This document shows, piece after piece, positions 1-64,000 of a DNA stretch of 64,000 nucleotides. Below the pieces are notes generated by a model. That model was given only the letters and a program-made list of their open reading frames with translations. It had not been told where the DNA came from and ran no database searches. Position numbers and translations under genes: made by a program. Where the stretch lies: contig CANQJT010000004.1 of assembly GCA_947624325.1 (NCBI GenBank), forward strand, positions 1-64,000, given 5' to 3'. This DNA is from Candidatus Gastranaerophilales bacterium. Its GTDB lineage: Bacteria; Cyanobacteriota; Vampirovibrionia; Gastranaerophilales; Gastranaerophilaceae. Within the stretch, counting starts at the first letter, position 1, and every line of letters begins with the position of its first letter.

Positions 1-1
1 A

Positions 2-61
2 TTATATGAAAACAATTGGTGTGATTATAAGGAAGATGAAAATGAAACAATTTATGAATAA
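2..61 (+). CDS. 3' end of an unidentified protein (partial)
   Basis: One frame is open from the window edge to a TAA at 59-61 and would give a 19-residue acidic, aromatic tail ending ETIYE. A second TAA follows at once, and the hairpin element at 111-170 lies just downstream where a terminator would be expected. No family can be assigned from so short a piece, and the open frame could be chance. Confidence 0.3.
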   Translation, partial: LYENNWCDYKEDENETIYE

Positions 62-91
62 TAAAAAAATATTTTGGACTTTAATATCATC

Positions 92-172
92 ATAGCAGAT
101 TTATATTTTTGAAGAGAAGGGGTTCTTTGTGAGTCAAAAATCAGAACATTAAACCTTCTCTTCTTTTCTTGA
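92..172 (+). ncRNA. Tandem hairpin element, copy 1
   Basis: GAAGAGAAGG (111-120) pairs perfectly with CCTTCTCTTC (154-163), and an inner stem GTTCT/AGAAC (122-126 with 143-147) sits inside. A T-rich tail follows (161-170). The AGCAG box before the stem and the AACATTAAACC segment before the 3' arm are shared with copy 2 at about 265-348. It could be an intrinsic terminator with a long structured loop or a small structured RNA. No RNA family was recognised. Confidence 0.5.
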
Positions 173-264
173 AAAATAAAAAGGGTAATTAATTTATATA
201 AAAAGGATTATTTGACGAAAAGATATAAGAATAAAAAGAAAATAGTTTGTAATTTTATCTTATT

Positions 265-348
265 AAAGCAGTTTTTTATTTCTGAAGAGAAGTTGTTTTT
301 ATGCGAAAATCTATAATAAAAACATTAAACCTTCTCTTCTTTTCTTTT
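265..348 (+). ncRNA. Tandem hairpin element, copy 2
   Basis: The outer stem is the same as in copy 1: GAAGAGAAG (284-292) with CTTCTCTTC (331-339). The inner stem is a different sequence but still pairs: GTTTTTA (295-301) with TAAAAAC (317-323). The change in both arms relative to copy 1 suggests the fold is conserved. A T-rich tail follows. The two copies are 173 bp apart, in the same orientation, with no gene between them. Confidence 0.5.
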
Positions 349-414
349 GAATTATTATGAAAATAATTAGAATATTTATATAATAAGATTAATTGTTTTT
401 TTTCAAGAACTTAC

Positions 415-458
415 CAAAATAATCAAACTGACTGTTAAAAAAAATCAAACTGAGTGTT
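415..458. repeat. Short direct repeats (TCAAACTG family), left side
   Basis: AATCAAACTGACTGTT (421-436) and AATCAAACTGAGTGTT (443-458) are direct repeats 22 bp apart. The 16-mer CAAAATAATCAAACTG at 415-430 recurs exactly at 2442-2457, so related repeats flank the Kelch gene and the toxin remnant. Confidence 0.5.
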
Positions 459-482
459 CAGTTACAGCAAGTATATTTATAG

Positions 483-636
483 TCCATATCTTTTAAAGTC
501 CGTTTTGAGTCGGAAGTTTTTTATCGTCCATTTGCCTCTGTTACAAATACAATGCCAGTTTTTGCGGTCGGAAATAAAATGATTTTCTCTTTTTGAAATC
601 GGTTAAAAACGGACTTTTATTACTCCAAAACGGACT
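483..636. repeat. Intergenic element with inverted repeats and a start-less open frame
   Basis: AGTCCGTTTT (497-506) is the exact inverted repeat of AAAACGGACT at 606-615 and again at 627-636. Between them a frame without ATG stays open from about 483 to a TGA near 594 and reads SEVFYRPF...TNTMPVFAVGNK, which looks like a protein remnant rather than random AT-rich DNA. The segment is less AT-rich than its surroundings. I infer a decayed repeat or gene fragment. Confidence 0.35.
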
Positions 637-733
637 AAAAAATTGATTTCAGCGGACATTTGCCCGACTGTTATAACTGATATTAAATGATAATAAATGA
701 AATTATTATCGCTAAAAATATAAAACCGTAAAT

Positions 734-764
734 TTGCAACGGGGGGGGGTAAAAGTGGTATAAT
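734..764 (+). promoter_or_regulatory. Promoter of the Kelch gene with a poly-G spacer
   Basis: A TATAAT -10 box (759-764) is preceded by TGG, forming an extended -10. The best -35 is TTGCAA (734-739), 19 bp upstream. Nine consecutive G (741-749) fill half of the spacer. Loss of one or two G would bring the spacing to 18 or 17 bp. The arrangement resembles known phase-variable promoters such as Neisseria porA. The switching itself is inferred. Confidence 0.6.
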
Positions 765-821
765 GATTTTGTTTACGAATATTGGTGATTTTTATGAGTG
801 ATGATAAAGAGAATATATTGC

Positions 822-1955
822 ATGAAAATTTTAAAAAACAATAAACTCTTAATTTTTCTTATGTGTTTGGTTATATTTATTATAGTTTTTTTATTTTTAC
901 AAGTAGGGTTTTGTTTTGATAAAAATGACATATTTAAAAAATATAGTTTTAAAAAAATATCTAATTTTATAGAATCAAGAGGTATAGATTCTACCGCAAC
1001 AGAATTAAGAGATGGGAGAATTATATATATTGGTGGTATTAATAAAAATTACTTATCTTCATCAGAAATTTATGATTTAAAATATAATAAATTTACAAAA
1101 ACTGCCAATTTGAATATTCCAAGAGCTCGTCATTCCGCAATTTTATTAAATGATGGAAATGTTTTGGTTACAGGCGGCAATACTGAAATAGATGGAAAAT
1201 ATAAAGTATTGAAAAGTGCAGAGATTTATAATGTGAAAAATAATAAATTTATAGAAATTTCAGATATGAACAATGAAATGTGGTATCATAAAATGTTCCT
1301 ATTAGAGAATGGCAATGTTTTGATTGTTTCAAATCCTAATAAATTAGAAATATATGATCCCCAAAAATCCGAATTCAAAAAAATAGAGGGTTTTTCTATT
1401 GTAAGTGATAATGAAATTTATAATTTTTTGCAATTATCTCAAAATACGATATTAATGTATCCCAAATATTACAAACTTCAAAAAACACCGCTTTTTATTA
1501 TGAATCTGAATGACTTATCATTTACTGAGTTAAAAATTAATTTATTTGATAGAAAAGTTTCCTCATACAGCATAGCCAAAATATCAGATGATAAAATTTT
1601 AGTTACAGGAGGAGATTATAATCAATTAGATTCAAAAATAATAGATTTAAATAAGATGATTGTAACTCAAACTTCAAACTTATCACAAAAAAGATATAGG
1701 CATATTTCAATAATTTTAGACAGAAATAATATTTTATTGTTAGGTGGCGAATCGGGTGTCGGACCTGAATTAAAAAGTTTAAAAACAACTGATTTGTATA
1801 ATATAAAAGAAGCTAAATTCATTAAATTTAAAAATATGAATTATAACAGAGGAGTTTGCAATTATTTAAAATTAAGCAACGGCAATTATATTATATATGG
1901 GGGTTATTCATTTTTGTATGGTAACCAACCACCTGAAATGTTGATATTAAAATAG
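822..1955 (+). CDS. Membrane-anchored Kelch-repeat protein
   Basis: The protein has 377 residues. A hydrophobic segment at residues 8-32 anchors it or exports it, and the rest consists of Kelch-type blades with GG turns (LVTGGN, LVTGGD, LLLGGE, IIYGGY) followed by SAEIYN/TTDLYN strands, so a beta-propeller is expected. An in-frame GTG at 798 is possible, but ATG 822 fits the hydrophobic start better. A 16-codon frame (ATG 794 to TAA 844) overlaps the start and may be a leader. The gene is preceded by a promoter with a G run. It is probably an envelope or surface binding protein; no catalytic motif is visible. Confidence 0.7.
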   Translation: MKILKNNKLLIFLMCLVIFIIVFLFLQVGFCFDKNDIFKKYSFKKISNFIESRGIDSTATELRDGRIIYIGGINKNYLSSSEIYDLKYNKFTKTANLNIPRARHSAILLNDGNVLVTGGNTEIDGKYKVLKSAEIYNVKNNKFIEISDMNNEMWYHKMFLLENGNVLIVSNPNKLEIYDPQKSEFKKIEGFSIVSDNEIYNFLQLSQNTILMYPKYYKLQKTPLFIMNLNDLSFTELKINLFDRKVSSYSIAKISDDKILVTGGDYNQLDSKIIDLNKMIVTQTSNLSQKRYRHISIILDRNNILLLGGESGVGPELKSLKTTDLYNIKEAKFIKFKNMNYNRGVCNYLKLSNGNYIIYGGYSFLYGNQPPEMLILK

Positions 1956-1956
1956 A

Positions 1957-2005
1957 AGCAAGTAGGTTGAGTTTGACTACTTTTGACAAAATTTAAAAAT
2001 TTTGT
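1957..2005 (+). terminator. Hairpins after the Kelch gene
   Basis: AAGTAG and CTACTT just after the stop can pair and are followed by TTT. ACAAAATTT (1986-1994) then pairs with AAATTTTGT (1997-2005). Both are weak AT stems; together they probably end the Kelch transcript. Confidence 0.4.
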
Positions 2006-2040
2006 GTAAAATGTCCGGTTTTCCATAACCCAACATCTTT

Positions 2041-2235
2041 CTAATTATTCAAAATACTTTTAGCAATATTATTTCTGTTTATATCGTCTTTTAAGTAGGG
2101 AAAAGCTTGTTTTAATAATTCAGACAGAGTGGCTTCTTGCATATTTAATCTGAACTCAAATTTATTTCTTGATTTCGCAATTTTGCAAGCAGTTGTAAAC
2201 ATATTCAATAGTTCTAAAGCATCTTTATCTGTCAT
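2041..2235 (-). CDS. Small hypothetical protein, partner of a broken zeta-like toxin
   Basis: This 64-residue, mostly helical, charged protein (MTDKDALELLNMF...) has no recognised domain. It begins 11 bp after the stop of the degraded P-loop fragment at 2247-2362 on the same strand, so the two probably formed one operon. I infer that it is the surviving second gene of a toxin-like module; whether it acted as antitoxin cannot be seen. Confidence 0.5.
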   Translation of the reverse strand: MTDKDALELLNMFTTACKIAKSRNKFEFRLNMQEATLSELLKQAFPYLKDDINRNNIAKSILNN

Positions 2236-2246
2236 TATTTTCTATT

Positions 2247-2362
2247 TTATCCTTTGCAAATTGAAATATTCAAGATTTTTTCTTTAAGCAAAACCTCTGC
2301 TAAAGTACTTTTGCCCGAGCCGTTTGCTCCTGCTATATGTATAATAATTTCTGATTTTCCAT
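2247..2362 (-). pseudogene. Truncated, frameshifted zeta-toxin-like P-loop fragment
   Basis: An ATG at 2360-2362 opens MENQKLLYI. The next frame then carries AGANGSGKSTLAEVLL, a clear Walker A motif typical of zeta-toxin/UDP-GlcNAc kinase N-termini. One extra base near 2335-2340 would join them. The frame ends at a TAA (2247-2249) after about 37 residues, against roughly 190 or more for the family. So it is both shifted and truncated, and unlikely to be functional. Confidence 0.6.
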
Positions 2363-2441
2363 AGTTGAATTTTATTATAAATGTTGATTATGTAATAATT
2401 TTTCAACTAAATTTTGACATTACAACATCAAACCAAATGTT

Positions 2442-2541
2442 CAAAATAATCAAACTGCAAGTTCTTATACACTACGGCTTGTGCCTTGAAAATCTACTTA
2501 CTCGACCCGTCAAACTACGGCTCAAACTGCAAGTTCTTATA
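2442..2541. repeat. Short direct repeats, right side
   Basis: TCAAACTGCAAGTTCTTATA occurs at 2450-2469 and again at 2522-2541, 72 bp apart, with CTACGGCT also duplicated between them. The 16-mer at 2442-2457 is identical to 415-430. Nothing else was recognised between the toxin remnant and the DUF1643 gene. Confidence 0.6.
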
Positions 2542-3166
2542 TAACAGATTTTAACTTATTTTCGTTTTTTAAAAAATCAGCTACTTTTAAATAATTAAAA
2601 GGGCTTGGGTGGGTGGGAGTGTTGCTTTTATCATTCCAATTAAAATATTTTAGCTCCCCTTTTGCAAGTTTTTTCCAATTATTCTTAATTTCTTCAAGTT
2701 CTTTTTTATGACCGCCCCAGGCTATTAAAATATCATTTTTTGTTTGTAAATTTTTGCTTATCTCTTCGTCATTTTGTTTATTAATATAATTTTTTGGATT
2801 TTTTAATATATCATCAGGATTAGAATTAATCGTAGAAAATAAATTTAAAATAACGATTTTAGAATAATCGCATTTACTTGCAATTTTTATTACATTTGTA
2901 ATTGTACCATCTACAAATGTTTTCTTTTTACCGTTTTCTGTTAAATCAACCGGAGCCGATTTTGTTGAAATTCTTTTGTTTATTGTTTTTTCAGACGGAT
3001 TAAACATTATTGCAATCAATGTATCTTTGCCTTCATTTTCCAAATTAACGGTTAATTTATACCTATTTTGATAATCATCATCATATAGGGCAACAGCTTC
3101 TTTTATTGTTATAGTTTTATTATTGATTTCGTCTGTTACTTTTCCGATAAAATAACTTTCCTTCAT
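2537..3166 (-). CDS. DUF1643 domain protein
   Basis: The 209-residue protein shows the DUF1643 pattern: an early AIMFNPSE strand, a central VILNLFS, ILIAWGGHK, and a C-terminal THPSPFNYLK. The family's function is not established; members often sit in accessory regions. ATG 3166 is preferred over the in-frame ATG at 3181 because AAAGGA lies at the right distance before it. The stop lies inside the right-hand direct repeat (2522-2541), so the repeat reaches the end of the gene. Confidence 0.7.
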   Translation of the reverse strand: MKESYFIGKVTDEINNKTITIKEAVALYDDDYQNRYKLTVNLENEGKDTLIAIMFNPSEKTINKRISTKSAPVDLTENGKKKTFVDGTITNVIKIASKCDYSKIVILNLFSTINSNPDDILKNPKNYINKQNDEEISKNLQTKNDILIAWGGHKKELEEIKNNWKKLAKGELKYFNWNDKSNTPTHPSPFNYLKVADFLKNENKLKSVI

Positions 3167-3198
3167 TCTTAATCCTTTCAATTATTTGTACATTGGTA

Positions 3199-4080
3199 TT
3201 ATAAATTCAAAGTTTTAATTAACGGCGGTAATAACACATCCCAAGCTTTTTCGTTTGGATGAAAATCATCTTTTTTAAGATGATACTCTTCTTTAGAAAG
3301 TGAAATATCAGATAAATCTTTTGTATTAATAATTTTTATTGATTTATCTATGGAGGAAAAATTTAATCCAAAATTATTTGAATTTGCATCATACATTAAG
3401 ATAACAAAATTAGTATCAGGATATTTCTTTTTTATTTCGGCATTTATTGTATTAAAGTATGCACAAATAAGTTTTGAATGTTTTTTCATAAAATGAGAAT
3501 ATACATAAATATAAAAAATATTATTAAAAAAGTAATAGGTGTAAAATTGTTTATATATTGGGTAATAATCTTGTTTTAGGTGCATTAAGCCGTCATTTCC
3601 CATTTTATAAACGGGATAGCCCGTAAAATCATGAAAACACACCGTAGAATACAGCCTTCTTATTTGATCATACATAAAAATATAAATTATATATTCGGGA
3701 TTTTTAATATTTGGGTCTGTCATATTATTTTGCAGCATATATAAAGTATTTTGTAACCCTTTGCCAGGCAATGAATAATTATATACGGGTCTTTTTGTCA
3801 TAGCAGAAAGTTTATAACCAAATGTCTGTTCAATATTTAAACCCTGACCATATGCATAGGAGCAGCCAAATACAATTAACGGAGACTTAGAATAATTTAT
3901 TCCTTCTACAGGACGAAGCTTATACATTGATAAAATATCTTTATAATTAAATTTTTTAATTATATAAGCTATTTCAGGATATGATTTTTTGTGATGGTAA
4001 TACAGACATATTTCCAACACCATCATTAACATTAATAATAAAATTAAATTTATCGTAAAGATACAAAATAATTTTTTCAT
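3199..4080 (-). CDS. SGNH/GDSL-hydrolase-like membrane-anchored protein
   Basis: The protein has 293 residues with an N-terminal signal-anchor (residues 2-27). A block I-like motif FGCSYAYGQGL (nucleophile Ser expected) and a C-terminal DDFHPNEKAW (Asp-x-x-His) match the SGNH fold used by envelope acyl esterases and acetyltransferase-type proteins. A paralog at 47749-48699 shares both motifs and the phrase YKLS.MKRPVYN. The 18-bp gap to the DUF1643 gene suggests cotranscription. Substrate unknown; surface glycan O-acylation or deacylation is possible. Confidence 0.6.
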   Translation of the reverse strand: MKKLFCIFTINLILLLMLMMVLEICLYYHHKKSYPEIAYIIKKFNYKDILSMYKLRPVEGINYSKSPLIVFGCSYAYGQGLNIEQTFGYKLSAMTKRPVYNYSLPGKGLQNTLYMLQNNMTDPNIKNPEYIIYIFMYDQIRRLYSTVCFHDFTGYPVYKMGNDGLMHLKQDYYPIYKQFYTYYFFNNIFYIYVYSHFMKKHSKLICAYFNTINAEIKKKYPDTNFVILMYDANSNNFGLNFSSIDKSIKIINTKDLSDISLSKEEYHLKKDDFHPNEKAWDVLLPPLIKTLNL

Positions 4081-4203
4081 AACACATCCGAATATTTAAA
4101 ATATTTTACCATAACTATTAATATTTGTATTTAACATTAAAAGTCGACATAATATTAAAATTTTGATATCATTTAGAAATAATAATATAAACGAGAAATT
4201 AAT

Positions 4204-4977
4204 ATGGATAAAAATGAAATTTTTAAAGAATTAACAGAATATAAAAATAATAAACAGTATAAAAAATTGTTAAAATGCGCAAAAGAAGCAGCTGAAACAT
4301 TTAATGACAACTGTTTTTATAATGAAATGTATAATTGTTTAATAATTTTAAATAAAAAAACTACGGCTGTAAAAATATTAAAAAAAATGCTTATTAACGA
4401 GCCTAATAAAGTTTCTTTGTATAAAAAAATAGCATATTTATATTACCAGCTCGGCAAATACAAAAAAGCATTAGAATATTATACAAAAGTTCTTGTATAT
4501 GAACCTTTATCATCTGAAAATTATTTTAATACGGCAAGTATATATCATTACTTAAAAGAACTAAATATAGCTCTTATTCACTATGATGCATCTTTAAAAT
4601 TAAATCCTAAAAATATCAATTCATTAAACAATAAAGGAATATTATTATATGAATTGGGGAAATGGGAAAATGCACTTTGTTGTTTTAAGGAAGCAATAAA
4701 CTATTCAAAAAATCATCCTGAAGCATATCATCATATTGGTAAAATATACAGAGAATTTCAAGCGGATTATGAATTATCCGAATTATATTTAAAAAAAGCG
4801 ATATTACTTGATCCAAAGTATTCGGATAATTATTATCAGCTTGCAATTACATATGAAAAGAACTCAAAGCATAAAGAAGCAATAAGTACACTTGAAAAAT
4901 GTTTAGAAATTAATTCTAAACATAAAAATGCAAAATTACTATTAGAAAAAATAAAATCATCCGTTAAGGGTAATTAA
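4204..4977 (+). CDS. TPR-repeat protein
   Basis: The 257-residue protein is built almost entirely of tetratricopeptide repeats (for example YYQLGKYKKALEYYTKVLVYEP and YYQLAITYEKNSKHKEAISTLEKC), about six or seven units, with no signal peptide. TPR arrays bind partner proteins. It converges on the radical SAM gene, their stop codons overlapping by 4 bp. A GAGAAA sequence precedes the ATG. Confidence 0.75.
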   Translation: MDKNEIFKELTEYKNNKQYKKLLKCAKEAAETFNDNCFYNEMYNCLIILNKKTTAVKILKKMLINEPNKVSLYKKIAYLYYQLGKYKKALEYYTKVLVYEPLSSENYFNTASIYHYLKELNIALIHYDASLKLNPKNINSLNNKGILLYELGKWENALCCFKEAINYSKNHPEAYHHIGKIYREFQADYELSELYLKKAILLDPKYSDNYYQLAITYEKNSKHKEAISTLEKCLEINSKHKNAKLLLEKIKSSVKGN

Positions 4978-6002
4978 ACTAAACCCTTTTTTTCCATATC
5001 GTAGAGACAGAACGGCTGGCAATGTAATTGACCGGTATAAGTTGCTGCTTTTTCGGAACATCCGCCTCTGCATATACCGCCATATTTACAATCCGCACAA
5101 ATTCCGCCTAATTGTGACATATCAAATCTTCTGTTATATTTAAATCCTTCGGGATTATTCCATATTTCTTTTAATGATTTTTCACGAATATTGCCTTCTA
5201 TGTACATTTTATCCTGCATTGATAAACAACCTTTTATTGAACCGTCGCTTTCAATCCCGATAATAGACATGCCTGCATTGCATCCTTTCCAATGAGTCAT
5301 ACCCATATTTTTAATCATTCTTGAAAAATAACCCAAAGAATCAGCTTCCGTAATTCCTAAAATACCTTTATATCTTGGTCTGTTTTTTGCAACAAATTCA
5401 GCAACCTGATAAAAATCCTTATCGGATATTGCCCATTCTTTGGGCATTCTGCCTCTGATATTTGCTGTTTGTATCTGCCATAAATCTACATGATGATCTA
5501 ATAATATTTGTTTTATCCCTTCAAGTTCATTAATATTTCCCTTATGTATCGTAGATACTGCAGATACCATAAAACCATTTTCTTTAAGACGGTCAAACAC
5601 CCACATTAAATGGTCAAAAACACCTTCTCTTCCTCTGATATAATCGTGAGTCTTTGCATTTGAACCGTCAAGACTAAAGCCTAAATAATTAATGCCTATT
5701 GCTTTTAAAGTATCTATAATATCATCATTTACAATAAATCCGTTGGAAATAAAATCACATTTCATTCCTAAATATACTATTCTATGGGCAAGAATACTCC
5801 AATCTTTTCTCATAAAAGGTTCACCGCCTGATAATGTAACTCTTTTACAACCCAAGTCGGCAAGTTGTTCAATCAAGTTTAAAGCTTCCGCAGTTGTTAA
5901 TTCTTTCGGTCTCGTATTTATATTGGCATTTGAACCGCAATGTAAACAGCTTATATTACAACTCAAAGTGATTTCCCAAACAGCACCTTTTAAATTATAC
6001 AT
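4974..6002 (-). CDS. Radical SAM/SPASM domain protein
   Basis: In this 342-residue protein Cys15, Cys19 and Cys22 (CNISCLHC) form the radical SAM iron-sulfur motif and SGGEPF the SAM-binding loop. The C-terminal third is a SPASM domain with GCLSM, CADCKYGGICRGGC and HCQPFC, which would bind auxiliary clusters. Such enzymes modify ribosomal peptides, mature enzymes or act in cofactor assembly. No obvious precursor peptide gene lies beside it, so the substrate is unknown. The closest neighbour is the convergent TPR gene. Confidence 0.8.
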   Translation of the reverse strand: MYNLKGAVWEITLSCNISCLHCGSNANINTRPKELTTAEALNLIEQLADLGCKRVTLSGGEPFMRKDWSILAHRIVYLGMKCDFISNGFIVNDDIIDTLKAIGINYLGFSLDGSNAKTHDYIRGREGVFDHLMWVFDRLKENGFMVSAVSTIHKGNINELEGIKQILLDHHVDLWQIQTANIRGRMPKEWAISDKDFYQVAEFVAKNRPRYKGILGITEADSLGYFSRMIKNMGMTHWKGCNAGMSIIGIESDGSIKGCLSMQDKMYIEGNIREKSLKEIWNNPEGFKYNRRFDMSQLGGICADCKYGGICRGGCSEKAATYTGQLHCQPFCLYDMEKKGLV

Positions 6003-6210
6003 ATTTATTACCCCGTATTCTTAATTATAACCGTTGTTTGTTTAACAGTTAATATCAAATTACCATATCCTGTTAAAGTTTGCAAATTTCATATTTCTTT
6101 TAAAAATTAAATATATTTAATATTTTCTTTTAAATTAGCATTTTTAAAAATTAATTTTTGTTTATATATATAGAGAAATTATAAGTTTTAGTTAAAAATA
6201 CGGGGATAAA

Positions 6211-6948
6211 ATGATTGTAAACGCATTAATGAATGCTAATTTCTACCAAGAATATGAAATGGGTAATAAAATTAACGAGTCCCAAAATACTGATAATTCT
6301 ACATCTATATATGATACAGCGGTATCAGATGAAACTAATACAGCTGAAAAAAATCAAATACTTGATAATTATAAAAACATAATTGACAAAGCTATTGAAA
6401 CAGAACTGTTTTTGTCAGAATGTAAACCTTCATCGGATTCTATTTTAATATGGGATAGAACCTATAAGAAAGATGATTATATATGTACTGAACATAAAGG
6501 CTGGGGCAATAAAAAAACCGTTATAAAAGTTAAAGATGACAGTTTATTTGAGCTGGCAGGAGATGTTTTATTTGGACTCCAACCTGAAAAGATTATAGAA
6601 GAATATGATAAAAACAATAAATTATGTAAAACAACACAATTTGATAAAGAAGGAAACTGTATTGTAACTGTTTTTAATTCTGACGGTTCAAAGAAAGAAG
6701 TAGTAGAAATAAAAAATAAAGAAAAAAATACCTCAGAATATAAAACAGAACTAAAACATACATATTATAACGAGTCCGGTACCTGTGTAATGACAACCGA
6801 TTTTGAGATTAATAAATTTTCAGGGGATGAAAATCCGAAAAAAACAACAACTGCCGAATATTTCAAGCCGGATGGAAGACCGGATTATATGTCTGAATTT
6901 GTATATAACCTTATTTTTAATACAAATAACGGTGAAAATAACAGTTAA
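6211..6948 (+). CDS. Hypothetical protein with short YD-like repeats
   Basis: The 245-residue soluble protein has no signal peptide. Its middle contains EYDKNNKLCKTTQFDKEGNCIVTV and TVFNSDGSKK, resembling the short strand repeats of YD/MORN-like proteins. The N-terminus is Asn/Thr-rich. ATG 6211 follows ACGGGGA. The region just upstream (6041-6097) has an inverted repeat, TTTAACAG/CTGTTAAA. Family not recognised; probably lineage-specific. Confidence 0.55.
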   Translation: MIVNALMNANFYQEYEMGNKINESQNTDNSTSIYDTAVSDETNTAEKNQILDNYKNIIDKAIETELFLSECKPSSDSILIWDRTYKKDDYICTEHKGWGNKKTVIKVKDDSLFELAGDVLFGLQPEKIIEEYDKNNKLCKTTQFDKEGNCIVTVFNSDGSKKEVVEIKNKEKNTSEYKTELKHTYYNESGTCVMTTDFEINKFSGDENPKKTTTAEYFKPDGRPDYMSEFVYNLIFNTNNGENNS

Positions 6949-6978
6949 ATAAACCTTTAAAATAGTTTTAGATTACTT

Positions 6979-8247
6979 TTATTTATCCTTATTATTTACT
7001 AATCCCGGTTCATATTTATTTTTTGTAATAAGATTTCTTAAGAAAAACTGTACTTTTGGCAGACAAAAAGCTAATAAGAAAGAACTTATAACAACATTTA
7101 AGAGTATATTAACACATTTAGCCGTTTTTGCTTTTTTGGCAAATTCTTCTATGTTACCGTAATTGATTGCATTTTGACTGAAATTTTTAATATTATTTAT
7201 AAATTTATTCATTTCCTCTATATTAATATAAGCTCCGGGGTCTCTTGTATAATCATCTGTCATTTTTATAAGATTTACTTTTTTTGCTAATTTGGTAATA
7301 ATTTCTTTCGGATTAGTGTCTAAAAATTCAAGTATATCCTTTGCACTGTTTGATTTAGGGAATTTTAATGCATTTTCTTTTATTTTAGATATAAATTCTT
7401 TATCTGCAATAATAATAGGATCTAAATCAGAATTAATTTTAAATAATTTTTTAGTTAAAAAATCCAAGCCCTTTGCGATTTGTTTAGGGGCAATATAGTT
7501 TAAATACATCATTCCCGTCATTTTGATACCGTTATCTAATGCTTCATTTTTATTTCTTGCTGTTGTAACTCTGCCTATACTAAGTCCGCCGTCTGTTATT
7601 GCCATTTTTTGAACTGTTGTTAATTTATTCATTGCAATTAATAAGTTTGATTTGAAAGATGGTTTGTTTTTTTCCTTTTGTTTATCGGTAATTCTTTTTT
7701 CAAAGTCGTTAATATCAATGAAGCAGTAAGTTTTAGGGGATTTATTATAAGGAATTTTCATTACTTTTTTTGTTAATCCAAAATTAAGTTTTGGCAGAAT
7801 AAACCCCATAATTAAAGTCGGTATCAAAACAGAAGCCAATAATTTAATTCCGAGTAATTTTTGGTATTGAGGAAGGTTATCTTTAACTTTAATTAAATCT
7901 TTAACCGCATCAGGTGCTTTATCCTTAAATAATTCAATATTTAAATCAAGATTTTGAAAATTATCACCTTTTAATAAATCAGTGCTGATATTGGGATTAA
8001 ATCCTTTTTTGTTAATTATTTTATCGCAAATTTTACCGACAAGAGGAATACCGCCAAGCCAGACTGCTGAAGTGGCATACTCATCTATTATTCTTTCTCT
8101 TACTGCATTTTTAGCGATATATTTATCAGATTTATTCTGATTATAAGTCATAATAACTTTTGTAGGATTTTCAATACCGCAATCTCTAATAAATAAGGGA
8201 TAAATACTATTATTATTTCCGATAGCCGAAATGATTGATGTTAACAT
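6979..8247 (-). CDS. Lineage-specific membrane protein behind an attenuator
   Basis: This 422-residue protein has a hydrophobic segment near residues 150-170 (LLASVLIPTLIMGFILP) and another near the C-terminus (VNILLNVVISSFLLAFCLP), with Lys-rich soluble parts between. No known family was recognised. ATG 8247 is preferred over the upstream in-frame TTG because GGAG lies 9 bases before it. The gene is preceded by a leader peptide and a terminator/antiterminator pair (8280-8404), so its transcription is probably controlled by translation of that leader. Confidence 0.65.
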   Translation of the reverse strand: MLTSIISAIGNNNSIYPLFIRDCGIENPTKVIMTYNQNKSDKYIAKNAVRERIIDEYATSAVWLGGIPLVGKICDKIINKKGFNPNISTDLLKGDNFQNLDLNIELFKDKAPDAVKDLIKVKDNLPQYQKLLGIKLLASVLIPTLIMGFILPKLNFGLTKKVMKIPYNKSPKTYCFIDINDFEKRITDKQKEKNKPSFKSNLLIAMNKLTTVQKMAITDGGLSIGRVTTARNKNEALDNGIKMTGMMYLNYIAPKQIAKGLDFLTKKLFKINSDLDPIIIADKEFISKIKENALKFPKSNSAKDILEFLDTNPKEIITKLAKKVNLIKMTDDYTRDPGAYINIEEMNKFINNIKNFSQNAINYGNIEEFAKKAKTAKCVNILLNVVISSFLLAFCLPKVQFFLRNLITKNKYEPGLVNNKDK

Positions 8248-8279
8248 TTTTATTTTCTCCAATTTTTACACTAAACAAA

Positions 8280-8311
8280 AAAGCGGTCTTTTTACCTGAA
8301 AAGACCGCTTT
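8280..8311 (-). terminator. Attenuator terminator in the leader of the 422-residue membrane protein
   Basis: On the minus strand a 13-bp perfect stem (8299-8311 with 8280-8292, core AAAGCGGTCTTTT) is followed by TTTTTTGTTT, a classic intrinsic terminator placed before the gene's ribosome binding site. Loop plus 5' arm (8295-8305) are exactly complementary to 8353-8363, so an 11-bp antiterminator can form instead. On the plus strand no T run follows, so it acts in the minus direction. Confidence 0.75.
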
Positions 8312-8338
8312 GTATAAAAATCGGATATTAAAACCGCA

Positions 8339-8404
8339 TCACAGATTTAACAGTCTTTTCAGGCTGATATGGCAATGATGAAGTTTTAAATAATCGTTAA
8401 ACAT
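8339..8404 (-). CDS. Putative attenuator leader peptide, 21 residues
   Basis: ATG at 8402-8404 follows AAGGGA at good spacing and encodes MFNDYLKLHHCHISLKRLLN plus a final Leu, then TGA. Codons 9-12 are His-His-Cys-His. Codons 14-18 contain the strand CCTGAAAAGAC, which pairs with the downstream terminator arm. A ribosome stalled at the His/Cys codons would leave that strand free and allow readthrough; one that reaches the stop codon would cover it and let the terminator form. The arrangement is seen in the sequence; the regulation is inferred. Confidence 0.6.
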   Translation of the reverse strand: MFNDYLKLHHCHISLKRLLNL

Positions 8405-8620
8405 TTATTTCCCTTTTTATATTGTAAGTTTAACACTAATTATCAGGATTTACAAGTGTCACTCAGATTATATAACGTTCAGAAAATAATTTTTTGATAT
8501 GTTTTATAAGAATTTTATGATTAACAAAATTTAATATTTTAAAAAAAATTCTAAAGTTTTTTATATTTGTGCCGATAAGCGAATTTGTGTAGTAAAAATT
8601 TAATATATGGGGTAAAGATT
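8405..8620. other. Divergent intergenic region
   Basis: This very AT-rich spacer lies between the leader peptide and the EF-hand gene and must hold promoters for both directions. A TATAAT on the minus strand (8468-8473) is a possible -10 for the leader, but no convincing -35 was found. No gene or repeat was recognised. Confidence 0.4.
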
Positions 8621-10522
8621 ATGTCAAATTATTTTAGCGATTTTAAAGACTATTTGCAAAAACATGTCCAAGAAAATGGAGGATATAATAAAAATATAGA
8701 TAATGCCGCAGGTAAAGATATAGAAGATTTTCAGTTATTTGAACTGGTCGACGGTAAATATGTAGAAACCGCCGAATATAAAGAAATGTTAGAAAACGGC
8801 AACGGTTCTATTACAAAAGATGATTTTACCAGCATTTTTGAGGAAAGCGGTGTTTCAAAAGAAGAAGCTGAAGCTATATATGATTTTATCGCAGGGCAAG
8901 ATGGCGATGATGTAATGTCAAAAGAAGAATTTGAAACTTTGGCAAGTTTAGGAAGCCACTTAGTATCTGATGGTGAATATGTTGATAAAGACAGAAACGG
9001 AGTTACTTTTAACGAACACGATATTACAACTTTATATGCAATGTTAAAGAAAGCAGAAAATGGAGAAGAAACTACAGGGAATTATACTACGAAGAAAAAA
9101 GATGACGAAGTAGAACTTGAATTAGATTATGATGATGCTTTTGCAATTAACACTGCAGGAATGAAAAAAGGTGATAAATCTAAAGAAATAAAAGATTTAA
9201 CATTATTTGAACTGCAAGAAGACGGTTCATATGAATTATCTGAAGAACTTCAAGACATGCTTGATAAAGATGGCAATATAGATAGAGATAAATTTATTGA
9301 ATACTTACATCTTGAAAATAGAGATGACGCATTAACCGAAGAACAAATAGGACAAATTTATGATGCCGTAGCAGGTAAAGACGGTGTAATGTCTTTAGAC
9401 GAACTTGAAGCACTTGCTAAATTGGGTGAAAAAATGTACCCGACAAAGGATAAAGATGATAAAGGTGTCAAGCTTGATGAATATGACTTGCTTGCATTAT
9501 ATAAAATGATAGATGATGCAAGACCTGCTCAACCTCAAGGTCCTATAGTTCCTCCGGCAGGAGATTCTGAAGGGGATGAAGCACCAACTATTCCTCCTGT
9601 GGATATAGGCGGCGAAGATGAAGGTGAAAAAGAAATGTATGCACCACCTCCTCCTGAAATATCAGATGAGCCTGAGCCGACAACAGTTCATCCGGATTAT
9701 CCGGATATCCCAGATCTTCCTATGTATGCACCTCCACCTCCCGGAATATCAGAGGAGCCTGAGACATCAGATGAACCCGGAATTACTGATGACCCTGAAA
9801 TATCGGAAGACCCTGAGACATCAGATGACCCGAGTGTTACAAGTGATCCTGAAACATCAGATGACCCCGGTGTTACAAGTGACCCTGAGACATCAGATGA
9901 CCCGAGTGTTACAAGTGACCCTGAGACATCAGATGACCCGAGTGTTACAAGTGATCCTGAAACATCAGATGACCCGAGTGTTACAAGTGACCCTGAAACA
10001 TCAGATGACCCCGGTGTTACAAGTGACCCTGAGACATCAGATGACCCGGGTGTTACAAGTGATCCTGAAACATCAGATGACCCCGGTGTTACAAGCGATC
10101 CTGAAACATCAGATGACCCCGGTGTTACAAGTGACCCTGAAACATCAGATGACCCCGGTGTTACAAGCGACCCTGAGACATCAGATGACCCCGGTGTTAC
10201 AAGTGACCCTGAAACATCAACAGACCCGGGCGACGACCCAATACCGTCCTACGATAATCCCGGCGGTGAAGATATACCTCCTGCACCACCCGGTGGTGGT
10301 GATGAACCGGGTCCGAACATATCAGACGACAGCGGTGCCGATGACTCAGATGTATCCGGCGGTGATGATAGCGGTGGTTCCGGCATACCCGGTGACAGCG
10401 GTGCAGATGAACCCGGTGTATCAGGTGATAATGAACCTGACACGGATGTATCAAGCGGCGACCAACAATGCCCTGACCCAACAACAGAACCAACTCACCC
10501 TGAAGATGAACCGGATTTATAA
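8621..10522 (+). CDS. EF-hand-like protein with a long Pro/Asp/Ser repeat tail
   Basis: The 633-residue protein has no clear signal peptide. The first 310 residues hold two similar halves, each with EF-hand-like loops (DKDRNGVTFNEHD, DKDGNIDRDKF, GKDGVMSLDELE, DKDDKGVKLDEYD), suggesting calcium binding. The rest is low complexity: PPPPEISDEPEP segments, then about eleven 12-residue units of SDPETSDDPGVT type, then Gly/Asp-rich sequence. ATG 8621 follows GGGG and is preferred over the in-frame TTG at 8585. An intrinsic terminator follows. It may be a structural or surface protein; location uncertain. Confidence 0.65.
   Translation: MSNYFSDFKDYLQKHVQENGGYNKNIDNAAGKDIEDFQLFELVDGKYVETAEYKEMLENGNGSITKDDFTSIFEESGVSKEEAEAIYDFIAGQDGDDVMSKEEFETLASLGSHLVSDGEYVDKDRNGVTFNEHDITTLYAMLKKAENGEETTGNYTTKKKDDEVELELDYDDAFAINTAGMKKGDKSKEIKDLTLFELQEDGSYELSEELQDMLDKDGNIDRDKFIEYLHLENRDDALTEEQIGQIYDAVAGKDGVMSLDELEALAKLGEKMYPTKDKDDKGVKLDEYDLLALYKMIDDARPAQPQGPIVPPAGDSEGDEAPTIPPVDIGGEDEGEKEMYAPPPPEISDEPEPTTVHPDYPDIPDLPMYAPPPPGISEEPETSDEPGITDDPEISEDPETSDDPSVTSDPETSDDPGVTSDPETSDDPSVTSDPETSDDPSVTSDPETSDDPSVTSDPETSDDPGVTSDPETSDDPGVTSDPETSDDPGVTSDPETSDDPGVTSDPETSDDPGVTSDPETSDDPGVTSDPETSTDPGDDPIPSYDNPGGEDIPPAPPGGGDEPGPNISDDSGADDSDVSGGDDSGGSGIPGDSGADEPGVSGDNEPDTDVSSGDQQCPDPTTEPTHPEDEPDL
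9806..10201 (+). repeat. 36-bp minisatellite inside the EF-hand gene
   Basis: About eleven tandem 36-bp units encode DPETSDDP(G/S)VTS. Units differ mainly by Ser versus Gly codons and silent changes (gat/gac, gag/gaa), so the copies have homogenised recently. The unit length is a multiple of three, so copy-number change would lengthen or shorten the tail without breaking the frame. Confidence 0.9.
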
Positions 10523-10540
10523 AAATATAACCAATATTAA

Positions 10541-10571
10541 AGGAAGACCGAATAATCGGTCTTCCTTTTTT
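10541..10571 (+). terminator. Intrinsic terminator of the EF-hand gene
   Basis: AGGAAGACCG (10541-10550) pairs with CGGTCTTCCT (10557-10566) around a six-base loop, followed by a T run. It lies 18 bp after the stop codon. Confidence 0.9.
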
Positions 10572-10684
10572 AATCTAGTGTCGCAACCTTCCGCTTACTC
10601 ATCGCAACCGTAAAGTTGCTCACCTTTTATAAATGCCACTCAAAAATTTCGCTCATGTTCCTTATTGCGAAATTTTCTCGGACA
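10569..10684 (+). repeat. Dispersed 116-bp repeat, copy A
   Basis: Nearly identical to 50972-51087 over 116 bp (four visible substitutions). It contains the hairpin AAAATTTCGC (10643-10652)/GCGAAATTTT (10667-10676) and a small GCAAC/GTTGC stem. It sits between the EF-hand terminator and metY. No gene was recognised in it; it is a candidate small mobile or structured repeat. Confidence 0.85.
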
Positions 10685-10753
10685 TTTTATAACTTTTTCA
10701 ATATGCCGCTCGCAAATTTTATTATGTAGTATAATAGAAAAAAGGGGGATTTT

Positions 10754-12019
10754 ATGAGATTTGAAACAATTGCAGCCCAAGGCTTTACGGATTTAAAAAA
10801 ACAAAATCATGCAATATCAATGCCGATATATGCAACAACTGCTTACAGTTTTGACAGTGTTGAACATGCGGTAAATTTATTTGACTTAAAGGTAGAAGGG
10901 GATATTTACTCAAGACTCACAAATCCTTCGTGCGAAATGATAGAAAAAAGAATTGCATTTCTTGAAGGCGGAGTAGGTGCATTATGCGTATCTTCAGGTC
11001 AGTCTGCCATTTTAATTGCAATACTTAATATCGCTGAATGCGGAGATGAAGTTGTTACTTCATCAAAAATATACGGCGGAACTTACAATTTATTTGCCAA
11101 AACATTTAAACAAATGGGGATAAATGTTAAATTTATAGATTCCGATAACTTAGAAGATTATGAAAAAGCAATTACGGATAAAACTAAATGTATTTATGCG
11201 GAATCCATAGGCAACCCGAGTATAAAAGTTGCCGATATAGAAAATCTTGCAAAATTAGCACATAAATACGGTATTCCGTTAATTATAGACAATACCGTAG
11301 CAACCCCGTATTTGTTAAAACCTTTTGATTTCGGAGCAGATATCGTTGTTCATTCAACAACAAAATATTTGTCGGGACATGGTAATGCAATGGGCGGAGC
11401 TGTTGTTGATTCAGGCAGATTTAATTGGAAGCAAAATGATAAATTTAAAATGCTTACGACACCCGATGAAAGCTACCACGGAATAATATATACCGATGCA
11501 TTTAAAGAGGCAGCCTTTATTGCAAAATCAAGAACACATTTAATCAGGGATTTAGGCTGCTGTATGAGTCCTTTTAATGCATATCTTACAATGATAGGAC
11601 TTGAAACATTACATGTCAGAATGGACAGGCACTGCGAAAATGCTTTAAAATTGGCAAAACACTTGGAAAATCATCCGCATATAAATTATGTAAAATATCC
11701 TGCACTTGAAAGCAGCAGTGACTACAATCTAACTAAAAAATACCTTCCGAAAGGTGTTTCTTCTCTGCTGGGCTTTGGAGTAGACGGCGACGGAACAAAA
11801 TTTATTGAAGCTTTAAAATTATTTATCCACGCAACAAATCTTGGTGATGTCCGCTCAATCATTACATATCCTGCTGGCACAACCCACAGACAGCTTTCTG
11901 ATGAACAAAAAATTAAAGCAGGCATAACAAATGACTATATGAGAGCCTCAATCGGACTTGAAAATATTGATGATATTATTGAAGATATAGACAATGCAAT
12001 AAAAGTATCAAGAAAATGA
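10754..12019 (+). CDS. metY: O-acetylhomoserine sulfhydrylase
   Basis: The 421-residue PLP enzyme is of the Cys/Met metabolism family. SSGQSAI, the NPS motif ESIGNPS, DNTVATPY and the lysine in HSTTKYLSGHG, which forms the Schiff base, are all present, and the length is normal for MetY. It makes homocysteine from O-acetylhomoserine and sulfide. It is the first gene of metY-metX-metW; its stop overlaps the metX start by 4 bp. GGGGGA precedes the ATG, and a TATAAT at 10730-10735 may be the -10 box. The leader is too short for a SAM riboswitch. Confidence 0.92.
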   Translation: MRFETIAAQGFTDLKKQNHAISMPIYATTAYSFDSVEHAVNLFDLKVEGDIYSRLTNPSCEMIEKRIAFLEGGVGALCVSSGQSAILIAILNIAECGDEVVTSSKIYGGTYNLFAKTFKQMGINVKFIDSDNLEDYEKAITDKTKCIYAESIGNPSIKVADIENLAKLAHKYGIPLIIDNTVATPYLLKPFDFGADIVVHSTTKYLSGHGNAMGGAVVDSGRFNWKQNDKFKMLTTPDESYHGIIYTDAFKEAAFIAKSRTHLIRDLGCCMSPFNAYLTMIGLETLHVRMDRHCENALKLAKHLENHPHINYVKYPALESSSDYNLTKKYLPKGVSSLLGFGVDGDGTKFIEALKLFIHATNLGDVRSIITYPAGTTHRQLSDEQKIKAGITNDYMRASIGLENIDDIIEDIDNAIKVSRK

Positions 12020-13149
12020 GTAATATAGGCATAGTTAAAACACAATATTATACTTTTGAAGATAAAATTAAACTTGAAAGCGGAATTGAATTTTCACCTG
12101 TTACGGTTGCATATGAAACATATGGTAAACTTAACGAAACAGGTGATAATGCAATTCTTGTAATTCATGCTTTAACGGGTGATGCACATGCAGCAGGTTA
12201 TCATAATGAGAACGATAAAAAACCCGGTTGGTGGGATGAATTAATAGGACCTGATAAAGCTTTTGATACAAATAAATATTTTATTGTATGTACAAATATT
12301 TTTGGCGGATGCAGCGGAACAACGGGTCCTTCCAGTATTAATCCGGAAACAGGCAAACCATACGGAATTACCTTCCCCGTATTTACAATCGAAGATACAA
12401 TTAAAATTCAAAAAAAAGTTTTGGATTACCTTGGAATAAACAGCTTATACTCTGTTGCAGGAGGTTCCATGGGCGGAATGCAGGCAATGCAGTTTGCAAT
12501 AACATTCCCTGATTACGTAAAATCCGCAATACTCATCGCAACAACTTCAAGACTATCACCGCAGGCTATTGCATTTAATGCTGTCGGAAGAAACTCTATT
12601 ATTTCAGACCCTGCTTGGAATAACGGCGATTATTATGATAAAGAGCAAAAACCCGACAGAGGGCTTTCTAATGCAAGAATGATAGGACATATTACATACC
12701 TTTGCGAAGAAGCAATGTATAATAAATTCGGTCGAAGGCTTCAAGATAAAGACCGTTATGACTTTAATTTTGATATTGATTTTCAGGTAGAAAGCTACCT
12801 TCAGCATCAGGGTCAGATTTTCGTCGACCGTTTTGATGCCAACAGTTATCTTTATATTACAAAAGCCGTTGATTATTTTGATTTGGAAAATAAATACGGC
12901 TCGCTCCAAAATGCATTTAACAATACAAAAGCTAAATTTCTTGTAATTTCTTTTGATTCCGATTGGCTTTTCCCTTCTTCTCAGGCAAAAGAAATAGTTA
13001 ATACCCTTATGACTCTTGATAAAGATGTTTCCTACTGCGAAATTAAATCACCATGCGGTCATGATGCGTTTTTACTTGAGTATGACCTGCAGTCTAAAAT
13101 AATATCAAGCTTTTTAAATACCCATATTCAAGGAGAAATTGATGAATAG
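12016..13149 (+). CDS. metX: Homoserine O-acetyltransferase
   Basis: The 377-residue alpha/beta hydrolase has the MetX signature GGSMGGMQAM (nucleophile Ser), the Asp in SDWLFPSSQ and the His in CGHDAFLLE. It acetylates homoserine from acetyl-CoA, feeding MetY. It overlaps metY by 4 bp and metW by 8 bp, which points to translational coupling. Confidence 0.93.
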   Translation: MSNIGIVKTQYYTFEDKIKLESGIEFSPVTVAYETYGKLNETGDNAILVIHALTGDAHAAGYHNENDKKPGWWDELIGPDKAFDTNKYFIVCTNIFGGCSGTTGPSSINPETGKPYGITFPVFTIEDTIKIQKKVLDYLGINSLYSVAGGSMGGMQAMQFAITFPDYVKSAILIATTSRLSPQAIAFNAVGRNSIISDPAWNNGDYYDKEQKPDRGLSNARMIGHITYLCEEAMYNKFGRRLQDKDRYDFNFDIDFQVESYLQHQGQIFVDRFDANSYLYITKAVDYFDLENKYGSLQNAFNNTKAKFLVISFDSDWLFPSSQAKEIVNTLMTLDKDVSYCEIKSPCGHDAFLLEYDLQSKIISSFLNTHIQGEIDE

Positions 13150-13771
13150 CCACTATTTAAAATCAAAAGGATTACACGTTAATTATTCACTAATTTCCGA
13201 AATGATTGATGAAAACGCAAAAGTTTTAGACCTCGGATGCGGAAACGGCTATCTTTTAAAATTACTAAAAGATACTAAAAATATAAAAGGCAACGGCATT
13301 GAAATCTCTCAAAAGGAGGTTATTTCCTGTCTTGAAAAAGGGTTATCTGTTATTCAAGGGGATATTGATGAAGGTTTAAAACAATTTAGCAATAAATCTT
13401 ATGACTATGTAATATTAAATCAAACACTGCAATCGGCAGTAAATCCTGATTATGTGCTTGAGGAAATGCTCAGAGTCGGAAAAAAGTGTATAGTAAGCTT
13501 TCCGAATTTTGCATACTGGAGAATAAGATTTAGTTTCTTTTTTACGGGAAATATGCCAAAATCCAAAGTGCTTCCTTTTGAATGGTACAATACTCCAAAT
13601 ATCCATTTGTTAACAATAAAAGACTTTTTTGAATTCGCAGATAAACATAATATTAAAATTTTACAAGGCATATATACAACAAAAGCAAATATAAGAAAAG
13701 GAATTCAATATAATATGTTTTCAAATCTGCTTGCGGAAGAAGCTGTATTTATAATTTCAAAAGACAATTAA
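13142..13771 (+). CDS. metW: MetW, methyltransferase-fold protein of methionine synthesis
   Basis: The 209-residue protein has a class I SAM-binding motif, [12 protein letters not shown], and the MetW hallmarks LNQTLQ, FPNFAYW and [13 protein letters not shown]. MetW works with MetX in many bacteria. ATG 13142 follows AAGGAGAAATTG inside the end of metX. It converges on the FAD oxidoreductase gene with a 4-bp overlap. Confidence 0.92.
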
Positions 13772-15339
13772 GCCTTTTCGTGGTAAGCATTTTCCGTATT
13801 AACATTCCAAATTTCTTCTTTATCCGAACCGTTAATAAAAGTTTTCGCCGCATAAATACCTGACAAAATGGAATGATCCATATTATTATATCGGTGCTGG
13901 CCGTTTCTGCCTATACAATATAAATTATCAATTGAGTTTAAATATTTTTTTACGATATCAAAATTTTTATAAGTTCCGAAATAAGCAGGATATGCTTTTT
14001 TTACTTTTATTAAAACAGAATCAAGAATATCTGCTTTATTAATCAAACCTATTTTAATAAGTTCCTCGGATGCCATATTTATAAAGTTCTTTTCATCCGT
14101 ATTCCATAATTCATCATTTTCACTGCAGAAATATTCAAGCCCGAGCCATACAGTATTTTCAAAATCCTTTACCATATATGGCGACCAATTATTAAATATC
14201 TGAAGTCTTCCTATTTTGACATTTTTTTCCTGAATATAAATCCAGCAATCGGGAATAATACCTGCATAGGTTTTATATTTTGACCTATTTTTTACGGCAA
14301 GCTTATTAACCAATAGTCCTACGGTGATAAAATCACGATACGGAAGATTTATAGCCGTTTCCCTGATTGATTGTTCCACCTCTTTATTAAATGCAAGGAT
14401 TAAATCTTTAACTGGCATTGATGAAAATAAAGCATCACATTCATAATTATGTTCATTATTTTCACTATCAACCGTTTTTACGGAAGATATTATATTTTCC
14501 GTAAATTCAATACCGATAACTTTATTATTTAAAATAATTGTTCCGCCCATTTGTATTATTTTATCAGCCATAGCTTCATAAAATTGTCCGGGACCTCGTT
14601 TAGGGTAGATAAATTCCTCAATTAAAGAAGTTTCCTCTTTTTCTTTTTTTATTAAAAATTTAAAAAGACTGTGTTTTATAACGGAAATTATTGACAGCCC
14701 TTTAACCCTTTGACTTCCCCAGTCAGGAGCTATTTGAGCAGGGTGCACTCCCCATACCTTTTGAGTGTAATCTCTAAAAAACATTTCATATAATTTACTG
14801 CCAAACCTGTTTATATAAAAATCTTCCAGTGATTTTTCTTTTCTTTTAAAAATACAAGAATGAAAATAACTTAAACAAACTTTTAAAACATTCAATAATC
14901 CCATATTTATAAATGTTTGAGGTTTAATACTTATAGGGTAATCAAAAAATTTTTTTTGAAAATAAATTCTGGATATTCTTCGCCGTTTAAGAAAAATTTT
15001 TTCATCTTTTTCAGGATTAGCATATACATGAGTTTCTTTATATTTGTTATCGGCATTACCTGTTAAAATTTCATCTTTAGAAGGTGCATCTTGTATAGGG
15101 AAAATTTCTTGCCAAAGCTTCATTACATCAGCATTTTTTGTAAAAAATCTGTGACCGCCGAAATCAATTCTGTTGCCTTTGTAATCAACAGTAGCCGATA
15201 TTCCGCCGATATGTTGACTTTCTTCAATAATAATTGGTTTAATATCCGTATTTTGCAATATATAATAAGCACAGCTTAAACCAGAAGGCCCTGCCCCGAT
15301 TATAATGATTTTTTTATTATTATTTTGTTTTTCTGCCAT
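13768..15339 (-). CDS. FAD-dependent oxidoreductase, UDP-galactopyranose mutase/amine oxidase-like
   Basis: The 523-residue protein has an N-terminal dinucleotide-binding motif [16 protein letters not shown], then [11 protein letters not shown] and FGGHRFFT, typical of the protoporphyrinogen oxidase/UDP-galactopyranose mutase-like group. The C-terminus has the second FAD-contact stretch ([18 protein letters not shown]). These enzymes often act in surface sugar or carotenoid-like chemistry; the substrate here is not evident. The PHP gene ends the other side of a 5-bp gap and probably lies upstream in the same transcript. Confidence 0.75.
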
Positions 15340-15344
15340 TTTTA

Positions 15345-16343
15345 TTAATGATGAAATATTGTAGTTCCGTGAGTATCTGTACTTCCTGTTTTCATTAAAC
15401 CGATTTCATCAGCATATGAGTTTATATAATTATAATACTTTTGAAATTCTTTATCATTTTGAACATCATAAAAATCAGGATATGATTGATAATATCCTTC
15501 AATAAATAAAGGTTTTTCTGATTTTCCTGCTTGTTTATATCTGTCCAGCATTTCTTTTACATATTCATATCTTATATCACCCATTTCATAAGAATATCTC
15601 GCAGGATGAGCTACCCCTACAATTCCGTATTCTTTCATCATTTTTATAACACCGTCAAAATCTTTGGACATATAATTCCATTTATCATTTAAGTCATTTT
15701 TATGGAATTCTTTTGCAAGAAATTCGTTATAAGGATTAATACACCAAGTTAAAACGTGTATTCCGACATTTTTTCTACCCGAGTTATCACCTTTATACTC
15801 CGTAAAAATTTCAATACCCGGGATAATTCTTAATTTCCCGTATTTTCCCGGATTTTCTTGTAAAACTCTTATAATATCCTGAGAACCTAAAACAGTATTA
15901 TGATCCGTGACAGCTATATACATATATTTATTTTCAGGCAGAGTTTTTGCATAATCTAATGCGGTATTTAAAAGTTCTTCAACGGTTAAAGAACCATCGG
16001 AATTTGTTGTATGAATATGAAAATTAGCCCTAAATTTTCCGTTTTTTCTGTTTTCTTCAGACGGTGTATAAATATCAGGGTTATTATTATTTGCTTTAAT
16101 AAACTTAGCAAGTTCATCAGGGCCGACTATTGGACTTAAATTTTCAAGGGTATAACTGTCATTTCCGCAGTCTTTTAAAATTTGTTTTTTATATTCAATA
16201 TCTTTTGATGTCGTCTTAAAATGTGATATTGCAGGTTTTTTTGCAGCACTTTGCTCACTGCCATATACATCCTGAACGGAAAACCATCCAAAAAATATTA
16301 TTATAACTAACAATAAAACTATATTTAATTTCTTTTTAAGCAT
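15345..16343 (-). CDS. Secreted PHP-domain phosphoesterase
   Basis: The 332-residue protein has a signal peptide at residues 3-27. The PHP metal-site motifs are visible: [37 protein letters not shown] and STDTHG. Secreted or lipoprotein PHP proteins hydrolyse phosphate esters of unknown identity. ATG 16343 is preferred over ATG 16349 because GGGAGAA lies too close to the latter. It ends 5 bp before the FAD oxidoreductase start. Confidence 0.78.
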
Positions 16344-16391
16344 AAACATTTCTCCCTTAATAATGTTAACATATCACTATAAAGCAGGGCA

Positions 16392-17858
16392 ATGTTATTA
16401 AAATATGGTATAATTTTTTTGATGGTAACATTTTTAGTTGGAATTTTAATATTAATAATCGGGTATATTTTTTATTCAAGATATACTGAAAAGCAGTTTG
16501 GTATTGAAGATATAAAAACTCCTGCCGAAAAAATTAATGACGGAGTGGATTTTATTCCTTTAAGCAGAAATAAAAACATGCTTATACACCTATTGAATAT
16601 AGCAGGGCTTGGACCTATTTTAGGGGCAATTCAGGGGATATTATTCGGGCCTGTTGCATTTTTGTTAATCCCGATAGGATGCATATTAATGGGCGGAGTA
16701 CACGATTATTTCAGCGGTATGCTTTCCGTAAGAAATGACGGTGCGCAGATAACCGAACTCATAAAAAAATATCTGGGCAAAAGTTCATACGGATTTTTTA
16801 TAGTCGTGGTATCCGTTATGCTTTTACTTTTAGCCTCTGTATTTGTTTATACGGCAGGCGATTTAATGGCTGAAAGGTTTTTTAATCAAAGTGATTTTTC
16901 TCTTTCTAATCCGATAATTATAAGTATATATTCCGTTATAGCGATTTATTACATTTTAGCTACTTTATTTCCAATTGATAAGATAATAGGAAGATTTTAT
17001 CCTTTTTTCGGGCTTTTGCTGTTAACGGGAACAGGACTTGTTGTTATAGGATTTTTTACCCACGGAATAAATTTAGAAAACATTAATTTTACTCATTTGA
17101 ATAATCATCCTATGAAAGTCCATATATTACCCGTATTTTTTATGACGGTAAGCTGCGGATTGTTATCGGGATTTCATTCTACCCAATCAACAATTATTTC
17201 AAGAACATTAGCAAGCGAAAAAGAAGGCAGACAGGTTTTCTACGGAATGATGTGTATAGAATCATTAATTGCAATGGTTTGGGCGGCAGGAGCTATGCAT
17301 GTTTATTCTTTAAACCTTGTACCTCAAAATTTAATAGGTAGTGTTAATGTTATAAACAGTATAGCTGATGTATTTGTATTTCCTTTCCTTGCATTTGTTG
17401 TAACAATTGCTGTTGTAGTCCTGCCCGTAACCTCGGGTGATACGGCATTAAGAGGTTTAAGAATGATTTTAGGCGAAGCTTTTAGATTAAATCAAACTAA
17501 AATTAAAAATCGTTTATTAATAATTATTCCTATTGCTTTTATTATAATTTCGGTTATATTCTGGGCAAAATCCAATGCCGGCAGTTTTACGGTTGTTTGG
17601 AGATACTTTAACTTTGTAAATCAATTAATAGCCGTTCCTACATTTTTATATGCGACGGTTTACTTATATAAAAATAAGAAAAACTATTTTATGACCTTAA
17701 TTCCGGGGTTATTTTATATTTTCATTACAACATTTTTTATTTTAAATTCAAAAATCGGATTTAATATTGATTATAATATTTCAAAATATTCTGCCTTAAT
17801 TGTAGTCATAATAAGTATTTTTATAATGTTTAAATATAAATTAAAGAAAGAAAATTAA
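16392..17858 (+). CDS. cstA: Carbon starvation protein A family transporter
   Basis: The 488-residue polytopic membrane protein has CstA family motifs (LNIAGLGPILGAIQG, GGVHDYFSGMLSVRN, SGFHSTQSTIISRT, TSGDTALRG). The family takes up pyruvate or small peptides. It is shorter than the enterobacterial proteins of about 700 residues but collinear with the conserved core. It is divergent from the PHP gene across a 48-bp spacer and converges on the autotransporter gene with a 4-bp overlap. Confidence 0.88.
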   Translation: MLLKYGIIFLMVTFLVGILILIIGYIFYSRYTEKQFGIEDIKTPAEKINDGVDFIPLSRNKNMLIHLLNIAGLGPILGAIQGILFGPVAFLLIPIGCILMGGVHDYFSGMLSVRNDGAQITELIKKYLGKSSYGFFIVVVSVMLLLLASVFVYTAGDLMAERFFNQSDFSLSNPIIISIYSVIAIYYILATLFPIDKIIGRFYPFFGLLLLTGTGLVVIGFFTHGINLENINFTHLNNHPMKVHILPVFFMTVSCGLLSGFHSTQSTIISRTLASEKEGRQVFYGMMCIESLIAMVWAAGAMHVYSLNLVPQNLIGSVNVINSIADVFVFPFLAFVVTIAVVVLPVTSGDTALRGLRMILGEAFRLNQTKIKNRLLIIIPIAFIIISVIFWAKSNAGSFTVVWRYFNFVNQLIAVPTFLYATVYLYKNKKNYFMTLIPGLFYIFITTFFILNSKIGFNIDYNISKYSALIVVIISIFIMFKYKLKKEN

Positions 17859-20443
17859 TTTCCGACTTTCCATCTTAAGCCGAAATTAATACCGACCCCG
17901 TTTCTTCCTCCGTTTGTAACGTAGGTTTGATAAAATCCCGTAAATCTTTCACCCATAACTTTTCTAACTCCTACTCCATACAAAACAAAAGGTTTAACAC
18001 TTAATACGGGGAGTGATACATCATTAGCCTTAAATTCGGTTTTATCAAGAATATTCCAAACCATATAAGCATTAGCAAAAGGCTGCCAGCCGTTATTATA
18101 ATTTCCTATCAATTGGACTCCGGGTGCTATTTGAATGGCAAATAAAGGCTTTGTATTAATATTTACACCTGCTGAATTTTTATAGGAAAAAGTATCGACA
18201 AATGTATAAGACATCATATAATTAGGTTGAATAATAAATTTACCTTCATTTAATTCCCAATTATAACCGCTTTTTGAAGCAATTCCCGACATAAGCATTG
18301 CAAAATTTTCATTTCCGTACATTGTAGAAGCACTGCACCCGTTAGAGCTTATATTAGCGGTTGCACCCGAATAAAAATTTCCCTTATATGCCATAGCAAC
18401 ACCGCCGATAGTTCCGCCGTTTTGATAGATATCATTTCCGTTATATGCCTGATGCGAGCCGTTGTAACCGATATATGGACCCCAGATTAAATCCCAGCCT
18501 CTTTTTAATTCTATTAAATCCGATTCCAAACCTCCGAATATACCATAAGCAGTATTTGACACTTTCGGCCCGTTTTTTAACGGGACATTTTCTAATATTG
18601 AATACGGTCTAATCCATCCGCATTTATTTTCATATTGAGTAACCTCGGAAGTCAAAACCGTTGTTGTATCTGATGAAGCATATTTGTTCAGCATTTTTAA
18701 ACTTTGTCTTTCCTGTTTGGTTAAAAGCATATACATATCCATTCTTCTAAAGGCTTCCTCGTAGGAGTTCAGCTGGTTTAAATATCCTCCGAGCTGAGAG
18801 GCAACGGCACTTGCTAAAACGGAAGGATTAAACTTATCATTTTCTATCCGCTCAAAATAAATTAAGCCTTCTGAAGGCACATAATAAGTTCTGTAGCGGT
18901 AAACAGGAGAATTTATTACATCACCTGCCGAATATACTATTGCTTCTTTTAATAATTCCCGTACACTTTCATCTATATTTTCGCCGATAGGCGAGATGGA
19001 AAACTTTTTTTCATCCGTAATACTCATAAGCAAAATATCGGTTATATCAATGTTATAGCCGTTAGGAACAAAGGAATCTGCCGTAAAAGTATCAGATAAA
19101 AAATCCTCAAAACTCCCGTCAAGTTTTAAGTTCATATTGTTATGCAAAGTTAAATTACCGAAATTTGTATTATGAATATCTTCATCACGAAGGTCAACCG
19201 TTCCGCCAAAATAGTTAAAATCAGCAGTATCCGTAAAATTTCCGTATCCGCCTGTTTCACTGCTGTGCCCCATTTTTAAAGTTCCCGAATACATATTAAC
19301 AGTATTACCTGCAACCTCGTTATTTAATTCAACCACCCCTGAATTATCCTTTGATATTTCAGGTGAATTAATATTAATTACGGCATCAGTATATGACCTA
19401 TAGCCCGAAATTTTGTCATTTACGACAATATTTTTATTTGAGGCATTTAAATTAATCGTTCCGCTGTCATTATGAATTGCATTAGAACCTGTACTATCGC
19501 TATTGCCCGAAAATATTACATCTTCTTCATCCGATACAATATTTATCGTTCCGTAAGCATTATGGATAGCACCTCCCATACCGTTTGAAGAATTATTTTT
19601 AAATGTTCCCGAAAGTTTATCAATATTTCCGTAATTAAAAACAGCACCTCCGCCAACGAAATCAGCGGTTTCCGTTGTAGAATTCCCCGTAAAATTTCCT
19701 TTTAACGAGCCTATTGAACCCGAATTAAAAACCGCACCTCCCGAAATATAAGAGCTGTTATTTTCATAATTGCCTTCCATTAAATCTATATTACCGTAAT
19801 TTGCTACAGCACCGCCCTGACCTTCATCAGCCCTGTTTGAATTAAAATAAGCATTAACTTTTCCAATTTTTCCAAAATTACAAATAGCGCCGCCCGTACT
19901 TTTAGTCGTTACATTATTGTTAAATTCGCCGGATACACTGTTAATACCTGCATTTTGTAAGTTACAAATTGCACCGCCATTATTATTTGATAGATTATTT
20001 TCAAACCTGCCATTTGTTTGAACAATGGAAGATTCATTATAAATAACTCCGCCTTCACCATCCGAAAAATTATTTGAGAAGTTACCGTTAAACCTTTCAA
20101 CACTGCAACCTTCCGTATTATTTAAAACAGAACCATGTCCATCTGTAAAATTCTGCATAGTAACATCTTCGACAGAAAGTTTTCTGTTATGTTCCAATAC
20201 AATACCCCCACAGCCATTACCGTCTATAACATTATTATTTCCTTCTATTTTTAAATCACATGCAGGGCAGCCCAAGTTACAATCCATATCAACATTGCAT
20301 TCAAGTTTTATTTCACCGTCTTTAGGGCCTGACCTATATGTATCTATAAATTCATCATATCCGTCAACTTCAACAGCAAAAGCACATATGCCTTTAACAA
20401 AAGCCAAAAACACAATAATACAGAGTATTTTATTAATGTGCAT
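17855..20443 (-). CDS. Autotransporter with a Gly/Asn repeat passenger
   Basis: This 862-residue protein has a signal peptide (about residues 1-22). Its passenger carries many GGAIxNxGxI/FxxNxS units (about residues 100-330), as in polymorphic outer-membrane/pectate-lyase-like beta-helices. A C-terminal domain (about 600-862) with amphipathic strands such as LIWGPYIGYNG and GVGINFGLRW looks like an autotransporter barrel. It ends in KVGN rather than the usual aromatic residue. It is likely exposed on the surface. Confidence 0.75.
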   Translation of the reverse strand: MHINKILCIIVFLAFVKGICAFAVEVDGYDEFIDTYRSGPKDGEIKLECNVDMDCNLGCPACDLKIEGNNNVIDGNGCGGIVLEHNRKLSVEDVTMQNFTDGHGSVLNNTEGCSVERFNGNFSNNFSDGEGGVIYNESSIVQTNGRFENNLSNNNGGAICNLQNAGINSVSGEFNNNVTTKSTGGAICNFGKIGKVNAYFNSNRADEGQGGAVANYGNIDLMEGNYENNSSYISGGAVFNSGSIGSLKGNFTGNSTTETADFVGGGAVFNYGNIDKLSGTFKNNSSNGMGGAIHNAYGTINIVSDEEDVIFSGNSDSTGSNAIHNDSGTINLNASNKNIVVNDKISGYRSYTDAVININSPEISKDNSGVVELNNEVAGNTVNMYSGTLKMGHSSETGGYGNFTDTADFNYFGGTVDLRDEDIHNTNFGNLTLHNNMNLKLDGSFEDFLSDTFTADSFVPNGYNIDITDILLMSITDEKKFSISPIGENIDESVRELLKEAIVYSAGDVINSPVYRYRTYYVPSEGLIYFERIENDKFNPSVLASAVASQLGGYLNQLNSYEEAFRRMDMYMLLTKQERQSLKMLNKYASSDTTTVLTSEVTQYENKCGWIRPYSILENVPLKNGPKVSNTAYGIFGGLESDLIELKRGWDLIWGPYIGYNGSHQAYNGNDIYQNGGTIGGVAMAYKGNFYSGATANISSNGCSASTMYGNENFAMLMSGIASKSGYNWELNEGKFIIQPNYMMSYTFVDTFSYKNSAGVNINTKPLFAIQIAPGVQLIGNYNNGWQPFANAYMVWNILDKTEFKANDVSLPVLSVKPFVLYGVGVRKVMGERFTGFYQTYVTNGGRNGVGINFGLRWKVGN

Positions 20444-20527
20444 TTTATCCCCAAATTTCTTACAATTCAGGTATAAATCTTTTAATTGGTCAAAACATCC
20501 CTAACCATACTATTTTTAAGTTTACTT

Positions 20528-20555
20528 TTGAATAAATTCTGTATTATTGTATAAT
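20528..20555 (+). promoter_or_regulatory. Promoter of the envelope cluster
   Basis: TTGAAT (20528-20533) and TATAAT (20550-20555) with a 16-bp spacer lie 38 bp before the ATG at 20594. This is a good sigma-70-type match. Confidence 0.65.
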
Positions 20556-20593
20556 ATGTATATTGTTGGAACTTCCAAAATAAGGGCATTTTT

Positions 20594-21646
20594 ATGAAAA
20601 AGTATATTGCATTTATTGTTACTTTAATTTACACGGTTTTTACGGTTAATCCGTGCTTTGCATTAAGTAAACTTTATTATATTTATAATGCGGATAAAGC
20701 ATCTGTATCATCTCAGACCGAAAGAATTATTGCAGAAAAAGATTATAAAATACAAAAGAAAAATCCTTATCTCGCAATACCGGTTGATGACCCCAATGAT
20801 TATGCGGTAATAGTATTTCAACAGGACGGAAAAAATTTATTTTATTACTATGAATCAAATAATTCAAGCAAAAAACTCAATAAAGCAATAATAAAGAATA
20901 TAAAAAAACAAGATTATACATACTCAGAGAGCGAAAATGCGGTTCAGATAAATAACTTTTCACAAATAGCAAGAAGAACTCTGACAGGCGAAAAGAAAAA
21001 ATACAGTTTTGATGAACCTAAACCCTCTGTGCCAAATACCGTTACAACAAATTCTCCTAAAGCGCAACCATCGACAACTCTTTCAGGATATGTAGGTAAA
21101 GTCGGAAAAGGCGATACACTTGATGTTTATTTACAAAATGCAATAAATACCGCAACAGCAAATGTCGGAGATAATATTATTGGTGTATTAAACAGCGATT
21201 GGAAAACAAAAGATAATCATGTTATAGCAGCCCAAGGAAGTATACTTTACGGGCAAATAATAAAAGCCCACCATGCCCAATATGCAATGAGAAACGGTTT
21301 TGTAAGAATAACATTTAATAAAATCGTTACACCTGAAGGTAAAACCTATAATATAACAACAAAACAAATAGATTTTAATGTTTCAAATGACGGAATAGTA
21401 GGTTCAACAGCACAAAGAGTAGCCACATCCGCATTAGTCGGTGCGGCAGTCGGTGCTTTATTCGGACTAATTGGCGGCGGTGGCGCTGAAAATGTTTGGC
21501 AGGGTGCTGCAATAGGTGCAGGTGTAGGCGGAGGCGGTGCTCTCGTTACTTCTACAGCGGAAAAAGGTATTGATGCAGAAATACCTGCTTTTACAACTGT
21601 TGAGGTGGTTCTGCAAAATAATATTGATGTTGTTATTAACTATTAA
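20594..21646 (+). CDS. Secreted protein with a glycine-rich hydrophobic C-terminus
   Basis: The 350-residue protein has a signal peptide ending near PCFALS. Residues 165-255 form a beta-rich domain (SGYVGKVGKGDTLDVYL, IIGVLNSDW, IAAQGSILYGQI) somewhat like TrbI/VirB10-type envelope domains. The C-terminal part has a glycine-zipper pattern (ALVGAAVGALFGLIGGGG...GAAIGAGVGGGGAL). It starts a four-gene run with two TonB-like proteins. Function unknown; an envelope-spanning role is inferred. Confidence 0.55.
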   Translation: MKKYIAFIVTLIYTVFTVNPCFALSKLYYIYNADKASVSSQTERIIAEKDYKIQKKNPYLAIPVDDPNDYAVIVFQQDGKNLFYYYESNNSSKKLNKAIIKNIKKQDYTYSESENAVQINNFSQIARRTLTGEKKKYSFDEPKPSVPNTVTTNSPKAQPSTTLSGYVGKVGKGDTLDVYLQNAINTATANVGDNIIGVLNSDWKTKDNHVIAAQGSILYGQIIKAHHAQYAMRNGFVRITFNKIVTPEGKTYNITTKQIDFNVSNDGIVGSTAQRVATSALVGAAVGALFGLIGGGGAENVWQGAAIGAGVGGGGALVTSTAEKGIDAEIPAFTTVEVVLQNNIDVVINY

Positions 21647-21668
21647 TAACTTTGTAAGGGAGACATAA

Positions 21669-23264
21669 ATGACTTTTTCCGTTATTACAAAAAACAGTGA
21701 AAAAACCTTTAAAGATAAAGAGCTTGTAAATATTTCATCTAAAGAAGGGTATGATTTCTGCGTAAATTTCGGCTTTGAATTTTTGCTGACAATTAAATAC
21801 GATATCAAAAAAAATAAATGCACAATATTAAATCAATTCAATTGTAAAAATATATTGTTTAAAGGTGCACCTTTGCCGCAAACTATTGAAGTAGATAAAA
21901 CCTGCAGACTGCTTGTAAAAGATTCAGATGAATATATACAAATAAGAATAAATGAAGGCTCTGGAGGATTTAAAGTAGATTCAGAACAGCTTACGGAAGA
22001 TGATTTAAAAGATTTTTACGGTGAAAAAGTTAATACAGCGGCAAAATTAAAACTTGAAAAACGAAAAGCCGAAATTGAAGAAGCAAGAACTTCTATAATA
22101 AAAGAAGTTTATTACAACATAAATGAGTTAACCCATAAATTATCAATGAATTCAAAAACAGGAATACTTCTTCATATTGCATTAGTATTGGCTTCCATTT
22201 TATTAGCATTCGGATGTTCCAATTATTTTGCCGGACTTCCTCTCAAAGAGGCAGGAAATATTCTGCAAATGCCTGTTAATATTAAACTTATAGTTGTATT
22301 TTCAATACTTATATATGCTATAGGTCTGGTATTTAAACAGGGAATATTCTTAATGTTTCAAAACAGAGCATCTCAAGTTCCGATTACGGCATATATCGGG
22401 GAAAAACTTATGCTTGTTTTTTCTGTTTTATTTTATTCAGGAGTATATATTATAAACCTTTTATATTATGTAAGTCCCAAAACAATGCCTTTTTTCGCCG
22501 TATTTATATCATTATTTTTTACTCTTATATGTGTGATTATTGCCATAGGTTGCGGATATTACAAATATAATAATGTTGAATTATCCAAAGAACTTAATAA
22601 ATATGAATACAGAGAAGACTTTGAACAGGTTATAAGAGAATACAGACAATGGATAGAAAGATATATAAATACTTTAAGTAAAGTTCATATTAATAACTTA
22701 AAAGATACTTTATTTAATTTGCAGGTAAAAACGGGGTTTGAAATATTTTTAGGAATATTAACGGCGCCATTTTTGGCATACGGGGTATCCAATACCCTTG
22801 CGATGTGTTTCCCCGAAGCAGCAGGCTGGATAAGAATATCAACATTAAAATTCAGCCCGGTATTTTTATCTCTTGCCTCATTTATGATTATTTTCGCATT
22901 TTTCATATTTGTAAATGCGTTTTTATGCAACAGGAAAATTCAAGCATCAAATGTTATAAAAAATGACGGTTTTAGTGATTATATGACTCATGGGGTAAGA
23001 ATTTACGGACTTCAAGGTATAAAACAGCTTAATATGGATTTGCGCCGCTCTTCTGTTATTGGAATATGCATTATATTCATTGAATTTACAATGAATATAT
23101 CTTATTTTATGCAAGAAATGGGCGAGGATTTTACGGGAATTTTAATAAGCTTTTTAGGTGCATTAGTACCGACTGCATTATTGATTGCAGAAACTTATAT
23201 GCTGAGTAAAACAAAATTTCAAATTGATACAGGCAATGAATTATTAGCTAAAATGGAAAGATAA
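21669..23264 (+). CDS. Polytopic membrane protein with a soluble N-terminal domain
   Basis: The 531-residue protein has about 110 residues of beta-rich soluble sequence at the N-terminus, a charged linker (KLKLEKRKAEIEEAR), then about eight predicted membrane helices in two groups separated by a soluble stretch (residues 310-350). No family was recognised. It lies between the secreted protein and the TonB-like genes with 2-22 bp spacing, so it probably belongs to the same assembly and may be an energising or anchoring subunit. Confidence 0.5.
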   Translation: MTFSVITKNSEKTFKDKELVNISSKEGYDFCVNFGFEFLLTIKYDIKKNKCTILNQFNCKNILFKGAPLPQTIEVDKTCRLLVKDSDEYIQIRINEGSGGFKVDSEQLTEDDLKDFYGEKVNTAAKLKLEKRKAEIEEARTSIIKEVYYNINELTHKLSMNSKTGILLHIALVLASILLAFGCSNYFAGLPLKEAGNILQMPVNIKLIVVFSILIYAIGLVFKQGIFLMFQNRASQVPITAYIGEKLMLVFSVLFYSGVYIINLLYYVSPKTMPFFAVFISLFFTLICVIIAIGCGYYKYNNVELSKELNKYEYREDFEQVIREYRQWIERYINTLSKVHINNLKDTLFNLQVKTGFEIFLGILTAPFLAYGVSNTLAMCFPEAAGWIRISTLKFSPVFLSLASFMIIFAFFIFVNAFLCNRKIQASNVIKNDGFSDYMTHGVRIYGLQGIKQLNMDLRRSSVIGICIIFIEFTMNISYFMQEMGEDFTGILISFLGALVPTALLIAETYMLSKTKFQIDTGNELLAKMER

Positions 23265-23266
23265 TT

Positions 23267-24148
23267 TTGCAAAGAATTTTTTTAACTATACTTATTATCA
23301 TATTAGTTATATTAACACTGATTATCGGGGTTAAACAGCCTGATATGCATAAAAAATTATTTGTTTATAATTCTGATTTTGAAATAACGGAACAAGAACA
23401 AACACTAAAAGATGAAAATCAAAACATTCCGACCCGGGTAAATACAGTTCAAACTCAAAACAGATACGAGCAAAAAATAAAAACAATAAAAGATGAACCT
23501 GAAATAACAACAAAATCAGAGCAGGTTAAAACTACAATCAATACCGTTACAAAAAATCAAACAACAACAAAACAAATACCGCAAGAAACAACCTCATCAC
23601 AAAAACAGTCAACAAATCAAAAACAAGTAACAGTCTCGCAGGAACAAACAAAATCAGAAGTTAAAACAACAGTCCCTGCGAAAACAGTAAAACAGGAACA
23701 ATCTCAAACAGCAAATAAAACAGAAAACCTGCCTGCAATAAAAAAAGAAAATACAATAGTTCAAAAAAACACAGAGCCAAAAGAATTAACCCCTGAAGAA
23801 GAGGTAATCCTATGGAATAAATGGCGCTCTGACCTTCAGAATAAAATAATGAACGATGTAAAATTACCCTCAATTCAAGAAGGTATAATATTTAAATTTT
23901 CATTTGATGTTGATAAATATGGTAAAATAAACAATGTAAAAACCTGGTCAACAACTCCTGCTTATACTCCGTATGCTATTCAATATATAGCGCCTGTCAT
24001 AAGAAGTTATCAGGGGAAGGAAATATTAAATTTTCCGGAAGGTTCAAAAAGATTTACAACAACTGCTCAAGGTGCTTGGAAAATATCTAAAACTACCAAA
24101 TACTCAACACCTCAAGACTACAGTGATACAGAGAAAATAACAAATTAG
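23267..24148 (+). CDS. TonB/TolA-like protein with a Gln/Thr/Lys-rich linker
   Basis: The 293-residue protein starts at TTG, 2 bp after the previous stop. It has an N-terminal membrane helix (IFLTILIIILVILTLIIGV), a long linker rich in Gln, Thr and Lys (about residues 45-165), and a C-terminal domain (FKFSFDVDKYGKINNVKTW) like the TonB/TolA C-terminal fold. It would span the periplasm. No exbB/exbD genes are adjacent. Confidence 0.6.
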   Translation: MQRIFLTILIIILVILTLIIGVKQPDMHKKLFVYNSDFEITEQEQTLKDENQNIPTRVNTVQTQNRYEQKIKTIKDEPEITTKSEQVKTTINTVTKNQTTTKQIPQETTSSQKQSTNQKQVTVSQEQTKSEVKTTVPAKTVKQEQSQTANKTENLPAIKKENTIVQKNTEPKELTPEEEVILWNKWRSDLQNKIMNDVKLPSIQEGIIFKFSFDVDKYGKINNVKTWSTTPAYTPYAIQYIAPVIRSYQGKEILNFPEGSKRFTTTAQGAWKISKTTKYSTPQDYSDTEKITN

Positions 24149-24163
24149 AAATAAAGGCAAAAA

Positions 24164-25207
24164 ATGTATAAATGTACTGACTGCGGAAAAGAATATAAAG
24201 AAAGACCCCCGTTTTGCGAATGCGGAAATAATAATTTTGAAGAAATAGGAATTATTAACAATACACCAAAGAAAGAATTGAAAACTGAATTAAATCAAGA
24301 AAAAAGTGATAATATTCCTTATGAAATTCAAATTCCCTCCGAAGAAAAAAAAGATTATACATACATAGTTTTAACTTGTATAATTTCTCTTTGCATTATT
24401 CTGATAATTATAGGTATTTTTCACTTAAAAAATGTTTCAAAGAAAGATATAACACAAACTGAAACCAAACCTGTACAAACAGAAGTTGAAACACCTATGC
24501 AGCCTCTTAAAAATCAAAAAAATGAAGAGATGCCAAATCATCCCAAAAATCAAGTATTTACTTTCTCATTCGGCGGTGAACAGCAAAATAAACAAGAACC
24601 AAAAAAAGAAATAACTAAACCAAAAGAACAGCCAAAACAAACACAGAAAACTGATAAAAAAACTCAGCCTGCACAAAAGAAAACAACGACTGTTGAAGTA
24701 AAAAAACAACCTCAAACTGTTTCAACACAAAAACAAACACAATCACAACCCAAAACATCAGTTAATCAAACTCAAACTCAGCCTAAAAAACCGCAAACTA
24801 ATACAACTCAACCGCAGACTCAACCTCAACCTCAAGCTCAAAAACCTGCAGGAACACTTCCTGCAGATAAAACACTTACATCAACACCAAAAGTAAATAC
24901 CCCTGAAATGAAAAAGGAATTACTTCAATATAAAATAGCACTCAGAAACAGAATTTCATCCGACATTGATTTTACAAAAGTTATAGGTGACGGAAAATGC
25001 GTAATTACTTTTAAAATAAATTCATCAGGCAAATTAATTAACAGAGCATTCGCACAACAATCCGATAATGACAGTTTAAATGATGCAGTATATTCGGCGG
25101 TAATGAATAATCCTGCATATAATCCTCCGCCATCAGGCTACAAAAACGAAACATTACGATTAACCGTTAAAATATACGGCGGAAGATTTGAAGTAGATTT
25201 AAGTTAA
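24164..25207 (+). CDS. Zinc-ribbon TonB-like protein
   Basis: The 347-residue protein begins with a rubredoxin-like zinc ribbon (CTDCGKEY...FCECG, two Cys pairs) in the cytoplasm. One membrane helix follows (about residues 67-87, YIVLTCIISLCIILIIIGIF), then a Gln/Pro/Lys-rich linker and a C-terminal TonB-like domain (VITFKINSSGKLINRAF). A zinc ribbon fused to a TonB-like arm is unusual. It lies 15 bp after the other TonB-like gene and converges with the VWA gene. Confidence 0.65.
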   Translation: MYKCTDCGKEYKERPPFCECGNNNFEEIGIINNTPKKELKTELNQEKSDNIPYEIQIPSEEKKDYTYIVLTCIISLCIILIIIGIFHLKNVSKKDITQTETKPVQTEVETPMQPLKNQKNEEMPNHPKNQVFTFSFGGEQQNKQEPKKEITKPKEQPKQTQKTDKKTQPAQKKTTTVEVKKQPQTVSTQKQTQSQPKTSVNQTQTQPKKPQTNTTQPQTQPQPQAQKPAGTLPADKTLTSTPKVNTPEMKKELLQYKIALRNRISSDIDFTKVIGDGKCVITFKINSSGKLINRAFAQQSDNDSLNDAVYSAVMNNPAYNPPPSGYKNETLRLTVKIYGGRFEVDLS

Positions 25208-26118
25208 TCGCTGATAAACTCATAATGCTGTTCATCCTGTTTATTTTCAACAGGTTTTTTGTTAGTATCAGCAGGTTCTTGCATAGACTCCGTAATAACA
25301 TTCATAAAACTCGGAACATCAATAGGATTATAGAATTTTCCGCCCGTAAGATTTGAAACGCACGTTAATGACCTTGAATAAGAAGAAACAAGAACTACAT
25401 CAATAATAATATCTTGTCTTTTAGCCATAAGACTTTTAGCAAAAGCACAAGGGTCGCCGCCGCAGTTTTCACCGCCATCCGTTATAAGAATTATTTTCTT
25501 TGGAGTGGTCTTATCCATACCCAGAAAATCATTATCTACTGCCTGTTCAAGCGCAAGAGTAAGAGGTGTAGAACCGCCTATTCGAGCTGAACGCATTCCG
25601 TTATATAATGCGGAAGGATTATTTGTTTCAACTTTTGCCACCTGAGCCGTAGCCGAACACGAGCCTGATGTTGAGCCCAAATATGATGATTTGGCTGTTT
25701 GCACTTTATACTTTCCGTCTTTTTTCTGAATAACATTTTTTACTTTACCCATAACAGGTGTATAAGGATTATTACCGCCGTCATGCCCGAAGACTCTAAA
25801 ACCTATTTTTGTATTGGATGGTAATTGTTGAACTATAGCTGTCATATACATTTGAGCAGCCTGTATCCAATCATACATACTACCCGAGTAGTCCATAACA
25901 ATATTAATTATGCCTACACCTTCTTTATATGCCTGTTTATTCGATACATACGGACTTGCCTGATAATTATTAATCACATTTTTAACGGTATTCCCCGAAT
26001 TTTGAATTTGACCTGTTTCGGATGTAACTTTTCCGCCCGTATTAACTTTATATTTTGCACCATATGCACTTAATCCGATAAATGATAATAATAACAAAAA
26101 TATAATTGATTTTTTCAA
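25204..26118 (-). CDS. Secreted von Willebrand factor A domain protein
   Basis: The 304-residue protein has an N-terminal signal peptide (SFIGLSAYG). The VWA domain (from about residue 70) has an intact metal-ion-dependent adhesion site: DYSGSM, the Thr in GGSTPL and the Asp in LITDGGEN. The C-terminus is short and charged. Its stop overlaps that of the zinc-ribbon TonB-like gene. Binding partner unknown. Confidence 0.75.
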   Translation of the reverse strand: MKKSIIFLLLLSFIGLSAYGAKYKVNTGGKVTSETGQIQNSGNTVKNVINNYQASPYVSNKQAYKEGVGIINIVMDYSGSMYDWIQAAQMYMTAIVQQLPSNTKIGFRVFGHDGGNNPYTPVMGKVKNVIQKKDGKYKVQTAKSSYLGSTSGSCSATAQVAKVETNNPSALYNGMRSARIGGSTPLTLALEQAVDNDFLGMDKTTPKKIILITDGGENCGGDPCAFAKSLMAKRQDIIIDVVLVSSYSRSLTCVSNLTGGKFYNPIDVPSFMNVITESMQEPADTNKKPVENKQDEQHYEFISD

Positions 26119-26126
26119 TTTTACCT

Positions 26127-26819
26127 CTAATCCGTAAACCTGTACTTAATAAGTGTAAAGATAGCCTGCAGCCCATCTTTCCAGTTGATTTTTTTACCTT
26201 CTTCATGCCCTCTTCCGTTATACTGTATCGGAATTTCTTTAAGTTTATAATTATTTTTCAATACTTTTGCAGTTATTTCAGGCTCAAAATTAAACCTGTC
26301 AGATTTTATTTTTATATTTTTTATTACATCTATTTTAAAAGCTTTATAACACGTTTCCATATCGGTAATTGCAGAACCATATAATATATTTGTTAAAAAA
26401 GTTAAAAACATGTTTGCTATTTTATTTTTTAACATAAAATTTTTAAGGTTATCTTTATTCATAAATCTTGAGCCGTAGACAACATCCATTTCTTTATTTA
26501 TTAAAAGAAGCAGCAATTTATCATAATCAGAAGGTGAATACTCTAAATCAGCATCCTGAATAACGACATAATCACCCGTTGCATGCTCAAATGCCGTTCT
26601 TATTCCGGCACCTTTTCCTTTATTTTTTTGATGAAAATAAATTTTATATTTATCTTGCAAATTTTGCAAAATTTCTTTAGTTCCGTCACAAGATGCATCA
26701 TCAACAATTATTATTTCTTTTTCCAGTCCGCAAAAATTTGAATTTTCGACTATATTTAAAAGCTCCAGAATTGTGTCTTTTTCATTATACACAGGAATTA
26801 CAACAGATACTTTTTCCAT
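26127..26819 (-). CDS. Family 2 glycosyltransferase, polyprenyl-phosphate mannosyl/glucosyl type
   Basis: The 230-residue GT-A protein has VVIPVYNEKDT, VDDASCDGT, QDADLEYSP (the metal-binding DxD-type site) and a C-terminal NGRGHEEGKKINWKDG, as in DPM1-like enzymes. It lacks C-terminal membrane helices. It probably loads a sugar on a polyprenyl phosphate for use by GT-C type membrane transferases. It ends 9 bp from the VWA gene start on the same strand. Confidence 0.82.
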   Translation of the reverse strand: MEKVSVVIPVYNEKDTILELLNIVENSNFCGLEKEIIIVDDASCDGTKEILQNLQDKYKIYFHQKNKGKGAGIRTAFEHATGDYVVIQDADLEYSPSDYDKLLLLLINKEMDVVYGSRFMNKDNLKNFMLKNKIANMFLTFLTNILYGSAITDMETCYKAFKIDVIKNIKIKSDRFNFEPEITAKVLKNNYKLKEIPIQYNGRGHEEGKKINWKDGLQAIFTLIKYRFTD

Positions 26820-26831
26820 TTTTCACCTATA

Positions 26832-26860
26832 TTACAAAACCATAAAATATATTGTATAAT
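26832..26860 (+). promoter_or_regulatory. Promoter of the HD-GYP gene
   Basis: TATAAT (26855-26860) with a weak -35 TTACAA (26832-26837) 17 bp upstream. The expected transcript start lies before ATG 26888, supporting that start over the longer frame. Confidence 0.5.
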
Positions 26861-26887
26861 GAAACTATGAATTTGTTAAGGATTGAT

Positions 26888-28759
26888 ATGTCGTCAAAAC
26901 AACAAACGAAACAAAAAGAAATCATAAATAATGTTTTCAGCACTCTTAATGAAGCTGTTTTATACTATGCAAATGAAGAATACGGTAAAGCAGAAGAAAA
27001 TCTGTCTTTGGCACATAAAATTTTTCTTGCAAAGAAAGATATTCCAAATGTTTCACTATGTTTATCTTTACTGGGATTAATTAAATATATTCAAAATCCT
27101 CAAAGCTACTATAAATCACTTTATTTACTGGAAGATTCAAAATTTCTTGCACAAAACTGCGGTCAAAAATCAATTATAGCAATAAATAAATTTGCATTTG
27201 GTCATATTTATTATTTAGAAAATAAATATAATGAAGCATTATTTTATTTGACATACAGCAGCACAGAGCTGAAAAACTATCCTGTTTTATACATAAAAGC
27301 ACATGAATTACTTGCATTAACATATATAAAATTACAAAATACCAAAATGGCATATGAATGCATAGAAAAAGCCGCTCAAATAAAATCAAAAGATGTCCCT
27401 GAAAAATTATATAAAGAAATAAAAGAGCTTTATGACAATTTTGTAAATTCAAACAGTACAATTCCAAATAAACTAAATAGCAATGAAAACGGGCTTGATA
27501 AAAAGCAGAATACAACTTTATTAAATGCGCTATCTGAAATAGCAAGAACAGTAAATGCGGAATCAAACCTTGATAAATTGCTTATAACAATAGCTGAACA
27601 AACAAAAATAGTTCTAAATGCCGACAGATGCAGTGTATTTTTATATGATAAAGATAAAAATGAATTATGGTCAAAAGTTGCCTTAGGAATGGAAAGCGAA
27701 GAAATAAGATTTTCTGCGGATAAAGGATTTGCAGGCTATGCTGTTAAAACAGGTGAAACAATAAGAATAAAAGATGCATATAAAGATACCAGATTTAATA
27801 AAGAAATAGATAAACATACAGGATATAAAACATATAACATGCTGTGTATGCCTATAAGAAATATTAAATTTGAAATTATAGGTGCTTTTCAGGTATTAAA
27901 TAAAAAAGATGGTGATTTTACCCCAGATGATGAAGAAATTTTGCTGGCAATAGGAACAAATGCCGGGATTGCTATAGAAAATAATTTATTATTTAATATC
28001 CAGCAGCAAATGTTAAAAGAGCAAAAAGAAGTATTTGACGGATTTATTGATACTTTAGCAGCTTCCATAGATGCAAGAGATAAAATAACTTTAGGTCATT
28101 CAAACAGGGTAAGGCTTTATTCAGAGTTAATCTCAAAAAAACTGGGTTTAAGCAACGATATAACAGAAATAATATCTAAAGCTGCCATGCTGCATGATAT
28201 CGGTAAAATTGGTATCAGAGATGCGGTTTTACAGAAAAAAGGCTCACTTACAAAAGAAGAATATGAACATATAAAAGAACATGTAAAAATTACTTATGAT
28301 ATTTTATGCAAAACTAATATTAATTCTTCTTTTTCCGAAATCACCGAAATTGCATCTTCTCATCACGAAAAATACGACGGAAGCGGTTATTTTAGAGGGT
28401 TAAAAGGTGAAAATATTCCCCTGGGCGGAAGAATACTTGCCGTAAGCGATGTATTTGATGCAATAACATCCGTTCGTCATTATCGTGACAGAATGCCGAT
28501 TTCAGATGCTTTAAAGATAATGACGGACGGAAAAAACAAACACTTTGACGGTAAAATTGTTGATGTCTTTTTATCTTTGCCTTGTGACGTTATAACAGAT
28601 ATTCTTATAAGCGAATATAAAATTAAATTAAAAGATAAAGACAGAAAAATATTATCAGATGTAAATTTAAAACAATTTGCGGATATCCTTCAAAAAGAAA
28701 AACCGACCCAAAAAGAAAAAGATATAACAGAAATTTTTAAACAGTATTATGTAAGGTAG
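26888..28759 (+). CDS. GAF and HD-GYP cyclic-di-GMP phosphodiesterase with a TPR-like N-terminus
   Basis: The 623-residue protein has TPR-like helices at residues 1-185, a GAF sensor domain at about 215-365, and a C-terminal HD-GYP domain with HDIGKIGI, HHEKYDGSGYFRGLKG and VSDVFDAIT. HD-GYP domains hydrolyse cyclic di-GMP. AAGGAT precedes ATG 26888. The response regulator starts 3 bp after its stop, so the pair likely works in one signalling circuit, although no histidine kinase is adjacent. Confidence 0.85.
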   Translation: MSSKQQTKQKEIINNVFSTLNEAVLYYANEEYGKAEENLSLAHKIFLAKKDIPNVSLCLSLLGLIKYIQNPQSYYKSLYLLEDSKFLAQNCGQKSIIAINKFAFGHIYYLENKYNEALFYLTYSSTELKNYPVLYIKAHELLALTYIKLQNTKMAYECIEKAAQIKSKDVPEKLYKEIKELYDNFVNSNSTIPNKLNSNENGLDKKQNTTLLNALSEIARTVNAESNLDKLLITIAEQTKIVLNADRCSVFLYDKDKNELWSKVALGMESEEIRFSADKGFAGYAVKTGETIRIKDAYKDTRFNKEIDKHTGYKTYNMLCMPIRNIKFEIIGAFQVLNKKDGDFTPDDEEILLAIGTNAGIAIENNLLFNIQQQMLKEQKEVFDGFIDTLAASIDARDKITLGHSNRVRLYSELISKKLGLSNDITEIISKAAMLHDIGKIGIRDAVLQKKGSLTKEEYEHIKEHVKITYDILCKTNINSSFSEITEIASSHHEKYDGSGYFRGLKGENIPLGGRILAVSDVFDAITSVRHYRDRMPISDALKIMTDGKNKHFDGKIVDVFLSLPCDVITDILISEYKIKLKDKDRKILSDVNLKQFADILQKEKPTQKEKDITEIFKQYYVR

Positions 28760-28762
28760 AAA

Positions 28763-29410
28763 ATGTACAATATACTAATTGTAGAAGATCACACGTTAAT
28801 AAGGTTCGGACTTAAAACAGCTTTTGAATCCAAAGATTTCATAAAAGAAATTTATGAAGCATCAAATGCGGAAGATGCAATAGAGTTATGCAAAAAACAT
28901 AAAATCAATGCCGTTATCATGGATTTAGGACTGCCTAATATGAACGGAATTGAAGCAACTCAAGCAATAAAAAAACTTAATAATAAAATAAAAATAATAA
29001 TATTAACCTCGCATAACAGCGAAGAAGAAGTTATCGATTCAATAAAAGCAGGTGCAAGTGCATATTGTTCAAAAGACATAAATCCTGAAAAATTGGCTGA
29101 TACAGTATTATCCGTTATAGAAGGAGCGGCATGGTTTGATCCTAAAATTTCTAATGTCGTACTTAATGCGGTGGCTAACGATAAAAAAACACATTCAGAT
29201 AATATTAATGAAGAATTTAATTTAACGGAAAGAGAAAAAGAAGTATTAGATTATATTTGTGAAGGTCTAAACAATAATGAAATATCAAAAATTTTGGATG
29301 TAAGTATTAATACGGTAAAAGTCCACGTCAGCAGTATAATACAAAAACTCGGGGTCGAAGACAGAACCCAAGTTGTTGTTAAAGCTTATAAAAGTTTAAA
29401 TAAAGATTAA
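28763..29410 (+). CDS. NarL/FixJ-type response regulator
   Basis: The 215-residue protein has a receiver domain with VEDH, phospho-acceptor Asp54 (IMDLGLPNMNG) and a conserved Lys in YCSKD, followed by a LuxR-type helix-turn-helix (LTEREKEVLDYICEGLNNNEIS...VKVHVSSI). It lies immediately after the HD-GYP gene. The partner kinase is not in the window. Confidence 0.9.
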   Translation: MYNILIVEDHTLIRFGLKTAFESKDFIKEIYEASNAEDAIELCKKHKINAVIMDLGLPNMNGIEATQAIKKLNNKIKIIILTSHNSEEEVIDSIKAGASAYCSKDINPEKLADTVLSVIEGAAWFDPKISNVVLNAVANDKKTHSDNINEEFNLTEREKEVLDYICEGLNNNEISKILDVSINTVKVHVSSIIQKLGVEDRTQVVVKAYKSLNKD

Positions 29411-30510
29411 ATTAAAAATTTTCCGTTTTCATAAATAAGGACATCATCGGCAAAGATTTTTCCGCCGTTTTTCATATTTTTAATTAAATCCCAATGTAAG
29501 CCGGAAACATTTTTTCCGCCGGTATCGGGATATGATGCCCCGACAGCCATATGAATAGAACCGCCGATTTTTTCATCGAATAAGATATTGCCCGTGACAT
29601 CTTGTATCATTTCATTTGTACCGATTGCGATTTCACCTACAAATCTTGAACCGTTATCCATATCTAGCATATTATTTAGATAGTCTTCGCCTTTTTCAGC
29701 CTTAGCTTCAATTACTTTCCCGTTTTTAAGTGTTAATAGGACTTTTTGAGCTTCATTTCCATGGTAAATTTGAGGGAAATCAAAATAAATTTGACCTTCA
29801 GCACTATCTTCAACAGGGGAAGTATAAACTTCACCATCAGGAAAATTACATTCACCCGCGCAGCTTTTCCAAATTCTGCCTGCAACATTAAAGGTAATAT
29901 CCGTTTTTTCACCCGTGATATGTATTTTAGATTTAGTATTGAGATAATCAGCTATTTTTTGCTGAAATTCACCTATTTCCTGCCATTTTTTAACAGGGTC
30001 ATCTATATGAAGCCAGCAGGATTTTATCAGAAATTCAGTGTATTCCTCAAGTGACATTTTAGCTTCCTGCGCAAGTGCGTGTGTCGGGAAATCCGCTATA
30101 ACCCACTTTAAATCGCCTTCTGCCGACCTTTTTAGCATTTTTTCAGATAAATGCTTCATTACACCCGAACGTTTTGCAAGTTTTTTTGAATCACACCTTG
30201 CCATATTTTTTACATTTAACGGAGCGCCTATTGATATTAAGTTTTTAGCTTTATCATATTCAAGCTCTGTCATAGGGTCAATATACTCAAGCTGTTCATC
30301 CGTTGCATTTTTTATAAATACTTCGTTTAATCCTTCAACTCCCATCCTTACAACGGGGTATCCGCCTTTTTTAAGCACCTGTTTATATATTTCTTTAACT
30401 AAGGGCTGTGATTGATAGGAATCCGTTCTTATTATTGTAAGTTCGCCTTTTTGAACTTTTACGGAATAATCAACTAAAACTTTTGCATATTTTTCCCATA
30501 AATTATCCAT
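29407..30510 (-). CDS. M29 family aminopeptidase
   Basis: The 367-residue protein has the M29 thermophilic aminopeptidase layout: GECNFPDGEVYTSP (metal-binding Glu), EIAIGTNEMI, and the C-terminal HMAVGASYPDTGG...GLHWDLI. Such enzymes release N-terminal residues using two metal ions. It is the last gene of the lipid A operon (2 bp after lpxA) and converges on the response regulator with a 4-bp overlap. Confidence 0.88.
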   Translation of the reverse strand: MDNLWEKYAKVLVDYSVKVQKGELTIIRTDSYQSQPLVKEIYKQVLKKGGYPVVRMGVEGLNEVFIKNATDEQLEYIDPMTELEYDKAKNLISIGAPLNVKNMARCDSKKLAKRSGVMKHLSEKMLKRSAEGDLKWVIADFPTHALAQEAKMSLEEYTEFLIKSCWLHIDDPVKKWQEIGEFQQKIADYLNTKSKIHITGEKTDITFNVAGRIWKSCAGECNFPDGEVYTSPVEDSAEGQIYFDFPQIYHGNEAQKVLLTLKNGKVIEAKAEKGEDYLNNMLDMDNGSRFVGEIAIGTNEMIQDVTGNILFDEKIGGSIHMAVGASYPDTGGKNVSGLHWDLIKNMKNGGKIFADDVLIYENGKFLI

Positions 30511-30512
30511 AT

Positions 30513-31316
30513 TTACACCTCGTCATTATTTAAAGCATTAAGCCTGCCTAAATATATACCTCTTTTAGATGTTTTAATAAAATCAGTAAGTCTTAATATA
30601 TTCTTATCATTCGGATACATTTCTTCAAGCTCTTTTACTACGTTTGAAAGTGTTGTTTTTCTTGCTTCAATTAATCTGTAAGCCTCTCTTATATTTTTAA
30701 TTTCTTCTGAAGAAAAACCTCTTCTTTTCAAGCCAATTACATTAGGCCCGTGTAAAACAGCAGGTGCACTTGCTGCTTTTGCGAAAGGAGGAATATCCAT
30801 TCTTGCAGCCGAAAAACCTGAAATTATAACATATTCACCTATTCTTATATTTTGGTGATAAACACTCATACCGCCTAAAAATGCACATTTTCCGACATGA
30901 ACATGCCCTCCGATTGTTGCTAAGTTTGCAAATATAGCTTCATCTTCTACAACGCAATTATGTGCAACATGGCTTGATGCCATAAATAAACATTTATCGC
31001 CGACTTTTGTAACGGCGCCATCCTCGCCTGCAGCACGGTTTATTGTTACATATTCTTTTATTATACAATTTTTACCGATTAAGGCTTTTGTTTTCTGCCC
31101 TTTATAGCTTAAATCCTGCGGTGCCGTGCCTAAGCTTGCAAACGGATATATTATTGTTCCGTCACCTATTTCACAATGTTCCAAATAAGCATTTGCTATA
31201 ATTTTAACATTTTCGCCTAATACAACATCTTCGCCGATAATAACATTCGGCCCAATCTCGCAGCTTTCAGGGATTACAGCATTTTCAGCTATTATTGCCG
31301 TTTTATGAATTGTCAT
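30513..31316 (-). CDS. lpxA: UDP-N-acetylglucosamine acyltransferase
   Basis: The 267-residue left-handed beta-helix protein has hexapeptide repeats and the catalytic His in SSHVAHNC. The C-terminal helical part (GLKRRGFSSEEIKNIREAYR) is typical of LpxA. It catalyses the first acylation of lipid A synthesis in the cytoplasm. It lies 9 bp after fabZ. Confidence 0.95.
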   Translation of the reverse strand: MTIHKTAIIAENAVIPESCEIGPNVIIGEDVVLGENVKIIANAYLEHCEIGDGTIIYPFASLGTAPQDLSYKGQKTKALIGKNCIIKEYVTINRAAGEDGAVTKVGDKCLFMASSHVAHNCVVEDEAIFANLATIGGHVHVGKCAFLGGMSVYHQNIRIGEYVIISGFSAARMDIPPFAKAASAPAVLHGPNVIGLKRRGFSSEEIKNIREAYRLIEARKTTLSNVVKELEEMYPNDKNILRLTDFIKTSKRGIYLGRLNALNNDEV

Positions 31317-31325
31317 AATTTTCTC

Positions 31326-31778
31326 CTATTTTTTACCGACCATTGAAAACATTAAATCTGCCTCAACAGCCAAATGTCCGTCAACTATACCTTTTGCATG
31401 CACTTTTGCTATAGGTCCTTTTACTTTTAATAATTCCGATTCAATTTCAAACTTATCACCCGGAATTACCTGTTTTCTAAATCTTACTCCGTCAATTCCT
31501 GCATATAAGAATAATTTATCTTTATATTCCGGCAGTGGAACTAAGCATCCTGCAGATACCTGAGCCATAGCTTCCAATTGCAATACTCCGGGGAATACGG
31601 GATTACCGGGAAAATGTCCCGTAAAAAATGCCTCATTTACCGTTAAATTTTTATATCCTTTGCAGTATTTACCCGGTATGCATTCCGTTATTCTGTCTAC
31701 CAATATAAAAGGATATCTGTGAGGTATTAAATCCATTATCCCTTTTATGTCAAATTGAAGTACCTGTTCTTCCGTCAT
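31326..31778 (-). CDS. fabZ: 3-hydroxyacyl-ACP dehydratase
   Basis: The 150-residue hot-dog protein has the catalytic His in FTGHFPGNP and the Glu in LQLEAMAQ. It dehydrates hydroxyacyl-ACP, competing with LpxA and LpxD for substrate, which fits its position between lpxC and lpxA. It overlaps lpxC by 4 bp. Confidence 0.95.
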   Translation of the reverse strand: MTEEQVLQFDIKGIMDLIPHRYPFILVDRITECIPGKYCKGYKNLTVNEAFFTGHFPGNPVFPGVLQLEAMAQVSAGCLVPLPEYKDKLFLYAGIDGVRFRKQVIPGDKFEIESELLKVKGPIAKVHAKGIVDGHLAVEADLMFSMVGKK

Positions 31779-32584
31779 TGTGCCTCCCTTATTAATTTAT
31801 TTTTTAATTCTTTTGCAACTATAGTGTGAACGGTATGTCCTGCTTCTTTTACCGATATTTCACCTTTGAAATTAAGTATATTACAACCTGCAAGGTAAAA
31901 ATCACCGATTAAATCAAGTATTTTATGCTTTATTGGTTCATATTCCGATTTTAACTCTGCGGTATACCCGTCATCAGTGAGTCCAAGTGTGTTTTCCAGA
32001 CTTGCACCTCTTCCGTATCCTGCTTTTTGAAGCATTTCCAGTTCAGCTAAATACCCAAATGTTCTGGCTTCAATAATCTCGTTTAAGTTGTTTAAATCCA
32101 ATGCCGCCCAGCGATTTTTTAAATCCTTATGTTTATAATTTACCCCGTAAGTCAAATTCAAATTATCCGAAGGCAAAACAATTAAATGTGTTTTACCGTT
32201 TAAATAATACAGCGGTTCTTTTACTTTCATTTGAGTGGTGTCAGGGTTTTCAATTCCTGCATTTTTAAAGGCATCAACCCAAGTTTTAGAACTTCCGTCA
32301 AGTATCGGCAGTTCATAGTGAGTTAAATAAATATCAAGCGCCGTAATTCTGCATATTGCACATGCTGCCATAAAATGCTCTATCAGCATTATTTTTATAT
32401 CATTGTTACCGATAACCGTGCAATGCTCGGTTGAAACAATGTTATCGACATCAGCTTCTACTACCCTGCCCCCGAAATGAAAACGAATACCTTTTTGCTC
32501 TGACGGGCATACTTTTGCTTCACTTTCAAGCCCTGTCATTAAAGCAGTTGATTTTAAAATAACTTCTTTTTTTATTGTTCCCAT
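31775..32584 (-). CDS. lpxC: UDP-3-O-acyl-N-acetylglucosamine deacetylase
   Basis: The 269-residue zinc enzyme has MLIEHFMAA (first zinc His) and KHKILDLIGDFYL (second His and Asp); the C-terminal GHTVHTIVA carries the catalytic His. It is a single domain, not a fusion with FabZ. It performs the committed step of lipid A synthesis. Confidence 0.95.
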   Translation of the reverse strand: MGTIKKEVILKSTALMTGLESEAKVCPSEQKGIRFHFGGRVVEADVDNIVSTEHCTVIGNNDIKIMLIEHFMAACAICRITALDIYLTHYELPILDGSSKTWVDAFKNAGIENPDTTQMKVKEPLYYLNGKTHLIVLPSDNLNLTYGVNYKHKDLKNRWAALDLNNLNEIIEARTFGYLAELEMLQKAGYGRGASLENTLGLTDDGYTAELKSEYEPIKHKILDLIGDFYLAGCNILNFKGEISVKEAGHTVHTIVAKELKNKLIREAQ

Positions 32585-32588
32585 TAAA

Positions 32589-33677
32589 TTAATCCTTTAA
32601 AAGGTGTTCATAATCCTTAAATTTATTAACGAGGTCTTCAGCCTTTTTCATTGTTTTCATATGTTTAATAAAATCTTTTCTCGGCATAGCGGGAGCACCT
32701 ATAAGAATTGATTTTTCGGGAAAACTTCTTGTAATCCCTGCTTTTGCCATAACAATAGAATCACTGCCTATTTCAATATGATCAGCCATACCGACTTGAC
32801 CTGCTATTACAACTCTGTCGCCTATCTTACAGCTTCCTGCTATACCGACTTGTGAAACAATCATACAGCCCTTGCCGATTTTACAGTTATGTCCGATTTG
32901 AACGAGATTATCAATTTTGGTCTGCTCGCCGATTACTGTATTTTCTATTGTACCCTTATCAATACAAGTATTTGCACCGATTTCAACATCATCTTCTATA
33001 ACAACAGAGCCGACAGAAGGAATTTTAAATATCTTTTGGTCTGAATTATCCTGTTTTACCTTACCTTCTTCACGAGCATTTTCTACGTTGTTCGGATTTT
33101 CCGTAACAAAGCTGAACCCGTCTGCAGCAATACTTACTCCGTGCTGAAGAATAACTCTGTTTCCGATTATTGCATTATCGCCAATGTTGCACCCGGGGTG
33201 AAACAGGCAATTTTCGCCGATTTGAACACTGCGACCGATATATGTATTTGCAAGTATTTTTGTATTCTTTCCTACTGATACATTTCTTGATATAACTACA
33301 TTCGGCCCGATTGAAACATTTTCGCCAAGTTTTGCCGTAGGATGAACAACCGCTGAAGGATGAACACCTGCCGTGCTTTCAGGCGGCATATAGAATAAAT
33401 GAAGTAATTTCATCATAGCTAAACGAGGTCGTTCCGCTTCTATTGTTGAAATCAGCTCCGAAGTAACACCTATCGGAACTAATGCTGCTTTTGCTTTAGT
33501 TTTTGATAAATTTTCTATTTCATCTTCATTTAAAGCAAGTGCTAAAGTGTTTTCATCAGCCAATAACGGAGGCCCCAACCTTGAAATTTTTACATCTTCA
33601 AGCTTTGTCAATATACCGCCGACTATCTGCGATATCTCTTCTAACGAGTATTCTTTCATTATATCTATATCCCTCAT
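32589..33677 (-). CDS. lpxD: UDP-3-O-acylglucosamine N-acyltransferase
   Basis: The 362-residue protein has an N-terminal uridine-binding domain, then hexapeptide beta-helix coils with the catalytic His in [10 protein letters not shown], then a C-terminal helix ([14 protein letters not shown]). It is the first gene of lpxD-lpxC-fabZ-lpxA. ATG 33677 follows AGAGGA; an in-frame ATG at 33659 is an alternative. lpxB is not in this operon. Confidence 0.94.
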
Positions 33678-33703
33678 ATTATATTCCTCTTTTGATTATA
33701 TTT

Positions 33704-33732
33704 ATTGTAATACGAGGGCAGGGAAAATACAA
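33704..33732 (-). promoter_or_regulatory. Promoter of the lipid A operon
   Basis: On the minus strand TTGTAT (33727-33732) and TACAAT (33704-33709) are spaced by 17 bp, 26 bp before the lpxD ATG. The site begins close to the 3' end of the XRE gene. Confidence 0.5.
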
Positions 33733-33737
33733 TTTTT

Positions 33738-33950
33738 TTATTCAAAATCAAACAAATCTTTTACTTTTATATTAAGATTATCCGCTATAATTTTTAATTT
33801 TGAAACAGTAATATCGGTTTGGGCTGTTTCGATTAAACTTATCATTGAACGTGAAATACCATTTATTCCTAAATCATCTTGAGTTAAGTTTTTGCCTGCT
33901 CTTAACTTTTTAAGGTGTTTTGCAAATTTTTGTAAATATTCCTTGTTCAT
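33738..33950 (-). CDS. Small XRE-family transcription regulator
   Basis: The 70-residue protein is a single Cro/CI-type helix-turn-helix (LKKLRAGKNLTQDDLG...SRSMISLIETAQTDI). ATG 33950 is chosen over the in-frame start at 33983 because it begins the domain directly. It is divergent from a 72-residue gene across a 64-bp spacer with direct repeats, so autoregulation and control of that neighbour are likely. Confidence 0.8.
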   Translation of the reverse strand: MNKEYLQKFAKHLKKLRAGKNLTQDDLGINGISRSMISLIETAQTDITVSKLKIIADNLNIKVKDLFDFE

Positions 33951-33969
33951 GTAATTATTGTTAGTTATA

Positions 33970-34000
33970 CTAGCATTAATCACAACTAATCACACTAGCA
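33970..34000. promoter_or_regulatory. Candidate operator between divergent small genes
   Basis: TAATCACA occurs at 33977-33984 and 33987-33994, exactly one helical turn apart, and CTAGCA occurs on each side (33970-33975 and 33995-34000). This is a plausible binding site for the adjacent XRE regulator. Confidence 0.45.
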
Positions 34001-34014
34001 AAGAGAAGTGTAAT

Positions 34015-34233
34015 ATGAAAAAGAACAATGATTTGAACCTTAGCGAAAAAGCCGCTGATATCGGTAATAAACTTGAACGGATAAACACCCTTATGAATTT
34101 TATGGAAAAAGCTCTGGAAGGAGAAGTCGAAGTTAAACCTAAAAAATTAATCAGTTTAAGTTATATAATTAATGATTATTTATCTGAAGTCATCACAAAA
34201 TTTGATGAACTTGAATGTATTATAAACAATTAA
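34015..34233 (+). CDS. Small helical hypothetical protein
   Basis: The 72-residue, charged, mostly helical protein (MKKNNDLNLSEKAADIGNKL...) has no recognised domain. ATG 34015 follows GAGAAG and is preferred over an in-frame start at 33958 that would cover the operator. It is divergent from the XRE regulator and overlaps the 3' end of rfaE2 by 4 bp. Confidence 0.6.
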   Translation: MKKNNDLNLSEKAADIGNKLERINTLMNFMEKALEGEVEVKPKKLISLSYIINDYLSEVITKFDELECIINN

Positions 34234-34694
34234 CTCTTTCTCATCTTTTCAATAATGGAAGTAGTGGATTTGCCTTCTACAAAACTTATGAACTCTATTC
34301 TACCCCCGTTTTCCATTATCTCTTTTGCCTCGGGCAGAGTTTCTATTGTATAATCCGCACCTTTTGTATGGACATCGGGTTTTATTTGAAGTAATAAGTC
34401 TAAAGGTGAATCTTCATCAAATAAAACTACATAATCTACACTTCTTAAGGCGCTTAAAACTTCGGCTCTATCGTTTTCATTATTTATCGGGCGCCCTTCG
34501 CCCTTTATACTCCTTACCGACTTATCGGAGTTTAAAGCGACAATTAAAACATCCGCAAAACTTTTTGTTTTTTCCAAATACCTCACATGCCCGACATGCA
34601 GAATATCAAAGCAGCCATTGGTAGTAACAATTGTTTTGCCTTCGGCTCTTAATTTATTTATCAGATTATCTAAATCACAACGATTAACAAGCAT
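34230..34694 (-). CDS. rfaE2: D-glycero-beta-D-manno-heptose 1-phosphate adenylyltransferase
   Basis: The 154-residue nucleotidyltransferase has TTNGCFDILHVGHVRYL (the HxGH active site) and the C-terminal GKSTTSIIEKM motif. It corresponds to the C-terminal half of E. coli HldE as a separate protein and makes ADP-heptose for the lipopolysaccharide core. No kinase half is nearby. Confidence 0.92.
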   Translation of the reverse strand: MLVNRCDLDNLINKLRAEGKTIVTTNGCFDILHVGHVRYLEKTKSFADVLIVALNSDKSVRSIKGEGRPINNENDRAEVLSALRSVDYVVLFDEDSPLDLLLQIKPDVHTKGADYTIETLPEAKEIMENGGRIEFISFVEGKSTTSIIEKMRKS

Positions 34695-34703
34695 AAATTC
34701 TCC

Positions 34704-34731
34704 TAAAAAATGCGGAGCAAAATTGCTCCGC
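34704..34731 (-). terminator. Terminator after the PpiC-type chaperone gene
   Basis: GCGGAGCAA (34712-34720) pairs with TTGCTCCGC (34723-34731). On the minus strand a T run follows. It lies 9 bp after the stop of the 34740-35882 gene. Confidence 0.85.
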
Positions 34732-34739
34732 TATTAATA

Positions 34740-35882
34740 TTATTTCTTTTGTTCTTCAGAATTTTGACCGAATTGATTTTGCACCTGAGGATTTTGAGCG
34801 GCAGCTTTTTTTATTTTTTCCTGAAGTTTTTCGGGATTATAATTTTCATCAAGATATTCAATTTTAGCATCTTTTCTTAAAGCTTCTATTTTGTTTTTAA
34901 GAATATCAACTTTATCCTGACTTTCGAGGAAATTAATAATATCTTTTTTGCTTTGCTCAAAAGATAAAGTACCTGCTTCAGCTCTGTCTGTTACCATAAT
35001 AATGTGATATCCGTATGGAGTTTGAACAACTTCGCTTATAGTATTAGGTTTCATAGAAAATGCTTTATTAGAGAATGCTTCTACCATTTCATCCTTAGCA
35101 AAAAATCCCAAATCACCGCCTCTTTGAGCTGTCATTACATCTTGAGAATTTTCCTTTGCTATTTTAGCAAATGTTGAAGGAGCTTTTTTTACCTTTGCAT
35201 GCAGTTCTTCTGCCTGTTTCTTTAAAGTATTCATTTCTTCTTCAGTTTTTTTATTTAACTCTTCATCAGTTATATCTTTATTGTCTTCTTTTAATTTTGC
35301 TTTTATCTGTTCCGGATTTGCTACAATTAATATATGAGAAGCTCTTACTTTTTGAGGATATTTAAATTTATCAAGATTATTTAAATAATATTTTTTCGCT
35401 TCTGCTTCACCTACGGATACAATACCTATTGTATCAACGAATTTTTTTATTTTTATTTCTTCTTCCAAGTCTTTTTTAAATTTATCATATGTAACACCGT
35501 TAGCTTTTAAAATTTGCATAAATTGGTCTTTTGAACCGAATTTTGCCAGAATTTCTTTTTCTGCCTGCTCCAGTTCTTCTTTTGAAACGTTTATTTTTAA
35601 TTTTTCCATTTCATTATTTACAAGAGCATTTACTATTAATTCAGAGATTACTTTTTCCTGCATCATTAATGAAAATACATTTTCTCTGTCATTTTTTAAA
35701 TCTATTCCCATTTGAGAAAACATATTATTTGATGTAACCGAATCATAAGCTTTTTCAAAATCACTTTTTGTTATAACCGTATTATTTACTTTTACTATGG
35801 CATCATCATTTTTCTTGAGCGAACAGCCCGTAAAAACAAACATTGCCAACAGTACTGTAAAAATTACTTTTAATTTGTTCAT
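34740..35882 (-). CDS. PpiC-type peptidyl-prolyl isomerase lipoprotein (SurA/PrsA-like)
   Basis: The 380-residue protein has a lipoprotein signal with lipobox FTGC (Cys20), an N-terminal SurA-like helical chaperone region, then one parvulin domain (VRASHILIVANPEQ...GGDLGFFAKDEMVEAF...TPYGYHIIMV). It assists folding of exported or outer-membrane proteins. It starts 18 bp after mfd and is followed by a strong terminator. Confidence 0.88.
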   Translation of the reverse strand: MNKLKVIFTVLLAMFVFTGCSLKKNDDAIVKVNNTVITKSDFEKAYDSVTSNNMFSQMGIDLKNDRENVFSLMMQEKVISELIVNALVNNEMEKLKINVSKEELEQAEKEILAKFGSKDQFMQILKANGVTYDKFKKDLEEEIKIKKFVDTIGIVSVGEAEAKKYYLNNLDKFKYPQKVRASHILIVANPEQIKAKLKEDNKDITDEELNKKTEEEMNTLKKQAEELHAKVKKAPSTFAKIAKENSQDVMTAQRGGDLGFFAKDEMVEAFSNKAFSMKPNTISEVVQTPYGYHIIMVTDRAEAGTLSFEQSKKDIINFLESQDKVDILKNKIEALRKDAKIEYLDENYNPEKLQEKIKKAAAQNPQVQNQFGQNSEEQKK

Positions 35883-35900
35883 TTATATCTCCTTAAATTA

Positions 35901-38900
35901 CTAACCTTTATTATTAGAATTATAATCTGATTCTATCTTTAATATATGATAAAATAAATTAGACAGAATGTTAAACAATTCTTCAAAATTTAAATATGCC
36001 GAATTTAAAATTAATATGCTGTTGCCCTCTGTGCAAGAAGTTGGCGCCATTGTATATTTAATATATTTCGTAATATTTTTTTCAAGTTTAACGGATAGAA
36101 TATTCCATTCGCCCTTGGATAAATTTGTATATATTCTTATATCCGTATCAATTTGGCGGATTAAAGAAATACCTGCCTGTGAGGCTAAAAGTCTTAATTG
36201 AACCAGTTTTATAAGATTTTCAACAGGCTCGGACATTTTGGAAAACCTGTCTTTCCATTCTGATTGTATGGCATCAAGCTCGGCTACTGATTTTACATCC
36301 GCTAATCTTTTATATTCTATCATTTTTTGCTCTTTAGAGCCTACCCATTCATCGGGAATATAAGCCGTTACATTAATATCAACAATTGCAGGTTTTATTT
36401 CTTCAGTTTTTCCGTTTTTGATTTCATTTATTGCATCCTCTAAAAGCTGGCAGTAAGTGTCAAATCCGACATTAACCATTTGACCATGCTGTTTGGTGCC
36501 AAGCACATTGCCTACTCCCCTTATTTCTATATCACGCATTGCTATTTGATATCCGCTCCCGAGAGTTGTAAATTCCTTAATATATTGAAGTCTTTTAACA
36601 GCATCAGATGTTAAACTTTTAGAGGCTTTATAAGTGCAGTAACAAAAAGCCTGACGGTCGGTTCTTCCGACTCTGCCTCGTATTTGGTATAATTGGGCAA
36701 GCCCGAATTTGTCCGCATCATGGATAATCATTGTGTTTGCATTAGGAATATCCAGACCCGATTCAATAATTGTCGTACATAAAAGTACATCGTATTCTCT
36801 GTTTAAGAAATCGGTCATAATTGTTTCAAGCTGATTTTTATCCATTTGACCATGGGCAACCGCAAGCCTTATATTGGGCATTAAGTTCTTTAAGCCTTGC
36901 GCAAACTCATATATGCTCTCTACCCTGTTATAAAGGTAAAATACCTGCCCTTCCCGTTCAAGTTCATAATTTATGGCATTTTTTATAATCGATTCTTTAA
37001 ACTCGCATACAAAGGTTTTAATAGGAAGTCTGTTTGTCGGTGCGGTATTTATTATACTCATATCTTTTATGCCTGATAGCGACATATATAGTGTTCTTGG
37101 TATCGGTGTTGCTGACATCGTTAATATATCAATATTTTTCTTAAGCCGTTTTAGTTTTTCCTTATGTGCGACACCGAATTTATGCTCTTCATCAATTACA
37201 AGCAGTCCTAAATCTTTAAATTGGACATCATCCTGCAAAAGCCTATGAGTGCCTATTACAACATCCACCTCGCCTAAAAGAAGCTTTCTTAATACTTCTT
37301 TCTGCTCCTTATTACTTTTAAACCTTGATAAAAACTCTACTTTTACGGGGAAAGGTTTAAATCTTTCAGATATTGTCTGATAATGCTGCATGGCTAAAAT
37401 GGTTGTAGGAACAACAATAGCTGCCTGTTTTGATGACATAACAGCTTTAAATATTGCACGAATTGCGACTTCCGTTTTACCAAAGCCGACATCTCCGCAG
37501 ATTAACCTATCCATAGGTTTATCGGATTCCATATCCTCTTTAGTTTCGGCGATTGCTTTCATTTGGTCGGGAGTTTCGGTATAACCGAAGGAATCCTCCA
37601 TTTCGTACTGCCAAATTGTATCGGGTTCAAAAGCGAAACCTTGAGAAAGTTTTCTTAAGGCATATAAGTTTATTAAGTCCTGAGCAACATCTTCTACGGC
37701 TTTTTTAACTTTGGTTTTAGTATTATTCCAGTCGCTTCCGCCCATTTTAGATAAGGGAGGCAAAATATTTCCCGAGCCTCTGTACCTGCACAGCATATTT
37801 ATCTGCTCTGCAGGGATGTGAAGTTTATCGCCCCTTGCGTATTCAAGTGTTAAATAATCTTTTTCTTCTCCGTCTATTGTTTGTTTTGTAAGCCCTTTAA
37901 ATATTCCTATACCGTGAATCATATGCACGATATAATCGCCCTCTTGGATGTCATTTAAAGTTTCAATAAAATCAAGGTTTTCCCGTTTATAATTATACCT
38001 TGTTCCTGTTATTTCTTTTGACCGCTTATTAAAAAACTCCTTATCCGTTATAATTATAAGTTTATAATCTTCAATAATACTTCCCGTCAGCGCTATGTTA
38101 TCGGTTATGCAGACTGCATTTTGTTCATTAATATCATAGCTGTACGGGATTTCATATGTTTGTAATATCTCTTCTATCCTGTTTTTATAGTCTGTTGCAG
38201 TTATTATTTTGTAACTCTGCTTTAATTTTTCGGATATAAATTTTGCTATATCATCAAGCCCCGAGGCAAAATACGGGATTAATTCAGTTGTAAGCTCTAT
38301 ATTAATGTCAAAATCTTCAGAAATGAAATTATCAAAATATATTTTTTGGTATCTGCCTGCAATTGTCAGAAATTCTTTTAAATCCGAATGATTTTTTTCT
38401 GCTAAAGGCAGAGTCAAATTTGTTTTTATATTTTCTTCGTACTGCTTTTCTAAATTATCACATAAGTTCTCGTATCCTGATTTAAAGTTGGTATAATCAT
38501 CAAAAATCAAGATAAAATCCGCCGGCAGCTGTCTTAAAGCTATTGCTAATTCATTGTTAAAATAAGGTTCATAGTATTCAATACCCTCAAAATAATGCTG
38601 ATTTTTTAGATTTTCTAATATATCAGCATGTGATTCATTTTCGATGTCAATTAACTTTTCTATTTTTTTATACGAATTATTATTTAATATAAACTTATAA
38701 ATGGGCTGTATTATTGCCGTATCTGTTTTATTAATACTTTTTTGAGTTGAATTATTAAATATTCTGATATCACTTATGGTATCACCCCAAAGTTCAAGCC
38801 TATATGGGTTATCATTTAAGGGAAATATATCAATAATATCACCCCTAATGCTGAATTCACCCATATCAGCCACAAGGGTTTTCCTTTTGTATCCCATTTT

Positions 38901-39359
38901 AACAAGGTTTTTAGCTAATTCATCAATATCAATTTCATCATTTACTTTAAAAGTAATACTGTTTTCTTTAAAAAATTCCATATCGGGGAATTTTTCAATG
39001 AGTGCCTTTCTGGGTATAATAATTGCGCTATATTCCCGTGCATTTAGTATAATTTGAATTTGTTTTGCATATTTATATAAATTTTTTGAATTACTGTCAT
39101 AAATTGAACCGTCCTGATAGGGAAAAATAACAGCATTTATATCAAATAAATGTTTTAAATCGTTTTGGAATTTAAGTGCATTTTGTTCGGTTTCCGTTAT
39201 AAATATAAATTTCTTTTTATTTTTCAACAATAACTGTGCTAAAAATACCAATTTAGAACAATTTGTAACACCCGAAAGTGCAAAAGATACCTTTTTATTT
39301 AATATTGCAGTTATTTTATCCGAATATTTAAAACTTATATTTTTAAAAAAATCATCCAT
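35901..39359 (-). CDS. mfd: Transcription-repair coupling factor
   Basis: The 1152-residue protein has normal Mfd length. The N-terminal UvrB-like part, RNA-polymerase-interaction domain (GDYIVHMIHGIGIFKG) and RecG-like helicase with GDVGFGKTEVAIRA (Walker A), VIDEEHKFGV and SATPIPRTLYM are followed by the C-terminal TRCF domain. It removes RNA polymerase stalled at DNA damage and recruits UvrA. Confidence 0.95.
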   Translation of the reverse strand: MDDFFKNISFKYSDKITAILNKKVSFALSGVTNCSKLVFLAQLLLKNKKKFIFITETEQNALKFQNDLKHLFDINAVIFPYQDGSIYDSNSKNLYKYAKQIQIILNAREYSAIIIPRKALIEKFPDMEFFKENSITFKVNDEIDIDELAKNLVKMGYKRKTLVADMGEFSIRGDIIDIFPLNDNPYRLELWGDTISDIRIFNNSTQKSINKTDTAIIQPIYKFILNNNSYKKIEKLIDIENESHADILENLKNQHYFEGIEYYEPYFNNELAIALRQLPADFILIFDDYTNFKSGYENLCDNLEKQYEENIKTNLTLPLAEKNHSDLKEFLTIAGRYQKIYFDNFISEDFDINIELTTELIPYFASGLDDIAKFISEKLKQSYKIITATDYKNRIEEILQTYEIPYSYDINEQNAVCITDNIALTGSIIEDYKLIIITDKEFFNKRSKEITGTRYNYKRENLDFIETLNDIQEGDYIVHMIHGIGIFKGLTKQTIDGEEKDYLTLEYARGDKLHIPAEQINMLCRYRGSGNILPPLSKMGGSDWNNTKTKVKKAVEDVAQDLINLYALRKLSQGFAFEPDTIWQYEMEDSFGYTETPDQMKAIAETKEDMESDKPMDRLICGDVGFGKTEVAIRAIFKAVMSSKQAAIVVPTTILAMQHYQTISERFKPFPVKVEFLSRFKSNKEQKEVLRKLLLGEVDVVIGTHRLLQDDVQFKDLGLLVIDEEHKFGVAHKEKLKRLKKNIDILTMSATPIPRTLYMSLSGIKDMSIINTAPTNRLPIKTFVCEFKESIIKNAINYELEREGQVFYLYNRVESIYEFAQGLKNLMPNIRLAVAHGQMDKNQLETIMTDFLNREYDVLLCTTIIESGLDIPNANTMIIHDADKFGLAQLYQIRGRVGRTDRQAFCYCTYKASKSLTSDAVKRLQYIKEFTTLGSGYQIAMRDIEIRGVGNVLGTKQHGQMVNVGFDTYCQLLEDAINEIKNGKTEEIKPAIVDINVTAYIPDEWVGSKEQKMIEYKRLADVKSVAELDAIQSEWKDRFSKMSEPVENLIKLVQLRLLASQAGISLIRQIDTDIRIYTNLSKGEWNILSVKLEKNITKYIKYTMAPTSCTEGNSILILNSAYLNFEELFNILSNLFYHILKIESDYNSNNKG

Positions 39360-39463
39360 GATTTAATTTTAAAACCTGCAAATAAAATTATCAATTATAT
39401 ATATGATGTCTTAGGGGTAATAAAAATGTTTTAATAATAAAAAGTAAATAAGGGAGCAAGGGT

Positions 39464-39913
39464 ATGAAAAAAAATTTATTAATTTTTACAATGGCAATAA
39501 TATTTGCAGGGGGAGCAGCAATGGCTGACGGAATGGTATATGACCCAACGGAATATCCTACCGTTACACAAATTCCGGTTTCAAAAGTAAATACAACAAA
39601 ACCTGTATCAAACGACAAAATGCCTTCTAATATAAGTCTTGAAAATAAAATAAAAGAAAACTCCACTTTGGCGCAAGATGCAATTTCAAGCCAATCCGGC
39701 AATTTTAATAATGCTTTATTTGAACTTGACAGCGCACAAGTTAATATTAGAAATGAATTACTTGATTATCAGGCTAAATATCAGGAAATTGATACTCAAT
39801 ATCAATTAATAAAAGAGCAGAGAAAAGTTCTTGCGGATCAAATTAAAACTGTTGAAAGAAGAATTAGAGATATTGAAAAATCCAAAAACAATATAAGAAA
39901 AACAATGATATAA
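39464..39913 (+). CDS. Small secreted coiled-coil protein
   Basis: The 149-residue protein has a signal peptide (FAGGAAMADG), a Thr/Pro/Val-rich middle, and a C-terminal coiled coil (about residues 85-145, FELDSAQVNIRNELLDYQAK...). It is divergent from mfd. A strong stem (39921-39947) lies just after it. Function unknown; a periplasmic role is inferred. Confidence 0.6.
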   Translation: MKKNLLIFTMAIIFAGGAAMADGMVYDPTEYPTVTQIPVSKVNTTKPVSNDKMPSNISLENKIKENSTLAQDAISSQSGNFNNALFELDSAQVNIRNELLDYQAKYQEIDTQYQLIKEQRKVLADQIKTVERRIRDIEKSKNNIRKTMI

Positions 39914-39920
39914 TTAATTT

Positions 39921-39947
39921 AAAACTCTTACAGTAAGTAAGAGTTTT
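39921..39947 (+). terminator. Stem-loop between the coiled-coil gene and comEC
   Basis: AAAACTCTTAC (39921-39931) pairs with GTAAGAGTTTT (39937-39947). Only a weak T tail is present, so it may pause or protect RNA rather than end transcription fully. Confidence 0.6.
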
Positions 39948-39966
39948 AAATTACAGGGATATATAA

Positions 39967-42336
39967 ATGAGTAAACAGGCAAAAATAATATTATTTTCCT
40001 GCTGTTATATTTTAGGAATATTAGGATTTTTCTTTATACCTTTGTTAGCAGTTGGTTTAATCCTTCTTATTTCCTTTATATTAATAGGAATTAATAAAAA
40101 TTTATTTTCTTATAAATATACTTTTACTTTGTTTTTAATATTCCTGTCAGGCATTATAAACACTGCAATTAATCTTCATTATGATGATGATTTAACTTCT
40201 TATACCGATAATAATGTAAACATAATCGCAAAAGTACTTACCATACCTTCAAATAATTTAGAAAATTCAACAAGTTTCTTTGCTCAGGTAAACTCTATTT
40301 CTTTTGACGAGGTAAATAAAAATAATATTAATGCCAAAACATTAGTAACCGTTAAAGATAATCAGGATAAAATAAATAAAATTCAAATAGGCGATACTTT
40401 ATTCCTTAACGGTAAATTAAAAGAGCCCATACCGGCTAAAAATCCTTCTCAATTTGATTATGCAAAATATCTACAGCTTAAAAATACTTTTTCACTTTTA
40501 TATGTAAAAGATAACTGGAAAATTTTAAACTCCGCACAAGATACAAAAGGTAAAATTTTAAGAAAATTAAATAATAAAAGAAATAATATACTTGCCATTC
40601 ATAAGCAAAACATACAATCTCCGATGATAGAAGTCTTAGGCGGTATAATCTTCGGTGACGATGCCGTTAATCCCGATAATAATACCAAAGAAAATTTTAT
40701 AAATTCAGGGATTTTTCATATTTTATCAGCATCAGGCATGAATTTAACAATAATTATCGGGATGTGGTTTTTCCTTACAAGGAATTTAAAAATAAATTAC
40801 AGATTTTCAATAATTTCAGGAATATTACTTATATTATTTTATACTTGTATGACAGGCTTCGGACATCCTATTATAAGAGCCTTTTTAATGCTTTCATTGG
40901 TTTTAATCGGTAAACTGATAGACAGAAATACCTCCACAATGGCATTACTGTTTTTAGTAGCATTTATTATGCTTTTATATAATCCTCTGGGAATTTTTGA
41001 AATAGGTTTTCAACTGTCATTTATAGCAACATTTGCATTAATATTGTCCTCAAAAGTTTTCAGCTTCAATTTTAAATTTAAACCTTTTAACTATATTTTA
41101 AGTGTGTGCATAGTGCCCATAATTGCTCAAATTTATATTGCTCCGTTACAAATGTATTATTTTAATACTTTTAATATTTATTCGGTTTTCGCCAATATTA
41201 TTATTGTACCCGTATTAAGTATTGTTTCCTTTCTCGGATTTATAAGTTCAATAATGGCATTTATCAACCCGATAGCACGGAATATCTGTTATATTGCGGA
41301 TTTAATATTAAATCCGCTGTTAATTTATATAGTAAAAACTGCCGAACTGTTTTCTACACTTCCATATTCCGTATTAACGGTAAAAAAGCCGTTCATCATT
41401 CAAATTATATTGTATTTTGCAATTATTATATTTTTAACCTGCATAATTAATAACAAATTATTTAAGAAAAAATATTATGCACTTTTAGGCGCATTAATTT
41501 TATTATTTTCTTTAACATTTATTCCAACACCTGATAAAAATACGGAAATAATCTTTTTCAGCGCAGGCAATGCTGATGCAGCTTTAATAAAATCGCCCGA
41601 CAATAAATATTTTATTTTAGATACAGGTAAAATGCCTTATTTAACTGCAAATTCTCAAGCAAAATATATAATTATAAAATATCTGAAAGATAAAGGGATT
41701 AACAATATCCACTCATTAATTTTAAGCCATTTTGACTCTGACCATGCAGGCGGAACTATTGACTTATTAAAGGAATTAAAAATAAACAATATTTATATAA
41801 CAGACTCTTATGAAAATACAAATCTCGCAAATGAAATTATTAATTACATTAAACTAAATAACTTAAACAGCATTACGGTTAAAAAAGAAAATGAAATCTA
41901 TAATACAAAAAATTTCAACTTATCAATATTAAAACCTTCATCGGATAATTTAATCAGCGAAAACGAAAAATCGCTTATTGTTAAACTTATCTCAAATAAC
42001 AATAAAGTTTTATTTATGGGTGACGGAAATATAAATACATACAATTCGCTTCCAAAAGAATATAAAAATGCAAATATTATAAAATCAGGTCATCACGGAG
42101 GAAAAAATACGGTAAATGATAATATGTCAGAACAAGCTGAAATATTTATAATTTCGACAGGACCCAATGTATATAATCATCCTCACCCTGAAACAATAAA
42201 AACAATAGAAAATCATAATAAAAAGATTGCAAGAACTGATTATCACAATGCAATTAAATTAATTCTTACAAAAAATAAATACGAAGTTTTATACTATTCA
42301 CCAAAAACAAAGAAGTTTGTTAAACCCGTATTGTAA
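39967..42336 (+). CDS. comEC: DNA internalization protein ComEC/Rec2
   Basis: The 789-residue protein has an N-terminal DUF4131-like region, a polytopic competence domain with FHILSASGMNLTIII, and a C-terminal metallo-beta-lactamase-like domain (LSHFDSDHAGG, FMGDG, SGHHGGKNTV). It forms the inner-membrane channel for transforming DNA. Its presence suggests the organism may take up DNA. Confidence 0.93.
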   Translation: MSKQAKIILFSCCYILGILGFFFIPLLAVGLILLISFILIGINKNLFSYKYTFTLFLIFLSGIINTAINLHYDDDLTSYTDNNVNIIAKVLTIPSNNLENSTSFFAQVNSISFDEVNKNNINAKTLVTVKDNQDKINKIQIGDTLFLNGKLKEPIPAKNPSQFDYAKYLQLKNTFSLLYVKDNWKILNSAQDTKGKILRKLNNKRNNILAIHKQNIQSPMIEVLGGIIFGDDAVNPDNNTKENFINSGIFHILSASGMNLTIIIGMWFFLTRNLKINYRFSIISGILLILFYTCMTGFGHPIIRAFLMLSLVLIGKLIDRNTSTMALLFLVAFIMLLYNPLGIFEIGFQLSFIATFALILSSKVFSFNFKFKPFNYILSVCIVPIIAQIYIAPLQMYYFNTFNIYSVFANIIIVPVLSIVSFLGFISSIMAFINPIARNICYIADLILNPLLIYIVKTAELFSTLPYSVLTVKKPFIIQIILYFAIIIFLTCIINNKLFKKKYYALLGALILLFSLTFIPTPDKNTEIIFFSAGNADAALIKSPDNKYFILDTGKMPYLTANSQAKYIIIKYLKDKGINNIHSLILSHFDSDHAGGTIDLLKELKINNIYITDSYENTNLANEIINYIKLNNLNSITVKKENEIYNTKNFNLSILKPSSDNLISENEKSLIVKLISNNNKVLFMGDGNINTYNSLPKEYKNANIIKSGHHGGKNTVNDNMSEQAEIFIISTGPNVYNHPHPETIKTIENHNKKIARTDYHNAIKLILTKNKYEVLYYSPKTKKFVKPVL

Positions 42337-42435
42337 ACAAATGTTACGTTTCTTTTAAAAAACTGACAAAATAACTAAAGTTCATTAAAAAAATGTCGAT
42401 AGTACATGTGTAACAAACAATATGGAGGAACAAAA

Positions 42436-42798
42436 ATGACAAACATTAATCCTATTAAATTTGGAGTAACAGGGTATTATAGACCCGAAGAAAAACCTGA
42501 AATAAAGGAAAAACCGGAACAAAAGAAAGAAGGCAAAAAAGAACAAAAACAACTTGGGCAGGAAGAAGTTTTAAATTATCTTGCATCACAAAATGTTGAT
42601 GTAATTCCAAAAGCAACAAGAACAATAAACGTATCAAAATATGTAACGGCAGAACAAGAAGAAAGAATTGCAGAATTTATGAAAGGCTTTGAAGCTGACT
42701 TTGAAAATGCTTCAGCTATTGCGAAAGAAGAATTCCCCGATATAGAGCAAAGAACTGCAGATAATATTGCACTGGCATACATTAATGCAGCTTATTAA
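42436..42798 (+). CDS. Small lineage-type protein with an N-terminal NPIKFG motif
   Basis: This 120-residue soluble protein starts MTNINPIKFG, a motif I associate with small proteins of Gastranaerophilales. A Lys/Glu-rich linker and a helical C-terminal half follow. ATG 42436 follows GGAGGAACAAAA, so the longer frame from 42406 is rejected. A terminator follows. Function unknown. Confidence 0.6.
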   Translation: MTNINPIKFGVTGYYRPEEKPEIKEKPEQKKEGKKEQKQLGQEEVLNYLASQNVDVIPKATRTINVSKYVTAEQEERIAEFMKGFEADFENASAIAKEEFPDIEQRTADNIALAYINAAY

Positions 42799-42835
42799 AC
42801 TTACTTCAATTTAATATTGTTTGTTATTTTCACTT

Positions 42836-42864
42836 AAAACCGCATGTAATTTGCGGTTTTTTTT
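42836..42864 (+). terminator. Intrinsic terminator
   Basis: AAAACCGCA (42836-42844) pairs with TGCGGTTTT (42852-42860), followed by TTTT. It ends the NPIKFG protein transcript. Confidence 0.9.
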
Positions 42865-42905
42865 ATGTTATAATATTTTCAAATACATAAACAAGGAGAG
42901 AAAAA

Positions 42906-43745
42906 GTGGGCTATAAAATTTTAAACAAAATTGAATTATGTCCTAATCAGTATGAAATGCAAATAGAAGCACCTTATGTAACAAGGAATGCAAAAGCAGG
43001 ACAATTTATAATATTCAGGGTAGAAGATAACGGCGAAAGAGTACCTATAACAATAGCCGATGCAGATAGAGAACAAGGAATACTTACGGTTGTATTTATG
43101 GCAGTTGGATATACTACCAAAAAACTGGCTATGCTGGAAGTAGGAGATGAAATTGTAGATGTAGTCGGGCCTTTAGGAAAACCAACGGAAATAGAAAAAT
43201 ACGGAACTGTAGTTTGTGTTGCAGGCGGATACGGTGCAGCACCATGCTATCTGATATCAAAAGCATTCCACGATGCAGGAAATAAAGTTCATATGATAAC
43301 AGGTGCAAGAAATAAAGACTTATTATTCTGGCAGGATAAAATGAAAACGGCTTGCACTGAATTACATGTTGCGACCGATGACGGTTCATTAGGTCATAAA
43401 GGTTTTGTAACCGAAGTTTTAGCAGAAATTATTGAACAAGAAAAAGTTGATTATGTTATTGCAGTAGGACCTATGCCTATGATGAGAGCTGTTGCAAACC
43501 TTACAAAAGATAAAGGTATTAAAACAGAAGCTTCAATGAACCCGATTATGATAGATGGTACAGGCATGTGCGGTGCTTGCAGAGTAACAGTCGGCGGTGA
43601 AGTTAAATTTGCCTGCATAGACGGTCCTGACTTTGATGCACATAAAATTGATTTTGATGAAGTTATTAACAGAACAAAAATCTATAAAGATGAAGAAAGA
43701 AGAAGAAGCGAAAATTGTAATCTTCTTAAAGCAGCACAAATATAA
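42906..43745 (+). CDS. NfnA-like FAD/NAD-binding oxidoreductase subunit with a 2Fe-2S site
   Basis: The 279-residue protein starts at GTG after AAGGAGAG. It has a ferredoxin-reductase-type FAD domain (RVPITIADAD), an NAD-binding part (VVCVAGGYGAAPCYL) and a C-terminal cysteine cluster (GMCGACRV...FACIDGPDF) for a 2Fe-2S centre. It matches the sulfide/dihydroorotate dehydrogenase-like family, the small subunit of NADH-dependent ferredoxin:NADP oxidoreductase. The usual large GltD-like partner is not adjacent. Confidence 0.82.
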   Translation: MGYKILNKIELCPNQYEMQIEAPYVTRNAKAGQFIIFRVEDNGERVPITIADADREQGILTVVFMAVGYTTKKLAMLEVGDEIVDVVGPLGKPTEIEKYGTVVCVAGGYGAAPCYLISKAFHDAGNKVHMITGARNKDLLFWQDKMKTACTELHVATDDGSLGHKGFVTEVLAEIIEQEKVDYVIAVGPMPMMRAVANLTKDKGIKTEASMNPIMIDGTGMCGACRVTVGGEVKFACIDGPDFDAHKIDFDEVINRTKIYKDEERRRSENCNLLKAAQI

Positions 43746-43835
43746 TCCGGTGTTGCACTCTGCCACCGACTCCTCGTCGCTGTACGAGAATTCGTGGCTT
43801 ATCGTAAAATTTTGTTTGGATACACTAAGATAAAG
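43746..43835 (+). other. GC-richer spacer with a small hairpin
   Basis: The spacer between the NfnA-like gene and the small Cys protein contains CTCGT/ACGAG and CCAC/GTGG stems and is less AT-rich than the genes around it. It may be part of a dispersed repeat; no second copy was found in the window. Confidence 0.3.
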
Positions 43836-43844
43836 GAGGTAATT

Positions 43845-44024
43845 TTGAGTAATAAAATTCCTATATGCCCTTTAATGAGTGCAGGAAACGAAATAAGTGT
43901 TGTATGTGCGCAAGAAAATTGTGCATGGTACATGAAAAATTATAAGACTTGCTCGGTTTATCTTTTAGGACATAATGCCGTACTGGATATAAAAGAAAAG
44001 CAAACAAAAAATACACCTCAATAA
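43845..44024 (+). CDS. Small four-cysteine protein
   Basis: The 59-residue protein starts at TTG 43845, directly after a strong AAGGAGG site, and reads MSNKIPICPLMSAGNE... Cys residues in ICPL, VVCAQENCAW and KTCSVY could bind a metal. No signal peptide. A terminator hairpin overlaps its stop codon. It follows the NfnA-like gene on the same strand. Function unknown. Confidence 0.7.
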   Translation: MSNKIPICPLMSAGNEISVVCAQENCAWYMKNYKTCSVYLLGHNAVLDIKEKQTKNTPQ

Positions 44025-44040
44025 GAGGTGTATTTTTTTA
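44011..44040 (+). terminator. Intrinsic terminator overlapping a stop codon
   Basis: ATACACCTC (44011-44019) pairs with GAGGTGTAT (44025-44033), followed by a T run. The TAA of the small Cys protein lies in the loop. Confidence 0.9.
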
Positions 44041-44081
44041 TTTAGTTTATACACAGATATAAATAAAAAATAAAAATTAAA

Positions 44082-44216
44082 GTCCATTGCGAAGTACAGT
44101 TAAACTTCTTAGCGAGACAGCGGCAAAGCGAGGACTGTTTGACGACCGCCAGGTCGGAGTTCCGCAGCTTGTGCCGAGTTTAGAAGTTATCTGTACGAAG
44201 CATCTGGACGCAATTT
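44082..44216. repeat. Structured intergenic element, about 130 bp
   Basis: Nested inverted repeats span the element: ATTGCG/CGCAAT at the ends, GTACAG-TTAAACTTCT against AGAAGTTAT-CTGTAC inside, GGCAAAG/CTTGTGCC, and a central CGACC-GCCA-GGTCG hairpin. Base composition is clearly richer in GC than the flanks. It lies between two genes that converge on it. It could be a structured RNA, a palindromic repeat or a relic of a mobile element. Confidence 0.55.
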
Positions 44217-44245
44217 TTATTTCTTATTTATTATTTTTGTTTATT

Positions 44246-44938
44246 TTAATTAATATAACCGTTAACCAGTTTTTTAACTTCATTTGCTGGAACTGCAAAA
44301 CCTATACCTATATTTGATTTGTTATTATCAGGATTAAATATTGACTGGCTTATACCTATAACTTCGCCGTTAGCATTTAAAATAGGTCCGCCTGATGACC
44401 CGGGGTTTATTGCCGCATCCGTTTGAATTTTATTTCTTTCATAGTCAATTCTTGAAACAATACCTGTTGTAAGTGTTCCGTTAAACCCAAAAGGATTACC
44501 TATAGCAAGCACTTTTTGTCCTACTTTTACTATGGAGGAATCTCCCAATTTAATCGTTGGCAGAGGTTTTGTAGGATTAATTTTTAACAATGCCAAATCT
44601 GCATTATGTTTTGTACCGTCTATCACCTCTGCTTTATATACTTCACCTGAAGATGTCGTAACTTCAATATATGAAGCACTATCTACGACATGCGAACTTG
44701 TTAATATAACTCCGCTCTTATTAATAATACACCCAGTTCCGCTTGATAAACCGTCTGTTAATTGAGCTTCCACCAATACAATTGCAGGATTTATTTTCTC
44801 GTAAACCGTGACGTTTATGAATTCTTCGCTTTTATAATCATTTTCTTTAGAATAAACTTTTGTATTTATAGAAATTCCGCTTATAAAAGAAACAACCAGA
44901 AATAAAATCACGGATAAAATTTTCCAATGTTTCAGCAT
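44246..44938 (-). CDS. Membrane-anchored trypsin-like serine protease without PDZ
   Basis: The 230-residue protein has an N-terminal membrane helix (ILSVILFLVVSFISGISI). The DegP-type catalytic triad is complete: His in TSSHVVDS, Asp in NADLALL, Ser in NPGSSGGP. It stops soon after the protease fold, with no PDZ domain. The start is uncertain: ATG 44938 is chosen, with an upstream in-frame extension to 45025 less likely. It acts in the periplasm. Confidence 0.82.
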   Translation of the reverse strand: MLKHWKILSVILFLVVSFISGISINTKVYSKENDYKSEEFINVTVYEKINPAIVLVEAQLTDGLSSGTGCIINKSGVILTSSHVVDSASYIEVTTSSGEVYKAEVIDGTKHNADLALLKINPTKPLPTIKLGDSSIVKVGQKVLAIGNPFGFNGTLTTGIVSRIDYERNKIQTDAAINPGSSGGPILNANGEVIGISQSIFNPDNNKSNIGIGFAVPANEVKKLVNGYIN

Positions 44939-45064
44939 TTCCTTACCCAAAATCTCTCTATCCTTATTTATTAAACATTTATTTCGAAAAAACCGCATTA
45001 GCAATAAAGTGTGTAAATTTAACAATTAAAACAGTTATTATAACTTCAAATTAAGTATAAAATA

Positions 45065-45094
45065 TTGTTTTAAAGCTTTGTTTTATTTTATAAT
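45065..45094 (+). promoter_or_regulatory. Promoter of glcD
   Basis: TTGTTT (45065-45070) and TATAAT (45089-45094) with an 18-bp spacer, 16 bp before the ATG at 45111. Confidence 0.45.
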
Positions 45095-45110
45095 TTTATT
45101 GAGAGGTTTT

Positions 45111-46511
45111 ATGCTTGATACATTATTAAACTTAAAAAGTGCTTTGGTTAAAGCAATGGAAAAAATTGCAGGGGAAGAAAATGTCCTTTATAAAAAGGAA
45201 GAATTAATTGTATATTCAACCGATTCAACAAATTCCACAGAACAAAAAGAAATTGCAGAAGTTGTAGTATTTCCGCAAAATACAATGCAGGTATCAGAAA
45301 TAATGAAATATGCATATAAAAAGACAATAGCCGTAACACCAAGAAGCGGAGGAACAAGTGTTTGCGGAGCATGTATACCTAAAAAAGGCGGTATTATTAT
45401 TGATTTTTCCAAGATGGATAAAATTTCGGAAATAAATAAAAATAATTTAATATGCAAAGTCCAGCCGGGAGTTGTAATAGAAGATTTAAAAAAAGAAGTT
45501 GAAAAACAGGATTTATACTATCCGCCTGACCCGTCAAATCTTAAAGCTTCTATGATAGGCGGAAGTATTGCCCTTAATTCGGGCGGACCTCATACATTTA
45601 AATACGGTGCAACAAAAGATTATATTATTGATTTAGAAGTAGTTCTTTCGGACGGAACAATTATTCATACAAGTTCTCAGTGTTCAAAAGATGTAACGGG
45701 TTATAATATGACTCAATTTTTCATAGGTTCTGAAGGTACTTTAGGCTTAATAACCGAAGCTGTTATTAAACTAATACCAAAACCCGAAGCAACAAGAGTT
45801 ATGCTTGCTTATTTTGATACTCTGGAAGATACTTCAAAAACAGTCAATGACCTGATTTCTAATCTAATAACACCTTCTGTTATAGATTTAATAGATAAAA
45901 ATACAATTAAAACAATAGAAAGTTTTTATCCGACAGGTTTATTAACCGATAAAACAGCTGCATTACTTATAGAGATAGACGGTTTTAAATCTGCATTAGA
46001 TGAACAGTATAATAAAATAATTGAAATATGTAAAAACAACAATTCTTCTTATATTCAAACTGCATCAACAAAAGAAGAGGAAGAAAAAATATGGATATCC
46101 CGCCGTTCATCATTTGGTGCAACCGCAAAACTCGCACCTAATGTTATGACTGAAGATGTTGTTGTCCCAAGAGACAAAATAGTTCCGCTTGTTAAAGGAA
46201 TACAGTATATCTGCGATAAATACAGCTTAAAAACCTGCATAATGGGGCATATCGGTGACGGCAACATTCATCCCAACATTGCTCTTGATTTGAGAAATGA
46301 AAAAGAAAGATTAAACTTTGAACAGGCGAAATCAGAACTTTTTGAATTGGCACTGTCGTTAGGCGGAACACTTTCGGGTGAACACGGAATAGGAAGCGAA
46401 AAATCCTATTTTATCAATAAAGCTGTCAATCCTGACTGCTTAGCATTGATGAAAAAACTTAAACAACTTTTTGACCCTAAAAATATCCTAAACCCGGGTA
46501 AAATCTTTTAA
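45111..46511 (+). CDS. glcD: FAD-linked glycolate/lactate oxidase subunit
   Basis: The 466-residue protein has an FAD-binding type 4 domain (TPRSGGTSVCGACIP, GGSIALNSGGPHTFKYG) and a C-terminal FAD-oxidase cap (GHIGDGNIHPN, SGEHGIGSEK). It oxidises D-lactate or glycolate. ATG 45111 follows GAGAGG. glcE and glcF are not present. cutA follows after 11 bp. Confidence 0.88.
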   Translation: MLDTLLNLKSALVKAMEKIAGEENVLYKKEELIVYSTDSTNSTEQKEIAEVVVFPQNTMQVSEIMKYAYKKTIAVTPRSGGTSVCGACIPKKGGIIIDFSKMDKISEINKNNLICKVQPGVVIEDLKKEVEKQDLYYPPDPSNLKASMIGGSIALNSGGPHTFKYGATKDYIIDLEVVLSDGTIIHTSSQCSKDVTGYNMTQFFIGSEGTLGLITEAVIKLIPKPEATRVMLAYFDTLEDTSKTVNDLISNLITPSVIDLIDKNTIKTIESFYPTGLLTDKTAALLIEIDGFKSALDEQYNKIIEICKNNNSSYIQTASTKEEEEKIWISRRSSFGATAKLAPNVMTEDVVVPRDKIVPLVKGIQYICDKYSLKTCIMGHIGDGNIHPNIALDLRNEKERLNFEQAKSELFELALSLGGTLSGEHGIGSEKSYFINKAVNPDCLALMKKLKQLFDPKNILNPGKIF

Positions 46512-46522
46512 AGGAGGGTGAA

Positions 46523-46837
46523 ATGGAATATTGTATAATAAACTGCACAACACAAACAAAAGAAGATGCCGTCTTAATTGCAAAGGAATTAACAAAAAAA
46601 CATCTTATTGCCTGCGCAACCATTGTTCCTTCTGTAACTTCCGTTTACTTTTGGGATAATAAATTAAACGAAGACTCTGAAGCTTTAATGATAATCAAAA
46701 CCAAAACCGAATTATATGAAAAAGTTGAAGAAGAAATAAAAAAACTGCATAAATATGAAACTCCAGAAATCATATGTACTCCGATAATTTCAGGAAGCAG
46801 TGAATATTTAAACTGGATAGAAAAACAAACAAAGTAA
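46523..46837 (+). CDS. cutA: Divalent cation tolerance protein CutA
   Basis: The 104-residue protein has the CutA1 pattern: LIACATIVPSVTSVYFWD and TPEIICTPI. Homotrimeric proteins of this family are linked to metal tolerance and signalling. AAGGAGGGTG precedes the ATG. Confidence 0.9.
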   Translation: MEYCIINCTTQTKEDAVLIAKELTKKHLIACATIVPSVTSVYFWDNKLNEDSEALMIIKTKTELYEKVEEEIKKLHKYETPEIICTPIISGSSEYLNWIEKQTK

Positions 46838-46850
46838 AAGGAAACAAGCA

Positions 46851-47726
46851 ATTTTCGGATTTTTAAAAAAAGAAAAAGAACCTATATACTCAGTAAAAAT
46901 GCTTTATGACAAATCAAAACCATTAACAAAGCGAAATGTCATCGAATTTTTACGCAATTGCGGTATTGAAGTTAAAACTAATACCAAAGCAAGAGGTAAT
47001 CAAGGTTTATATCAAAAAAACAGAATAGATTTATCCCGTAATATCAAAGAAGATAAGGCTATAGAAGTTCTTGTTCATGAGTTTGCACACCATATACATT
47101 ATAAAATTGACAAAGATTTTACAAAAAACGGCGGAAGCCTCGAAAAACTTTTTGATACAAAAGATATAAGCCAAATAAAAGCAGAGCTCATAAATGTAAC
47201 AAGGTTAACAGATAAAAATTCCCGTTTAAGTGTATTTACTCAAGCTAAAGAAGAAACCGCAAAAACCGTTACTGGAATGCAAAAAGCGATAAGAAGGGAT
47301 TACCCTAACTTTTTAAGGTCTAAAAAATTTCCGGAATTTGAAAAATATATTAAAAACTCCGATGCAAAATATCTTGTTAAATATGATGCAATAAAGATAA
47401 TGAAGGGCATTTTCTTTAAAAAAGAGCAGACTTATTCCGTTAAAAACCTTGAAAATGACTTTCCTGATATGCCTAAAGCTTTTCAGCTTTATATAAAATT
47501 ATGCTCAATGCAAAGAAAACAAGCAAAAATCTCAAGAAGAATAAACAAACTTTCAAAATATTATGAAAAACCTACAGAGCTCTTTGCAAGGTTTGTAGCA
47601 GGATATTTCATGACACCTGAAACAATTAAAACTGTTGCACCCATTTCAACACAGAAATTTGACAAGTTACTTATTAACGGTTACTATAAGGAATTAAAAG
47701 ATTTATTTGAAATATTTAAATACTGA
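46851..47726 (+). CDS. Putative zinc metallopeptidase, possible ATT start
   Basis: The HEFAHH motif (HExxH type) and a later ELFARF glutamate suggest a zinc metallopeptidase, but no family was recognised. The first ATG is at 46899 (275 residues). The same frame extends upstream to ATT 46851, reading (M)FGFLKKEKEPIYSVK, and AAGGAAA lies 8 bases before it, whereas no good site precedes 46899. I favour the ATT start, giving 291 residues. It lies 13 bp after cutA, and the downstream SGNH gene begins 22 bp after its stop. Confidence 0.6.
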   Translation: MFGFLKKEKEPIYSVKMLYDKSKPLTKRNVIEFLRNCGIEVKTNTKARGNQGLYQKNRIDLSRNIKEDKAIEVLVHEFAHHIHYKIDKDFTKNGGSLEKLFDTKDISQIKAELINVTRLTDKNSRLSVFTQAKEETAKTVTGMQKAIRRDYPNFLRSKKFPEFEKYIKNSDAKYLVKYDAIKIMKGIFFKKEQTYSVKNLENDFPDMPKAFQLYIKLCSMQRKQAKISRRINKLSKYYEKPTELFARFVAGYFMTPETIKTVAPISTQKFDKLLINGYYKELKDLFEIFKY

Positions 47727-47748
47727 AAATAATCATTTTAAAACTGAT

Positions 47749-48699
47749 ATGAAAAAATTTTTTAAATTCTTTTTTATTATATTAATTAACTTACTTATAC
47801 TTTTTATTGTTTTGGAATACCTATGTTTTTTAAGTTTGGCACAAGGAGTTGCTCAGTATCAAAACAAAGAATATAAAAATTTAAATATTATACAAAAATT
47901 CAAGATTTTAAAAAATTATAAATATAGCCGATATGCACTTAAAAATTTTGATGAAGTGTATAAAATTATTAAAGAAAACAATTTAAGAAAACCGGTAGGT
48001 TTAGAATATACAAAAAAACCAATATTAATAATGGGCTGTTCCTATGCATACGGATGGGGTTTAGATGAAAAAGACACATTAGGATACAAATTATCTCAAA
48101 TAATGAAAAGACCTGTATATAACAGAGCATATGGCTGGTATTGGGGATTACAAACAATGCTATACCAAGCAAGAAGAAAAGACTTTTATGAAGAAGTGCC
48201 TGAGCCTGAATATATTATTTATGTTTTTATTGATGATCACATTAACCGAATTTGCAGAAGCGATGCACATAATCTGTTTCCTTATCCTCATTTAAGATAC
48301 ATTAAAAGAAACGGACAAATAGTAAGGGAAAAATTTCCTCAAAGATATAATTTATACATATTCAGAAAATATACATTAAAAAGACATTACGGTTTATTAA
48401 AAACGCAAGGTTGTAATCTTGCTGTTGATATATTTAAGGAAACAAAAAAAGAATTTGATAAACACTGGTCTAATTACAAGTTTATAATATTAGTTTATCA
48501 GGATCATATGATGAATAAAGATTTGGAAGAAAATATAAAATTTAATGAACTTGAAAAAGACGGGTTTATTGTTATCAAAAGTTCTGAATTGACAGGCAGA
48601 ATAATGAATAAACCTGAAGATATTCATGATGATAAAATTCATCCTTCAAAGAATGCCTGGTCAATTATTGCACCTAAATTAGCGGAAAAATTAATATAA
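47749..48699 (+). CDS. SGNH/GDSL-hydrolase-like membrane-anchored protein, second copy
   Basis: The 316-residue protein starts with a membrane helix (FFIILINLLILFIVLEYL). It has IMGCSYAYGWGLDEKDTLGY (block I) and a C-terminal DDKIHPSKNAW (Asp-x-x-His), like the paralog at 3199-4080. ATG 47749 is preferred over an in-frame ATG at 47707 that overlaps the previous gene. Likely an envelope enzyme acting on acyl groups; substrate unknown. Confidence 0.6.
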   Translation: MKKFFKFFFIILINLLILFIVLEYLCFLSLAQGVAQYQNKEYKNLNIIQKFKILKNYKYSRYALKNFDEVYKIIKENNLRKPVGLEYTKKPILIMGCSYAYGWGLDEKDTLGYKLSQIMKRPVYNRAYGWYWGLQTMLYQARRKDFYEEVPEPEYIIYVFIDDHINRICRSDAHNLFPYPHLRYIKRNGQIVREKFPQRYNLYIFRKYTLKRHYGLLKTQGCNLAVDIFKETKKEFDKHWSNYKFIILVYQDHMMNKDLEENIKFNELEKDGFIVIKSSELTGRIMNKPEDIHDDKIHPSKNAWSIIAPKLAEKLI

Positions 48700-48775
48700 T
48701 CCTAAAATTTTGTATAAATATAAGAAGTTCAAAGATTTATTTGAATTATTTCAAAAAAAATATTAAAATCATTTT

Positions 48776-51016
48776 ATGAAAAAAGTTAGCGCATATGTTC
48801 ATACCCACTGGGATAGAGAGTGGTATCGGGAATTTGATGAGTTCAGATTAAGGCTCATTGAAGTTTTTGACAATGTTCTTGATATGCTTAATTCAGGCGA
48901 ACTGCCTTGTTTTTACTTTGACGGGCAGACTTCCGCTTTGGAAGACTACCTTGAAATAAGAGGCGAAAAATTAAACTTAATTAAAAAATTAATAAAAGAA
49001 AAAAAACTAAGAATAGGTCCTTTTTACTGTTCATCAGACAGCTTTCTGGTTTCGGGAAAATGTCTTATGAAAAATCTTGAACTTGGTATGGATTACGCAA
49101 AAAAGCTTGGGGAAACGGATTTTATAGGTTACATTGCTGACAGCTTCGGTCATAGTAAGGATATACCTTTATTGCTCAAGCATTTTGGAATTGATAAAGC
49201 TTGTCTTTGGCGAGGCTTAGGTGATTTACAAGCAGACCTTGACTGGGAGGGTATAAAAGTCACAAATCTTATTCAAGGCTACTTTCAGGATTTTTTAAAT
49301 CTTAATAAACCGATTGAAGAAAAAGCGCAATTGCTCAAAAGATATCTTGATAAAATCGCCTTAAAAAGCGGAGAAAATGTTCTTTTACCAATAGGGGCAG
49401 ATCACTTAGCAGCTGCAAAAAATTTAAAAGAACAAATTAAAGAATTAAATAAAATTTATACCGATTATAAAATAGAAATAGCAACTCCGTTTGAATATTT
49501 TGAAAAAATTAAATCAAGGCAAAAAGTAAAAGGCGAGTTTTTAGAAAATTCCTTAAACTTTATTCTGCCGGGGGTTTATTCAACAAGGCTTGATATAAAG
49601 CAAGCAAATGCGTACTCTCAGCATCTTTTAACAAATATAGCAGACCCATTGGAGCAGATAGGGCGAAAATATTATAAAACAAAAGACAGAAGTGCAGAAA
49701 TAAATTACGTATATAAAATGCTTATTAAAAATCACGCACATGACAGTATTTATGCCTGCAGTACGGATAAAGTCTGTGATGAAGTTACAGCAAGGTATGA
49801 AAAAGTAAATACCGCTGCAACAGGTATTATTAAAAGAACAATAAGAGATTTATCAAATGACAATGCGCCTTTAGCTGTCTTTAACCTTTCAAAATATAAA
49901 TACTCGGGGATTGTTAAAATTTACACCGATAAAAAATTTGACGGAATAAAAATCTCTTCAAAAAAAGGCTTTACTGATGAAAAACTTTATAACATTAATG
50001 AAATTCCCATAACAGAGGACTATACGACAATTAATGAATATTTGATAGACGTAAAAAATCTTGAGCCTATGTCTTTAACACATATTTCGGGTAAAAATTT
50101 ATGTACCGAACAAAATCTTAAAACAGGTAAAAACTTTATTGAAAATAAAAATATTAAACTTGAAGTAAGACAAGGTAAAATTAAAGTTACGGAAAAGCTT
50201 ACGAACACTGTTTATAACGATTTTATTACAATAACCGATTTAGCCGATATCGGCGACAGCTACAATTTTGGTGCATTAAAAAACGATAAACCCGTTAAGG
50301 CAGAATTAAAATCAGCTAAAATTACAAAGTCTAATCCCTTAATGGCTGTAATGAACCTTACTTTTAATATAGCTATCCCTTCAAAGTCAACAGATAAAGG
50401 AAGAAGTACAAAAACATACAAGCATAAAATAAATGTAAATGCAGTTTTATACAATCAGGCTCAACACCTTGAATTTAAAGTAAATTGGGAAAACAAAAGC
50501 AAAGACCATATTTTAAAAATAGGGTTTAATTTAAAAGAAAAAATATATACAACGGTAAATGAAGACCTTTTCAGCACGGTTGAGCGCAAATTTAATCCTG
50601 ATTTTGATATTTATAAACAAATCCCGGCGCAAAGAGGCAGAGAAATAAAACCTAATACCTCGCCTATGCAAAGATTTATGATGACCCAAGGTTTCGGGCT
50701 GATTACAAAAGGCTTAAACGAGTATGAAATAATTAAAAATACGGTAAAATTAACCTTGCTTAGAGCAACAGGTGTAATATCAAACCCTTATAACCCGACA
50801 AGAGGTACTCCTGCAGGGCCGCCGATTGAAACACCCAAAATGCAGTGCTTGGGCGAAAACAAAGCTGAATTTGCAATAACATTTACTAAATCAATTGATA
50901 AAATGTATATGTTATCCGATTTATTTTATTATCCTTGCGTTTCCTTATTCACAAATAAATCCGACCAAAAATTTAATCTAGTGTCGCAACCTTCCGCTTG
51001 CTCATCGCAACCGTAA
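48776..51016 (+). CDS. GH38 alpha-mannosidase, 3' end inside a dispersed repeat
   Basis: The protein has 746 residues. HTHWDREWY (zinc-binding His and Asp) and the nucleophile Asp in YIADSFGHS mark glycoside hydrolase family 38; LIKNHAHDSIYAC carries another metal His. No signal peptide, so it is cytoplasmic. From codon 732 onward the frame runs into the 116-bp repeat (50972-51087), which supplies the last residues and the stop. The original C-terminus may have been replaced. Confidence 0.88.
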   Translation: MKKVSAYVHTHWDREWYREFDEFRLRLIEVFDNVLDMLNSGELPCFYFDGQTSALEDYLEIRGEKLNLIKKLIKEKKLRIGPFYCSSDSFLVSGKCLMKNLELGMDYAKKLGETDFIGYIADSFGHSKDIPLLLKHFGIDKACLWRGLGDLQADLDWEGIKVTNLIQGYFQDFLNLNKPIEEKAQLLKRYLDKIALKSGENVLLPIGADHLAAAKNLKEQIKELNKIYTDYKIEIATPFEYFEKIKSRQKVKGEFLENSLNFILPGVYSTRLDIKQANAYSQHLLTNIADPLEQIGRKYYKTKDRSAEINYVYKMLIKNHAHDSIYACSTDKVCDEVTARYEKVNTAATGIIKRTIRDLSNDNAPLAVFNLSKYKYSGIVKIYTDKKFDGIKISSKKGFTDEKLYNINEIPITEDYTTINEYLIDVKNLEPMSLTHISGKNLCTEQNLKTGKNFIENKNIKLEVRQGKIKVTEKLTNTVYNDFITITDLADIGDSYNFGALKNDKPVKAELKSAKITKSNPLMAVMNLTFNIAIPSKSTDKGRSTKTYKHKINVNAVLYNQAQHLEFKVNWENKSKDHILKIGFNLKEKIYTTVNEDLFSTVERKFNPDFDIYKQIPAQRGREIKPNTSPMQRFMMTQGFGLITKGLNEYEIIKNTVKLTLLRATGVISNPYNPTRGTPAGPPIETPKMQCLGENKAEFAITFTKSIDKMYMLSDLFYYPCVSLFTNKSDQKFNLVSQPSACSSQP

Positions 51017-51087
51017 AGTTGCTCACCTTTTATAAATGCCACTCAAAAATTTCGCTCACGTTCCTTATCACGAAATTTTCTCGGACA
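50972..51087 (+). repeat. Dispersed 116-bp repeat, copy B
   Basis: Nearly identical to 10569-10684 in the same orientation. The hairpin arms AAAATTTCGC (51046-51055) and ACGAAATTTT (51070-51079) have one mismatch compared with the perfect stem of copy A. It encodes the end of the mannosidase. Confidence 0.85.
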
Positions 51088-51195
51088 ATTTTCAATATAA
51101 AAATTAATAATATTGATTTTGTCCTTTTTTCGGGATAATATCTTAAGTGAATAGTTAGGGCAGATAGGAATTTATCCTGATGTTGGAGGAAAAAG

Positions 51196-52443
51196 ATGTC
51201 ACATAGACGTGTAGTTGTAACAGGCATGGGATGTGTAACACCATACGGTATAGGTGTTGATAAGTTATGGAATAATTTAATAAACGGCAAAAGCGGAATA
51301 ACCGAACATAAACTTGATAAAGAAAAACACCTTGTAAAAGTGGCAGGGCAAGTTCCTGATGATATTAATGTTGAAGCATATATGGATTCAAAAGAAGCTA
51401 AAAGACTTGATAAGAGCATAATATATGCACTTATAGCAGCGGAAGAAGCTTATAAAGATTCAGGTTTAGACCTATCAAAAGAAGATTTAACAAGAATAGG
51501 AACAATAGTATCAACGGCTGCAGGCGGACTTGTAGTCGTTACAACAGGTTATGAAGATATGATGAAAAGAGGATTTCATAAATGCTCTCCGTTTACCGTT
51601 CCTATGATGATAGCAAATATGGCATCAGGTAAGGTTTCTATAAAATTCGGATTAAGAGGTCCCAGTAAAGCCGTATTATCTGCTTGCGCTACAGGAGCAC
51701 ATTCAGTCGGCGACTCCTATAGAACAATTCAGTTTGGAGATGCCGATATAATGTTTGCAGGCGGTGCAGAATCCAGTGTATGTGATTTTGGTATTGGGGC
51801 ATTTACAAGTGCCAGAACCCTTTCAAAAAGTACAAGACCCCCTGAAGAAGTATCAAGACCTTACGATAAAGACCGTGACGGGTTTGTATTATCCGAAGGC
51901 GGTGCAGTTTTAATTTTGGAAGAAAGAGAACACGCACTAAAAAGAGGCGCAAGAATTTATGCCGAATTAACAGGCTACGGACAAAGCTCTGATGCATACG
52001 ATATGGTAGCACCTGACCCCGAGGGCAGAGGCGCTGAACTTGCTATTCGCAACTGTTTAAAAGAAGCTGATAAACAGCCCAAAGATGTTGATTATATCAA
52101 TATGCACGGAACAAGCACGCATTTGGGCGATTTAGCGGAATCACAGACTGTTGCAAGAGTTTTTGGCGACAGAAAAGAAAACACAAATCTTTGCGTAAGT
52201 TCGACAAAATCAATGACAGGTCATATGCTTGGTGCAGCAGGTTCTACCGAAGCTATTGTTGCGGTTAAAACAATAGTAGAAGGTGCTGTCCCTCCAACTA
52301 TTAACTTAATTAACCCGGATCCTGAGGTAGCTGATTTAGATTATGTAGCAAATAAATCAAAGAAAAAAGACGTAAAAGTTGCATTATCAAACTCATTCGG
52401 CTTTGGCGGTCATAATGCCGTTTTAATGTTTGAAAAAGTTTAA
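51196..52443 (+). CDS. fabF: Beta-ketoacyl-ACP synthase II
   Basis: The 415-residue condensing enzyme has the catalytic triad Cys (LSACATGAHS), His (NMHGTSTHLGD) and His (STKSMTGHMLGAAG), and the C-terminal SFGFGGHNA. It elongates fatty acids. TTGGAGG precedes the ATG. No acyl carrier protein gene is adjacent; the copy B repeat lies upstream. Confidence 0.95.
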   Translation: MSHRRVVVTGMGCVTPYGIGVDKLWNNLINGKSGITEHKLDKEKHLVKVAGQVPDDINVEAYMDSKEAKRLDKSIIYALIAAEEAYKDSGLDLSKEDLTRIGTIVSTAAGGLVVVTTGYEDMMKRGFHKCSPFTVPMMIANMASGKVSIKFGLRGPSKAVLSACATGAHSVGDSYRTIQFGDADIMFAGGAESSVCDFGIGAFTSARTLSKSTRPPEEVSRPYDKDRDGFVLSEGGAVLILEEREHALKRGARIYAELTGYGQSSDAYDMVAPDPEGRGAELAIRNCLKEADKQPKDVDYINMHGTSTHLGDLAESQTVARVFGDRKENTNLCVSSTKSMTGHMLGAAGSTEAIVAVKTIVEGAVPPTINLINPDPEVADLDYVANKSKKKDVKVALSNSFGFGGHNAVLMFEKV

Positions 52444-52446
52444 TAT

Positions 52447-53559
52447 TTATTTAATTTTTTTAAGAACTTCAACTATACGTTTTGAAGCAAGCCCGTCGCC
52501 GTATGGGTTTACGGCTTCCGCCATGCGTTTATATTCGGTTTTCTCATCAAGCAATAATTGAACGGTTGCAACTATTTTATTTTTATCAGTCCCGACAAGT
52601 TTTACGGTGCCGTATTCAACCGCTTCGGGGCGCTCTGTTGTATCTCTTAAAACCAGTACGGGTTTCCCGAGTGATGGAGCTTCTTCTTGCACTCCGCCCG
52701 AGTCCGTCAATATAATATGTGATTTTTTCATTAATGCACAAAACTGCGCATACTCTAAAGGTTTTATTAAATGTATTCTGTCAACTTTGTCCAATAACTC
52801 ATAAACAGGCTTTTGTACATTAGGGTTCGGATGAACGGGATAAACCACTTGTATATCCTTGTTCTTTTCAACCAATTCCAAAACCGCTTTGCATATATTT
52901 CTTATCGGCTCGCCAAAATTCTCACGTCTATGAGAGGTCAAAAGTATTGTTTTTAGATCATCCTTTAAACCTAAATCGTTTAAAGAAACATTAGAAGTTT
53001 CAACAGTATAAAGCAGGGCATCAATTACGGTATTCCCCGTTTTATATATGTGTTTATCAGGTATCTGCGATTTTTTAAGGTTTTCGCAAGATTTATCAGT
53101 CGGTGCAAAATGATACGTACAGACACTATCTACAAAAACTCTGTTTATTTCTTCGGGGAAGGGATAATATTTATCAAAAGTTCTAAGTCCTGCTTCAACG
53201 TGTCCCACTGGGACTTTAGCATAAAATGCACTCAAAGCTGCTGCCATTGATGTAGTTGTATCGCCATGAACTAAAACAATATCAGGTTTAACTTTTTCAA
53301 TAACTTCTTTTGTTTTTAAAAGTACATCCGATGTCAGCGACCATAAATTCTGGTTATCCTTCATAATATCGAGGTCGAAATCGGGCTTTATGTTGAATAA
53401 TTCAAGGACTTGGTCTAAAATCTGCCTGTGCTGTGCAGTAACGCAAACAATACTTTCCAGCGAGTCAGAATTTTTTTCGATTTCTTTGACAAGAGGCGCC
53501 ATTTTTATAGCCTCAGGGCGAGTTCCGAATATTGTTAATACTTTGATTTTATTGCTCAT
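52447..53559 (-). CDS. wecB: UDP-N-acetylglucosamine 2-epimerase (non-hydrolysing)
   Basis: The 370-residue protein has FGTRPEAIKMAPL, LVHGDTTTSMAA, HVEAGLRT, and TDSGGVQEEAPSLGKPVLVLR, the full WecB set. It makes UDP-ManNAc for surface glycans. It lies 1 bp after trpS in the same direction and converges on fabF. Confidence 0.95.
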   Translation of the reverse strand: MSNKIKVLTIFGTRPEAIKMAPLVKEIEKNSDSLESIVCVTAQHRQILDQVLELFNIKPDFDLDIMKDNQNLWSLTSDVLLKTKEVIEKVKPDIVLVHGDTTTSMAAALSAFYAKVPVGHVEAGLRTFDKYYPFPEEINRVFVDSVCTYHFAPTDKSCENLKKSQIPDKHIYKTGNTVIDALLYTVETSNVSLNDLGLKDDLKTILLTSHRRENFGEPIRNICKAVLELVEKNKDIQVVYPVHPNPNVQKPVYELLDKVDRIHLIKPLEYAQFCALMKKSHIILTDSGGVQEEAPSLGKPVLVLRDTTERPEAVEYGTVKLVGTDKNKIVATVQLLLDEKTEYKRMAEAVNPYGDGLASKRIVEVLKKIK

Positions 53560-53560
53560 A

Positions 53561-54574
53561 TTAAATATTTACAGCCTCTCTGACTTTTGCCATTGTTTTT
53601 TCGGCTTCCGCTGCCGCTTTTTTACCGCCTTCATTAATGATATCACGAACTTTATTGATGTCTTTTGAATATTCTATACGTTTTTGCCTTATCGGTGCAA
53701 ATTTTTCATTTATTATTTTGCCCAGCTGTCTTTTGCAATCCGCACAGCCTCTTTGTCCTGCTTTACATTCGCAGTTTACTTGGTTAACCGTTTCACTATC
53801 CGCAAAAATTTCATAATATTTATAAGCCACCTCGCATTTATCGGGGTGTCCCGGGTCATCCTTTCTTGCACGGCTTCTATCCGTTATACACTGCATTATT
53901 TTCTTTGAAGTCGTTTCCTCGTCATCCGATATTTTAATATCGTTATGGAAAGATTTTCCCATTTTTTGCCCGTCAACACCTAATAATAAAGGTATTTGAG
54001 TTAACTTCGGCATAGGCTCATTAAATAATTCTGTCTTATAAATATTATTAAACCTGCGTGCAATATCACGAGTTATTTCAAGATGTGCTAACTGATCAAC
54101 CCCGACAGGAACAACAGCACCATTCATTGCCATAATATCGGCTGACATTAAAACAGGATATCCTAAAAGCCCGTAACTCAGCTGAGGCATATTCTCACTT
54201 GTATCCCCATCTTTATTTTTAAGTATTTTAACCATATCTTTTAACGTGGGGTCACGTTCCACCCAGTTATTAGGTGTTATCATACTTAATAAAATATGAA
54301 GTTCAGCTATCTGCAATACATTCGATTGAAAATATATCGTTGATTTATCAGGGTCAATTCCGCAAGCAAGCCAGTCTAATACCACATCAAGCTTATCTTG
54401 TCTTAAATTTTCGGTTTCGTTATACTTGGTTGTCAATGCATGCCAGTCTGCAACAAAATAAAAACAGTTATATTCTTCCTGTAATTGAACCCAATTTGTA
54501 ATTACACCCATATAATGCCCGAGATGTAATTTCCCCGTTGACCTCATGCCTGATACTAAGTTAACTTTTTCCAC
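53561..54574 (-). CDS. trpS: Tryptophanyl-tRNA synthetase with an iron-sulfur cysteine motif
   Basis: The 337-residue class I synthetase has the HIGH motif as KLHLGHYMG and KMSKS as KMGKS. The C-terminal half has cysteines spaced C-x22-C-x6-C-x2-C (from PDKC to CADC), as in the 4Fe-4S TrpRS of Thermotoga. GTG 54574 follows AAAGG and gives a normal N-terminus; the frame extends to 54601. Confidence 0.92.
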   Translation of the reverse strand: MEKVNLVSGMRSTGKLHLGHYMGVITNWVQLQEEYNCFYFVADWHALTTKYNETENLRQDKLDVVLDWLACGIDPDKSTIYFQSNVLQIAELHILLSMITPNNWVERDPTLKDMVKILKNKDGDTSENMPQLSYGLLGYPVLMSADIMAMNGAVVPVGVDQLAHLEITRDIARRFNNIYKTELFNEPMPKLTQIPLLLGVDGQKMGKSFHNDIKISDDEETTSKKIMQCITDRSRARKDDPGHPDKCEVAYKYYEIFADSETVNQVNCECKAGQRGCADCKRQLGKIINEKFAPIRQKRIEYSKDINKVRDIINEGGKKAAAEAEKTMAKVREAVNI

Positions 54575-54620
54575 AAACAACCTTTCAAAATCTTTTAACA
54601 AATTAAATTATATCAGAAAT

Positions 54621-55490
54621 TTATACTTCTTGTTCAATCGTTTCAACAGGTTTATTAACAACCACTTGCGGGAAGGGTATTTCAATTCCTTCTTTTTCAA
54701 ATCGTTCTTTTACCATTTGATTAAATTTTCTTTTTATCATCCACTGTTCGTGCGGAGTTGTTTTCATTCTGCACAATATTTCAATTGAAGAATCATAAAA
54801 TTCGTTTAAACCGAAAACTTCTATATCAGAAAGTACAAATTTTGAATACTCCTGCATTGACCTGAGTTCATTTCCTAATTCTTTTAATACGTGTATTGCG
54901 TGCGTTATATTTGTCTTATATGCAACATTTATATGAAACAAAGGCATGGAAAAATCTTTTGTTTGGTTAATAATAGTATCAATCTGCCCGTTTCTTAAGA
55001 AATGAACATCACCGTTAAAAGTTCTTATGATAATCATTGTCAGAGTAACTTTTTCAACCGTTCCCGTGGAATTATTAATTGTAACGAAGTCACCGACACG
55101 AACCTGACCTGTAAGTATTATGGAAAGTCCAGTAAATAAATCTTCCACAAACTTTTTACCGCCAAAGCCGACTGCAACACCTAAAACACCTGCTGTTGCA
55201 AGTATCGGTTTCATATCAATTCCGAAATTTTCCAGAATGTTTGTTGTAAAAAATAACACCAATAAAGCATCTACAAGATAAATCCCAAGCTGTCTTATTG
55301 TTGAATATTGTTTTCTTGTTTCAGGGTGAGAAATTTTTGAAATTATTTTTTCAAAAAATAGCTGTAATGCTTTATTTATAACTCGCATAGCGATTACAAA
55401 AAGTATAAGCTCTAATATTGATTTACCGATTAAAAATAAATTTATCTTAGCTACGTGCTGAGTTAATATTTGTTTTAAAACTGAATCCAC
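54621..55490 (-). CDS. mscS: Small-conductance mechanosensitive channel
   Basis: The 289-residue protein has three membrane helices, with the pore-lining Gly/Ala helix ILATAGVLGVAVGFGGKKFVEDLFTGL, then the beta domain (GDFVTINNSTGTVEKVT) and alpha/beta C-terminus, as in E. coli MscS. It opens under osmotic down-shock. Confidence 0.92.
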   Translation of the reverse strand: MDSVLKQILTQHVAKINLFLIGKSILELILFVIAMRVINKALQLFFEKIISKISHPETRKQYSTIRQLGIYLVDALLVLFFTTNILENFGIDMKPILATAGVLGVAVGFGGKKFVEDLFTGLSIILTGQVRVGDFVTINNSTGTVEKVTLTMIIIRTFNGDVHFLRNGQIDTIINQTKDFSMPLFHINVAYKTNITHAIHVLKELGNELRSMQEYSKFVLSDIEVFGLNEFYDSSIEILCRMKTTPHEQWMIKRKFNQMVKERFEKEGIEIPFPQVVVNKPVETIEQEV

Positions 55491-55544
55491 GGTTTTCTCC
55501 TTTTCTTATATTTATTATTATAATAAAAAAATAAATCAATTACC

Positions 55545-56129
55545 TTAATGGAGTTTTTCGCCCCATTCGGGATAATAATAAATAATAACCGTATCCTTTG
55601 GTGTGATTTTTGCATTTCCGCCAAGTATAAAATTAGTTAAAGACCCGACCCCGGGGATTGGTGTCAGCGCCCATTTGATAGGATATACCATTAATGATAA
55701 ATTTAATCCTTTTTTTATATAAATCCCTTTTAACTTGTTTTTATCAATTCCGTTTATATTAAAATTATCAATAATTATACACCCCGGAATTCCGTTCATG
55801 CCTTTCGTATTATAGATTGCAACATTAGCATTAATAATTGCGCCTTTATTTATTAAAACTCTGTTTTTATATTTTACATTTTCTTTTACAACAAATTTTA
55901 AAGGCTGAAAATCATATATTTCGTCTTTTTTTGTTGAAATGGTTTCCGTAATATTAAGTCTTATCGGAATTTTTTCAACAGCCTCATAATTATAGTTTAA
56001 ATTTTGTATCGGAGCTGAAATTTCAACATCCTTTAACAATTCATCCATATATTCATCGGTAACAATATCGGCAAACGCAAAAGAATGAATAAAAAGAAAA
56101 GATATTATGATAAATATTATTCTATTCAT
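55545..56129 (-). CDS. Secreted hypothetical protein
   Basis: The 194-residue protein has a signal peptide (FLFIHSFAFAD). A beta-rich middle (KNRVLINKGAIINANVAIYN) recalls the domain in the secreted protein at 20594-21646. ATG 56129 is preferred over an upstream TTG at 56135. It overlaps the preceding gene by 8 bp, so the two are probably cotranslated. Function unknown. Confidence 0.55.
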   Translation of the reverse strand: MNRIIFIIISFLFIHSFAFADIVTDEYMDELLKDVEISAPIQNLNYNYEAVEKIPIRLNITETISTKKDEIYDFQPLKFVVKENVKYKNRVLINKGAIINANVAIYNTKGMNGIPGCIIIDNFNINGIDKNKLKGIYIKKGLNLSLMVYPIKWALTPIPGVGSLTNFILGGNAKITPKDTVIIYYYPEWGEKLH

Positions 56130-56829
56130 AATCAACAGCCTTTTTTGAGCCTGATTTTACTTTATCATACAGTTTTTTCCTGTTAGCTGCCGAGGTTAAA
56201 AGGAAGTTTTGATATGCTTCATTTTGAATATATTCATTGTTTTTTAAATAAATCGGGTATTTAGTATAAATATATTCATAAATATTAGCTAATCTTTTAG
56301 AGGTCAAATTAGTTCTTGCAAACTTATCATACCGTTTTTGAGGATATGATTTATTTATATATGTAATAAGCCCGAGAGGGTTAAATCCTGCGTTAACCAT
56401 AAAATCAACTGCTCTTTTATCAAAGAAAATTTCAAATTTTTTAGGGGCGCATTTAACCTGAACCGATGCGACCATTCCCTTCCAAACACCTGAATATGAT
56501 TCTGCTGTTTTACATATTTCCCTTGCGAGAAATGCAGCTATTTCATCGTCATTTGCAGCAAACTGCAAGGATTTTTCATATGCTATAATCTGCCTTTTTG
56601 TAAGCCCCGGCTCTAAGTTAATCTTACTGTTTTTACTTTCATATACAAAAATCATCCTTACATCGATTTTATTTGCATTTAAAAGTTTTAAACCGATATC
56701 GCTTACCTTATTTTGTATATACATATCATTAATTATTTGATTTTGCGCTGTATCTACAGCCTCAGACGGCATCATGATTCCAAAAATAAACAACACAAAT
56801 ATAAATAAGCTCTCAACTATCTTTTTCAT
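56122..56829 (-). CDS. Secreted M48-peptidase-like pseudoenzyme
   Basis: The 235-residue protein has a signal peptide (FIFGIMMPSEAV). The fold pattern of M48 peptidases is visible (AANDDEIAAFLAREICK, FFDKRAVDFMVNAGFNPLGLI), but the HExxH motif reads AREICK, so the zinc site is lost. Probably a non-catalytic binding protein. It is cotranscribed with the secreted gene at 55545. Confidence 0.6.
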   Translation of the reverse strand: MKKIVESLFIFVLFIFGIMMPSEAVDTAQNQIINDMYIQNKVSDIGLKLLNANKIDVRMIFVYESKNSKINLEPGLTKRQIIAYEKSLQFAANDDEIAAFLAREICKTAESYSGVWKGMVASVQVKCAPKKFEIFFDKRAVDFMVNAGFNPLGLITYINKSYPQKRYDKFARTNLTSKRLANIYEYIYTKYPIYLKNNEYIQNEAYQNFLLTSAANRKKLYDKVKSGSKKAVDYE

Positions 56830-56880
56830 ACTTACTTCCTAACTATAAATACTATTATAAACTTGAAGAATAATTTATTC

Positions 56881-56912
56881 AAAAAAAACGAACTGTTTTT
56901 TACAGTTCGTTT
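56881..56912 (-). terminator. Intrinsic terminator of the cupin gene
   Basis: AAACGAACTGT (56886-56896) pairs with ACAGTTCGTTT (56902-56912). On the minus strand a run of T follows directly. It lies 9 bp after the cupin stop. Confidence 0.9.
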
Positions 56913-56920
56913 CAATTAAT

Positions 56921-57289
56921 TTATATTTTTATAAGTAAAAAAGTTGTATCTTTTAATGCTTTAACGGAGTGAAGAACATCTTTTTCAAATAAAAAAATTT
57001 GACCTTTTTTAAGTTTATATTTTTTAGTATCGTTATTATCTTCATCAGGTAAATCACATCCGCATGCCTGACAAGTACATGTATCATTAACGGGAAAATT
57101 CATTTCAAGTTCACCGTCTGTTATATAGATACAAACATTTGTATGCGACATATGAGGTTCAAGCATTTGATTTTTCTTTAAAGCAACTAATTTTAAATGC
57201 GCTCCGTTATTTTCCAATAAGTCTACAATTTCTCTGTCAGATTCTTTTAAATCTATTAAATCTTCTATTTCAAGAGTTTTATAAAGCAT
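56921..57289 (-). CDS. Small cupin-domain protein
   Basis: The 122-residue protein has cupin motifs: LEPHMSHTNVCIYITDGELE (metal-binding His residues) and a C-terminal FLFEKDVLHSVKAL. An insertion with CTCQACGC may bind metal. ATG 57289 follows AAAGGAG, so the upstream in-frame ATG at 57304 is rejected. Function unknown; small-molecule sensing or binding is possible. Confidence 0.75.
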   Translation of the reverse strand: MLYKTLEIEDLIDLKESDREIVDLLENNGAHLKLVALKKNQMLEPHMSHTNVCIYITDGELEMNFPVNDTCTCQACGCDLPDEDNNDTKKYKLKKGQIFLFEKDVLHSVKALKDTTFLLIKI

Positions 57290-57378
57290 ATTATCTCCTT
57301 TCACTTCATTTAAGTGTATTTAAAGATTAAATTATAATTATCCCCGAACAGATTATATCTTTTGAATTATCTTTTAGC

Positions 57379-57408
57379 TTGAAAAATAAATTTTCGCATA
57401 TGTATAAT
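57379..57408 (+). promoter_or_regulatory. Promoter of the tandem paralog operon
   Basis: TTGAAA (57379-57384) and TATAAT (57403-57408) with an 18-bp spacer, 20 bp before the first ATG at 57429. No other good promoter was seen before the next three copies, so all four are probably on one transcript. Confidence 0.65.
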
Positions 57409-57428
57409 AAACTCAAAAAGGAATTAAA

Positions 57429-58925
57429 ATGGAAGAATATTTAAAGAATAAAAATTTTAAATGCTTAATGTGGGTTTTTATAATAATTTCAATAGTCCAC
57501 GTTATATATGCAGCAGTGACAATGAGGGGAATGTACGAAGACGGTGCATTCTATATGCTTGATCAATTAAACAGCTACTCCAACGGTATATTTAAAATAT
57601 CAAATGATTTCTCTCATCCGAGATTTTGTATTATGTTACTTTTGGACTTACCTTCAATGTTTGCTTTTTGGGTGCTGCATATACATAATAAATTTGCATT
57701 AATGATGATTTTTAGCTGTTCTTTGTTTCTTTTGCCCTTATTAGCTTTATGGTGGAACTATGTCCTGACTAAAAAAACAAAAAGACTTGATATTTTTTAT
57801 TGGTCTTTATTCTCATATTCTTTAATTATTATTACTTTCTCTATTTTTTCAGTAGTTGAATGTATTTTAGGAAGTATGCTCCACTTTGTATTATGGAATT
57901 ATTTGGCAGGAAAACTTGAATATAACAAAAAAGATTTAATATTAATTACTTTTCTTATTATAGTTATGTTTGGTACTTTTGAATATGTAATTATTCTCGG
58001 CTTAATTTTCTTTATCGCTTCACTATTGTATGCTAAACAAGAAGAAAATATTAAAAACAAAGCGGTCAAACTATATATAGGCATAGGGGCTCTTGGAGCT
58101 TCTATTTTTAACTTAATTTTTGCACTAAATGTACCCGGAGAAAAAGAAGAAATCACAAGATTTTTTATTGAAGGGTATAACTATTTACCGCATCTTTTAG
58201 AATTAAATTCTTCCATAAGTATCATAACTTTAATAATATTATTGGGTTTAATATTTAATAAAAAATCCATAGCATTAAAATCTATAATAATATTTTCATT
58301 AATATATATTCTCAATTTTATCAGATTGATTAATACAAGCTTATCTTCTGTTTCACCAATGTGGGAACAGCATATAAGAACCGTGCCTTGTTTTAGTATT
58401 CCTCTAATTTTTATTGTAATTTTCTTGTTTGATATACTCAAAAAAGAACAAAATTATATTAAATTAACAAACTATATTTGTATAGTTCTAATGTGCGGAA
58501 TAATGCAAACCGCTTGGCAGTTAGTTGATACATACTATTGGGATAAAAATATTCAATATATGAAATCTGAGCTGAACAAAACTCAGGATTTATTATACAT
58601 TCCGTCTGACCATGAAGAGATTTCAAGCTTTTTTAATCCTGCCTTAAGAAGATATATCTGGCATGGTGTTTTTACATCAACAAGTATTCTTTTTTCTGAA
58701 AGTTATGAGCAAAAAACATTATTATTAAACTATGATGAACCCATAGATGGCGGAAACGGAAGTTACAGAGAATTTTTATATATACCAAAAAATAATCCGG
58801 ATATGATTGCAATCCCTTGGGGCTGGTTTAATATAAAAAACAAATTTTGGGATTTAACAAAATGTGCGGATGCCCTGAAAAAATATGATATAGAACATAA
58901 TATAGAAAGTAAATTTAATGAATGA
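57429..58925 (+). CDS. Tandem polytopic membrane protein, copy 1 (GT-C-like?)
   Basis: The 498-residue protein has about ten predicted membrane helices. MRGMYEDGAFYML (residues 32-44), an acidic loop after the first helix, and HPRF in the first external loop recall the catalytic-loop acidic residues of GT-C glycosyltransferases. IHNKFALMMIFSCS and the C-terminal AIPWGW..IKN.FWDLTKCA are shared by all four copies. It has no G run (LAGKLEYNKK at that site). Its stop overlaps the copy 2 start by 8 bp. No characterised family was recognised. Confidence 0.6.
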   Translation: MEEYLKNKNFKCLMWVFIIISIVHVIYAAVTMRGMYEDGAFYMLDQLNSYSNGIFKISNDFSHPRFCIMLLLDLPSMFAFWVLHIHNKFALMMIFSCSLFLLPLLALWWNYVLTKKTKRLDIFYWSLFSYSLIIITFSIFSVVECILGSMLHFVLWNYLAGKLEYNKKDLILITFLIIVMFGTFEYVIILGLIFFIASLLYAKQEENIKNKAVKLYIGIGALGASIFNLIFALNVPGEKEEITRFFIEGYNYLPHLLELNSSISIITLIILLGLIFNKKSIALKSIIIFSLIYILNFIRLINTSLSSVSPMWEQHIRTVPCFSIPLIFIVIFLFDILKKEQNYIKLTNYICIVLMCGIMQTAWQLVDTYYWDKNIQYMKSELNKTQDLLYIPSDHEEISSFFNPALRRYIWHGVFTSTSILFSESYEQKTLLLNYDEPIDGGNGSYREFLYIPKNNPDMIAIPWGWFNIKNKFWDLTKCADALKKYDIEHNIESKFNE

Positions 58926-60414
58926 TTTTTTAAATAATAAATGTTTTAAAATCTTAATTTTATTATTTATATTAATATCTATAATTCATATTATATATGC
59001 AACAATAACGATGCGAGGGATGTACTTAGACGGGGCATTCTATATGCTTAATCAATTAGACAGCTTCTCTATGGGAATTATTAAAATATCCCATGATATA
59101 TCTCATCCCAGATTTTTTATAATGACCCTACTACAAATTCCGACAATTCTTTCTTATTTTATTTTAAAGATACATAATAAATTTGCACTAATGATGATTT
59201 TTAGTTGTTCTATATTCCTTTTGCCCTTATTAGTTTTATCGTGGAACTATCTTCTTACTAAAAGGACTCAAAGATTTGATATTTTCTTCTTCTCGTTATT
59301 TTCTTATTGCGGAATAATAACCGTTTATTTAATATACGGAATTGTTGAATCTATATTAGGCTGTATGCTTAATTGTATTTTATGGAATTATTTAGCTGCA
59401 AAAATAAACTATACTAAGAAAGATTCAATTATAATTGCATTTTTAACTATACTATTGTATCAAACATTTGAATATATTATTTATATAGGTATAATTTTCT
59501 TTATTGCATCAATTATGTATGCAAAAAGAGAAACAAATCTTAAAAACAAAATAACAAAATTTTTAATAGGAATAGGCTCACTTGGAGCATCAATATATAA
59601 TTTATTTTTCATAATAAAAGTACCGGGCGAATATAGTGAAATTATAAGATTTTTTAAAGAAAGTTATTTTTATTTTTCACATATAACAAACCTCAATATT
59701 TCAACAAGTATAATTACATTAATATTTCTAATTTTTATAGCATTAAAAAAAGAATCAACAGGAATAAAAACAATTTTCTTATTTTCTTTAATTTGTATTA
59801 TTAATTTTGTAAGATTATTAGTATCATTAAAAACATCTATATCACCATTATATGAAAGTTCCTTTCGGACATTGATTTGTTATGCTTTTCCGATAATGAT
59901 AATAATAACTTGTATTTTAGATTTTAAGCAAAAGGAACAAAACCTAATTAAAATTAAAAATTTGATATGTATAGTATTAATATGCGGTATATTTCAAACT
60001 GCTTGGCAGATAGTTAATACATATTATTGGGATAAAAATATTCAATATATGAAATCAGAATTGAATAAAACTCAAGATTTATTATATATTCCCTCTGAAC
60101 ATGAAGATATATCGGGAAATATAAATCCTGAATTAAGACGATATATACCATACTGCTGTTATGCAACAATGAGTATATTATTTTCTGATACATACGAACA
60201 AAAAACATTATTATTAAATTATGACGAAGAAAGAGATCAAATTAATTTATCTTACAGAGAATCATTATTTGTTCCCAAGAAAAATAAAGAATTTATAGCA
60301 ATCCCTTGGGGCTGGTATAATATTAAAAATGAATTTTGGGATTTAACAAAATGTGCGGAAGCACTGAAGAAATATGATATAGAACATAATATAGAAAGTA
60401 AATATAATGAATGA
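58918..60414 (+). CDS. Tandem polytopic membrane protein, copy 2
   Basis: The 498-residue protein shares MRGMYLDGAFYML, HPRF, IHNKFALMMIFSCS and the conserved C-terminal AIPWGWYNIKNEFWDL block with the other copies, but the DNA is the most divergent of the four. There is no G run. The segment after about residue 225 differs strongly from the others. The gene overlaps copies 1 and 3 by 8 bp. Confidence 0.6.
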   Translation: MNDFLNNKCFKILILLFILISIIHIIYATITMRGMYLDGAFYMLNQLDSFSMGIIKISHDISHPRFFIMTLLQIPTILSYFILKIHNKFALMMIFSCSIFLLPLLVLSWNYLLTKRTQRFDIFFFSLFSYCGIITVYLIYGIVESILGCMLNCILWNYLAAKINYTKKDSIIIAFLTILLYQTFEYIIYIGIIFFIASIMYAKRETNLKNKITKFLIGIGSLGASIYNLFFIIKVPGEYSEIIRFFKESYFYFSHITNLNISTSIITLIFLIFIALKKESTGIKTIFLFSLICIINFVRLLVSLKTSISPLYESSFRTLICYAFPIMIIITCILDFKQKEQNLIKIKNLICIVLICGIFQTAWQIVNTYYWDKNIQYMKSELNKTQDLLYIPSEHEDISGNINPELRRYIPYCCYATMSILFSDTYEQKTLLLNYDEERDQINLSYRESLFVPKKNKEFIAIPWGWYNIKNEFWDLTKCAEALKKYDIEHNIESKYNE

Positions 60415-61870
60415 ATTTTTAAATAATAAAATATATAAATTTTTGATGTGGTTTTTTATAATAATTTCAATAGTCCACGTTATATATGCAACAGTAACAA
60501 TGAGAGGAATGTATATGGATGGTGCCCATTACATGTTAAACGAATTAAACAATTATTCAAACGGCATATTAAGATTTTCATTTGATATAACACATCCCAG
60601 ATTCTTTATTTTGGCATTATTAGAATTACCATCAATGATAGCTTTTTTTGGGTTACATATACATAATAAATTCGCATTGATGATGATTTTTAGTTGTTCT
60701 ATGTTCCTTTTGCCCTTATTAGCTTTATGGTGGAACTATGTCCTGACTAAAAGAACAAAAAGACTTGATATTTTTTATTGGTCTTTATTTTCATATTCTC
60801 TAATTATTATTACTTTCTCTATTTATTCTATTGTTGAATGTATTTTAGGAAGCATGCTCCACTTTGTATTATGGAACTATTTGGCAATGGGGGGGGGGAG
60901 TAAATATAACAAAAGAGATATAGCTTTAATTACTTTTCTTATTATAGTTATGTTTGGAACATATGAATATGTAATTATTCTCGGCATAATTTTCTTTATC
61001 GCAGCATTAATGTATGCTAAACGGGAAGAAAATATTAAAAATAAAGCTGTTAAATTATATATAGGTATAGGTGCTCTTGGGACTTCTATTTTTGACTTAA
61101 TTTTTGTACTGAATGTACCCGGAGAAAAAGGAGAGTTTTTAAGATATATAAATGAATTGTATATTAATATACCCAATTTATTTAATTTAAATCTTTCAAT
61201 AAGCTTTTTAACCTTGCTATTATTATTTTTATTGATATTTATACAAAAAAATTTAAATAATAAATTTTTAATTTTTACAATTTTTTTATTTGTTATAAAT
61301 TTTACATCTCTTTGTAATAAATTATATTTTTCTCTATATCCTTTAGGAGAACAATCTCTTAGAGTAATTGCTTGTTTTGCACTTCCTATAATTTTTACAA
61401 TAATATTAATATTTGATATACTCAAAAAAGAACAAAATTATATTAAATTAACAAACTATATTTGTATAGTTTTAATGTGCGGAATATTTCAAACCGCTTG
61501 GCAATTGATTGATACATACCATTGGGATAAAAATATTCAATATATGAAATTTGAGCTTAATAAAACTGAAGATTTTTTATATATTGCTCCTGAACATGAA
61601 GAAATATCAAGTTATTACAATCCAAAGTTTAGAAGATATATTGCAGACTGGGTATTAACTGCAACAAGTATATTATTTTCTGAAAGTTATGAACAAAAAG
61701 CATTACTTATATTATATGGTACATATATTCCTAAAGATAATAAAGATATACTTGCAATTCCTTGGGGTTGGTATAATATTAAAAATGAATTTTGGGATTT
61801 AACAAAATGTGCAGAAACACTGAATAATTACAATATAGAACATAATATAGAAAGTAAATATAATGAATGA
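60407..61870 (+). CDS. Tandem polytopic membrane protein, copy 3, with a 10-G run
   Basis: The 487-residue protein has the same architecture (MRGMYMDGAHYML, HPRF, IHNKFALMM). Ten G at 60889-60898 encode M-Gly-Gly-Gly from residue 161 in a loop. One G more gives TAG-type termination at once (GAG TAA), and one less reaches TAG within eight codons, so slippage would truncate it. The gene is currently in frame. The 5' end (137 bp) and a 3' block (116 bp) are identical to copy 4. Confidence 0.65.
   Translation: MNEFLNNKIYKFLMWFFIIISIVHVIYATVTMRGMYMDGAHYMLNELNNYSNGILRFSFDITHPRFFILALLELPSMIAFFGLHIHNKFALMMIFSCSMFLLPLLALWWNYVLTKRTKRLDIFYWSLFSYSLIIITFSIYSIVECILGSMLHFVLWNYLAMGGGSKYNKRDIALITFLIIVMFGTYEYVIILGIIFFIAALMYAKREENIKNKAVKLYIGIGALGTSIFDLIFVLNVPGEKGEFLRYINELYINIPNLFNLNLSISFLTLLLLFLLIFIQKNLNNKFLIFTIFLFVINFTSLCNKLYFSLYPLGEQSLRVIACFALPIIFTIILIFDILKKEQNYIKLTNYICIVLMCGIFQTAWQLIDTYHWDKNIQYMKFELNKTEDFLYIAPEHEEISSYYNPKFRRYIADWVLTATSILFSESYEQKALLILYGTYIPKDNKDILAIPWGWYNIKNEFWDLTKCAETLNNYNIEHNIESKYNE
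60889..60898 (+). repeat. Poly-G run in copy 3
   Basis: Ten consecutive G in an AT-rich coding sequence, in frame, in a loop at residues 161-164. A typical contingency-tract length. Confidence 0.9.
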
Positions 61871-63350
61871 ATTTTTAAATAATAAAATATATAAATTTTT
61901 GATGTGGTTTTTTATAATAATTTCAATAGTCCACGTTATATATGCAACAGTAACAATGAGAGGAATGTACTTAGACGGGGCTTTTTATATTCTTGATCAA
62001 TTAAATAGGTACTCTAATGGAATATATACTATAACTTCTTGTTCAGATCACCCCAGATTTTTTATATTGACATTACTACAATCACCATCAATTATAGCAT
62101 ATTCTATTTTACATATACATAATAAATTCGCATTAATGATGATTTTTAGCTGTTCTATGTTCCTTTTGCCCTTATTAGCTCTATGGTGGAACTATGTCCT
62201 GATTAAAAAAACAAAAAGACTTGATATTTTTTATTGGTCTTTATTTTCATATTCTTTAATTATTATTACTTTCTCTATTTTTTCCATAGTTGAATGTATT
62301 TTAGGAAGTATGCTCCACTTTGTATTATGGAATTATTTGGCAATGGGGGGGGGTAAATATAACAAAAGAGATATAGCTTTAATTACTTTTCTTATTATAG
62401 TTATGTTTGGTACTTTTGAATATGTAATTATTCTCGGCTTAATTTTCTTTATCGCTTCACTATTGTATGCTAAACAAGAAGAAAATATTAAAAACAAAGC
62501 GGTCAAACTATATATAGGCATAGGGGCTCTTGGAGCTTCTATTTTTAACTTAATTTTTGTACTAAATGTACCAAATGAAAAATGGGAAATTATAAGATTT
62601 TTTAATGAAATTTATGTTACACTTCCTCATATATTTAATATAAATTTTTCAATAAGTTTGATTACAATACTAATGCTTTGTATATTAATATATAAAAAAA
62701 GAAAAATTGATTTTAAATTAACTTTATTGTTTATTTCTTTATTTATCTTGAATTTTATACGAATTTTATATTGTATTTCAACCTCTTTAAATCCAATGTA
62801 TGAACAAGCTCTAAGAGTAATTGCTTGTTTTGCACTTCCTATAATTTTTACAATAATATTAATATTTGATATACTCAAAAAAGAACAAAATTATATTAAA
62901 TTAACAAACTATATTTGTATAGTTTTAATATGCGGAATATTTCAAACCGCTTGGCAGTTGGTTGATACATACTATTGGAATAAAAATATTCAATATATGA
63001 AATCTGAGCTTAATAAAACTCAAGATTTATTATACATTCCGTCTGAACATGAAGAAATATCAAGTTTATATAATTCTAACTTAAGAAGATATATATGGCA
63101 CAGAATGTATGCAGCAACAAGTATAGTTTTTTCTGAAAGCTATGAACAAAAAACATTGCTGGTAAATTATGATTATAATTATGAGCCAATGCAGGGACAT
63201 CATAGAGAATATTTATATGTCGTTGATAATACAACTATAGCAATACCTTGGGAAAAATTTAATATTAAAAATAAATTTTGGGATTTAACAAAATGTGCGG
63301 ATGCACTCCAAAAGTATGATATAGAACACAATATTAACCAAGATAAATAA
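61863..63350 (+). CDS. Tandem polytopic membrane protein, copy 4, with a 9-G run
   Basis: The 495-residue protein shares MRGMYLDGAFYIL, HPRF and the IHNKFALMM block. Nine G at 62345-62353 occupy the same codon position as in copy 3, and a shift of one base either way gives a stop within eight codons. The DNA is a mosaic: identical to copy 3 at the 5' end, identical to copy 1 over 181 bp in the middle, and identical to copy 3 near the 3' end. tilS follows after 20 bp. Confidence 0.65.
   Translation: MNEFLNNKIYKFLMWFFIIISIVHVIYATVTMRGMYLDGAFYILDQLNRYSNGIYTITSCSDHPRFFILTLLQSPSIIAYSILHIHNKFALMMIFSCSMFLLPLLALWWNYVLIKKTKRLDIFYWSLFSYSLIIITFSIFSIVECILGSMLHFVLWNYLAMGGGKYNKRDIALITFLIIVMFGTFEYVIILGLIFFIASLLYAKQEENIKNKAVKLYIGIGALGASIFNLIFVLNVPNEKWEIIRFFNEIYVTLPHIFNINFSISLITILMLCILIYKKRKIDFKLTLLFISLFILNFIRILYCISTSLNPMYEQALRVIACFALPIIFTIILIFDILKKEQNYIKLTNYICIVLICGIFQTAWQLVDTYYWNKNIQYMKSELNKTQDLLYIPSEHEEISSLYNSNLRRYIWHRMYAATSIVFSESYEQKTLLVNYDYNYEPMQGHHREYLYVVDNTTIAIPWEKFNIKNKFWDLTKCADALQKYDIEHNINQDK
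62345..62353 (+). repeat. Poly-G run in copy 4
   Basis: Nine consecutive G, in frame at residue 161, aligned with the run in copy 3. One extra G creates an immediate TAA. Confidence 0.9.
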
Positions 63351-63370
63351 AAATCTGATATAATAAAAGA

Positions 63371-64000
63371 ATGAAAGAAACAGTAAAAAATATATTAGAA
63401 AAATATATAAATATAAGCTGTGAAACAACTTTAATAGTAGGTTTTTCAGGCGGATGGGATTCTATGTGTCTTTTAGACATAATGAATAAATTATCCCATG
63501 AGTACGGATTTTTATTAGTGGCAGCCCACCTAAACCATAATTGGCGAGGCAAAGAATCGGAAGCGGAAAAAGAAAGATGTCTGGCTTTTTGCGAAGAAAA
63601 TGATATTACTTTTATATCGGATACATTGCCTGATAATGTAAAAGCCTCAGAGCTTGTGGCAAGAGAGATGCGATATGACTTTTTTAAACGATGTGCCGAA
63701 GAATTTGAAGCGGATGCCATCTTAACCGCTCATACAAAAAGCGACAATGCGGAAACCATTTTATACCGTATTATTAAAGGAACAGGTTTAAACGGACTTG
63801 AAGGAATTAAAGAAATAAGAGATTTAGGCGGTTTTAAAGTAATAAGGCCCATCTTAAATTTTTCAAGAAAAGAAATTGAAGAATATTGTATTAAAAATGA
63901 ACTATATCCTAATAATGATACAAGCAATACTAATACAAAATATGCAAGAAATAATATAAGACATAATATTATGCCTGCAATTAAAATTATTAATCCTAAT
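63371..64000 (+). CDS. tilS: tRNA(Ile)-lysidine synthase, 5' part
   Basis: The frame is open from ATG 63371 to the window edge (210 codons, no stop). The PP-loop is FSGGWDSMCLL, and AAHLNHNWRGKESEAE, TAHTKSDNAETILYR and TKYARNNIRHNIMP are TilS motifs. It modifies the CAU anticodon of tRNA-Ile to lysidine. The 3' end is outside the window. Confidence 0.9.
   Translation, partial: MKETVKNILEKYINISCETTLIVGFSGGWDSMCLLDIMNKLSHEYGFLLVAAHLNHNWRGKESEAEKERCLAFCEENDITFISDTLPDNVKASELVAREMRYDFFKRCAEEFEADAILTAHTKSDNAETILYRIIKGTGLNGLEGIKEIRDLGGFKVIRPILNFSRKEIEEYCIKNELYPNNDTSNTNTKYARNNIRHNIMPAIKIINPN

Follow-up and report, generated by a model that had tools for sequence, protein, structure and literature searches.

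In about 15 species of a single Gastranaerophilales genus, a Kelch gene family and several other genes are preceded by a short promoter module in which a run of guanines sits between a -35-like element and an extended -10. The module consensus reads TTGynny - G8..G11 - TAAAArTGGTATAAT. We consider it quite probable that this promoter is phase-variable, with the G run as its unstable element, acting as a slip-prone expression switch.

The module was identified near the start of the window, the whole 64,000-nt stretch of DNA analysed in this study, where it lies on the forward strand. The -35-like element TTGCAA (734-739; family consensus TTGynn) is followed by a single C (740), the G9 run (741-749), which forms the variable part of the spacer, and the conserved TAAAAGTGG (750-758), which joins the run to the -10 and contains the TGG of the extended -10. 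TATAAT occupies 759-764, giving a run-to-TATAAT distance of 9 nt, and the extended -10 TGGTATAAT spans 756-764. The spacer (740-758) is 19 nt, and direct reading of the sequence confirmed the arrangement and spacing given by an earlier sequence-only reading. Overlapping matches to GGGGGGGG numbered seven in the window, from three runs, against 0.25 expected from shuffles, and none of 100 shuffles reached seven. The length of the G9 run is far above chance expectation; the G/C runs of the window measured 1-5 and then 9, 9 and 10, with the intermediate lengths absent. A generic sigma-70 scan restricted to spacers of 16-18 nt did not pick the window promoter. Upstream of the promoter, at 100-355, two similar blocks (GAAGAGAAG..CTTCTCTTCTTTTC) were observed, the ends of each apparently complementary.

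To follow the module across genomes, we searched for TTGC, any 3-25 bases and TAAAANTGGTATAAT, with the reversed pattern as control. The search returned 42 exact sites in 13/41 same-genus genomes and the control returned none; one of the 42 had no G run and two had an interrupted run. TAAAANTGGTATAAT alone occurred at 63 places in 21/41 genomes (control, 9 places), and its sites with a G run directly ahead had TTGC or TTGT just upstream, while the run-less sites mostly looked unrelated. From all loci we obtained 48 distinct run-bearing sites, part of which were first found with TTGC in the pattern, although all of those also match the TTGC-free pattern. TTG stood upstream of the run in 48/48 of them, at an offset of 7 nt in 43, 6 nt in one, 8 nt in three and 11 nt in one; among the other G runs of the window's own genome, TTG at 6-8 nt was found in 4/46. 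Across the order, the version with seven Gs was present in 12/383 genomes, and all 12 fell within a single one of the 52 genera, the window's own.

The number of runs of eight or more ranged from 0 to 121 across 35 same-genus genomes, of which 14 had 13 or fewer (run-poor) and 21 had 18 or more (run-rich). The module was present in 12 of the 21 run-rich genomes versus none of the 14 run-poor ones. In the family, 137/155 genomes, with G060 counted here, carried at least one long run and many carried tens. Together with the spread within the genus, this indicates that long G runs are a family trait that is quickly gained or lost. We also asked whether genomes become run-rich by losing mismatch repair, an explanation rejected for MutS: mutS1 was above cut-off in 39/41 same-genus genomes, own genome included, and the mutS1-less G001 has one run (G061 lies outside the run count). 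With MutS1 present, slippage is not raised by MutS loss.

Run lengths at the 48 sites were G8 in 5, G9 in 30 (an A interrupts two of these), G10 in 11 and G11 in 2. The spacers were 17 nt (1 site), 18 nt (4), 19 nt (26), 20 nt (13), 21 nt (2), 22 nt (1) and 23 nt (1), so that 45/48 fell within 18-21 nt with a mode of 19, and the classical 16-18 nt range was represented by the single 17 and the four 18s. The sequence-only reading had described the run as a switch of a surface-protein gene that would reach an optimal 17 bp by loss of two Gs. The first half is supported, as the run does lie in the promoter spacer of a probable surface-protein gene; the 17-bp optimum is not supported, since the one spacer of 17 arose through loss of an A and no G7 occurred among the 48 sites. 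Both interrupted runs, which are presumably frozen, have a spacer of 19, and this, with the mode of 19, suggests that a 19-nt spacer is usable. The extended -10 perhaps relaxes the spacing requirement.

The usual spacer is 17 nt, and an extended -10 may need no contact at the -35. Because the modal spacer exceeds the usual one and the extended -10 is perhaps independent of the -35, run length might matter little, which counts against the proposed switch. The run could then mutate without effect, the extended -10 alone driving transcription and spacing being neutral. The perfect TGnTATAAT, the occurrence of spacers from 17 to 23 and a mode that is not a classical optimum agree with this, but an idle upstream element would hardly account for the fixed place of TTG in every site, and nearly all copies retain the run, among them those ahead of unrelated genes. 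We regard neutral spacing as unlikely.

A looser search (G8 or more, 2-14 bases, TATAAT) gave at least 90 distinct sites. Among the matches listed, the distance from run to TATAAT was exactly 9 nt in 60/90, and 39 of those 60 read TAAAArTGG; 53/90 began with TAAAA after the run. The reversed control of this search was not empty (up to 7 overlapping matches per genome), indicating that some of the 30 sites without the 9-nt distance are probably due to chance. The constant distance shows that the runs are not scattered without relation to promoters and frames, in keeping with the sequence-only reading. At nadA, repeats tune the distance between the NadR operator and the promoter. TTGynny or TAAAArTGG might likewise be the site of a regulator or an alternative sigma factor, with the run tuning operator-promoter distance instead of sigma spacing. 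The conservation of TAAAA beyond the extended -10 and a -35-like element whose fourth base is C or T throughout the 48-site set would fit such a site. The TTG / TATAAT geometry is nevertheless that of a housekeeping promoter and no regulator was identified, so this explanation seems rather improbable. A second kind of run promoter was observed at G000:C3:21122, in the window's own genome, and at G034:C4:161528, where the G run is followed by TAAGTATAAT at a distance of 4 nt, not 9; at the former, TTGCGT precedes.

To assess whether run length varies more than its surroundings, we compared related copies. Of 20 pairs whose downstream DNA was 85% or more identical across 100 nt or more, 14 differed in run length and 6 were equal; at the stricter thresholds of 93% and 300 nt, 6/8 pairs differed. 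The pairs are not independent, and the lengths are assembly consensus values compared between species and loci, with one genome per species. At an identity of 99.7% over 333 nt, L061 and L113 carry G10 and G9, respectively. Within this comparison of species and loci, run length varies more than the flanks.

The nearest named record belongs to a Candidatus Gastranaerophilales MAG (isolate Lapin-032__bin58; contig CANQNW010000001.1, G034:C1), which shares a forward-strand block at 489-2034 with 96.97% identity over 1552 nt. The window promoter has G9 and its G034 ortholog has G8. The Kelch gene (822-1955, versus G034:C1:102408-103517) is 99.4% identical in DNA, versus 88.1% for mutS between the two genomes, indicating a probable recent exchange of the window gene. 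Identity drops to about 91% in the promoter flank; the G9/G8 difference therefore falls outside the best-matching stretch and is not by itself proof of fast slippage. When the 62 runs of the window's genome were compared with 48 run loci of G034, two paired places were obtained, G9/G8 at the window promoter and G9/G9, in a comparison set of run-carrying loci only, where orthologous run-less places could not show up. With two paired places, this comparison was rejected as a rate estimate, and the module-family pairs were used instead.

The gene behind the window module encodes a Kelch beta-propeller with an N-terminal hydrophobic segment (822-1955, forward strand; listed as 798-1955 from GTG). 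Kelch_4 (4.5e-18), Kelch_6 (3.2e-15) and Kelch_1 all scored above the Pfam cut-off. In the family, the start codon lies about 29 nt past the -10, with a GGTG-like ribosome site. At that place the window has ATG 794, which opens an ORF of 16 codons only (MSDDKENILHENFKKQ; 794-844, forward strand) because of small deletions near the start relative to G034, where the same start reads in frame into Kelch. The window Kelch frame therefore most likely starts at ATG 822, not at the family's usual ATG 794.

For each site we took as the downstream protein the longest frame of at least 50 aa starting within 220 nt. Such a protein was present at 45/48 sites, and 27/45 joined the window Kelch protein by single-linkage BLASTP; the remainder split into 12 small groups, among which are an HTH protein and several membrane proteins. 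In the window's own genome, 4/4 Kelch_6 loci lie behind the module, one of them with an interrupted run, and the Kelch genes of the run-poor G001, G006, G021 and G060 are without it. Many of the 27 Kelch-family proteins, as judged from sequence, begin with a hydrophobic segment, in some followed by a cysteine as in lipoproteins, and export of the module-linked Kelch proteins is predicted to be likely.

We then examined how far similarity between sites extends on either side of the module. Fourteen pairs had an identity of at least 78% over the first 200 nt downstream, and in 11 of them the upstream 40 nt showed identities of 0.42-0.61, the level of random pairs (0.50, sd 0.07); the exceptions were L063/L126 (0.72), L139/L140 (0.83) and window/G034 (0.93). 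Relative to the run start, the left BLAST edges of the downstream similarity fell between -12 and +2 for nine pairs and at about -20 for L070/L084. Plain inheritance of the promoter with its gene would extend similarity upstream, which was mostly not seen, so genes appear to have been swapped at the module. Conversely, nine pairs with common upstream DNA, picked by eye, diverged 25-100 nt past the run start and had different genes behind. Divergence began at +25 in L071/L079, +34 in L062/L112 and in L112/L160, +56 in window/L088, +67 in C6:118262 site/L144, +71 in L067/L081, +74 in C6:103780 site/L075, +81 in C6:103780 site/L128 and +100 in window/L080. L079 matches L071 upstream as far as the -10 (0.9 kb, 89%) and the C6:101655 gene downstream from the G run (1.5 kb, 85%), and is the clearest candidate joint, with both halves meeting at the module. 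On the simplest reading, recombination in the short common promoter-leader sequence would swap the downstream gene.

These breaks on both sides could mean that the module is chiefly a recombination junction for gene exchange, with length variation as a by-product. The promoter parts are conserved in every copy, however, so the module should also act as a promoter, and ordinary recombination between paralogues could equally explain the exchange; a junction role in place of the switch thus appears very improbable. A combined reading, in which slippage tuning and recombinational gene replacement meet in a plug-in expression site, is a possibility to which we give somewhat less than even weight: a slip-prone promoter of about 31 nt would travel with, and receive, surface genes across one genus.

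The main doubt about gene swapping is chimeric assembly at the repeated 31-nt module. Each draft genome consists of tens to hundreds of contigs, which often end near modules, and the window contig itself begins 733 nt upstream. Homopolymer miscalls together with chimeric joins could in principle have produced both the length differences and the breaks. The module was nevertheless assembled alike in about 15 genomes, and common upstream flanks of 0.9-1.4 kb make random chimeras unlikely, so that an assembly artefact is the least credible explanation and scarcely to be expected.

A dispersed repeat of about 85 nt (GTAGGTTGGGTTTGACTACTTTTGCC..CATAACCCAAC) was also observed. Its window copy (1957-2043, unstranded) directly follows the Kelch gene and contains the end of the G034-shared block. 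Further copies are at L050, L073, L143, L141, L145, L121, L147 and L176; in other copies than the window's the repeat lies inside the coding N-terminus of MNDKKY-type Kelch genes, and it is also found in run-poor species. In L160/L142, TTTGCACC-G10-TAAAAGCAAGTAGG resembles the run joined to the repeat 3' of the window Kelch gene, over a match of about 14 nt, which raised the idea of an empty site.

The sequence-only reading had further proposed that G tracts serve the whole genome as a common switch for surface proteins. The window's genome (1.98 Mb, 20 contigs) contains 62 G runs of 8-11 on both strands, and counts of 62 at both thresholds, seven or more and eight or more, indicate that runs of exactly seven are absent. 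Lengths were 5 (43 runs), 6 (1), 7 (0), 8 (4), 9 (33), 10 (20) and 11 (5), counted in about 250 kb fetched around the runs plus the window, with the figures for 5 and 6 applying to that DNA only. Nine runs lie in module-type promoters and 53 elsewhere; by manual tally, 25 of the 53 are in open frames (protein of at least 170 aa), 13 split a gene (at least 40 aa in two frames, both sides of the run) and 15 are at gene or contig ends, in short frames or intergenic. Two paralogue pairs differ in state: C3:203496 (G9) is open for 978 aa versus C3:207122 (G10), which is split, and C13:5523 (G9) is open versus C13:6657 (G10), also split.

We scanned 40 run-bearing proteins or fragments, and 29 had a Pfam match at E 0.001. 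The matches included nucleotide-sugar dehydratases/epimerases, glycosyltransferases (PMT_2, GT1-like, GT2, GT92), polysaccharide pyruvyl transferase, acyl- and hexapeptide transferases, methyltransferases, radical SAM, thiamine enzymes, a carboxylesterase, the pilin-type N_methyl motif and the Chlamydia PMP repeat; weak matches below the curated cut-off include PMT_2 and two of three Hexapep. A betacoronavirus NS6 match in a pilin-like protein was taken as spurious. The idea of a genome-wide switch is supported, and its restriction to surface proteins holds loosely, the coding runs being mostly in glycan-building genes. The genome shows the traits of a simple-repeat phasome: many long runs, a length gap below 8, a position in or ahead of surface and glycan genes, and open as well as split frames. 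Repeat tracts of this kind in Campylobacter and Neisseria are known for on/off switching by frame.

The two coding runs of the window are both open as assembled: a G10 run (60889-60898, forward strand) in a membrane-protein ORF (60407-61870) and a G9 run (62345-62353, forward strand) at the homologous place in the next paralogue (61863-63350). They belong to four tandem paralogous membrane-protein genes (57429-63350). The G run is confined to the third and fourth of these, in which it occupies the same place; the first has GGCAGGAAAA there. The tandem membrane proteins with these runs gave no Pfam match. Elsewhere in the genome, a G9 directly ahead of the start of a 2147-aa adhesin-like protein with the Chlamydia PMP repeat (G000:C3:192639, L039:3040) may act on translation start, not on promoter spacing. 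Some pilin-like genes that start alike have C runs within their first few codons (G000:C8:37049, C8:49061, C12:38507), likely frame switches of prepilin-type proteins.

In the proposed mechanism, replication slippage in the G run would alter the -35/-10 spacing, mostly within 18-21 nt, and the altered spacing would tune each gene up or down in a fraction of cells. By likeness to Neisseria porA and opc and to Mycoplasma vlp, we infer that this tuning may occur by slipped-strand events. Coding G runs would switch glycan and surface genes by frame, alongside the promoter runs. From the homology edges, the module also appears as a joint where loci and species trade the genes behind it, probably by recombination in the common promoter-leader.

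Mycoplasma agalactiae vpma uses recombination-based switching, in which the promoter region is a joint for different surface genes. The module resembles it in this joint role but differs in that no recombinase or site-specific site was identified at it and in that the joins are between species and loci, not within a culture. According to PMC2791445, Neisseria porA, opc and fetA have phase-variable promoters with a homopolymeric run between -35 and -10 of a surface-protein gene. The module is alike in having a homopolymer in the same position ahead of a probable surface-protein gene. Unlike the single genes of Neisseria, Gastranaerophilales has one conserved module ahead of unrelated genes as well as a gene family, its spacers being mostly 18-21 and its extended -10 perfect, known here from sequence alone. 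In Mycoplasma hyorhinis vlp, as outlined in PMC10502178, each member of a surface lipoprotein family has a promoter-region homopolymer that switches transcription. The module is similar by this description, with homopolymers in promoters across a gene family, but it carries poly-G and precedes Kelch propellers, whereas vlp has poly-A and Vlp lipoproteins and belongs to another phylum. The Campylobacter and Neisseria phasomes comprise tens of repeat tracts per genome in glycan and surface genes, as summarised in PMC11868660, and one Gastranaerophilales genome is comparable in this. It differs from them in having MutS1 present and a genus-specific promoter module.

In the open-licence literature we found no paper on point for phase variation, homopolymers or simple sequence repeats in Gastranaerophilales, Melainabacteria or Vampirovibrio. 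The principle is already known; the lineage, the conserved module, its use ahead of unrelated genes and its putative joint role are undescribed in that literature. If the proposed reading is true, an uncultured, cyanobacteria-related gut lineage carries tens of poly-G contingency loci per genome. The state of the promoter module would be readable from DNA alone in existing metagenomes, and both switching inside a host and the exchange of genes at a defined joint would be measurable without culture.

Follow-up and report, generated by a model that had tools for sequence, protein, structure and literature searches.

Organization of the locus

The window, that is, the whole stretch of 64,000 nucleotides analysed here, comes from a Candidatus Gastranaerophilales genome (G000) of 1.98 Mb that is 98.9% complete. 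On its minus strand, the segment from 8404 to 8248 holds a leader open reading frame (ORF), an intrinsic terminator and an antiterminator, and it lies upstream of the gene of a 422-residue helical membrane protein (6979-8247), which starts with an ATG at 8247 behind GGAG. The leader ORF (8339-8404, including the stop codon), recognized by reading its frame and by comparison with relatives, encodes the 21-residue peptide MFNDYLKLHHCHISLKRLLNL, with histidine at codons 9, 10 and 12 and cysteine at codon 11. It is preceded by the Shine-Dalgarno sequence GGGAAA and by a putative promoter, TTGTAA-17-TAAACT, assigned by eye (both within 8405-8450, minus strand).

Several pairings can be drawn on the RNA of this segment, all on the minus strand. 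The 1:2 hairpin (8328-8389), seen in the ViennaRNA fold of the window transcript and in the pairing of each locus, joins the His codons and AAAAC to a stretch past the leader stop. The 5' strand of the antiterminator (8349-8364) coincides with leader codons 14-19 and belongs to a covarying helix of 14 pairs, the 3' strand of which (8294-8309), likewise placed by covariation, overlaps the 5' arm and the loop of the terminator. The terminator itself (8280-8311), located by a terminator scan and by covariation, consists of 13 pairs followed by a T-run; it is the sole terminator-like site in 6500-10000, and shuffles of that range give 1.5. Moreover, per-locus pairing delineated an anti-Shine-Dalgarno strand (8312-8325; RNA UCCGAUUUUUAUAC), which could cover a stretch holding part of the Shine-Dalgarno sequence of the gene (8258-8271).

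A preliminary description of this DNA had reported a 21-residue leader that has a good ribosome binding site and contains His-His-Cys-His at codons 9-12, the segment CCTGAAAAGAC in codons 14-18 as the exact complement of RNA positions 8295-8305, and a 13-pair terminator with a gene of 422 residues downstream; all of these are present, on the minus strand, the ribosome binding site being GGGAAA and the terminator lying at 8311-8280. It had overlooked the third pairing, which is able to cover the Shine-Dalgarno sequence of the gene, and the 1:2 hairpin, through which an untranslated leader still permits terminator formation.

The divergent neighbour at 8621-10522 codes for an EF-hand-like protein (Pfam EF-hand_7, E 1e-5, under the curated cut-off) that carries a long tandem array of DDPxVTSDPETS-type repeats.

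Conservation of the histidine-rich leader peptide

From 98 related genomes a scan retrieved a first set of orthologs, the lowest identity being 46%, and a His-rich short ORF lies upstream in all 16 that were inspected, the window's own counted. The main set, several contigs of which are shared with the first, comprises the window and the best 80 of 210 relatives (81 loci); here the leader was picked as a His-rich ORF located 110-250 nt before the gene. Such a leader is found in 81 of 81 loci, with 3 to 7 histidines (median 4); dinucleotide shuffling of these upstream regions gave one in 54 of 4050 cases. Histidine is enriched 10.6-fold over the shuffles, followed by leucine at 2.3-fold, and none of the twenty residues otherwise stands out in the 81 loci. 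The histidine codons are overwhelmingly CAT (337, against 15 CAC), and the peptides vary from 16 to 37 residues in length and in their non-His residues.

The start signals are conserved to different degrees. An SD-like 4-mer precedes the leader in 58 of 81 loci, compared to 11.8% of shuffles, and a promoter score of at least 10 is reached in 14 of 81 loci, compared to 3.2% of shuffles. The promoter of the window matches weakly, the scan giving it only 8 of 12, and at another place; the one assigned by eye is in register with TTGAAA-17-TAAAAT of locus L033.

The preliminary description had the leader sense histidine and cysteine together, and the window and several relatives indeed have a Cys inside the His run. 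However, cysteine occurs in only 21 of the 81 leaders (17 of 77 distinct peptides) and is enriched merely 1.2-fold, compared to the 10.6-fold of histidine. The histidine half of the proposal therefore stands, its codon being the sole conserved one, whereas cysteine, which is not conserved, was dropped as a co-effector, and we consider a joint sensor of the two amino acids highly improbable. Overall, the codon content points to histidine as the effector and to cysteine as incidental.

Covariation of the antiterminator and the terminator

In each locus the end of the leader can pair with a downstream stretch, and both strands change together, as in CCTGAAAAGGCTGT with ACGGTCTTTTCAGG, CCTTGGAAGGCTAT with ATAGTCTTTCAAGG, CCTGAAGAGGTTGT with ACAACTTCTTCAGG and TCCCGATAAGGCTAT with ATAGCCTTTTCGGGA. 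The loci comprise a main class of 62 and an NPKG class of 19, the leaders of which read ...NPKGLG... or similar. For the covariation analysis 48 of the 62 main-class leaders were aligned, most of them chosen from loci in which the antiterminator is clear; the 14 outside the alignment are L036, L092 and L098, in which the helix is present, and 11 with a weaker or displaced helix. For this alignment RNAalifold predicted, unprompted, exactly the antiterminator helix and no other.

The antiterminator pairs in 96.4% of the alignment cells, with compensatory changes at 9 of its 14 pairs, and continues as GAAUUG with CAAUUC, paired in 93.0% of the cells; as the aligned leaders are mostly those with a clear antiterminator, these pair counts lean towards that helix. 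The 5' arm of the terminator is the 3' strand of the antiterminator, the two structures sharing this downstream strand, and the terminator also covaries, with 86.2% of the cells paired and compensatory changes at 10 of 12 pairs. Sliding the partner strand by one to three columns lowered the paired cells to 34-57% for the antiterminator and to 42-62% for the terminator. Locus by locus, the leader-to-downstream helix beats all 25 of its own shuffles in 68 of the 81; under a stricter control with partners taken from other sequences, it beats all 25 outright in 17 of 81 and reaches the 95th percentile in 49, a weaker result explained by the helix sequence being common to many lineages. The terminator is found in 45 of the 62 main-class loci and in none of the 19 NPKG-class loci. 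The anti-Shine-Dalgarno pairing (8312-8325 with 8258-8271 in the window) beats its own shuffles in 30 of 81 loci and is thus weaker than the antiterminator.

A single leader element upstream of a single gene

R1, a covariance model of the leader RNA, was run on 288 genomes of the family and matched 149 of them, once in each. Of these 149, 148 also belong to the 167 gene-bearing genomes; the sole exception, G256, has the leader, with its gene cut by the contig end. In all 132 cases that could be placed, the match sits directly upstream of the gene on the same strand, within 80 nt in 131 cases and at 94 nt in one. Nineteen gene-bearing genomes were missed by R1, 17 of which were read: each has an ORF with at least three His, the pick in G226 being doubtful. 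As for the other two, G049 had been covered in the earlier upstream inspection and G215 is outside the count.

These matches bear on a rival reading of the window, in which the hairpin at 8311-8280 is a mere terminator, such as the end of a small transcript, its complementarity to the leader is fortuitous and translation regulates nothing. The weak promoter of the window would fit this reading, as would a second start, which could lie between 8280 and 8247. Against it, the leader frame, the His codons, the antiterminator and the terminator are all conserved with covariation family-wide, and the element occurs as one copy per matched genome, always before the gene where it could be placed. We give this explanation practically no credence.

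Folding states and proposed mechanism

Folding of the window transcript with ViennaRNA revealed three states. The naked transcript forms the 1:2 hairpin and the terminator; a ribosome whose A site holds the first His codon allows a 16-pair antiterminator to fold, and a ribosome at the leader stop allows the terminator to fold. Among the 38 loci having both an antiterminator and a terminator, the expected state was obtained in 32 for the naked transcript (terminator), in 31 for the stalled ribosome (antiterminator) and in 36 for the ribosome at the stop (terminator). The complete three-state switch folds in 25 of the 38 loci, the window among them; of the 13 others, seven form the terminator even when stalled and six the antiterminator even when naked. 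In addition, the distance from the first His codon to the start of the antiterminator is 12 nt or longer in 64 of 67 loci, and a ribosome at the stop would cover at least 4 nt of the antiterminator strand in 48 of 67.

The preliminary description had proposed attenuation by a leader peptide, with a terminator and an antiterminator that cannot form together, and had called for a comparison with relatives. That comparison found the leader frame and the His codons conserved and both stems conserved and covarying, which, in addition to the folding in relatives, gives the proposal strong support. In our reading, the region is very probably a ribosome-mediated, histidine-responsive attenuator. From the leader, the helices, their covariation and their folding, all of them read from the sequence, we infer the stalling, the termination and the response to histidine that make up the following scheme.

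We propose that the leader is translated while it is being transcribed. With ample charged His-tRNA, the ribosome would get to the leader stop and cover most of codons 14-19, upon which the terminator at 8311-8280 would form and the gene would be off. With scarce charged His-tRNA, the ribosome would wait at His codons 9-10 and leave codons 14-19 free; these would pair with 8294-8309, no terminator would form and the polymerase would read into the membrane protein gene. Should the leader remain untranslated, the 1:2 hairpin would take up codons 14-19 and the terminator would form. The stretch in front of the terminator might also cover the Shine-Dalgarno sequence of the gene. The lineages lacking a terminator (17 of 62 main-class and 19 of 19 NPKG-class loci) probably regulate translation; passages of PMC9413887 describe this variant for attenuators at large.

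Distribution of the gene and of histidine biosynthesis

The preliminary description had seen no known link between the gene and amino acid supply. This view has to be given up, as the gene is almost confined to genomes without histidine biosynthesis; the source genome of the window itself lacks hisD and hisG. Of 288 family genomes, 167 have the gene, 79 have hisG, 47 have neither and only 5 have both, compared to 45.8 expected (raw counts, with kinship ignored). Eighteen genera have the gene only and twelve hisG only. The two exclude each other also within three mixed genera, with counts for gene only, hisG only and both of 2, 16 and 0 in g1, of 8, 10 and 0 in g51, and of 10, 7 and 3 in g6; the remaining two genomes with both belong to g13 and g68, one to each.

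The specificity control trpA proved likewise inverse to the gene (both in 1 of 38), because genomes with trpA mostly have hisG, and the counts were therefore stratified. Among the 250 trpA-less genomes, the gene and hisG occur together in 5, compared to 29.9 expected, and among the 209 hisG-less genomes, the gene and trpA occur together in 1, compared to 3.1 expected (p 0.036), kinship being ignored in both strata.

This distribution also weighs on the idea that the leader is a metal- or compound-sensing arrest peptide, comparable to ermC- or SecM-like systems, in which a His-rich nascent chain would bind a metal in the exit path and stall the ribosome. The His runs with an occasional Cys do resemble metal ligands, and such a device would act at translation in the lineages without a terminator. 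But the leaders have merely 3 to 7 His in 16 to 37 residues with the rest variable, the His codons are placed as a classical attenuator requires, and the gene tracks the loss of hisG, which a metal sensor does not predict. We rate an arrest peptide as a very remote prospect, and hold to an attenuator that senses histidine through its codons.

As the gene appears to be under histidine control and is found almost exclusively where histidine synthesis is missing, the simplest reading is that the membrane protein is a candidate for histidine acquisition, a prediction that we consider well founded.

Sequence and predicted structure of the membrane protein

The window protein matches no Pfam family and has no match of weight in NCBIfam. 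When 45 orthologs were searched against Pfam, four different families matched one member each, none of them a permease, and a profile search of the protein family against the PDB gave no relative. An AlphaFold2 model built from 45 sequences (pLDDT 83.1, pTM 0.74) is nearly all helical, with four long helices. Structural similarity search with this model revealed nothing above background, with a best Foldseek E of 0.42, and VIA-align gave a Z of at most 7.0 and an RMSD of 10.0 over 184 residues. A Kyte-Doolittle scan of the window protein showed two clearly hydrophobic peaks; with these and four long helices in the model, the term "transporter" is not supported by shape. The halves of the protein, residues 1-200 and 201-422, can be aligned over their full length (hhalign E about 3e-4, with a probability of only 15-19%), and each has a hydrophobic helix followed by LPK..F, which hints at a possible internal repeat.

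The gene neighbourhood of the best 80 of 210 relatives revealed no conserved partner beyond 24 of 80 ortholog loci. The gene upstream of the histidine-controlled gene in these 24 loci (e.g. L077:3-1952) is divergent, and we take it to be RelA/SpoT-like.

An alternative keeps the attenuator as described and assigns the protein a role other than histidine uptake, either in a general starvation response or in peptide salvage, with the link to hisG a by-product of lineages having lost many pathways. It fits the missing match to any transporter family or fold, the few clearly hydrophobic helices, the inverse distribution of trpA and the neighbour presumed to be RelA/SpoT-like in 24 of 80 loci. By contrast, the exclusion of hisG persists in trpA-less genomes (5 against 29.9) and trpA adds little in hisG-less ones (1 against 3.1), and the leader is enriched in His alone. 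We regard this alternative as a serious one, though on the whole rather unlikely, and retain histidine acquisition as the predicted role.

Paralogs with other leaders

The membrane protein family has at least two further subfamilies, B and C. Subfamily B (L019-L032 and L149-L160) has two leader ORFs in tandem upstream, the distal one with Arg-Arg or Lys-Arg, a terminator being visible by eye in some loci, and the proximal one with a W-G-L end in 21 of 23 loci and Arg-Arg in 15 of 23. Of 81 genomes from the order, 2 have both B and argG (G069 and G079, the exceptions), 58 have B only, 13 argG only and 8 neither, with cut-offs for both chosen by the analyst; as much of this contrast falls between families, it is a lead rather than a proof. 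A second B type in the genus of the window (L022, L026, L027, L030 and L032) has a proximal W-G-L leader without Arg-Arg, and its distal leader is mostly absent. Subfamily C (about 500-565 residues; L147:1234-2925, L148, L153, L157 and L161) lacks a leader ORF of this kind in the few loci that were read; in some loci it adjoins a divergent gene that is presumably ribosomal protein S20-like.

These observations raise the prospect of a new Gastranaerophilales family for amino acid acquisition, in which the leader of each paralog would be rich in codons of the imported amino acid and the paralog would replace its lost biosynthesis: histidine in hisG-less genomes for subfamily A, and arginine, through tandem Arg-Arg leaders, in argG-less genomes for subfamily B. 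We put this forward tentatively, as a conjecture that falls a little short of an even chance.

Comparison with known systems and implications

The 64-kb window has no Rfam match at gathering score. The Rfam leader families (His_leader and others) and the T-box were considered as well; in a permissive scan of 8200-8520 neither a His leader nor a T-box came up, all of its matches lying below gathering.

Among the systems treated in passages of PMC9413887, the closest is the hisL attenuator of Enterobacteria and other Proteobacteria, with a short ORF in which His codons follow one another, a terminator and an antiterminator as alternative structures, and stalling logic. The present element shares the short ORF, the alternative hairpins and, as proposed, the logic of stalling. 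It differs in its target, which is a single membrane protein gene in a genome without hisG and hisD rather than the his operon, and also in the possible anti-Shine-Dalgarno pairing and the terminator-less lineages. Leader-peptide attenuators responding to histidine are described for Firmicutes too, ahead of his operons (in passages of PMC9413887) and of hisZ and hisS paralogs of bacilli (in passages of PMC2965389). Both cases are His-codon leaders outside Proteobacteria; however, the Firmicutes targets are his operons or hisS paralogs, whereas here the host is Candidatus Gastranaerophilales and the target a membrane protein without a family match. The regulatory logic further resembles that of HisXYZ and YuiF, histidine transporters that, according to the same passages of PMC9413887, are controlled by HisR or a T-box in Gram-positive bacteria auxotrophic for histidine: a histidine sensor stands ahead of an acquisition gene, here a candidate one, in auxotrophs. 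Unlike in those systems, the sensor here is a leader peptide, and the protein lies outside known transporter families.

The histidine attenuator proposed here is statistically of high quality, and in the open-access literature we found none for the Gastranaerophilales lineage. The mechanism is known and classical; what is new, as far as our searches show, is the lineage, the target and the change in mode of control. Under one type of leader, lineages seem to have shifted between control of transcription and control of translation. The hosts of the gene are gut bacteria dependent on others for histidine, and the leader codons and the gene content together give a predicted function to a widespread family without a relative in Pfam, NCBIfam or the PDB. 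The same reasoning from leader codons may apply to the paralogs; if the conjectured acquisition family is real, the leader codons would read out the substrate of each paralog.

Follow-up and report, generated by a model that had tools for sequence, protein, structure and literature searches.

A mosaic tandem array of predicted GT-C glycosyltransferase genes, two with poly-G tracts, in an uncultivated gut Gastranaerophilales bacterium

Introduction

Well-studied phasomes driven by strand slippage are mostly those of pathogens, in Campylobacter, Helicobacter, Neisseria, Haemophilus and Mycoplasma. The C. jejuni genes cj1421c and cj1422c carry poly-G tracts and encode capsule phosphoramidate transferases, which to our knowledge are not GT-C membrane enzymes. 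These two phase-variable genes have about 1000 bp in common and apparently recombine often, even in the laboratory (PMC6321876). The maf family of C. jejuni comprises paralogous glycan-modification genes, three of them phase-variable and two with identical sequence (PMC13130089). At the scale of whole genomes, C. jejuni NCTC 11168 has 29 poly-G/C loci (PMC4965091) and H. canadensis has 29 repeat-associated coding regions (PMC2823697). We found no report of phase variation in Melainabacteria or Gastranaerophilales in the open-licence literature. Here we describe a four-gene tandem array in a Candidatus Gastranaerophilales genome, in which alternating identical and diverged segments occur together with long poly-G tracts.

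Results

The array and its neighbours

The window, the whole 64,000-nucleotide stretch of DNA that was analysed, has 31% GC and belongs to a genome (G000) of 1.98 Mb in 20 contigs, whose named close relatives are Candidatus Gastranaerophilales assemblies and a goat-caecum bacterium. Four paralogous genes, copies 1 to 4, lie in tandem between a cupin-like ORF and a gene that we take to be tilS from its SGGWDSMCLL motif and general knowledge of the family (Table 1). All four frames are full-length and open, each array gene overlaps the next by 8 bp, and 21 bp separate copy 4 from tilS; the four genes are probably one transcription unit. A search of the G000 genome found no further copy of the array gene and no remote silent donor cassette. 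Antigenic variation from silent cassettes, of the vls/pilS type, was rejected because all four copies are full-length and open and the genome holds no extra copy. RecR, looked for as recombination machinery, is present in the G000 genome and in nearly all relatives.

Table 1. Features of the array and its flanks (positions in the window)
Feature	Position	Strand	Basis or remark
Cupin-like ORF	56921..57304	-	left neighbour, conserved; name assigned by eye
Copy 1, predicted GT-C glycosyltransferase, 498 aa	57429..58925	+	ORF; AlphaFold2 model; GT-C matches
Copy 2, 498 aa	58918..60414	+	ORF; even divergence from copy 1
Copy 3, 487 aa, in-frame G10 tract	60407..61870	+	ORF
Copy 4, 495 aa, in-frame G9 tract	61863..63350	+	ORF; core mosaic of copy 3-like and copy 1-like segments
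Putative conversion block, 137 bp identical, 5' end, copies 3 and 4	60377..60513 and 61833..61969	+	
Putative conversion block, 181 bp identical, copies 1 and 4	57942..58122 and 62379..62559	+	
Putative conversion block, 116 bp identical, copies 3 and 4	61361..61476 and 62814..62929	+	
Variable block V1 of copy 4	61970..62110 (end approximate)	+	predicted first periplasmic loop
Variable block V2 of copy 4	62560..62813	+	predicted EL4, TM8-TM9, EL5
Variable block V3 of copy 4	63060..63250 (approximate)	+	predicted C-terminal periplasmic domain
G10 tract in copy 3, codes Gly-Gly-Gly	60889..60898	+	predicted cytoplasmic TM4-TM5 loop
G9 tract in copy 4	62345..62353	+	same aligned site as copy 3 G10
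tilS (presumed tRNA-Ile lysidine synthetase)	63371..64000	+	right neighbour, conserved genus-wide; continues beyond window end

Copies 1, 3 and 4 form a mosaic

A sequence-only reading of this DNA had claimed three blocks of exact identity between copies, strong divergence between those blocks, and recombination among the copies. The three blocks are exact, with 0 mismatches in each and a mismatched base flanking both ends of every one, and between them identity falls to about 46–76% in 50-column windows. The nearest partner of copy 4 switches along the gene, and the breakpoints between near-identical blocks are inconsistent with one tree, as expected of a tandem family homogenised by gene conversion. 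In a permutation test (599 polymorphic columns, 2000 permutations), the longest runs of identical informative sites were 62 for the pair 1–4 and 49 and 32 for the pair 3–4, against null maxima of 26 and 23, respectively; the observed lengths were never reached. The variable blocks correspond to residues of about 35–84 (V1), 238–320 (V2) and 408–480 (V3), and V1 of copy 4 includes the invariant D38 and HPR63-65, between which the sequence varies.

Because the permutation test disregards rate variation along the gene, we compared synonymous sites only. The proportion of synonymous differences (pS) in variable versus core segments was 0.61 versus 0.14 for the pair 1–4 (Fisher p 3e-16), 0.52 versus 0.17 for the pair 3–4 (p 2e-9) and 0.61 versus 0.28 for the pair 1–3 (p 1e-7), p values that are indicative because the block limits were set after the alignment had been viewed. 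Control pairs scored with the same blocks are flat: pS is 0.55 in variable and 0.57 in core segments for the pair 1–2 (p 0.81), and 0.63 and 0.67 for copy 1 compared with the only copy in species G010 (p 0.45). We read this pattern, low in the core and high in the blocks, as the trace of gene conversion and not of uneven selection. Copy 2 appears to be the copy least touched by conversion, since it is evenly diverged from copy 1.

Divergence in V1–V3 among copies 1, 3 and 4 is as high as between species. Core dS among these copies ranges from 0 to 0.5. Most of these values are lower than those of tilS between G000, G010 and G034 (0.5–0.9), and the dS of the variable blocks equals or exceeds the tilS values. 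Exchange in the core therefore probably took place after the species split, and the blocks probably date from about the time of the split or from before it.

A second array in a related species

A close homologue is present in 25 of the 41 genomes of the genus, the only genus in which the homologue search found the close family, and wherever a locus extends far enough, the gene almost always lies between the same cupin and tilS. Each of the 25 has one copy, except G034 with two and G000 with four. The two-gene array of G034 occupies the same locus, and its core is identical between the copies over 802 bp, while dS reaches 1.2 in V1 and 1.1 in V3. In G034 V2 is homogenised, so this block is not always spared. 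Vertical descent of the same blocks in relatives, which the sequence-only reading had named as evidence against recombination, was not found across the 41 genus genomes; its claim of recombination is supported by the synonymous-site heterogeneity with flat internal controls and by the independent array of G034. The proteins encoded by tilS are 99% identical between G000 and G010 or G034, compared with 71–74% for the array enzymes.

Some single homologues at the cupin–tilS locus (L066 in G021, L067 in G004, L060 in G011) are frameshifted, partly deleted or interrupted by an early TAG. These homologues have no G tract and are decaying or misassembled copies; a reading of the G021 and G004 forms as phase-OFF was rejected, as the break falls at about residue 190–220, where there is no G run. 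The homologue of G063 (L122) has a hydrophilic insert of roughly 50 residues before its last transmembrane segment.

The array proteins have a predicted GT-C fold

Searches of Pfam, NCBIfam and PDB sequences returned nothing above threshold for the array proteins, and we therefore file them as having a GT-C-like fold and not as members of a named GT-C family. An AlphaFold2 model built from 11 sequences has a pTM of 0.82 and a mean pLDDT of 75.9, with a poor C-terminal domain. Foldseek placed ALG12 first (E 0.0065, probability 1.00), with ALG9 (probability 0.90), AftA and ArnT lower, among unrelated helical proteins. By VIA-align, ArnT superimposes with Z 11.0 and an rmsd of 6.5 over 344 residues, and the top 25 PDB rows (Z 4.7–11.0) are all GT-C proteins or complexes with them, namely ArnT, STT3/PglB, AftA, Pmt4, Emb, ALG9/12 or DPY19; unrelated proteins begin at Z 4.7. 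The tool itself notes that Z below 13 is weak for helical proteins. The uniform family of matches nevertheless supports a GT-C fold with moderate confidence, and the tentative GT-C assignment that had earlier been made from a DGAFY motif agrees with this fold comparison of the predicted model.

PMT/ArnT-type enzymes have a catalytic acid followed by an HPP-like motif in the first external loop. In the 11 proteins D38 is invariant, within the DGAFY motif (DGAHY in copy 3) of the loop after TM1, and HPR63-65, in the predicted first external loop, is nearly invariant. Under an N-in topology, which we assigned from helices and charges, the first periplasmic loop corresponds to V1, the stretch from EL4 to EL5 to V2 and the C-terminal periplasmic domain to V3, so that the variable blocks lie mostly on the predicted periplasmic side. 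Nucleotide differences on the periplasmic versus the other side are 0.274 versus 0.107 for the pair 3–4, with no circular shift as large, and 0.268 versus 0.139 for the pair 1–4, with 1.6% of shifts as large. The bias is not significant by itself for the pair 1–3 (14.9% of shifts) or the G034 pair (6.6%).

Poly-G tracts in copies 3 and 4

Copies 3 and 4 each carry a poly-G tract, in frame in this assembly, that the earlier reading had not mentioned. Simulated slips of 1–2 bases lead to a stop at residue 164–172 in copy 3 and 163–171 in copy 4; both genes accordingly have one mark of a simple-sequence-repeat phase-variable gene, a run of at least 8 G in which a change of length would alter the frame. 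The tract is missing from copies 1 and 2 and from the homologues examined in relatives, and its being an ancestral feature of the family was rejected on account of these tract-free homologues. The tracts suggest a second mechanism of diversification beside recombination.

A genome-wide set of long G tracts

Long G tracts are in excess throughout the genome. In the window there are 104 G/C runs of length 4 and nine of length 5, none of 6–8, two of 9 and one of 10, and the G000 genome has 62 tracts of G8–G11 (4 G8, 33 G9, 20 G10 and 5 G11) with a sharp gap at run lengths 6–7. The set consists of the two array tracts, a G9 at 741–749 of the window and the tracts of loci L076–L107. A simple rule, which asks for at least 60 open codons to either side of the tract, places 30 of the 62 in an ORF; of these, 20 are in frame and 10 are out of frame. 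Tract-bearing genes include GT4 and PMT_2-like GT-C glycosyltransferases, NAD-sugar epimerases, a pyruvyl transferase, an FkbM methyltransferase, a hexapeptide transferase and nucleotidyltransferases, and an MBOAT acyltransferase ends immediately before one tract. Locus L085 holds adjacent paralogues of about 980 aa (3139–6075 and 6780–9702) that are 92% identical and have identical tract flanks; one has C9 and is open over 978 aa, and the other has C10 and is frameshifted after 101 aa. The two appear to be a natural ON/OFF pair, and they lend indirect support to switching by the tracts. Other tracts lie about 43–48 nt before the start codons of Kelch-repeat and other proteins, directly upstream of TATAAT, which suggests phase variation through promoter spacing.

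Several further features accompany the tract set. The G9 at 741–749 stands directly upstream of TATAAT, 48 nt before the Kelch-repeat ORF 798–1955, and the same module of G tract and TATAAT stands before Kelch-repeat and other genes in loci L098 and L099. In L099, two Kelch-repeat proteins (4390–5619 and 6625–7854) are 100% identical, and the G10 promoter tracts in front of them are identical as well. A second GT-C-like paralogue family (PMT_2-like, with a D-E...PPLW motif) has poly-C/G tracts in L080, L081, L091 and L097, some of them, in L080 and L091, near residue 162–168, roughly where the tracts of copies 3 and 4 lie.

The number of tracts of 9 or more per genome ranges from 0 to 119 within the genus, compared with 0 to 5 in other families. 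Genome G032, with 119, shows the same bimodal run lengths as G000, and G006, at the same GC, has no long run. Loss of mismatch repair was rejected as the cause of the tracts, mutS1 being found in tract-rich and tract-free genomes alike. Within the genus (g1), G001, G006, G018 and G011, and by count G021, have 0–1 long G tracts and cluster in homologue trees; the tract set was therefore probably gained or lost by clade.

Discussion

We consider it rather probable that the array encodes phase-variable periplasmic GT-C glycosyltransferases of differing specificity, homogenised by gene conversion, that diversify a surface glycan. The tandem enzymes would sit in the inner membrane and use a probably polyprenyl-phosphate-linked sugar to modify, in the periplasm, a surface glycan such as LPS/O-chain or similar. 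Conversion between copies would keep the transmembrane scaffold alike (about TM2–TM7 and TM10–TM11) and could reassort the periplasmic blocks, the first external loop, EL4/EL5 and the C-terminal domain, which would remain as different as between species. In GT-C enzymes such segments form the rim of the active site and the acceptor site, and their divergence here makes it likely that the copies have different specificities for donor or acceptor. Slippage in the tracts of copies 3 and 4 would truncate the enzyme at about residue 165, a putative reversible switch like those of Campylobacter and Neisseria contingency loci. Four enzymes of differing specificity under partly random control could then yield a diversity of surface glycans, plausibly directed against phages or host factors. 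A surface- or glycan-modifying role, already proposed in the sequence-only reading, is one that we infer.

It is also possible, though on balance unlikely, that copies 1, 3 and 4 are young tandem duplicates whose variable blocks recombination exchanged for DNA of other strains or species, with no homogenisation of the core. Duplication followed by import would explain low core dS and high block dS equally well, and it suits a fast-evolving locus between conserved neighbours (dN between G000 and G010 is 0.008 for tilS against 0.16–0.27 for the array genes). However, the genus homologues examined include no close donor, the region trees place the blocks at species-level distances, and copy 4 has some of its core in common with copy 1 and other parts with copy 3, which requires exchange between copies in any case.

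With regard to the poly-G tracts, we regard it as improbable that they are a fixed coding feature, a Gly-rich loop, and not a switch. In its favour, both tracts are in frame in the one assembly, no lengths other than G10 and G9 were seen for these genes, and relatives are without the tract. Against it stand the bimodal run lengths, with none of 6–8 in the window, the many other tracts frameshifted in otherwise intact genes, the equal bimodality of G032 and the absence of long runs from G006 at the same GC.

An assembly artefact, in which misjoined reads of related strains or copies gave chimeras and artificial identity, is more improbable still. The identical blocks are near short-read length, the 802 bp of identity in G034 come from what seems, by its contig name (NODE), to be a short-read assembly, and consensus collapse could inflate exact identity. 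Such collapse would hardly create the mosaic order, and the artefact is at odds with four open frames, overlaps of exactly 8 bp, cupin–tilS surroundings that match those of relatives, and a second species, assembled separately, in which a near-identical core again goes with diverged blocks. Uneven selection alone, strong in the periplasmic parts and constraining the core with no recombination, fits a dN/dS that is higher in V2 (about 0.4–0.9) than in the core, but it deserves almost no credence, being contradicted by the same heterogeneity at synonymous sites (p down to 3e-16), by the flat pairs 1–2 and 1–G010 and by the changing nearest partner of copy 4.

Beyond the array of putative conversion-homogenised, phase-variable enzymes, we lean slightly towards the view that the genus has a phasome at least as large as that of Campylobacter, with poly-G in glycan genes and promoters, and that its tandem GT-C genes combine block reassortment with slippage to give combinatorial glycan diversity in a gut commensal. 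That a putative dense phasome occurs in an uncultivated gut lineage, in the non-photosynthetic group sister to cyanobacteria, suggests selection for such systems by phage pressure or gut commensalism, and not by immune evasion of pathogens alone. The homogenised scaffold set apart from preserved variable blocks offers a clear test case for recombination and slippage acting jointly, and the related species, which range from 0 to 119 tracts per genome, permit comparative tests from existing metagenome reads.

Both mechanisms are already known, and cj1421c and cj1422c of C. jejuni combine them (PMC6321876); the novelty lies in the lineage, in an array of GT-C genes whose blocks alternate and in how large the tract set is. 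The C. jejuni pair has two genes and one shared block; the array described here belongs to a different phylum and has four genes in which core and variable blocks alternate. The maf family of Campylobacter serves flagellin modification and, in the accessible part of its description (PMC13130089), no alternating-block mosaic appears, in contrast to the alternating blocks of this array. The array proteins resemble the GT-C transferases ArnT, PglB/STT3, AftA and Emb in predicted fold, in the long first external loop, bearing an invariant Asp, that comes after TM1 and in a C-terminal periplasmic part, but they have no detectable sequence similarity to them. Finally, like the phasomes of Campylobacter, Helicobacter and Neisseria, the genome is rich in homopolymer tracts that lie within or ahead of genes for glycans and the cell surface; unlike those, it is the genome of an uncultivated gut Vampirovibrionia bacterium, with 62 tracts of 8 or more in G000.

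Follow-up and report, generated by a model that had tools for sequence, protein, structure and literature searches.

The third and fourth copies in a tandem array of four paralogous genes are, in our assessment, very probably translationally phase-variable, with switching by slipped-strand mispairing in an in-frame poly-G run. The two copies appear to be part of a set of ~60 likely switches in this genome, translational and promoter-spacer, that lie mostly in cell-surface genes. The source genome, that of a Candidatus Gastranaerophilales bacterium (1.98 Mb, 98.9% complete), is assembled in 20 contigs, and the window, the whole 64-kb stretch analysed here, is part of one of them, C4. Its four tandem paralogs (487–498 residues each, at 57429-63350) are the sole copies of this gene in the genome, and neighbours overlap by 8 bp (ATGAATGA), a gene overlap that the earlier note had described and that the ORF coordinates confirm. 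Identities to copy 3 below are at the protein level.

57429-58925, forward strand: paralog copy 1, an ORF of 498 aa without a G run, 72% identical to copy 3
58918-60414, forward strand: paralog copy 2, an ORF of 498 aa without a G run, 58% identical to copy 3
60407-61870, forward strand: paralog copy 3, an ORF of 487 aa with an in-frame G10
60889-60898, forward strand: G10 run of copy 3, starting at the third base of codon 161 (ATG)
61863-61870, forward strand: overlap of the copy 3 end and the copy 4 start, 8 bp, ATGAATGA
61863-63350, forward strand: paralog copy 4, an ORF of 495 aa with an in-frame G9, 74% identical to copy 3
62345-62353, forward strand: G9 run of copy 4, starting at the third base of codon 161 (ATG)

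The earlier note had placed G10 in copy 3 and G9 in copy 4 at residue 161, with no run in copies 1 and 2. Both lengths and both positions hold in the sequence, and at the codon-161 site copies 1 and 2 read GCAGGAAAA and GCTGCAAAA, respectively. Copies 3 and 4 differ at the run by G9 versus G10 plus AG, and both are in frame. Its further claim, that a one-base change brings an early stop, is borne out at 0–7 codons past the run: the two other frames stop 0 and 7 codons past it in copy 3 and 0 and 6 codons past it in copy 4, where one more G does give GGG TAA. Two observations count against phase variation, namely that both copies are open in the assembly and that the runs lie about one-third of the way into the gene, away from the start. 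The locus is syntenic, with a tilS-like gene 3' of the paralogs here and in relatives. Six relatives of the paralogs were found in named records, five from Candidatus Gastranaerophilales assemblies (four of them labelled ‘Lapin’, that is, probably rabbit isolates) and one from a goat-caecum bacterium. An Rfam scan of the window gave no match.

The paralogs are most likely GT-C-like membrane glycosyltransferases, an assignment made by fold alone and at a modest structural score. AlphaFold modelling with 11 homologs gave a mean pLDDT of 75 and a pTM of 0.80, and the structural matches that span the model are mostly GT-C enzymes (ArnT, oligosaccharyltransferases, AftA and PglB). The ArnT match reached Z 8.0 over 336 residues, although a Z of 8 is not decisive for helical proteins, and Foldseek scores were weak (E 0.04 or worse). 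Like ArnT, PglB, STT3 and AftA, the modelled paralog appears as a multi-helix membrane fold, here over residues 3-437. D38, an acidic residue of the first loop, is invariant in 11 homologs and is a candidate for the catalytic acidic residue that GT-C enzymes carry in their first extracytoplasmic loop. Sequence searches, in contrast, named no family: for the four paralogs, Pfam returned no model above cut-off and a PDB sequence search no match, results that are still compatible with GT-C membership.

The run of copies 3 and 4 falls within the loop that joins helices 144-160 and 168-181 of the model. It encodes M-G-G-G, which replaces G-K-L-E; open alleles should therefore fold. That loop position, where extra glycines would be harmless, also suits a different explanation, in which the runs are functionless, tolerated by-products of slippage or gene conversion whose length drifts neutrally. 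Nearly all homologs lack the run, as this explanation would have it. At the run site relatives read GGCGGGAAAAATTAATTAT or similar, and among 52 homologous loci (some redundant) no G/C run exceeds 5 bases except in genome G202 (L160), which carries a C9 in the next loop and on the other strand. The C9 is evidently a second, independent origin of a run in the same gene family, and such a recurrence argues against a by-product. We regard neutral drift as very improbable, and the length spectrum, carriers and promoter runs described below also speak against it.

Within the array, the shared position of the run seems to have another source. Copies 1–4 are mosaic, with identical blocks amid stretches that are only 50–75% identical. 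One such block is the following.

62379-62559 (approximate ends), forward strand: block of copy 4 identical to copy 1, 181 bases, alignment columns 519-700

This block sits just after the run, and elsewhere copy 4 shares identical blocks of 107 and 116 bases with copy 3; variable-site permutation gave P 0.0002 for both pairs. The 181-base block thus has every appearance of recent recombination between copies. Given the mosaic copies, duplication or gene conversion best accounts for the common codon position; independent origin in copies 3 and 4 was considered and dropped, as mosaic copies favour shared descent. In G159 (L111:1400-1700), a paralog homolog is interrupted by a frameshift close to residues 190-203 that does not coincide with a G run.

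Runs of this kind far exceed chance expectation. The window holds 7 overlapping G8 matches against 0.25 expected from shuffles, and the genome holds 62 G/C runs of at least 8 bases against ~4.8 expected (0.9 for runs of at least 9) under a first-order Markov model computed with long runs removed. Across 294 kb, comprising the window and the stretches surrounding runs, we counted 436, 39, 1 and 0 runs of lengths 4, 5, 6 and 7, followed by 4, 33, 20 and 5 of lengths 8, 9, 10 and 11. The gap at 6–7 marks the long runs as a separate class and is hard to reconcile with neutral drift. A loss of mismatch repair was rejected as an explanation for the long runs, since this genome has MutS1 and MutL homologs, both above cut-off (the MutS match has one TAG inside); with these present, instability must stem from run length alone.

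Some of the runs lie in promoter-like sites. Neisseria porA-type promoters carry a poly-G run in the spacer, and a third G run of the window, which the earlier note does not mention, has a comparable place.

741-749, forward strand: G9 run between TTGCAA (734-739) and TATAAT (759-764)

A kelch-like ORF (798-1955) lies downstream of this G9, which is probably a promoter-spacer switch and a member of a genome-wide set. About nine runs, this one among them, have a TTGCnn-like box on one side and an extended -10 (TGGTATAAT) on the other, several of them upstream of genes for kelch-like proteins. Recurrence with a fixed layout is not what functionless by-products would give. The run-plus-promoter pattern has 8 matches in this genome, 4 in G174 and 0 in the other family genomes searched; the promoter motif was accordingly rejected as a family-wide feature, its 22-base pattern being confined to this genome and G174 among 191. 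At one locus a unit made up of a kelch-like gene, the G10 run of its promoter and the ORF before it occurs as a near-identical tandem pair (L062:4990-6219 and L062:7225-8454).

Genome-wide, most Pfam hits of the run carriers belong to surface-glycan and surface-protein families, with carriers that include glycosyltransferases, sugar-nucleotide enzymes, methyl-, acyl- and pyruvyltransferases, pilins, and kelch and autotransporter-like proteins. The set has, by its gene content, the make-up of a phasome, and so strong a carrier bias is a further point against by-products. Two UbiA-like paralogs (L042:2689 and L053:4542) carry runs in one short stretch, at nearby but differing positions. There are 41 coding runs with an open frame on both sides (at least 30 codons before the run and at least 20 after), 26 in frame and 15 shifted. 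Closed examples include a sugar-nucleotide dehydratase-like gene (L042:7741, G11) and a TPP enzyme (L053:2858), each enzyme being recognisable across the run. Two genes, with their runs at L049:13497 and L050:1122, encode proteins 95% identical over 466 residues; their 671 aligned bases contain a single indel, a C of the run, which sets the frame and leaves one gene open and the other closed. The earlier note's reading of copies 3 and 4 as phase-variable contingency loci is favoured by the length class of the 62 runs, by the surface carriers, by the coexistence of open and closed states and by this one-base-different pair.

Long runs are widespread in the family, with runs of at least 9 bases in 158 of 191 genomes and in 37 of 41 genera, at 0 to 128 per genome. 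Many lie near the start of prepilin-like genes in G103 and G209, which belong to this genus, and in G022, from another genus, and most of the run-bearing prepilin-like genes that were read in these three genomes are out of frame as assembled. The narrow range of run lengths (9–10) and this prepilin-like state, which would be odd if each gene needed a DNA change for its production, fit an action at the RNA level, by which transcript slippage or ribosomal frameshifting would yield full-length and short protein whatever the DNA length. Yet the 41 coding runs show no fixed phase, near-identical paralogs have different run lengths, and promoter-spacer runs cannot act in this way; we therefore hold RNA-level action to be very improbable.

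Several further features of these genes and of other runs in the family were noted. Prepilin-like genes (FTLAEVLITLGIIG) carry the G or C run at about codon 5-12 (G103, L112-L127; G022, L128-L136; G209, L148-L156; and in the present genome L064:4050, L065:2562 and L067:2508), and nearly all of those read, the present genome included, are assembled out of frame, which gives the impression of a large pilin repertoire whose default state is off. In G209, prepilin-like genes of either orientation (L148 versus L150 and L151) start with a similar segment, TGCCAC-G9-TATTTTCA, as if leader and run had been inverted. In G014, from another genus (L138, L140, L143 and L145), runs occur in dispersed repeats, G10-TAAACCGCTC and G10-TGAATGCTAA, that are not obviously within genes.

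The breadth of this distribution also bears on whether the poly-G calls are an assembly or sequencing artefact. In favour of an artefact, this genome comprises 20 contigs, the relatives in named records come from metagenome assemblies, and exact lengths of long runs may be miscounted. Against an artefact, both flanks of the run belong to one gene that can be aligned throughout to run-free homologs, the same site bears a run in more than one paralog, and runs are found again in promoters with a fixed layout and in nearly all genera of the family. We give an artefact hardly any probability.

The DNA around the runs has a recurrent form in the present genome (G000), G174 and G103, from which the context set was drawn (the window, L041-L070 and L096-L127). 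It approximates WWWWNSSNNY before the run, with a pyrimidine directly before it, and WA after. Of 64 runs with a T directly behind them, 62 have A as the base after that T, versus 28% after short G runs. In G000, runs before T are mostly G9 or shorter and runs before A mostly G10 or longer (31/7 versus 6/18, P 1.4e-5). Across 54 deduplicated non-promoter runs, a post hoc position scan of the bases before the run gave a GC fraction of 0.11–0.19 for positions -10 to -7, of 0.63 for -5 and of 0.56 for -4; the background is flat at ~0.3. The rule is seen on both coding strands and outside genes, which excludes TA after runs as a stop-codon effect. It is possible, if unlikely, that a process dependent on sequence, and not random expansion, creates or maintains the runs in this genus. 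As speculation, G9TA could become G10A if misalignment (dislocation) mutagenesis changed the T next to the run to G; this would account for the length rule but not for the TA.

Phase variation is strengthened as the reading of copies 3 and 4 by the promoter-spacer runs, the family-wide runs, the loop position and the independent run in G202. The run would have arisen once in the array, with duplication or gene conversion then carrying it to the other copy. Slipped-strand mispairing at the run would add or remove one base, the shifted frame would meet a stop within 0–7 codons to leave a ~160-residue fragment with the rest of the enzyme missing, and a later slip would return the frame. Turning the putative membrane glycosyltransferase on or off would presumably alter a surface glycan, and two switched copies over two constant copies would allow four combinations. 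Switching copy 3 off may also lower copy 4, a polar effect consistent with the 8-bp overlap.

Among the closest known systems are the poly-G contingency loci described in Helicobacter canadensis (PMC2823697) and in Campylobacter jejuni (PMC4965091, PMC8437040). As in the present genome, G runs there lie within genes and in promoter regions of AT-rich genomes, carriers include glycosyltransferases, methyltransferases and surface proteins, and several genes are frame-shifted in the reference sequence. Runs in those species are about 8–14 bases long, whereas those here are shorter, at 8–11; reads there show length differences and experiments show switching, whereas the runs described here are seen in an assembly; and the host here is a gut commensal of a Cyanobacteria-related lineage rather than a campylobacterium. 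Neisseria surface genes likewise combine coding runs with runs between -35 and -10 boxes in a surface-directed repertoire (PMC5084427, PMC5953494), although the genes are unrelated to those described here and the promoter layout differs, with a putative extended -10 and a 19–21 bp gap in the present genome.

We judge this to be ordinary slipped-strand phase variation in a lineage for which the open-licence literature yielded no earlier report: among open-licence papers, a search joining this lineage with phase variation returned nothing relevant. Poly-G switch sets of this kind are known mainly from pathogens, and a 2025 review (PMC11868660) counts among the major questions why pathogens alone seem to have genomes rich in phase-variable loci, or whether database bias creates that impression. 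The poly-G runs of this uncultured gut family, up to tens per genome and, in the genomes that were read, located chiefly in genes for surface glycans, pilins and other surface proteins, make that question testable with existing gut metagenome reads. For these bacteria, surface traits inferred from an assembly may represent one of many states.
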